22,893 nt of DNA. Source: a virus. Position numbers and translations under genes: made by a program. The notes beneath the pieces were generated by a model. That model saw nothing but the letters and a program-made list of their open reading frames with translations, searched no databases and was not told where the DNA came from. Position 1 is the first letter of the stretch. Each line of letters begins with the position of its first letter. Below, piece by piece: positions 1-22,893 of the stretch. The stretch spans positions 1-22,893 of the IMG/VR virus record IMGVR_UViG_3300028829_005160; one strand, given 5' to 3'.

Positions 1-192
1 TTTTTGATGATGCGTTAAAATTTCGTCAACAATCCATTTATGTGCTTCACTTTCCCAATACTCTGTTTCAATGATATCATGCGTTCTGTCCAAGAACTTT
101 TTATCATCAATTAAAGCACGAATTGTTTTACTTTGAAATGCAGTTCCAAACTTTTGTAAGGTATCTACATTATTATTATTAGTCTCCGTCAT
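1..192 (-). CDS. Replicative DnaB-like helicase (T4 gp41-like), N-terminal fragment
   Basis: This frame opens with ATG at 192 and runs off the left edge, giving 64 residues and no stop. The N-terminus is a low-complexity Asn run followed by a helical segment (FGTAFQSKTIRALIDDKKFL, then the region reading ESEAHKWIVDEIL). This matches the style of the N-terminal domain of phage DnaB/gp41 replicative helicases, where a short helical bundle contains a Y(F/W)ES-type motif. The ATPase domain that would prove it lies outside the window. The gene sits 57 bases downstream of the 5' nuclease gene, which fits a replication cluster. No clear Shine-Dalgarno precedes the ATG. A different helical N-terminal domain cannot be excluded. 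Confidence 0.55.
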   Translation of the reverse strand, partial: MTETNNNNVDTLQKFGTAFQSKTIRALIDDKKFLDRTHDIIETEYWESEAHKWIVDEILTHHQK

Positions 193-249
193 ATATAAGA
201 ATTAGATTATCAAATGATTGGAATCCAATCAAGACTTTTTTTAAAAAAA

Positions 250-1326
250 TTACGATTGTGAAGAAATCGCATAGTTATTCAGAATTGTCCATGTTTCCAT
301 CAACCAGTTGTGATGGTTGGGAAATGCAGCCCATAATTGGTCTTCGGCAAATTTTTTACTAAACTCAAATTTATTAAGAGTTGTAACAGGAGAATCAACA
401 TGATCAAATACTTTTGTTTGCATACTTGCAGGAAGAATAGAATCAATTAATTGCATCAAATCATAATTTCGTTTCAGCAAACTTTGATTATCTTCTTTAA
501 GAAAGTTTTTATACAAGGGCATCTCTTTTTGTTTTTTCTCTGAGATTTGTAATAAATCATTTATATTTAGTTTTTTGTCATTTGCAAATTCAGGAAATGC
601 AGTTTTGAGTTTCTTTTCACCCACACCTTTCATTCCATCTATATTATCACCACGGTCTCCGTCTATTGTTCTATACAATAAAAAATTACTTGGATGAATT
701 CCATATTCATGCAATACCTTCTCAGGAGTATAAACAGTTCGTTTAGTTGGACTATAAACAGTTACATCATCATCTACGAGTTGAAGAAAATCTTTGTCGG
801 TACTCATTATAGTGCACTTCTTACCGAGTCCACTAAAGTACGAACGAGCAAGTAATGCAATAACATCATCTGCTTCAACATTATCTAAACATAAAGTTGT
901 AACAGGAAGCATATTAAGATACTCAATGAGTTTAACGATTTGTTTTTTCATTGAGTTATCTTCTTCTCCCTGATCCATATCCAAACTCAATGCACGATTC
1001 ACACGAAACCGAACATTTTTCTTCATTTTGTAATCAGGAAATACTTTACGTCTTCGTGTTGAACCACCCTTACCATCAAATATGATAATACAGCGAGTTG
1101 GTTTACGCAAACGAATTGCGTGTCCTATGCTTTTTAGGAAACCTGTATAACCACCTATATGATCTCCGTTGTCATTTGTGGTTGGATACATACTCCAAAC
1201 ACGCATGAAAGTATTCATTCCATCTACTAAAAGAGCATCTGAATTTAAAGTTCTTTCTACTTCAAGTTCTGCTTTTTGTTCTGCGGAAAACTCTTCAAAT
1301 AAACTGAATATTTTGCTTTTACTCAT
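250..1326 (-). CDS. T4 RNase H-like 5'-3' exonuclease / flap endonuclease
   Basis: This 358-residue protein should remove RNA primers and 5' flaps from lagging-strand fragments, as T4 RNase H and the Pol I 5' nuclease domain do. The PIN/FEN acidic residues are visible in order: VDGMN (D35), FDG at 83-85 followed by the basic arch-like RRRK...DYK, EADD at 151-154, STDKD at 175-179 and GDRGDN at 223-228. The helix-hairpin-helix GMKGVGEKK follows at 231-239. The length is slightly above T4 RNase H (about 305). The start ATG overlaps the last 8 bases of recA (ATGAGTAA), so translation is probably coupled. Family assignment is firm; its partnership with the neighbouring ssDNA-binding protein is inferred from T4. 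Confidence 0.9.
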   Translation of the reverse strand: MSKSKIFSLFEEFSAEQKAELEVERTLNSDALLVDGMNTFMRVWSMYPTTNDNGDHIGGYTGFLKSIGHAIRLRKPTRCIIIFDGKGGSTRRRKVFPDYKMKKNVRFRVNRALSLDMDQGEEDNSMKKQIVKLIEYLNMLPVTTLCLDNVEADDVIALLARSYFSGLGKKCTIMSTDKDFLQLVDDDVTVYSPTKRTVYTPEKVLHEYGIHPSNFLLYRTIDGDRGDNIDGMKGVGEKKLKTAFPEFANDKKLNINDLLQISEKKQKEMPLYKNFLKEDNQSLLKRNYDLMQLIDSILPASMQTKVFDHVDSPVTTLNKFEFSKKFAEDQLWAAFPNHHNWLMETWTILNNYAISSQS

Positions 1327-2473
1327 CAGACACCGTTGCTAATTCTTGTTCAGCAATTGTATCGTTATCTTCAAACTCAACATCTTCGTCAATGACACTG
1401 TTTGCTGATTGATATTCCATGATAAGATTATCACAAATATGTGTATATAGTTCAGTTCTTAGGTCTTCATCTTTCAACAATTCAGGAAACTCCTTTGCCA
1501 TAAACTTATAGTCTTTTCCTTTGGAGTCAGTGAATGAATAATAAGCACCACCTTGTTTTAGAATTTTGTGAGTTTTTAAAGTTGTTATCCAACTTCCTAT
1601 ATCATCAATACCACGATTAAAATAAATTTCAAACGATGCTTTTCGTTGTGGGGGACCCATTCTGTTTTTTACAATGGTTGCTTCACATTTTCCACCGATG
1701 ACTTCTGTGGTTGCACCTTTTTTAATTTGACCCATACTTTTCAAACGAATACGAACACTTGCGTGAAACGCAATTGCTTTACCACCACTTGTTGTCCACG
1801 GATCACCAAACATAACTCCCATCTTTTGTCGAAGTTGATTAGTAAATACCAATGCAATTTTTTGTCTTCCAATTGTTGAAGTTAACTTACGCATTGCTTT
1901 ACTAATTAGAATTGCTTTGGTGGTTGCGTAACCATCCTTTGCATAATCTGCCGCCATCTCAATTTTAGTTGATGCAGCCGATACACTATCTGTTACAATA
2001 GTTACAAGTTTATCTTTGTTTGATTTACGTACAGTTGCTATAATATTATCAATCGTTGCAAATATATCTTCAACTGTATCAACATGAACATACAACAACT
2101 TGGTTGTATCAACACCAATAGCAGTTAAATATTCAATACTTACACTGGTCTCGGTATCAATTAATACCGCAACACCCCCTTTCTTTTGAGTTTCTGCTAG
2201 AATGTGTCCAGATACTAAACTTTTTCCACTTTGTTCTAGTCCAGTTAGTTCTGTGATTCGTCCAGTTGGAATCCCACCATTCGGGCGATTTGAAATTGCC
2301 AAATCAAGTAAACTACTACCTGTTGGAATCCAATCGGAAATTAAAGAAGGATCATCTCCTTCGTTTAAAAAGAATGCTACTTTACCTTCATCCTTATACG
2401 CAGAGTTTAGACTTTCTGCAAGTACAGATGCTAAATCTTCTGATTTTGTTTTATCTTCTTTTTTTCTTGCCAT
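1319..2473 (-). CDS. RecA/UvsX-like strand-exchange recombinase
   Basis: This is a recombinase of about 384 residues, expected to form filaments on ssDNA and drive ATP-dependent strand exchange during phage recombination and repair. Numbering from the MARKK start, it shows Walker A GLEQSGKS at about 78-85, Walker B LVTIVTDSVSA at about 156-166, and a loop-L2 region GVMFGDPWTTSGGKA close to bacterial RecA. The C-terminal 30 residues are strongly acidic, as in RecA. I chose ATG at 2473. The frame stays open to a GTG at 2515, but that start lies inside a perfect hairpin and adds a residue stretch unlike the family. No good Shine-Dalgarno is visible before 2473. It lies between the ssDNA-binding and 5' nuclease genes, a typical replication-recombination context. 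Confidence 0.94.
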   Translation of the reverse strand: MARKKEDKTKSEDLASVLAESLNSAYKDEGKVAFFLNEGDDPSLISDWIPTGSSLLDLAISNRPNGGIPTGRITELTGLEQSGKSLVSGHILAETQKKGGVAVLIDTETSVSIEYLTAIGVDTTKLLYVHVDTVEDIFATIDNIIATVRKSNKDKLVTIVTDSVSAASTKIEMAADYAKDGYATTKAILISKAMRKLTSTIGRQKIALVFTNQLRQKMGVMFGDPWTTSGGKAIAFHASVRIRLKSMGQIKKGATTEVIGGKCEATIVKNRMGPPQRKASFEIYFNRGIDDIGSWITTLKTHKILKQGGAYYSFTDSKGKDYKFMAKEFPELLKDEDLRTELYTHICDNLIMEYQSANSVIDEDVEFEDNDTIAEQELATVSDE

Positions 2474-2490
2474 AAATTTTAAATTGATAT

Positions 2491-2519
2491 GAGGGTGGTT
2501 GGATTTACCAACCACCCTC
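2491..2519 (-). terminator. Perfect 12-bp hairpin between ssDNA-binding gene and recA
   Basis: The arms GAGGGTGGTTGG (2491-2502) and CCAACCACCCTC (2508-2519) are perfectly complementary with a 5-base loop ATTTA. It lies between the stop of the ssDNA-binding gene (2528) and the recA ATG (2473). On the minus strand the stem is followed by ATATCAATTT, a poor U-tract. A better T-run (TTAGTTTTTT) follows it on the plus strand, where no gene is seen. Reasonable readings are a partial terminator or an RNA stability or processing element that lowers recA relative to the abundant ssDNA-binding protein. The structure is certain; its role is inferred. Confidence 0.6.
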
Positions 2520-2527
2520 TTAGTTTT

Positions 2528-3358
2528 TTAAGACTTAAACAACTCTTCAAAAGCAGCCTCTACATCTTCGGTGGAAGTTGCGTTTGGTTTGCTTTGTTCA
2601 GTAGTTGCACTAGCAACGGTTGGTTGCTTTACTTCACTTTCGGTTTTTTCAACTTTGACGGTTTCAGAGTCAACCGATTCTGCTGGTGGTGCATCTTCTT
2701 CAGACTCACCACTTACCCACTTTTCAAGAGCATCTTTCAAATCATCATAACCGAGTTCTTGATAAATCTCTGTGATTTCTGCTTGATTGTTGGCAACACC
2801 ATCTACGATATTCTTATTTTCGGAGATAGGTGATGTATTTGGTTTAACACGAATGTTAGTTTTTGGAAATGATCTTCCTGCTTCTTCTGCTGAAAGAAAC
2901 TCAATAGTGATGTCTCTTCCTTGTGTAGAATCAGTAATATCTCCATAATCGGGATCAGCAATAACACTCAATAGTTCTTGGTAAACTTCTTTACCAAAAC
3001 CCCAAAATCGTACACCTTCAGCTTCTTCTCCACGAACAAGAACAGGTACAAATGTACGCATCTTTGGCATTAACGAACGACCCATGCGATAATCATCTTT
3101 GTCACCACTACGAGTTAACTTTTCAGCAAACTCAACGATTGGATCAGGGCGACCAAACGACTTTGGTGATAAGTATGTTCTATTATTGATTCCATAATGA
3201 AAATACAACTCAATAAATGGATTATCGGGTTGATGCTTGTATGGTACAATACGAACCTGTTGCTTACCAGGTTGAGGTTTCCATTGATAGTTTTTGCGAT
3301 TATTTGTCTGAGACAAATTATTCAACTTTGCTTTTATTTTATCTAGGTCAATTGCCAT
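2528..3358 (-). CDS. gp32-like single-stranded DNA-binding protein
   Basis: This 276-residue protein probably coats ssDNA at the replication fork and loads recombination factors. The N-terminus carries a basic region (KIKAKLNNL...NNRKNYQWKP) leading into GKQQVRIVPYKHQ and FIELYFHYGI, the pattern I associate with gp32-like proteins of marine T4-type phages. The last 80 residues are Glu/Asp/Ser/Thr-rich and end with a short hydrophobic-acidic tip (EAAFEELF), like the SSB tails that recruit partner proteins. I do not see the Cys/His zinc ligands of T4 gp32. An AAGGA Shine-Dalgarno lies 7 bases before the ATG (3366-3370 on the plus strand), and a strong promoter precedes it. The context, upstream of recA and the 5' nuclease, supports the call. 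Confidence 0.8.
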   Translation of the reverse strand: MAIDLDKIKAKLNNLSQTNNRKNYQWKPQPGKQQVRIVPYKHQPDNPFIELYFHYGINNRTYLSPKSFGRPDPIVEFAEKLTRSGDKDDYRMGRSLMPKMRTFVPVLVRGEEAEGVRFWGFGKEVYQELLSVIADPDYGDITDSTQGRDITIEFLSAEEAGRSFPKTNIRVKPNTSPISENKNIVDGVANNQAEITEIYQELGYDDLKDALEKWVSGESEEDAPPAESVDSETVKVEKTESEVKQPTVASATTEQSKPNATSTEDVEAAFEELFKS

Positions 3359-3400
3359 TTTTTATTCCTTAATTTAGTATGTTTTATTATTATTCTTAAT

Positions 3401-3429
3401 ATAATACTATTCGTTTTGATATTCGTCAA
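3401..3429 (-). promoter_or_regulatory. Sigma70-like promoter upstream of ssDNA-binding gene
   Basis: On the minus strand, TTGACG (3424-3429) is separated by exactly 17 bases from TATTAT (3401-3406). Each box matches the bacterial sigma70 consensus at five of six positions. It sits in the 86-base gap before the ssDNA-binding gene, about 42 bases from its ATG. The spacer contains CAAAACGAA, also present in the next promoter upstream. A host-RNA-polymerase (early or middle) promoter is the natural reading. Confidence 0.7.
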
Positions 3430-3444
3430 TCAGAATTATATTAA

Positions 3445-3675
3445 TCAAGAAGATTTTCCGTCATTTTTAACGAAATTGTAAAAGTCAGAAGCAATTTCTA
3501 ATACTTCATGTGTAGTTGGAAGTGGAGGTATTTCAGGAGCAGAATTATCGTAATTAGCACGATTTTGGAGTTCTTCTTTTTCCATGTGCCATGCTTCCCA
3601 TACCATCTCTTTTGCATTTTTTAGCACTTCTAGTCGAATGCCGTAGGCATTTAAACTCTTTGATTCATTTGTCAT
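3445..3675 (-). CDS. Small protein of unknown function in replication cluster
   Basis: This 76-residue protein has no family I can name. It is mostly helical by composition: an N-terminal segment AYGIRLEVLKNAKEMVWEAW and a C-terminal THEVLEIASDFYNFVKN joined by a proline-rich linker (PEIPPLP). There are no cysteines, signal peptide or membrane segment. It is likely real because it is the first gene after a consensus promoter, fills the space before the ssDNA-binding gene, and has protein-like composition. A small partner of the replication proteins is possible, but only by position. Confidence 0.75.
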   Translation of the reverse strand: MTNESKSLNAYGIRLEVLKNAKEMVWEAWHMEKEELQNRANYDNSAPEIPPLPTTHEVLEIASDFYNFVKNDGKSS

Positions 3676-3725
3676 TTTTTAATTGTTATTTATTAATTAC
3701 ATTAACGAATTAATGTCTGTATATA

Positions 3726-3754
3726 AATATATCTTAGACTTCGTTTTGTGTCAA
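3726..3754 (-). promoter_or_regulatory. Sigma70-like promoter at head of replication module
   Basis: On the minus strand, a perfect TTGACA (3749-3754) is followed after exactly 17 bases by TATATT (3726-3731, five of six consensus matches). It starts immediately downstream of the methyltransferase stop (3758) and about 50 bases before the small 76-residue gene. It should drive the replication module separately from the upstream accessory and tail genes. The spacer begins with CAAAACGAA, repeated in the promoter of the ssDNA-binding gene. Confidence 0.78.
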
Positions 3755-3757
3755 TTT

Positions 3758-4573
3758 TTAAGTAGATTTTTGAAGATTTTTTTCAATTCTTTCGCATGAA
3801 ATTTCAACTGCTTTTTTGTTAATATCACATCCTAAATAATTGCGATTTAAAGAATTAGCAACATCAAGTGTTGTTCCACTTCCACAATAAAAATCTGCCA
3901 CCAAATCCCCTTCGTTGCTACTTGCTTTAATGATGCGTTCAAGTATCTTTGGATGTTTTTCTGAATAATAATCAGTTTGTTTTTTAACTTTTAATCCAGA
4001 TGGTATATCATCCCAAACATTTGTAGGTATCGTCCCAACTTTTAATTTTTCCTCCGTAATATTAGGACGGTCTTGTTTTTTACTAATTACAGATTTATAT
4101 GGAACACGGATATCTAAATCATTAAAAATGAAATTATCTGAGTTTGTGTACACAATTATATAATCATGTTTTTTTGCGAACTCTCGTTTTCCACGACCAC
4201 CTATATTAAATTTTACTACAATTTGATTTCTAAAATTTTCATAACCAAACACCATATCCATAATCACACGAATCCAATGAACAATTCGTAAATCCATTTG
4301 AAGATAGATAGTTCCATTGCTAGAAAGAACTCGTTTCATTTCGTGCAATCTAGGAATATAATGATTTTTAATTTTATCATACTCCGCAGGTAAATCTTTG
4401 TAATCTTTGAATGTCTTACCTGTTCCGTATAATATGTCGCAGTAAATTAAGTTTATGCTGTCAGACTTTAGTGAAGTGAGTAACTCTATGTTATCACAAC
4501 AATATACATTATTAGTTTGAAAGTTTTTTGAATTACGACATAAATTTGATTTATCAAAGTTTTCCACCTTCAA
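3758..4573 (-). CDS. Beta-class DNA methyltransferase (N6-adenine or N4-cytosine)
   Basis: This 271-residue enzyme should transfer a methyl group from S-adenosylmethionine to DNA bases. The motif order is beta-class: the catalytic motif comes first (YCDILYGTG, D46-Y49), then a target-recognition region at about 120-200, then EKHPKILERIIKASSNEGD (motif X-like) and the AdoMet motif FYCGSGTT at 228-235. The catalytic motif is DILY instead of the usual (D/N)PP(Y/F), but the following GTG resembles the NTG of the family. It overlaps spoVR by 20 bases and begins with TTG (4573) or GTG (4567); a TGA just upstream rules out a longer product. No restriction gene is adjacent, so an orphan anti-restriction or regulatory role is likely. 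Target base and site cannot be read from sequence. Confidence 0.85.
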   Translation of the reverse strand: MKVENFDKSNLCRNSKNFQTNNVYCCDNIELLTSLKSDSINLIYCDILYGTGKTFKDYKDLPAEYDKIKNHYIPRLHEMKRVLSSNGTIYLQMDLRIVHWIRVIMDMVFGYENFRNQIVVKFNIGGRGKREFAKKHDYIIVYTNSDNFIFNDLDIRVPYKSVISKKQDRPNITEEKLKVGTIPTNVWDDIPSGLKVKKQTDYYSEKHPKILERIIKASSNEGDLVADFYCGSGTTLDVANSLNRNYLGCDINKKAVEISCERIEKNLQKST

Positions 4574-6119
4574 ATCTTTTCATTTCTCCGTTGTTGTAAC
4601 GATAACGAACTTCAACTTCAATTGTTTCTTTATTTTCTCCGTAACCTTCTGTTTCTACATCGTATGTAAGAATATTAATTGGTTTCTTGATTATCTCATG
4701 CAGATATGCCATTGTACCCGTTGCGTATTTAATATCTAATGGTCTTCCGTCAAAGTCATGTCTTAGCAAAATTTCAGTATTTTTGTATTTCATATTTTCC
4801 ATATAAATTACAGGACGACCCATGTTAACATGACGTTCTACGAGTTTTGCTTTTATTTTTTTGTAGTCTTTACTAACAACAACATATTTGTTGGTTGATT
4901 TATCCAAAGCATATTCAAAATACTCATGTTTTTCACAAAACTCTTTTGTAAAAAATTCGTTTAAGAAAGTAACATCATTATACAATTCACGAACTTCATA
5001 TATTTTTTCACGACCTAAATTGAGATTTTTATTCCAATATCTTTTTTCATTTCCGTTATCGCAATTTTCATACTCTTTACCAAACTTACCTTTATTCCAA
5101 CGATCTTCAATATCACGTAACAATGTATTTCCGAGTTTATATGGATTGTTCATGTTGTATTTTCCACCCAAAACACCTGCGTGATGTTTAGCATAATCAA
5201 ATATTCCTTCGTCTCCTGCAAAATTACAAGTTGCCATAATATACGAATCCCAATAACTTGCCCAACCTTCATTAAGAACTTTTGTCATTCCCTGTGGACG
5301 ATAGTAAATAGATTCATCACGAATCATACTAAGAATATTTTGTTGCCAAGGTTCTAAACGACAATGGTTGATGATCATCAACATAATATCTCGTTCAGGA
5401 CGAAGAGGAAATTTGTTTTCTGCTAACTTTGTACGCTCTTCACGTTCACGTCTTTGTTTTTCAATATAATGTGCAGGATTAACATACTTTTGCATATATT
5501 CCTTTGTTTCCATACGAGAAACGTGTTCACGAGGTTGACGATCTTCAAAGTTAAATTTAGTTGCTTTCTTTAAACTACTTTCACGATAACAAAGTGATGG
5601 ATCAATTAAATCATCAATAGCCAGAGCTGCATTTAAAAAGTCTTTTACTTTCTTTCTTCCAAAACGATCCATATACATACGAATTTTATCACTATGATTT
5701 GCCATAACATTCATCATATTACGATTCGTGTGCTTGAACATAATGTTGTTTTTGAAAAAATCACTATGTGCAGTTGCGTGTGCAACAACGGTAAGATTAT
5801 CAACGATAGGATTGTTTCGTTGAAGGTACATATAAGTTGGATCGGTATTTACAACCATCTCATAAATCTTGCCCATACCAGAGTGATACTGATGATGCAA
5901 TTGCTCAAATTGTTGTCCGAAATTAAAGTGTGGATAACGAACAGGAAAACCACCATAAGCGGCAATCTCAACTATTTCATCTGCATCAAATTCTTCAATA
6001 CACAACGGATATGGATCAAGTCCATTATCGTAACACGCCTTTAAGCATTCAGGTATAAGAGCAGCCAACTCTGGACATACTCCTTCATTTAAACTATCTA
6101 CTTCCCATGCAATTCCCAT
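4554..6119 (-). CDS. SpoVR / YcgB family protein
   Basis: This 521-residue protein matches the SpoVR (B. subtilis, cortex formation) and YcgB (E. coli, about 510 residues) family over its whole length. Diagnostic stretches include AAYGGFPVRYPHFNFG (53-68), GKIYEMVVNT (83-92), AHATAHSDFFKNN (113-125), ERDIMLMIINH (242-252) and PQGMTKVLNEGWASYW (275-290). The biochemical role of the family is not settled; bacterial members are coexpressed with YeaG/PrkA and YeaH in stationary phase, starvation or sporulation. Here it follows yeaH by 3 bases and overlaps the methyltransferase gene, so one transcript is likely. It appears intact, with no frameshift. Confidence 0.95.
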   Translation of the reverse strand: MGIAWEVDSLNEGVCPELAALIPECLKACYDNGLDPYPLCIEEFDADEIVEIAAYGGFPVRYPHFNFGQQFEQLHHQYHSGMGKIYEMVVNTDPTYMYLQRNNPIVDNLTVVAHATAHSDFFKNNIMFKHTNRNMMNVMANHSDKIRMYMDRFGRKKVKDFLNAALAIDDLIDPSLCYRESSLKKATKFNFEDRQPREHVSRMETKEYMQKYVNPAHYIEKQRREREERTKLAENKFPLRPERDIMLMIINHCRLEPWQQNILSMIRDESIYYRPQGMTKVLNEGWASYWDSYIMATCNFAGDEGIFDYAKHHAGVLGGKYNMNNPYKLGNTLLRDIEDRWNKGKFGKEYENCDNGNEKRYWNKNLNLGREKIYEVRELYNDVTFLNEFFTKEFCEKHEYFEYALDKSTNKYVVVSKDYKKIKAKLVERHVNMGRPVIYMENMKYKNTEILLRHDFDGRPLDIKYATGTMAYLHEIIKKPINILTYDVETEGYGENKETIEVEVRYRYNNGEMKRFEGGKL

Positions 6120-6122
6120 AAC

Positions 6123-7277
6123 TTAAAAAGGTACTTCTTCGTCGGCAGGTGTTAATAATTTTTGTAGAGTTTTGAATACATCTGATGGGGAGTCCATTGA
6201 TGCAGTAACAATCGTTTTAGGATCAAGTTCACCACTTGATAATTTAGATTGAATGTGTGGTAAAAATGTTGCCCAACTTCTTACTGCCTTGACTTCAGTT
6301 ATACCAATTAAATTTGCATACTTTTGCATTGTTTTTAAATAATCTACACACAAATCATTATCAGAACCAAAATTTTCTCCGTCACTTAAATAGAACACAT
6401 AAATGTTCCATTCATTTAAAGGAAATGCTTTTTCAACGATGTCATTTACCAAATGAAAAGCACTACTAATTTGTGTTCCACCACCACTTTTATATTTGTA
6501 GAACTTTTCTTGATCTACTTCTTGTGCATGGTGATCGTGAACGATATATTTTACTTGTGTTTCTTGGTAAAATCTTTGTACCCAATTATCAAGATACCAA
6601 CACAACTCACGAATTAATGCTCGTTTTTCATCGTCCATACTTGCAGAAATATCTGATACAAAGAATATGGCTGCATTTGTATCAGGTACTTCTACCGAAC
6701 TCCAACTTCTGTATTCTTTATCATCTTTGATAGGATAAAAGTTGGATAAATCTTTTTCATCGTAATCACCTGTAGAAATTAATCGTTTAAAAGCATTTTT
6801 AAGAGTTTTTCTTTTATGCAATAAACTATTGTTACCCACTTTGGCAATACGATTCCATTTGATTTTTTCTTTTACCATTTCACCGTTTTCTTTGGGAAGT
6901 AGATTTGGAAGTTGGAGTTCTTCACCAATCATATCAAAATAAGCATCCATGCTAATTCCAACATCGATTTCGTGACCTTCTCCTTCTCCGTCTCCACCGT
7001 CACCCGGTTGACCACCTTGACCTTGACCTTGTGGTGGTCCCTCTCCTACTTCATCACCAACTTCTGCTTCTCCGTTACCAACTCCACTTCCATCGGAAGG
7101 TTGTCCGTAACGAAAACTTGGTAATTCAACATGAGGTACACGGACAACTACGAAGTCTTTTCCTCTTCGTGTTATTCGTTGACCACCCTTAATGTGCTTT
7201 TTGAGTTTTTCGTCAACATTACCTTTGACGATATCTCTGTATTCACCGTGGTCTTCTCTAATTCTGCGAGATGGCAT
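6123..7277 (-). CDS. YeaH / DUF444 family protein with von Willebrand A-like domain
   Basis: This 384-residue protein is the middle member of the PrkA-YeaH-SpoVR triad; E. coli YeaH has about 427. The basic N-terminus (MPSRRIREDHGEYRDIVKG) is typical for the family. Residues about 58-104 form a Gly/Asp/Glu/Gln-rich flexible linker. The C-terminal half is vWA-like: FFVSDISASMD at about 205-215 has the DxSxS metal-binding (MIDAS) motif, with SGGGT near 267 and SDGEN near 297 as further MIDAS-region candidates. In bacteria YeaH is tied to the kinase YeaG and is needed in some starvation responses; its biochemical role is poorly defined. It lies 20 bases after prkA and 3 bases before spoVR. No strong Shine-Dalgarno is visible. 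Confidence 0.95.
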   Translation of the reverse strand: MPSRRIREDHGEYRDIVKGNVDEKLKKHIKGGQRITRRGKDFVVVRVPHVELPSFRYGQPSDGSGVGNGEAEVGDEVGEGPPQGQGQGGQPGDGGDGEGEGHEIDVGISMDAYFDMIGEELQLPNLLPKENGEMVKEKIKWNRIAKVGNNSLLHKRKTLKNAFKRLISTGDYDEKDLSNFYPIKDDKEYRSWSSVEVPDTNAAIFFVSDISASMDDEKRALIRELCWYLDNWVQRFYQETQVKYIVHDHHAQEVDQEKFYKYKSGGGTQISSAFHLVNDIVEKAFPLNEWNIYVFYLSDGENFGSDNDLCVDYLKTMQKYANLIGITEVKAVRSWATFLPHIQSKLSSGELDPKTIVTASMDSPSDVFKTLQKLLTPADEEVPF

Positions 7278-7297
7278 AATGATGCTTTCGTTGACTA

Positions 7298-9397
7298 TTA
7301 ATCTTCGTCTTCGTCTGCATCACCTCTTGCAAAAATACTTCCAACATATGTAAGAACATCTGAAGCACTATCTTCATCGTATCCAAACGAAGTAATAAGA
7401 CGTTGCTTTAATGCGTCAATTTTTTCAAGAAGTTCTTTGTCAACAACAGTTGCAGTATCTTGTGCAAGAGCAGATAACTTGATGCTATCTTTGGTATCTT
7501 CAAACAACTTCTTTTCAAGTGCTTTGTATAACTGCTCATTAGAGTCGTATTTGAACTCTTTACCCTTAGCGGCAAGTCCACCCATGTAGTTCATAATTTC
7601 TCTACGGAAATCATCCTTCATGCCGTTTGAAATGCCAATTTTTTCTTCAATACTACGCATTAATTGCTCATTTGCAACTTCCTCTTTTCCAGTTACAAGA
7701 TTTGTAACTTTTTCATCTTGAATATAAGCAACGATATTATCAATATAGTTTGTACACGTTGCTTTTATCGCCTCTTCACTACTACTAAGTGCTTGTTGAA
7801 CTTCACGTTTAACAATTCTGTCGTATTCTTTTTCAACTGCTTCTAATCGTTCAAACATATTCTTTTTATTGTCTTCACTTTGAAATCCATTATAACTTTT
7901 AAGACCTTCACGGATTTGTGCAAATAACATAAATGGGTTTAAACTCTTTGCACCCATTCTTGGGTTTACGATTGCATTAGAAAACTGATTCTGAATAAAA
8001 CGAGCAGATACTCCACCATACAATCCTTCTTTTGGAGATTCTTCTTGCATTTCTTTTACGTGTTCGTCTGTGAATCCATGTACACTTTGACCATTGTAAA
8101 GTTTTGCTTTTTGAATAATACCCATGTCTTGCTTTGAACTTTCTTCTAAACGACTTACAACTGCGAACAATGCAGCCAAATATGTTGTATGTGGTGCAAT
8201 ATGCTTATTTACAGTGTTTTTGTTGTAGAAGTGATCATAAATCTTCTTTTCTTCGTCAATCTTGAGAAGATAAGGAATGTCAATTTTAATTGTTCTGTCG
8301 CGAAGTGCTTCCATGAATTTGTTGTTGGTTAATTTTTCAAATTCAGCATTATTTGTATGACCAAGAATAACTTCATCAATAGGCACTTGGTTGAAACGAC
8401 GTGGTTTGACACGATGTTCTTGTGTAGCACCCAACAAATCATATAGAAATTCAGTTTGAAGTTTGAGAATTTCTTGAAACTCTATAAGTCCACGATTTGA
8501 TACTAAAAATTCACCATCAAAGTCAAATGCACGAGGATCACTTTCACTTCCGTACTCTGCTAACTTGCGATAGTTAATATCACCTGTTAACTCGGTTGCA
8601 TCTTGTGACTTTTCGTCTTTTGGTTGGAATGTACCAATACCGACACGATTCTTTTCAGAAAGAGTAACACGACGTACTACAATGTGATCAAGCACTTTAC
8701 GATAATCCCCACCGTGCATTTCCATTAATTGATTGTAGTAAAATTCATTAACTGGATTCAGTGCACCATCTAATTTAAGTTTATAGTCATCATCACTACG
8801 ACTTGCATTTAGTTTTGAAATAATTTCACTACGAACATCATCTGGTAACAACTTCAGTGGTTCTTCATTCATCGGACATGGAACTAAAACTTCATTTCCG
8901 TCTTTATCAGATACCTTCCAACTGAAAGAATATAAAGCACCTTCTTCAGTTTGAGTATAATGTTCTAGTCCTTTTTTAAGAGCAGTAACAATGGTTGATT
9001 TACTACTTCCAACGGGACCATGCAAAAGAATAACACGACGTTCAGGACCATAGTGACGACTAGCACTTTTAAGAATGTCCATAAATTCCATTAAATTTTC
9101 TTCAAGACCATATATGGATATGTCACCAAGACCTTCAAAAAACTTATATTTAATGTGTTGACGTTTGCAGTATATAAACTCTTCTGTTCCGTGAGACATT
9201 ACCATATCGTAAAGTCTTTGGTAGGAATTTCTTGCGATTTGCGGAGTTTCTTCCAACATCTCAATATAATCCCAAAATGTACCTGTCCAATTTAGAGACT
9301 CATAGGTGCTCACCGCATCATCATTATCGGACCTAATCAAGGATTCGAGGGTGCTTGCTCTTTCCTTATTTTCTTTTTGTCGTTTTTTATTTTCCAT
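7298..9397 (-). CDS. prkA: PrkA / YeaG serine protein kinase (AAA+ ATPase)
   Basis: This protein of about 699 residues belongs to the PrkA/YeaG family (E. coli YeaG 644). The N-terminus has FEGLGDISIYGLEENLMEF, then Walker A GPVGSSKST at about 127-135 and the conserved FLVSNRGLIEFQEI and ATQEHRVKPRRF..PIDEVILGHTN regions. The PrkA C-terminal domain follows, ending in an acidic DADEDED tail. PrkA proteins are reported as serine kinases and AAA+ machines acting in starvation and sporulation. The frame has an ATG at 9403, but AAGG lies only 2 bases before it and 8 bases before the ATG at 9397, so I chose 9397. A TTGACT occurs just upstream without a convincing -10. It heads the three-gene triad. 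Confidence 0.96.
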   Translation of the reverse strand: MENKKRQKENKERASTLESLIRSDNDDAVSTYESLNWTGTFWDYIEMLEETPQIARNSYQRLYDMVMSHGTEEFIYCKRQHIKYKFFEGLGDISIYGLEENLMEFMDILKSASRHYGPERRVILLHGPVGSSKSTIVTALKKGLEHYTQTEEGALYSFSWKVSDKDGNEVLVPCPMNEEPLKLLPDDVRSEIISKLNASRSDDDYKLKLDGALNPVNEFYYNQLMEMHGGDYRKVLDHIVVRRVTLSEKNRVGIGTFQPKDEKSQDATELTGDINYRKLAEYGSESDPRAFDFDGEFLVSNRGLIEFQEILKLQTEFLYDLLGATQEHRVKPRRFNQVPIDEVILGHTNNAEFEKLTNNKFMEALRDRTIKIDIPYLLKIDEEKKIYDHFYNKNTVNKHIAPHTTYLAALFAVVSRLEESSKQDMGIIQKAKLYNGQSVHGFTDEHVKEMQEESPKEGLYGGVSARFIQNQFSNAIVNPRMGAKSLNPFMLFAQIREGLKSYNGFQSEDNKKNMFERLEAVEKEYDRIVKREVQQALSSSEEAIKATCTNYIDNIVAYIQDEKVTNLVTGKEEVANEQLMRSIEEKIGISNGMKDDFRREIMNYMGGLAAKGKEFKYDSNEQLYKALEKKLFEDTKDSIKLSALAQDTATVVDKELLEKIDALKQRLITSFGYDEDSASDVLTYVGSIFARGDADEDED

Positions 9398-9441
9398 AAC
9401 CATTACCTTATTTTATTTTTAATTAGTAGTCAACTTATTTC

Positions 9442-9837
9442 TCAAACTTTTTTAATATTAAACAGACGAGTGTTAACTTCTCTATAAGAATCTCCGTCAA
9501 CTAGCAGTATTTTGTTCCTATAAAAGTTCCAGTCAATAACAAAATTGTTATTAAGTACACCGTTATTTAATTTTCTTATCAATACGTTCAATGAGTTAAT
9601 TGTATATAATGTGTTGGAATCTTTTTTTCTATGTACACTTATTGTATTTTTGTAGAAATTGCTAGAGTTTAGAGTATCTTGATTTATGTTGTATGTCAAC
9701 ATTAAACTATTTAAATCATCTATATCTTGTAAAATAAAAATTTTATCAAAAACTATGTCGTAATACTTTTTTACTGCGTTTAATTCTGCATCATACGAAT
9801 GCATATCGGTGAATGTACAAAGTAGTTTAGTTCTCAT
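9442..9837 (-). CDS. Protein of unknown function (131 aa)
   Basis: I do not recognise this 131-residue protein. It begins MRTKLLCTFTDMHSYDAELN and alternates short hydrophobic strands (IVFDKIFIL, NFVIDWNFY, NKILLVDGDSY) with Asn/Lys-rich stretches, suggesting a small alpha/beta fold. There is no signal peptide or transmembrane segment. AAGG lies 9 bases before the ATG, a usable Shine-Dalgarno. It is placed 46 bases after the polymerase gene and 44 bases before prkA, so it probably shares the transcript. It is a real gene by spacing and ribosome site; function is unknown. Confidence 0.75.
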   Translation of the reverse strand: MRTKLLCTFTDMHSYDAELNAVKKYYDIVFDKIFILQDIDDLNSLMLTYNINQDTLNSSNFYKNTISVHRKKDSNTLYTINSLNVLIRKLNNGVLNNNFVIDWNFYRNKILLVDGDSYREVNTRLFNIKKV

Positions 9838-9883
9838 AAGATATAACCTTTTGTGTATAAATATCTTACCGTCATTCTAAAAT

Positions 9884-11170
9884 CTAAATTTGCTTCATGT
9901 CTCCGTATGTTTTTCCGATATATGTTCTAACAGGATATTCGTTATTTGATGTAATAATTGGTTGCAGTTCTTTAATAATTTCAAATTCACTTTTGTGCAT
10001 ATCAAATAAAAACGCATCGTATGTGTATAATACCATTCTCGATTTACGACTTTGCATAAACTCATTTATTTTCAAAATAACTTCGCAATTTTTTTCAGTT
10101 TCTGCTGACTGCAATAAATAATTGAATACTTTATATGAATTTATTTTATCACCAAAAAACATAGATGCAATTTTTCGTTTATAGTACCATGTTTCAACAT
10201 ATTGATTTTTTTGATAATAACTCCATATAGAATCTACATACTCAGAAATTGCTTTCATAAAAGGAACATTTTGTTTTACATCATCACTTATCCCACCATA
10301 AATTAAGTTAAAAGTCACTTTCTTGGAAAACTCATATTCTTCTTCAGTTAGTGTATCCTTTCCGTGATAATATTTTCCTAGATATTCGTGTAAGGACGAG
10401 TTGGGTAAATCATACTTTAAATAATTACCCAATAAACGCAGATGATAACTTTCATAATCTACCATCACCAACAACCCATCTTCTTTAAATCTGCTCGTGA
10501 AGCAATCACGTTGACCAGTCTTTTTATTAAGTGCAGCGAAATTAACATTTCCAAATGCATTACTTGGCCGTCCCGTTGGAGTCATCATATTATACTGACT
10601 ATACACTAAATTATTTTCATCTACTAAATTAGTATCACCCAAGTTAAAGTTTGAAACAAACAATCCATTTTTTTCTATTCCGTGTAATGCCGATGAAAAA
10701 TCTCGTTCATATTCAAGTAAGTTGGAATCTAATTTTAAGTTGTCAACGGAACTGCACACTTCCTTAAAATGCTTTAATAATATCATTATAGGAACTGATC
10801 TTAAATCTTTTAATCTGCTATGATTATATTCATTGTTTAATTCAGTTTTATTTGATAGATATGAACACACCAACGCATCGGTTGAATTTTCAATTGTGTT
10901 TACATGATATTGAATTTTTTTTCTATCAAATATTATTTTATTACCTAAAGTCTTGAATATCATGTTTAAACATTCCGATGGAATATTCATGGAATCGGGA
11001 TGATTAAATGAAATTACATAGAATTCCTTTTTAACATTAACAAACAACGCAAGTGGTTTATTCTCATGAGAATGTAAATTTGGATATGTGTAATACAAAT
11101 TCAAAATACTTGAATTGCAATCAAGCAACGAAAGAAGTTTTTTTGCTTCGTTGGGACTTTCTATAAACAT
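9884..11170 (-). CDS. Compact family A DNA polymerase, exonuclease-degenerate and thumb-less
   Basis: This 428-residue protein carries the family A palm and fingers. TPTGRPS at 197-203 corresponds to the TxTGRLS segment. Motif A is VDYESYHLRLLG with catalytic D238. Motif B is KKVTFNLIYGG with K283, F287 and Y291 at the Pol I K758/F762/Y766 spacing, although the R754 position is Tyr. Motif C is TYDAFLFD with D385; the usual HDE is YDA. Residues about 40-100 resemble the Pol I exonuclease fold (FDRKKI like YDRGIL), but the DxE pair is missing. IEKNGL (165-170) lies only about 30 residues before TGR, whereas Pol I has about 125 there, so the thumb appears absent. Catalytic aspartates remain, so activity is plausible. 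It sits outside the main replication module. Confidence 0.8.
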   Translation of the reverse strand: MFIESPNEAKKLLSLLDCNSSILNLYYTYPNLHSHENKPLALFVNVKKEFYVISFNHPDSMNIPSECLNMIFKTLGNKIIFDRKKIQYHVNTIENSTDALVCSYLSNKTELNNEYNHSRLKDLRSVPIMILLKHFKEVCSSVDNLKLDSNLLEYERDFSSALHGIEKNGLFVSNFNLGDTNLVDENNLVYSQYNMMTPTGRPSNAFGNVNFAALNKKTGQRDCFTSRFKEDGLLVMVDYESYHLRLLGNYLKYDLPNSSLHEYLGKYYHGKDTLTEEEYEFSKKVTFNLIYGGISDDVKQNVPFMKAISEYVDSIWSYYQKNQYVETWYYKRKIASMFFGDKINSYKVFNYLLQSAETEKNCEVILKINEFMQSRKSRMVLYTYDAFLFDMHKSEFEIIKELQPIITSNNEYPVRTYIGKTYGDMKQI

Positions 11171-11184
11171 ATAATAATATTATA

Positions 11185-11610
11185 TTATATATCTTTGTAA
11201 AATTCAAGTGGATTATTTAAGACCAAGTTTATATTATTGATTGTCTTTTTGGCACGTGCAGTTGAATCTTTATTAAAATCACGAACACCAATTATTGGTC
11301 CATCAGAACTTTCCATCGTCTCTGTGTTTCCTTTTATTTTCCACAACACTCCAATGCAAGTATAAAAAGGATTTTTTTGCAAAGAATTAAACTGAACAGT
11401 ATCAACTTCATAAACAGTTGCAGTTGCTGAATTTGATTTTTGTACAAAGTATCTTACCATTACTTCGTTGCTATAATCAATTTCGTCTTCACTTGGTTTT
11501 TTATATGTTGGATTTAAAAACATATATCCAGATTCTCTTTTTCCACGATGTTTTGATAAAACCTTATAGAAATTATTCATGTATATATTTTCGGGTTCTT
11601 CGTATTTCAT
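11185..11610 (-). CDS. Small conserved-looking protein next to baseplate hub
   Basis: This 141-residue protein of unknown function lies directly after the baseplate-hub gene (3-base gap). Visible stretches are VMVRYFVQKSN, TVYEVDTVQF, YTCIGVLWKIKGN and IIGVRDFNK, a beta-rich pattern that I associate with small proteins beside hub genes in marine myoviruses, without a named family. GGAG occurs 11 bases before the ATG, inside the hub gene end. There are no membrane segments. A structural accessory protein or chaperone of the baseplate is possible by position only. Confidence 0.78.
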   Translation of the reverse strand: MKYEEPENIYMNNFYKVLSKHRGKRESGYMFLNPTYKKPSEDEIDYSNEVMVRYFVQKSNSATATVYEVDTVQFNSLQKNPFYTCIGVLWKIKGNTETMESSDGPIIGVRDFNKDSTARAKKTINNINLVLNNPLEFYKDI

Positions 11611-11613
11611 TTT

Positions 11614-14600
11614 TTAATCTGCTCCAGGATAATAATGAGATTCAATTGTAGTTGACCAATCCCCATCTCCAATTGAGTGCTTAACTCCAGTAATAGCAAA
11701 GATTCCTTTTTCAAAGTATCTTTTTGGAATTCCAGCACAATTAAATGTATCATATAAACGCAAACCTTCAATTCCATCCAATTTTAAGGTAAGTTCGACT
11801 CCGGGTAGTGGCATATTATTGATAATATTATTTTTTGGACTTGGGTCTAGTTCCATGAAGTCTTTCATCCGGTTTCTGTCTATATCAACAAGTTCAATAT
11901 TTATTTCATAGTCATTTTTATCTGTACCATAACCATTATCGTGTATTTTAACATTTGCTCTGGATACCGACATTTTTTGATTCATATTATCATTCGATTT
12001 ATATGTTAATATATCTTGTTTATCCAAATACTCTTCACTTAAATGATTTTGTTTTATATATTTTGCAATTTTTGGGTCTAAATGCTCAGAGTTTTCCGAA
12101 TCAAAGTCATCACCGTGCTTTTCTTTTGCATTGTGATATGCTTGCAAAGCAGATGGGTGTAAAGACGTTTCTTGTCCAGGAAGTTCTTCTAAATGGACTT
12201 CATATGGAAAGTCCATATTTTTTTCTTTTTCAGAACCTTTTCCAAACCAATCAGGATCATCGTATACAGGATTCCACGTAATTGACACAATCTTATAATT
12301 TTTATCATCATCTGGCCAATCTTGTTGGTATGGTTCTTTCCACACGTCATTCCGCCCACTCGTATAAGTTCCAAAATGTATTACTTTGCCCACTAAATGT
12401 AAAGTTGGTCTTTTTTTTACTCTGTTGCGATCCATGTCGTCATTTACCAGGTCACTGCTATGCTTCCATACCATGTCGTTAGTTGAACCATCCAAACCTT
12501 CCTTTTTTGCAACTTTATTTACAAAATCATAATCTGCTTTAATTTGGAATGTGCGTTTACGTTTGATGTCACCCGGACCTACAGAACTTCCGTAACTCTG
12601 TTTTTTCTTTTGTTTTTTTACAGAACCAGTTTTTAAAGTAGACTCGTTTTTATTTTTTTTGATAGTATCTATATTTTTATCTCTATCGGATGCGTTATCT
12701 GCTTTTAAAGTTTTTTTATTTCCATCTTTATCTGTATATGATACATCCCATTTGCTAAGGTTTTCATCTACTGGATACGAAGGAAATGATGCGGATGTTG
12801 CATCAACTCCAAAAAATTTACTTGAAGCAGTAACTATATATTTTTCAGGATCTTCTATATTAGTAGGATGTTTATCAACATCTTTTAAATTTGCTACTGC
12901 ACCCTCCAATGGATTTTTTGCTCCTTTTAAAATTAAGTCATGGTCTTCTTTCGCAAAAAAACCATTCTTTTTATCTAAGTTACCAAATACGATCATGGAT
13001 GCCATTTCGGAGGTTGGTTCTACACTTAAATCAAGTTCTCTTACCATGCTATCCCCACGATGAGATGGAAACACCCAAGCATCCATTTTTTGTTGTCCTA
13101 CAGTTTCTGATCCCGAGAAATTTTGATCTACCAATGCCAACGCAATATTTGATGAAGAATTAATATCCCTTCCAACAATTGCAAATTTCCATATATTACC
13201 CGCAGCTGCAGATACTTTCCGCATAATATCAAGTAATATCGCAGATGCATTTTCACCGTGGTTGAATGAGTCTGTAATTACATCTAAACTGACATATAAA
13301 TCTTCGATTCGTCCGGAATAACCCATTGTGTTTCCAGTTATTCCCACCCCCTCCTCTGTGTCTGATGCAAAGTCGGGAAACGGTCTTACACAATCATTTG
13401 CTTCTACCCATGCTTGACTAAGACGATCTATTTTTTTCTGTTCACTTGATAATGCAACTGCTTCTTTTAAATTCAGATCGAATTTGTTAGAAATTGCAGG
13501 ATGTTGTAAATTGTATCCAGAAGTTGCCTTTACAGAAAGTATTTGATACAAATCATCTCGTGGACTCATTTTTAATGCTTCTTCAACTGTTGCAGGTGGA
13601 CTTTTTCCAGGATTCATTGCTTTTACGATGTCTATAAATGCCTGTGAAGTATCTTTATAGCATTGCTTTGCTCCTCCAGCTTCACCTTTTTTCAAAACAG
13701 AATATCCAGATGGCCTTGGTGTTTTTGTACCCGTGGATTTTGTTTTAGCAATAGTTGAACCATTAAATGTTTCGGTGTTCCATCTAGGTGCTACTGAATT
13801 TGGTATCAACAAAACACTTCCATCTACTGATTTTATATTTGGATGAGCAACGCACCTACATCCATATACAGTGAAGTGTGATATGTGTGCATTGGTCTGC
13901 TCTGACCTTCTAGCAAAAAACATATTAAATATATCAATCAAATATCCAACTGTTATGTATGTTCCTCCGTTTGCATTTGATTTTCCGGCCATAAAGGGTT
14001 TTGAGGAATCATACATATTGAAACTAAAATAACGACCCCGTGCAAGTTTATATGCTTCTTCTTCAGCTGCCTTTACAACTTTATCATCAGCACTACCACG
14101 AATTTCTTCTCTTAGTTTTTGATCGGATGGGGATAACCCTTCGTTCATAGTTGAACCTATATCATACTTACCCAACAGTGAACGTCTTAATGTTTTGTTA
14201 ATGAAGGTTTTAATATCAATAAACTTAGAATCTTCTTTTTGTTTATCAACTGCACCAGATGCCATAATTTGCTGACCCACTTCCGACATACAAGAAATTT
14301 GTATAGAGCAATCATAACCACCATCATCCCGCATACTATAATTAAAGTTTGTAATCATACCCATAGCAAATCCATAGTTTCCACACCCTCTGCGAAGATG
14401 CTCAGATACAGGTGATGGATTTGGAAGTACATCATTTTTAAAATTTGATTTTTCATTATTCCATAAACGATGAACTTCCCAATAGTCATCGGCACATCTT
14501 GTAATAAGAGCATCTCTCGGAAATGTATTCCACCCCCATTCAACTATCGCAGTCATTCCTGGTTGAAAAAAATAAGGTTGTAGATAATCTAATTGATCTT

Positions 14601-15261
14601 GACTCCAACACGTGAAATTAACAGTTGTTTTTCTAAAGTTTTTACCAGGTTCGATATCTTCAGATTCTATACTTGTGATTCCAGGTGAAGGTCTAAATTT
14701 GTAACTTTTTTCATCTATTTCGTGTCGTCTTGGTTGTTTACTTAAATCGTATCCTAATAAAGTTTTTGCTTCACCACCCCCACCATTTACTCCGTCACCT
14801 GAATCAAATCCATATGTGTCATGGAAATTTCCATTACCACCAAGGACAAAACCTTGATAATCTTTATCAGTATCATCAGGATCCTGTACGATTGCACTTG
14901 ATACTACGGTACCCCATGCAGTTTTTGGTCCTTTGTATATTTTTTGATCCCACTCTGCCAAGTGATCTGCATTTTGTGATGCAACTGCATCGTATCCGAA
15001 TTGATCTGAATATGCGTTGTATTGAGTTGATTCACCGGCTGCATAATTCTCTGCACCAGGAGTAAGATGTGTATATTGTAATCCGAAATTTCTCCAACGA
15101 TTTAAAAACTCTTCACGAACCCACTTACGAAGTTGATTTCGTGCAGGAAATTGCAAATCGTCTTCTACACACCAATCTTTTTCTGCAAATGCATCAAGTG
15201 GTTGACTGTGTACATTTGAACCATCTAGTTGTTCGTTTGCAGATTTAGGTGCGTTTGCCAT
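11614..15261 (-). CDS. Large baseplate hub-like protein (gp27/gpD-like)
   Basis: This 1215-residue protein is probably the baseplate central hub joining tail tube and spike. The N-terminal part contains ARNQLRKWVREEFLNRWRNF (40-59). Residues about 186-246 read KFRPSPGITSIESE...YLQPYFFQPGMTAIVEWGWNT, a signature I associate with hub proteins of T4-type marine phages. The C-terminus has LRLYDTFNCAGIPKRYFEKG and FAITGVKHSIGDGDWSTTIES, typical of hub/late-control proteins. A middle segment (SGRIEDLYVSLDVITDSF...ILLDIMRKVSAAAGNIWKF) is also hub-like. It is far longer than T4 gp27 (about 391 residues). No lysozyme or peptidase motif was recognised. The start ATG overlaps the previous stop as TAATG, so translation is coupled. 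Confidence 0.7.
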   Translation of the reverse strand: MANAPKSANEQLDGSNVHSQPLDAFAEKDWCVEDDLQFPARNQLRKWVREEFLNRWRNFGLQYTHLTPGAENYAAGESTQYNAYSDQFGYDAVASQNADHLAEWDQKIYKGPKTAWGTVVSSAIVQDPDDTDKDYQGFVLGGNGNFHDTYGFDSGDGVNGGGGEAKTLLGYDLSKQPRRHEIDEKSYKFRPSPGITSIESEDIEPGKNFRKTTVNFTCWSQDQLDYLQPYFFQPGMTAIVEWGWNTFPRDALITRCADDYWEVHRLWNNEKSNFKNDVLPNPSPVSEHLRRGCGNYGFAMGMITNFNYSMRDDGGYDCSIQISCMSEVGQQIMASGAVDKQKEDSKFIDIKTFINKTLRRSLLGKYDIGSTMNEGLSPSDQKLREEIRGSADDKVVKAAEEEAYKLARGRYFSFNMYDSSKPFMAGKSNANGGTYITVGYLIDIFNMFFARRSEQTNAHISHFTVYGCRCVAHPNIKSVDGSVLLIPNSVAPRWNTETFNGSTIAKTKSTGTKTPRPSGYSVLKKGEAGGAKQCYKDTSQAFIDIVKAMNPGKSPPATVEEALKMSPRDDLYQILSVKATSGYNLQHPAISNKFDLNLKEAVALSSEQKKIDRLSQAWVEANDCVRPFPDFASDTEEGVGITGNTMGYSGRIEDLYVSLDVITDSFNHGENASAILLDIMRKVSAAAGNIWKFAIVGRDINSSSNIALALVDQNFSGSETVGQQKMDAWVFPSHRGDSMVRELDLSVEPTSEMASMIVFGNLDKKNGFFAKEDHDLILKGAKNPLEGAVANLKDVDKHPTNIEDPEKYIVTASSKFFGVDATSASFPSYPVDENLSKWDVSYTDKDGNKKTLKADNASDRDKNIDTIKKNKNESTLKTGSVKKQKKKQSYGSSVGPGDIKRKRTFQIKADYDFVNKVAKKEGLDGSTNDMVWKHSSDLVNDDMDRNRVKKRPTLHLVGKVIHFGTYTSGRNDVWKEPYQQDWPDDDKNYKIVSITWNPVYDDPDWFGKGSEKEKNMDFPYEVHLEELPGQETSLHPSALQAYHNAKEKHGDDFDSENSEHLDPKIAKYIKQNHLSEEYLDKQDILTYKSNDNMNQKMSVSRANVKIHDNGYGTDKNDYEINIELVDIDRNRMKDFMELDPSPKNNIINNMPLPGVELTLKLDGIEGLRLYDTFNCAGIPKRYFEKGIFAITGVKHSIGDGDWSTTIESHYYPGAD

Positions 15262-15554
15262 TATATATTATTGATTCTATTGTATTCGGAAATTATTCTA
15301 TTAATATCACGTGGAATTCTTATTTGCGAGCCTATTTTAGCATACATTGTACCTTTGATGTCATTTGCGTTAGCAATTATCCACCAATAACTTGGATTTC
15401 CGTAAAATTTATGTGCCAAGTGATCAAGTCGTGTTTTTTCTACCATCACAACAAAGGTATCTGTGCTTTGTTTACGAATAGCAGGAATAATAGATGTTGA
15501 AACAATGTTGTTTCCGTTGTCATCTTTTTTTGTTGGTATTGATTTGTATCTCAT
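15261..15554 (-). CDS. LysM-like baseplate wedge protein (gp53-like)
   Basis: This 97-residue protein ends in a LysM-like fold as in phage gp53 and tail protein X: TRLDHLAHKFYGNPSYWWII (residues 41-60) is followed by ANANDI and IGSQIRIP. Such proteins sit in the baseplate wedge or bind the hub and are not necessarily peptidoglycan-binding. The N-terminus (MRYKSIPTKKDDNGNNIVST) is a typical gp53-style extension. It begins 11 bases after the preceding large gene and overlaps the hub ATG by one base. No Shine-Dalgarno is obvious, suggesting coupled translation. Confidence 0.75.
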   Translation of the reverse strand: MRYKSIPTKKDDNGNNIVSTSIIPAIRKQSTDTFVVMVEKTRLDHLAHKFYGNPSYWWIIANANDIKGTMYAKIGSQIRIPRDINRIISEYNRINNI

Positions 15555-15565
15555 AATAGTTTCGT

Positions 15566-17623
15566 TTAAAAATCAGAAAATTCTTCGTCGTGTTCTTTTC
15601 TCCATTGTTCCAACTCGGTTGCTTCTCTAACAGTTAACCACCACCTCGCAGTCCAAACTTGACGTCTTCCGTCCGATGAAGGATTTATTTTTATAATATG
15701 TTTAAATTTTTCTGCTATCTTTTTAACGGGTTCAGATGTGGGGATTAAATCTCGTGGTACTTTTAGTAACACTTCCATATCATAATTTGCGTTGTCTTCA
15801 CTCAGTGTTCTAGTTGAAATATCAGCAGGCTGCGTACCAACTGGAATAGATTTACTTCGCCCAACCATTGCTTTATATTTAAATCCAGTAACCGGGTCTT
15901 TTACAATCGTAGGAACATCAATACTACTATCAGACGGACAATCTGATAATTTCTCATTATATCCTACTTTAGATTCACCTTTATATGTCTCAGTTGCATT
16001 CCATGTTCTTGATTTTTCTACAATATATGCTTCTCGTTCATCACCTTCTAACGCATTTCCTTTATTCACAATAAAAGTATTTTCTTTCATATCCCAAACA
16101 TCGACTGCATCTGATTTTCCTTGGAAGTATACCTTTTCACACTTCTTTTCACCTTTATCGTTTTTCTTCCAGTCTGACCCAATATAATCTCCATACTCTG
16201 AATATATTTTTGCTCCCAATTTTCTACAAGCAAGATACAATGAAACTTTTCTTTTCCATTTTGTTCCGGCATCAGAGGTCTCTGCTGACCAGCGTTTAAA
16301 TTCAGGTAATGAACAATATTCTGCACTTGTTTTAAATTTTTCATCATTTGGTTTTGGGTAATCCGCACAATCTGGATCTACAATCGGAGTCGGTGTGGTA
16401 AATTTACTTCCTTTAACTTCAACCATGTGCTTACCAGCATCCGAACTTCTTGATACAGAACCATTTTTAATTTCTTGTGCAATTACACTTATTTCATAAT
16501 GACCATCATCAACCGAGGCCTGAGGAGATGCTTCTGTTTTTTCGGAAAACTGTACAATTCCATATTCTTTTAAAGTTTCTTTTGATGCCGATACACCAGT
16601 TATATTGCCATCTGAATCATTTACGGTTTTGATTGACCTAAGTGTTGATTTGTATCTATTTGCTCCTTGTACCGCAGACCACTTCCATATTGGACGAGAA
16701 TTGTCAGTTGGTGAACTTGCATGAGGTTCTGGTGTTTTTAATTTTTCATCAGGACTATCAGTTGTTTCACCCCCACTTTTTACATCTTTAGTAGTAGGAC
16801 CACAAGTTACATCGAAATCATAACCACTTAAACTATCCGCATTAAGCATAACTGGAATTCCACTTGTTGCACCTTCTTTGATTTTAGTGATTGAATCTCC
16901 TTGATACATCCACTTCATTTGATTTTGTTCATATACTGAAATTAAATACGATCCGTCGAATGAAATTGATACTTTTTTAGAATCAGGACATGGATATGTC
17001 AAACTTCCTTTATCTTCTTTTGCTATGATGTATGCCATTGTATCACCTATCCACAATTTTACATTTCTTTCAATTGCAGATTCCATTAATTGTCCAGGTT
17101 TTATTCCTATGTCACGACCTTCTCCATCTTTTTCTCCTTCACTTCCGAGTTTATATGGACACTTTGGTGGTTTGGGTGGTACAGAACGTTTGTCAATTTT
17201 TACTTCATGTGTTCCAAATGTTGACCAATCAAGTCCAGTACCCACTTTGTTTGGTACTCCTGCTTTTACTTTTATTGTATATAATCCTGCTTTTAAAGAT
17301 TTAGGTGCTTTAAAATATGTTCGTTTGGTTACAAAAGTTGCTCCTTCAAAAAATATTTCATATCTTTCAGCAGATGCAACCGCAGGCCATTTCCAGGTAG
17401 GTTGCTTGTTTGGAGTTGGAGTTTCAGACTTTGGTTTTGGTTCAGGAACTATTCCAGGAGTTTCTCGTTCTGCACCAGGAACTGATCCTATACCATCATC
17501 ATTAAACTCTATTTTCTCAAGAACATGATCTTTTTTCCAAGGCAAAAAGTATTTTGATTTGTCTGAAGATTTGTTGGAGAAATACACACCTTGACCAAGA
17601 ACATCTTCATCATCGTTTTCCAA
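15566..17623 (-). CDS. Large multi-domain tail/baseplate protein with FN3-like repeats (second half of possible fusion)
   Basis: The 685-residue frame from TTG at 17623 contains two related beta-sandwich (FN3-like) repeats. One starts PTWKWPAVASAERYE at about 75 and the other PIWKWSAVQGANRYK at about 311; each ends near Y(E/T)I.V.A. Between them, at about 155-275, is a cysteine-bounded domain beginning KCPYKLGSEGEKDGEGRDIG that recurs in the upstream protein. A Cys-containing region spans about 419-565. The frame is open and coding-like upstream to 17761, including a helical stretch ASLATAERRLKDVNEI, but has no ATG or GTG; only TTG (17623), ATA and ATT occur. So the real start is unclear, and the protein may be fused to the upstream one by a -1 shift. 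Function is inferred as tail or baseplate structure. Confidence 0.62.
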   Translation of the reverse strand: MENDDEDVLGQGVYFSNKSSDKSKYFLPWKKDHVLEKIEFNDDGIGSVPGAERETPGIVPEPKPKSETPTPNKQPTWKWPAVASAERYEIFFEGATFVTKRTYFKAPKSLKAGLYTIKVKAGVPNKVGTGLDWSTFGTHEVKIDKRSVPPKPPKCPYKLGSEGEKDGEGRDIGIKPGQLMESAIERNVKLWIGDTMAYIIAKEDKGSLTYPCPDSKKVSISFDGSYLISVYEQNQMKWMYQGDSITKIKEGATSGIPVMLNADSLSGYDFDVTCGPTTKDVKSGGETTDSPDEKLKTPEPHASSPTDNSRPIWKWSAVQGANRYKSTLRSIKTVNDSDGNITGVSASKETLKEYGIVQFSEKTEASPQASVDDGHYEISVIAQEIKNGSVSRSSDAGKHMVEVKGSKFTTPTPIVDPDCADYPKPNDEKFKTSAEYCSLPEFKRWSAETSDAGTKWKRKVSLYLACRKLGAKIYSEYGDYIGSDWKKNDKGEKKCEKVYFQGKSDAVDVWDMKENTFIVNKGNALEGDEREAYIVEKSRTWNATETYKGESKVGYNEKLSDCPSDSSIDVPTIVKDPVTGFKYKAMVGRSKSIPVGTQPADISTRTLSEDNANYDMEVLLKVPRDLIPTSEPVKKIAEKFKHIIKINPSSDGRRQVWTARWWLTVREATELEQWRKEHDEEFSDF

Positions 17624-17730
17624 TATTTCATTTACGTCTTTGAGTCTTCGTTCTGCGGTTGCAAGTGATGCCTCAATTTGATTTAAATCATTATTTTTAA
17701 ATTGAAGTTGATTAACTACAGTGAGTCTTC

Positions 17731-17761
17731 CTACATTATTTGAAGTTGAGTTGCATCTAAA
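17731..17761 (-). other. -1 frame junction between the two large tail genes
   Basis: The upstream 1048-residue frame ends with ATG-TAG at 17731-17736. The downstream frame is one base back (-1) and is open from 17761 onward. The frames therefore overlap by 31 bases, and the downstream one lacks a standard start. A single inserted base beside the TAG would join them into one frame. No canonical X-XXY-YYZ heptamer is present; the closest is T-AAT-TTA. This is a programmed shift, a real or artefactual 1-base deletion, or a non-standard start. Confidence 0.55.
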
Positions 17762-20700
17762 TTATATTTCTCTGATATAATTGCTTGGTACTTCATATCT
17801 TGCATTCTATCAATTACCAATTGTTTTTGGTCCCCTTTCCAATCACCCACTATAAAATCTTTGTAGTTTGCAACAGGTAAATTTTTATCTCTCATTTGTG
17901 CATGAAGAGTTTCTACTTTATTTTTTTTCTGTTTTAAATCTTCTATTTGTTCGTTTAAAAATCTTGATTCACTTTTTCCTAGTTTTTTTGCTTTTTGTGT
18001 ATCATTTTGTGTATCAGTTCCATCTCCCCCCATACCTTCAATTTCTCTTCGTTGTCCGAGTTTATATTCAGTTCCATTTAATTTAAACAATTGATCAAAT
18101 ATATGATCTGCGGCTTTATCTTCCAAATACTTATCGGTTCCTGTACCAGATAGTTTTCTTTTTGTTTTACTAACAGTAGCAAAAAATCCAAGTTTCAATT
18201 CAGCATATTTTTTTCCATCACCTAAATTTAACTGATCAGATACATCTGGATTTACTTCGTAATTAACATACTCCGGATTTCCACTTGGAAATACTTTGAC
18301 CCCCTTGATTAGTTTTTCACGATCTTCTTCATATGGTACATAATAAATTTTATCGGTATCCACTGGTGTTCCTTTGTGTTCATCCTTTGTTAAATCCTTA
18401 AATGACTCTAATTTATTATTATCGTTCCACAAAGGAACGGATAATGCTCTACCCACAAAGTCTGATAATAATGCTTTTACTGCACTTATATTTTTGTAGT
18501 TTTTTTCAGTTATAGCATTTGTTCCTTTTGTGTTTAACTTTATTTTAAATCCAGAAGTTACATCCACATATATTATAGGTTGCCAATGTCCTGCTATCTC
18601 ACGGATATCTTGAACATCGTCAGGTGTACAATTTATTTTAAATGATGTCTTGTGTTCACCGGGTACTGCTTGTCCCGCATAACTACTTGGATTTCCGTTG
18701 TCGTCAAATTCTATTACAATTGCACCATTTGAACTAGAAACGTGTCTTATTTTAGATAATGGTGGATTTTCTTTTCCACTTGCATCTTTTAATGTATAAG
18801 GTCCTCCACCAATTTTCCCTTTACCCATTTTCTTTGCCAAATAGTCTCCAACATCTTTTATCCAATAATTTAAATTTCGTTTTTTAAGTTTAATTAAAGT
18901 GGATGCTTCTTTTGCTTCAACAGATTCTTTTTGTGATTTTTCATATCCAATTAAACGACCATCGTCATCTTTCTCACCAACCCCACCGATTGGATAAGGA
19001 CATTTTGCTGGTTTTTCTATGTCTTCCTCTTCCTCTGGTTCTTCTGCGAAGTTTTTGTTATATACACATCTAAGTCCGTCTGGAACTTTAGTATCACTGA
19101 CACTATCAATACACCCATCATCACCCCATTTACAACTTGCGGTTTCGGGATTTTTTTCCATTAACTTGGCAATTTCCTTACACGCACAATCTTGCCATTC
19201 TTTTATTTCACCCTTGATTCGATCTGATTCTTTTGTTTTTAAATTTCCAGTTGCTTTGCTACGATAATATGCAGACGGAGGATATGTGGTACACACAGGA
19301 TTACGCATACCCTCAAACGGATCAGGAACAATTCCCTTTGGATCGGCATCTTTTTCTGCTTCTTCTCTTTTTTGCCGTTCTAGTTCTTGACGTTTTTGAA
19401 CACTTGGATTTGGGTGAATTAAATTATACTTGAATCCTTTATCAGGATCACCATATCTATCATTTTCCAAATTCTCTTTATTTGGTTTATCCTCACTTAT
19501 ATAATGACCAAAATGACGATTGTTTGTTTTAGGTAATCGTTTTTCTAAAAAGTTAAACGAAATGCTAATTTGTGCCATATTAGGAAACTGACCAACTAAA
19601 ATTTCATCTTCTTTTTTAGTTGTAAAAGTTCCATTCAAATATTCGTAATTATTTTTTCTATTTTCTTCATCTGATGTAAGTTCCCATGATGCCTCAGGTG
19701 GAATGTTCATAGAAACTGACGTTAATACAACAGGTTGCTCATCGTACATATCACCCACTTTTAATTTCAAAAATGGAGGAATTATAAAGTTAGTGTTAGA
19801 CGGAGATGCAAGTAGTATATCATTATTAGTTGCACCCGTTGTATATCCGGCCGGTTTTGTTAATCCAACTAAATAGTTTAATCTTTGCCACATTGGATGT
19901 AACTCTTTTAAACTAAAACAAACTGTTGTAAAATCAATACTAACTGTTCTTGCAAATCCGGTGTATATTTGTACATTATCAGCACGACCTAAATATCTAA
20001 TTTGTTGCCATTCCGCATCAGACTGATCACTTATACTATTTATGTATGATCTAAATGGAAGATACTTTTTGTTTACAATATCGTGCAAAATAAATGGAAT
20101 GAAGTCCCAATCTCTATATAGTTGCTGATCACCTATTAGTTTCTCACCATCATCTTGTTGTGCTACTTTATCAGGTAAAGTATATAACTTATTGTATTCA
20201 TCGTGCTTTACGGTTGGACCCGATTTATAATTTGGAATCTTTTTCTTTGGTAAAAACTTGGGATTGTCTTTGTATCTGGCTTCGTATCTTTTTGATGCGT
20301 TTTCTTCGTACTTTGATTGAGACTCATGTCCTTTTGTTAAAAATGGTTTTACTTGGTCAGGTTTATCCAACGCATATGAATCTATAACTTCTTTTCGTTT
20401 GGTGTCATTGATCATACCAACCGAATTCATTCCGTTTGCTCGCATTGATGCTTCTAAACTACTTTTAAATTCTTCATGTTGACCGTGAGTTTGAGTTGCA
20501 TATGTATTTTTTAAAGGTTGGATCGTTTTATCTGATTTATCTTTTTTATTTGAACTTGGGGATAGATTTGGATAACGCAACAATCTTTGTATTTGCTCTG
20601 AATCTTCTTTTTCGTATTTAGTTATATCCCTTCCATACCAATTCAATATCATTTTATCTTTTTCGGTATCTAGATAGTGTGACCACCTTGGTTTATCCTC

Positions 20701-20877
20701 AACTCTCGTAGGTGTCCAATAAATTGTTCCAACATCACGATATATTTGCTCGGTGTCTTTTCCTAAATACAAACGATCAGATGCAGTTCTAAATGGTGTG
20801 AATTTAAATCCCGCACCACCTTTGAAATCTCCGATACCCCGTTTGGAGTTCCTAGAACTATTATGTACATTTTCCAT
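17731..20877 (-). CDS. Large baseplate / tail-tube-associated protein (possible gp48/gp54-like)
   Basis: This 1048-residue protein contains, at about residues 255-400, a segment reading DWDFIPFILHDIVNKKYLPF, WQQIRYLGRADNVQIYTGFA, RTVSIDF and MWQRLNYLVGLTKPAGY, followed by KVGDMYDEQPVVLTS. I associate this pattern with baseplate-tail tube junction proteins of T4-type phages. A cysteine-rich region lies at about 525-625 (VCTTYPP, DCAC, SCKWGDDGC, RCVY). It runs into a CPYPIGGVGEKDDDGRLIG domain from about 625, the same domain found in the next gene. The C-terminus has Lys/Glu-rich helices. It starts 5 bases after the tape-measure-like gene. It stops at TAG at 17731, where the next frame overlaps by 31 bases. 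Structural role is fairly likely; the exact T4 counterpart is uncertain. Confidence 0.62.
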   Translation of the reverse strand: MENVHNSSRNSKRGIGDFKGGAGFKFTPFRTASDRLYLGKDTEQIYRDVGTIYWTPTRVEDKPRWSHYLDTEKDKMILNWYGRDITKYEKEDSEQIQRLLRYPNLSPSSNKKDKSDKTIQPLKNTYATQTHGQHEEFKSSLEASMRANGMNSVGMINDTKRKEVIDSYALDKPDQVKPFLTKGHESQSKYEENASKRYEARYKDNPKFLPKKKIPNYKSGPTVKHDEYNKLYTLPDKVAQQDDGEKLIGDQQLYRDWDFIPFILHDIVNKKYLPFRSYINSISDQSDAEWQQIRYLGRADNVQIYTGFARTVSIDFTTVCFSLKELHPMWQRLNYLVGLTKPAGYTTGATNNDILLASPSNTNFIIPPFLKLKVGDMYDEQPVVLTSVSMNIPPEASWELTSDEENRKNNYEYLNGTFTTKKEDEILVGQFPNMAQISISFNFLEKRLPKTNNRHFGHYISEDKPNKENLENDRYGDPDKGFKYNLIHPNPSVQKRQELERQKREEAEKDADPKGIVPDPFEGMRNPVCTTYPPSAYYRSKATGNLKTKESDRIKGEIKEWQDCACKEIAKLMEKNPETASCKWGDDGCIDSVSDTKVPDGLRCVYNKNFAEEPEEEEDIEKPAKCPYPIGGVGEKDDDGRLIGYEKSQKESVEAKEASTLIKLKKRNLNYWIKDVGDYLAKKMGKGKIGGGPYTLKDASGKENPPLSKIRHVSSSNGAIVIEFDDNGNPSSYAGQAVPGEHKTSFKINCTPDDVQDIREIAGHWQPIIYVDVTSGFKIKLNTKGTNAITEKNYKNISAVKALLSDFVGRALSVPLWNDNNKLESFKDLTKDEHKGTPVDTDKIYYVPYEEDREKLIKGVKVFPSGNPEYVNYEVNPDVSDQLNLGDGKKYAELKLGFFATVSKTKRKLSGTGTDKYLEDKAADHIFDQLFKLNGTEYKLGQRREIEGMGGDGTDTQNDTQKAKKLGKSESRFLNEQIEDLKQKKNKVETLHAQMRDKNLPVANYKDFIVGDWKGDQKQLVIDRMQDMKYQAIISEKYNLDATQLQIM

Positions 20878-20882
20878 ATAAC

Positions 20883-22893
20883 TTATTGATCATTTACAGA
20901 TGCAACTGCTCTTGATACCTTTCTTCCGTCCATGTTAACTGAAATACCACCCTTACGCATGAGTAAAATTAGTTCATCAAGTTTCTTGACGACTTGGGTG
21001 TTATTTTCTTTTTTGTCTGCTTCTTGGGTTGTTCCACTTTTTGAATCTACTATTTTTGCTATTTCTTCTACAAAAATATTGTGTCCTTTTACGGATATAG
21101 TATCCAACCCACTAAGTTCAATGTTTGTACCAAATGATTCTTCCGAATCTGTTCGTGTTCCTACCAACCCTTCATCTGGTAAAATATTTTTTGCAAAATC
21201 TTCAGTTTTTGCAAACATAGTATTGGTTGTTTGGGATTCAATTTGTTGAATTTGGTCATTGATTGGTTCAACCGTGTCAATGGTAAATTGAGATTGTTCT
21301 GTAGTTGGTAATTGTAATGGTTGCATCAATGGAATTGTTGAAGTAGAATCAACTATGTCATAATCAGGTTGAATTTGTGGGGTTATAGTTGGTTGTGTTG
21401 GTTGTACAACCTCTATAAATTGTTCAGTTGGTGTTTCAATTGTTGATATAGTTGGAAGTGTGGAAGTTGAATCCATCACTTCAACTTGTTTAGTAACTAA
21501 CCTACCTTCGTCTGTTAATTGTTGTCTTCTTGACTCTAATGCTTCGTTCAATAGTTCATTATTAAATGTATATCCGTTTAATATAGCATCATCTAATGTT
21601 GCATATCTTTCAGTTACCATTTGTTGTAAACCCTCAGGTACACTTACAAGTTCTTGAGTAAAGGTTTCACCCGATTCATGATAATTATCACCAACTGATT
21701 TTGAATAAGATGTTAAATTTGAATCTTCTGCAACAACAGTTCCTTCTGTAAATGTTTTTGTAACTGCATTTTGGTTAAATAATCCTGCCATGATTTGGTC
21801 GAGGGCTGAACGTGCCTGTACAACCTGCATTGACTTTACATGAGATTTAAAAGTTTCGGTTATAGTTTCACCTTTCTCCTCAAGTGTGAATTTGTCACTT
21901 GCACCGATTCTATGTATATCTTCAATCGCACCTATGCGATTTGAACCATCCGTATTTACTTTTGAAAATTCCTCATAATCCATATCATCGGTGACACCGA
22001 AATATTTTTCACCGACAAAAGATGATACCTTTTCTTTAACAGATTGAGGAGCATATTTGTTGTATAAATTTCCAAACAATGAAACAAAAGGTTGTGCTAT
22101 TTTATTTAATGTAGTCTCTACGGTTTCTTCTTTTTTCTCAGGTAAAATTTGAGTTATTGTTTCTACTTTTGGTTGTTCGGTTGGAGTTGTTGGTGGTGGT
22201 GAAGTAAAGAAGTTAGAAAGTGATGACTCTTGAGTCTCGATTGTAGGTTCAGTTGGTGGTGGGGAAGTAAAGAAGTTAGAAAGTGATGACTCTTGAGTTT
22301 CTGTGGTAGTTGGTGTTGTTACATTCACCAATGATTGTTCGGGTTTAAGTTCTGTTTGTATTTTTTGTAGAACCTCTATATCTTCCATTACAAGTTTAAT
22401 GCCACCTTGCATTGATCTTAATGCTTGTTCATTTCCTGCGTGTTTTGCTTTCTGTTCTTCAATAAACTTTAAGTCACCTTCAATTCTTTTTGTAATTTCA
22501 TCGGAGGTTTCATATTGTCGTCTAAATGTAACTTCTCGTTCTTTTTGTCGTTTGGTCATTGTTTCTTCAATAACCTTTGGTTTAGATTCTACCGCAAATG
22601 CTTCTGCTAGTGATGGACTTTCTGCCATCATCAATTTAGGTGGAAGTGTTCCTTCAGTTACATTTCCTTCTAAGAATGGATCACTTGGTGGTAATGATCG
22701 TGGTGGTATTTTTATAGGTGTTTGCACTCCACCTAAATTAATATTTTGCAAACCACCCAATTTATTTACATCAAGTTTATCAACTACATCACACAACATA
22801 TATAACTCACTTGTAATTGCACTTAATGCTTCCACCGCAGGATCCTGTATTCCCGTGAATGCATTTAAAGCATCAACGACACCCGATGTGAAT
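20883..22893 (-). CDS. Tape-measure-like protein, C-terminal part (cut by right edge)
   Basis: The frame is open to the right edge, so the 5' end is missing; 669 complete codons are visible. It ends with VVKKLDELILLMRKGGISVNMDGRKVSRAVAS. The strand-DGRKV motif near the C-terminus is common in phage tape-measure proteins. Earlier parts are helical and charged (residues reading KRIEGDLKFIEEQKAKHAGN), and then long Pro/Thr/Gln/Ser-rich linkers with internal repeats follow. Position just before the baseplate genes fits a protein that sets tail length. A GTG at 22835 lies inside the frame and is unlikely to be the true start, since FTGIQDPAVEALSAIT continues smoothly across it. A different long tail protein cannot be excluded. 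Confidence 0.58.
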   Translation of the reverse strand, partial: FTSGVVDALNAFTGIQDPAVEALSAITSELYMLCDVVDKLDVNKLGGLQNINLGGVQTPIKIPPRSLPPSDPFLEGNVTEGTLPPKLMMAESPSLAEAFAVESKPKVIEETMTKRQKEREVTFRRQYETSDEITKRIEGDLKFIEEQKAKHAGNEQALRSMQGGIKLVMEDIEVLQKIQTELKPEQSLVNVTTPTTTETQESSLSNFFTSPPPTEPTIETQESSLSNFFTSPPPTTPTEQPKVETITQILPEKKEETVETTLNKIAQPFVSLFGNLYNKYAPQSVKEKVSSFVGEKYFGVTDDMDYEEFSKVNTDGSNRIGAIEDIHRIGASDKFTLEEKGETITETFKSHVKSMQVVQARSALDQIMAGLFNQNAVTKTFTEGTVVAEDSNLTSYSKSVGDNYHESGETFTQELVSVPEGLQQMVTERYATLDDAILNGYTFNNELLNEALESRRQQLTDEGRLVTKQVEVMDSTSTLPTISTIETPTEQFIEVVQPTQPTITPQIQPDYDIVDSTSTIPLMQPLQLPTTEQSQFTIDTVEPINDQIQQIESQTTNTMFAKTEDFAKNILPDEGLVGTRTDSEESFGTNIELSGLDTISVKGHNIFVEEIAKIVDSKSGTTQEADKKENNTQVVKKLDELILLMRKGGISVNMDGRKVSRAVASVNDQ
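22192..22298 (-). repeat. Two-copy 63-bp direct repeat in tape-measure-like gene
   Basis: Two copies share 35 identical bases (22201-22235 and 22264-22298), preceded by 9 bases with one difference. The period is 63 bp, so the reading frame is kept. Each unit encodes ETQESSLSNFFTSPPPT plus a few linker residues. The near-identity at the DNA level indicates a recent in-frame duplication in a Pro/Thr-rich linker. Confidence 0.9.

Follow-up and report, generated by a model that had tools for sequence, protein, structure and literature searches.

A thumbless family A DNA polymerase homolog of the divPolA1 family, probably accessory, in an IMG/VR virus sequence

Can a protein which carries the catalytic motifs of a family A DNA polymerase, and in which the thumb seems to be missing, be a genuine viral gene product, and what would such an enzyme do? 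The question is raised by a 428-amino acid ORF in IMG/VR virus record IMGVR_UViG_3300028829_005160, of which positions 1 to 22,893 (here called the window) were analyzed. The observation is correct, yet the family has already been named: divPolA1 was described in 2024 by Yutin et al. (Virol J 21:200; PMC11348598) in phage immuto and its relatives, 14 in all. According to the portions of that paper covered here its traits are a truncated thumb, an inactivated exonuclease, a catalytic palm which has been kept, and conserved replication genes downstream, and the genomes concerned also encode a regular PolA, B or C. The window protein is 29% identical to immuto gp001 over 389 amino acids (E = 8e-53; tblastn E = 4e-44) and, judged from its sequence, almost certainly belongs to divPolA1. 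In the literature which was searched, no publication other than the 2024 paper and the preprint of it uses the name; this search returned nothing on thumbless DNA polymerases and no biochemistry of any divPolA1 member.

Domain structure and active site

The ORF (Table 1) matches Pfam family PF00476 (DNA_pol_A) over residues 185–402 with an E value of 9.9e-9, which is above the gathering cut-off; it also matches the DNA polymerase group phrog_17 and, by phmmer, Klenow structures. The first-pass annotation had remarked on a link of about 30 residues at a place where Pol I has about 125, and had suggested that the thumb is absent; both the spacing and a predicted structure bear this out. The distance from the conserved Glu before the thumb to the Arg of the TGR motif is 35 residues in the window protein (E166 to R201) and 23–43 residues in 85 relatives, whereas the corresponding E. 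coli Pol I residues, E541 and R668, are separated by 127. An AlphaFold2 (AF2) model built on 51 sequences (pLDDT 93.4, pTM 0.91; a run with 16 sequences gave a pLDDT of 63.8) superposes on Bst Pol I, 406 of its 428 residues being aligned (Z ~28), and in this alignment of a model the exonuclease-like domain, palm and fingers are retained. The thumb helices are not: from residue 167 to residue 231 the model has no long helix. The helical thumb which in Pol I-type enzymes lies between the exonuclease and palm domains is therefore missing on both counts, and a substitute formed by another part of the same protein was looked for and is not seen in this confident model.

The N-terminal domain had been described as having no DxE pair, and indeed Leu and Tyr align with D355 and E357 of the Klenow exo I motif. 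The exo III segment (Klenow Y497/D501) is missing altogether; at the position of Klenow D424 the window protein does have Asp, but this position is variable in the family (D/N/H). To judge from these residues the 3'-5' exonuclease is dead.

Palm and fingers, on the other hand, carry motifs A, B and C by the Pfam match and by structural and residue alignment. Both catalytic aspartates reported initially are present, D238 corresponding to Klenow D705 and D385 to D882, while K283, F287 and Y291 of motif B are the equivalents of K758, F762 and Y766; all five, together with Q354 and R201, are invariant in 85/85 relatives. Motif C does read YDA instead of HDE, and YDS in a quarter of the relatives. 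Two further positions deviate from Pol I. In Pol I, the Glu at Klenow position 710 (E710) keeps ribonucleotides out by steric hindrance and contributes to ternary complex formation (PMC9324360); this position is occupied by His (H243) in all 85 members, including ten whose motif A lies outside what the search pattern could select, and the position of Klenow R754 by Tyr in 80 of the 85. The full-length PolA of phage immuto keeps Glu and Arg, respectively, at these sites. We did not find this pattern in the text of the divPolA1 paper, as far as the portions covered here extend.

Table 1. Coordinates of the divPolA1 gene, its domains and its neighbours in the window
Feature	Position	Strand	Evidence or remark
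divPolA1 gene (thumbless, exonuclease-dead family A DNA polymerase, 428 aa)	9884..11170	-	PF00476, homology to immuto gp001, AF2 model
Degenerate 3'-5' exonuclease-like domain, residues 1-142	10745..11170	-	DxE lost, exo III segment missing
Short link in place of thumb region, residues 166-201	10568..10675	-	Spacing relative to Pol I; no long helix in AF2 model
Motif A, residues 234-245	10436..10471	-	Catalytic D238 and H243 (Klenow E710 position), both invariant
Motif B/O-helix, residues 279-292	10295..10336	-	K283, F287, Y291 kept, Y279 at Klenow R754; alignment with relatives and Klenow
Motif C, residues 382-390	10001..10027	-	YDA with catalytic D385; alignment with relatives and Klenow
orf131, downstream companion of divPolA1, 131 aa	9442..9837	-	Invariant HR...T.N..N..I core
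Clade-specific insertion between orf131 and SSB: PrkA, DUF444, SpoVR, N6/N4 DNA methyltransferase	3758..9403	-	Followed by orf76 (3445-3675)
gp32-like SSB	2528..3358	-	PF08804, E = 3.4e-12
UvsX/RecA recombinase	1319..2515	-	PF00154, phrog_97
5'-3' exonuclease (Pol I N-terminal domain family), separate gene	250..1326	-	PF02739, E = 7.3e-32
Presumed tail ORF, 1215 aa	11614-15261	-	No PHROG match, no credible Pfam match
Presumed tail ORF, 685 aa	15566-17623	-	No PHROG match, no credible Pfam match
Presumed tail ORF, 1048 aa	17731-20877	-	No PHROG match, no credible Pfam match
Presumed tail ORF, 650 aa	20883-22835	-	No PHROG match, no credible Pfam match

A protein shorter than the known PolAs might result from a deletion in assembly or sequencing, or represent a decaying pseudogene, and the first-pass annotation had named longer homologs as the evidence that would betray the former. 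The homologs are equally short: full-length relatives of 400–459 amino acids occur in cultured phages and in independent metagenomes, the same architecture being found in Flavobacterium phage immuto, Microcystis phage Mel-JY01, the 484-kb sequence LR756508 and many IMG/VR contigs, and a profile scan of IMG/VR gave at least 596 matching loci. Pairwise dN/dS values of 0.07–0.13 indicate that the coding sequences are under purifying selection. Since the architecture is shared by cultured phages and by dozens of metagenome contigs of independent origin, and dN/dS is of the order of 0.1, an assembly deletion is excluded and the probability of an artefact or pseudogene of any kind is negligible.

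Gene order and a module boundary

The place of the gene, beside tail genes and the PrkA triad and not with the replication genes, had been considered odd. Its position next to tail genes stands; its separation from the replication genes does not, since in the relatives divPolA1 heads the replication block. The order across loci is baseplate genes, divPolA1, orf131, SSB, UvsX and 5'-3' exonuclease, with a DnaB-type helicase next in the annotated phages, and the window shows the downstream replication genes in this conserved order. Across the loci compared, the unit of PrkA (PF08298/PF06798 in the window), DUF444, SpoVR and methyltransferase is present only in the window's clade; gene order thus identifies the PrkA triad as an insertion specific to this clade, between the divPolA1 side and SSB. 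Adjacency within the block does not prove a common pathway.

The two sides of the locus differ in conservation. Within the window's clade amino acid identity is 78–98% from the exonuclease to PrkA and 62–89% in orf76, and with the more distant phages of the clade it is 42–73% in divPolA1 and about 28–60% in most tail genes. The long blastn match ends inside divPolA1, near 10,620–10,680 against the clade members L021, L060 and L057, and near 11,050 against L013. Because of this drop in identity and these end points, the sequence comparison places a module boundary through or beside the divPolA1 gene, at about 10,620–11,050, the better conserved side being 11–10,620. The apparently differing histories of the PrkA-to-exonuclease side and the divPolA1/tail side speak against tight co-evolution of divPolA1 with SSB, UvsX and the exonuclease.

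The closest companion of divPolA1 is orf131, which follows it in nearly all loci whose contig reaches far enough and is present in each of the 12 large divPolA1 records (87–484 kb) which were examined. Among 50,697 phage records (INPHARED) it was found in exactly the six which have a long divPolA1 match. No case of orf131 without divPolA1 was seen among contigs with enough flank that were searched whole; of the contigs so searched because divPolA1 was not nearby, each either holds it elsewhere or ends early. The orf131 product has no credible match in Pfam, PHROGs or the PDB sequences, and its identification with RegA was rejected for want of any similarity. This constant association was not found in the text of the divPolA1 paper insofar as it is covered here, and may show in its Fig. 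4. Some relatives have other genes between divPolA1 and orf131; in five of them (L160, L162, L163, L199 and L044) these are large ORFs, several of which share a W.YRV.(N/D/K)G.P motif near the N-terminus.

Other polymerases and the probable role of divPolA1

In the window the divPolA1 gene is the sole PolA match, and a PolB is encoded in two longer sequences of the same clade, L021 (161 kb) and L060 (152 kb). A search for a separate replicative polymerase elsewhere in the genome, which the first-pass annotation had recommended, was successful in 11 of the 12 large records: nine have a PolB, immuto a full PolA, and LR756508 PolB-like and PolIII-alpha matches. The latter record (W04; 484 kb) has the PolIII-alpha and split PolB-like matches at 47,415–48,068 and 260,623–266,900, besides its divPolA1. 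A T4 gp61-like primase (phrog_47) is encoded by ten of the 12, and the PF02739 5'-3' exonuclease by 11. Given the separate polymerases and primases, divPolA1 appears to be an accessory enzyme and probably not a primase; the argument that it must prime for lack of any other primase is rejected. Of the roles first suggested, that of an accessory enzyme of low processivity is reasonable in view of the absent thumb and the separate polymerase, and that of a primer-synthesis factor is weakened.

Since a polymerase without a thumb would have a poor hold on its duplex product and add few nucleotides per binding event, divPolA1 would be expected to be distributive. Its contact with DNA would depend on partners such as SSB, UvsX, the 5' exonuclease or orf131, and its most likely task would be gap filling or primer extension in lagging-strand maturation or recombination. 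We regard the case for such a short-patch role in replication or recombination as evenly balanced. As a Pol I-type 5'-3' exonuclease is encoded in the same block, the two activities of Pol I may reside on separate proteins, and divPolA1 and this exonuclease may jointly do the work of one Pol I divided between two genes. Polymerase activity itself is predicted from conserved residues, and E710 and R754, which Pol I uses in dNTP binding or selection, are replaced. On balance we lean towards the complete reading, namely an accessory, thumbless divPolA1 with an inactive exonuclease-like domain and a complete palm and fingers, serving a short-patch role and perhaps forming, with the exonuclease, a divided Pol I.

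The histidine at the steric gate suggests another role, in which divPolA1 is a ribonucleotide-tolerant polymerase or primer-synthesis enzyme for PolB or PolA, the loss of both thumb and Glu gate allowing RNA or mixed primers to be started or extended. The fixation of this residue in every member, and the retention of Glu in the full PolA of immuto, are in its favour. Histidine is bulky, however, and might keep rNTPs out all the same; the proteins listed as fold matches are DNA polymerases; and only two of the large relatives, possibly partial contigs, have no gp61-like primase. We consider this role unlikely. Translesion synthesis or damage bypass at stalled forks or UvsX D-loops is likewise improbable: an open active site, expected of a thumbless protein, the absence of proofreading and the linkage to UvsX and SSB would suit it, but no sequence feature of the window protein points to lesion bypass. 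The family A bypass enzymes Pol theta and Pol nu have a thumb as well as insertions.

A more speculative proposal, to which we attach little probability, joins divPolA1 and orf131 in a two-component polymerase. Here orf131 or another protein of the block would replace the thumb in trans, and the universal Glu-to-His exchange would confer a range of substrates not shared by other polymerases, for example in RNA primer extension or ribonucleotide insertion before hand-off to the replicative PolB, PolA or PolC. Quite doubtful, finally, is a non-catalytic polymerase fold serving as a DNA-binding or scaffold protein such as a replisome adaptor. Its attraction is that the residues at E710, R754, H881 and E883 are all replaced in a protein whose exonuclease domain is already dead; yet a scaffold would not need the two metal-binding Asp and the equivalents of Lys758, Phe762, Tyr766, Arg668 and Gln849, every one of them invariant, and in Tt72, a phage PolA that is active, Ser takes the place of E883 (PMC9324360).

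A thumbless family kept under strong selection in many phages beside a regular replicase is a test of the minimal right-hand fold, and prompts one to ask what serves in place of the thumb. Experiments have two direct starting points, the His which is fixed at the steric gate and the 131-amino acid companion which is constantly present.

Comparison with known polymerases

With the divPolA1 of immuto the window protein shares, as far as the published description covered here goes, the truncated thumb, the inactivated exonuclease, the palm motifs and the downstream replication genes, and probably, to judge from the PolB of L021 and L060, the status of second DNA polymerase beside a PolA, B or C; it differs in sequence (29% identity) and in the PrkA-DUF444-SpoVR-methyltransferase insertion of its clade. 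As in the large (Klenow) fragment of E. coli or Bst Pol I, there are an exonuclease-like domain, palm and fingers with the catalytic Asp residues, the O-helix Lys/Phe/Tyr and TGR, whereas the thumb is absent, the exonuclease dead, E710 changed to His, R754 to Tyr and HDE to YDA or YDS.

The divPolA2 of barbaviruses (Vibrio phage 1.063.O, AUR84708) is, according to the same portions of the paper, likewise an additional PolA-like protein which lacks a thumb and has ~430 amino acids, but its N-terminal domain and neighbourhood differ (PMC11348598), and no kinship with the window family is detectable by sequence (hhalign probability 0.3% against AUR84708). The nearest full-length PolAs by tblastn are those of the Herelleviridae, represented by Staphylococcus phage MR003, which have palm and fingers in common with the window protein at ~22–27% identity; the MR003 enzyme, in contrast, has ~1,070 amino acids and is that phage's only PolA match.
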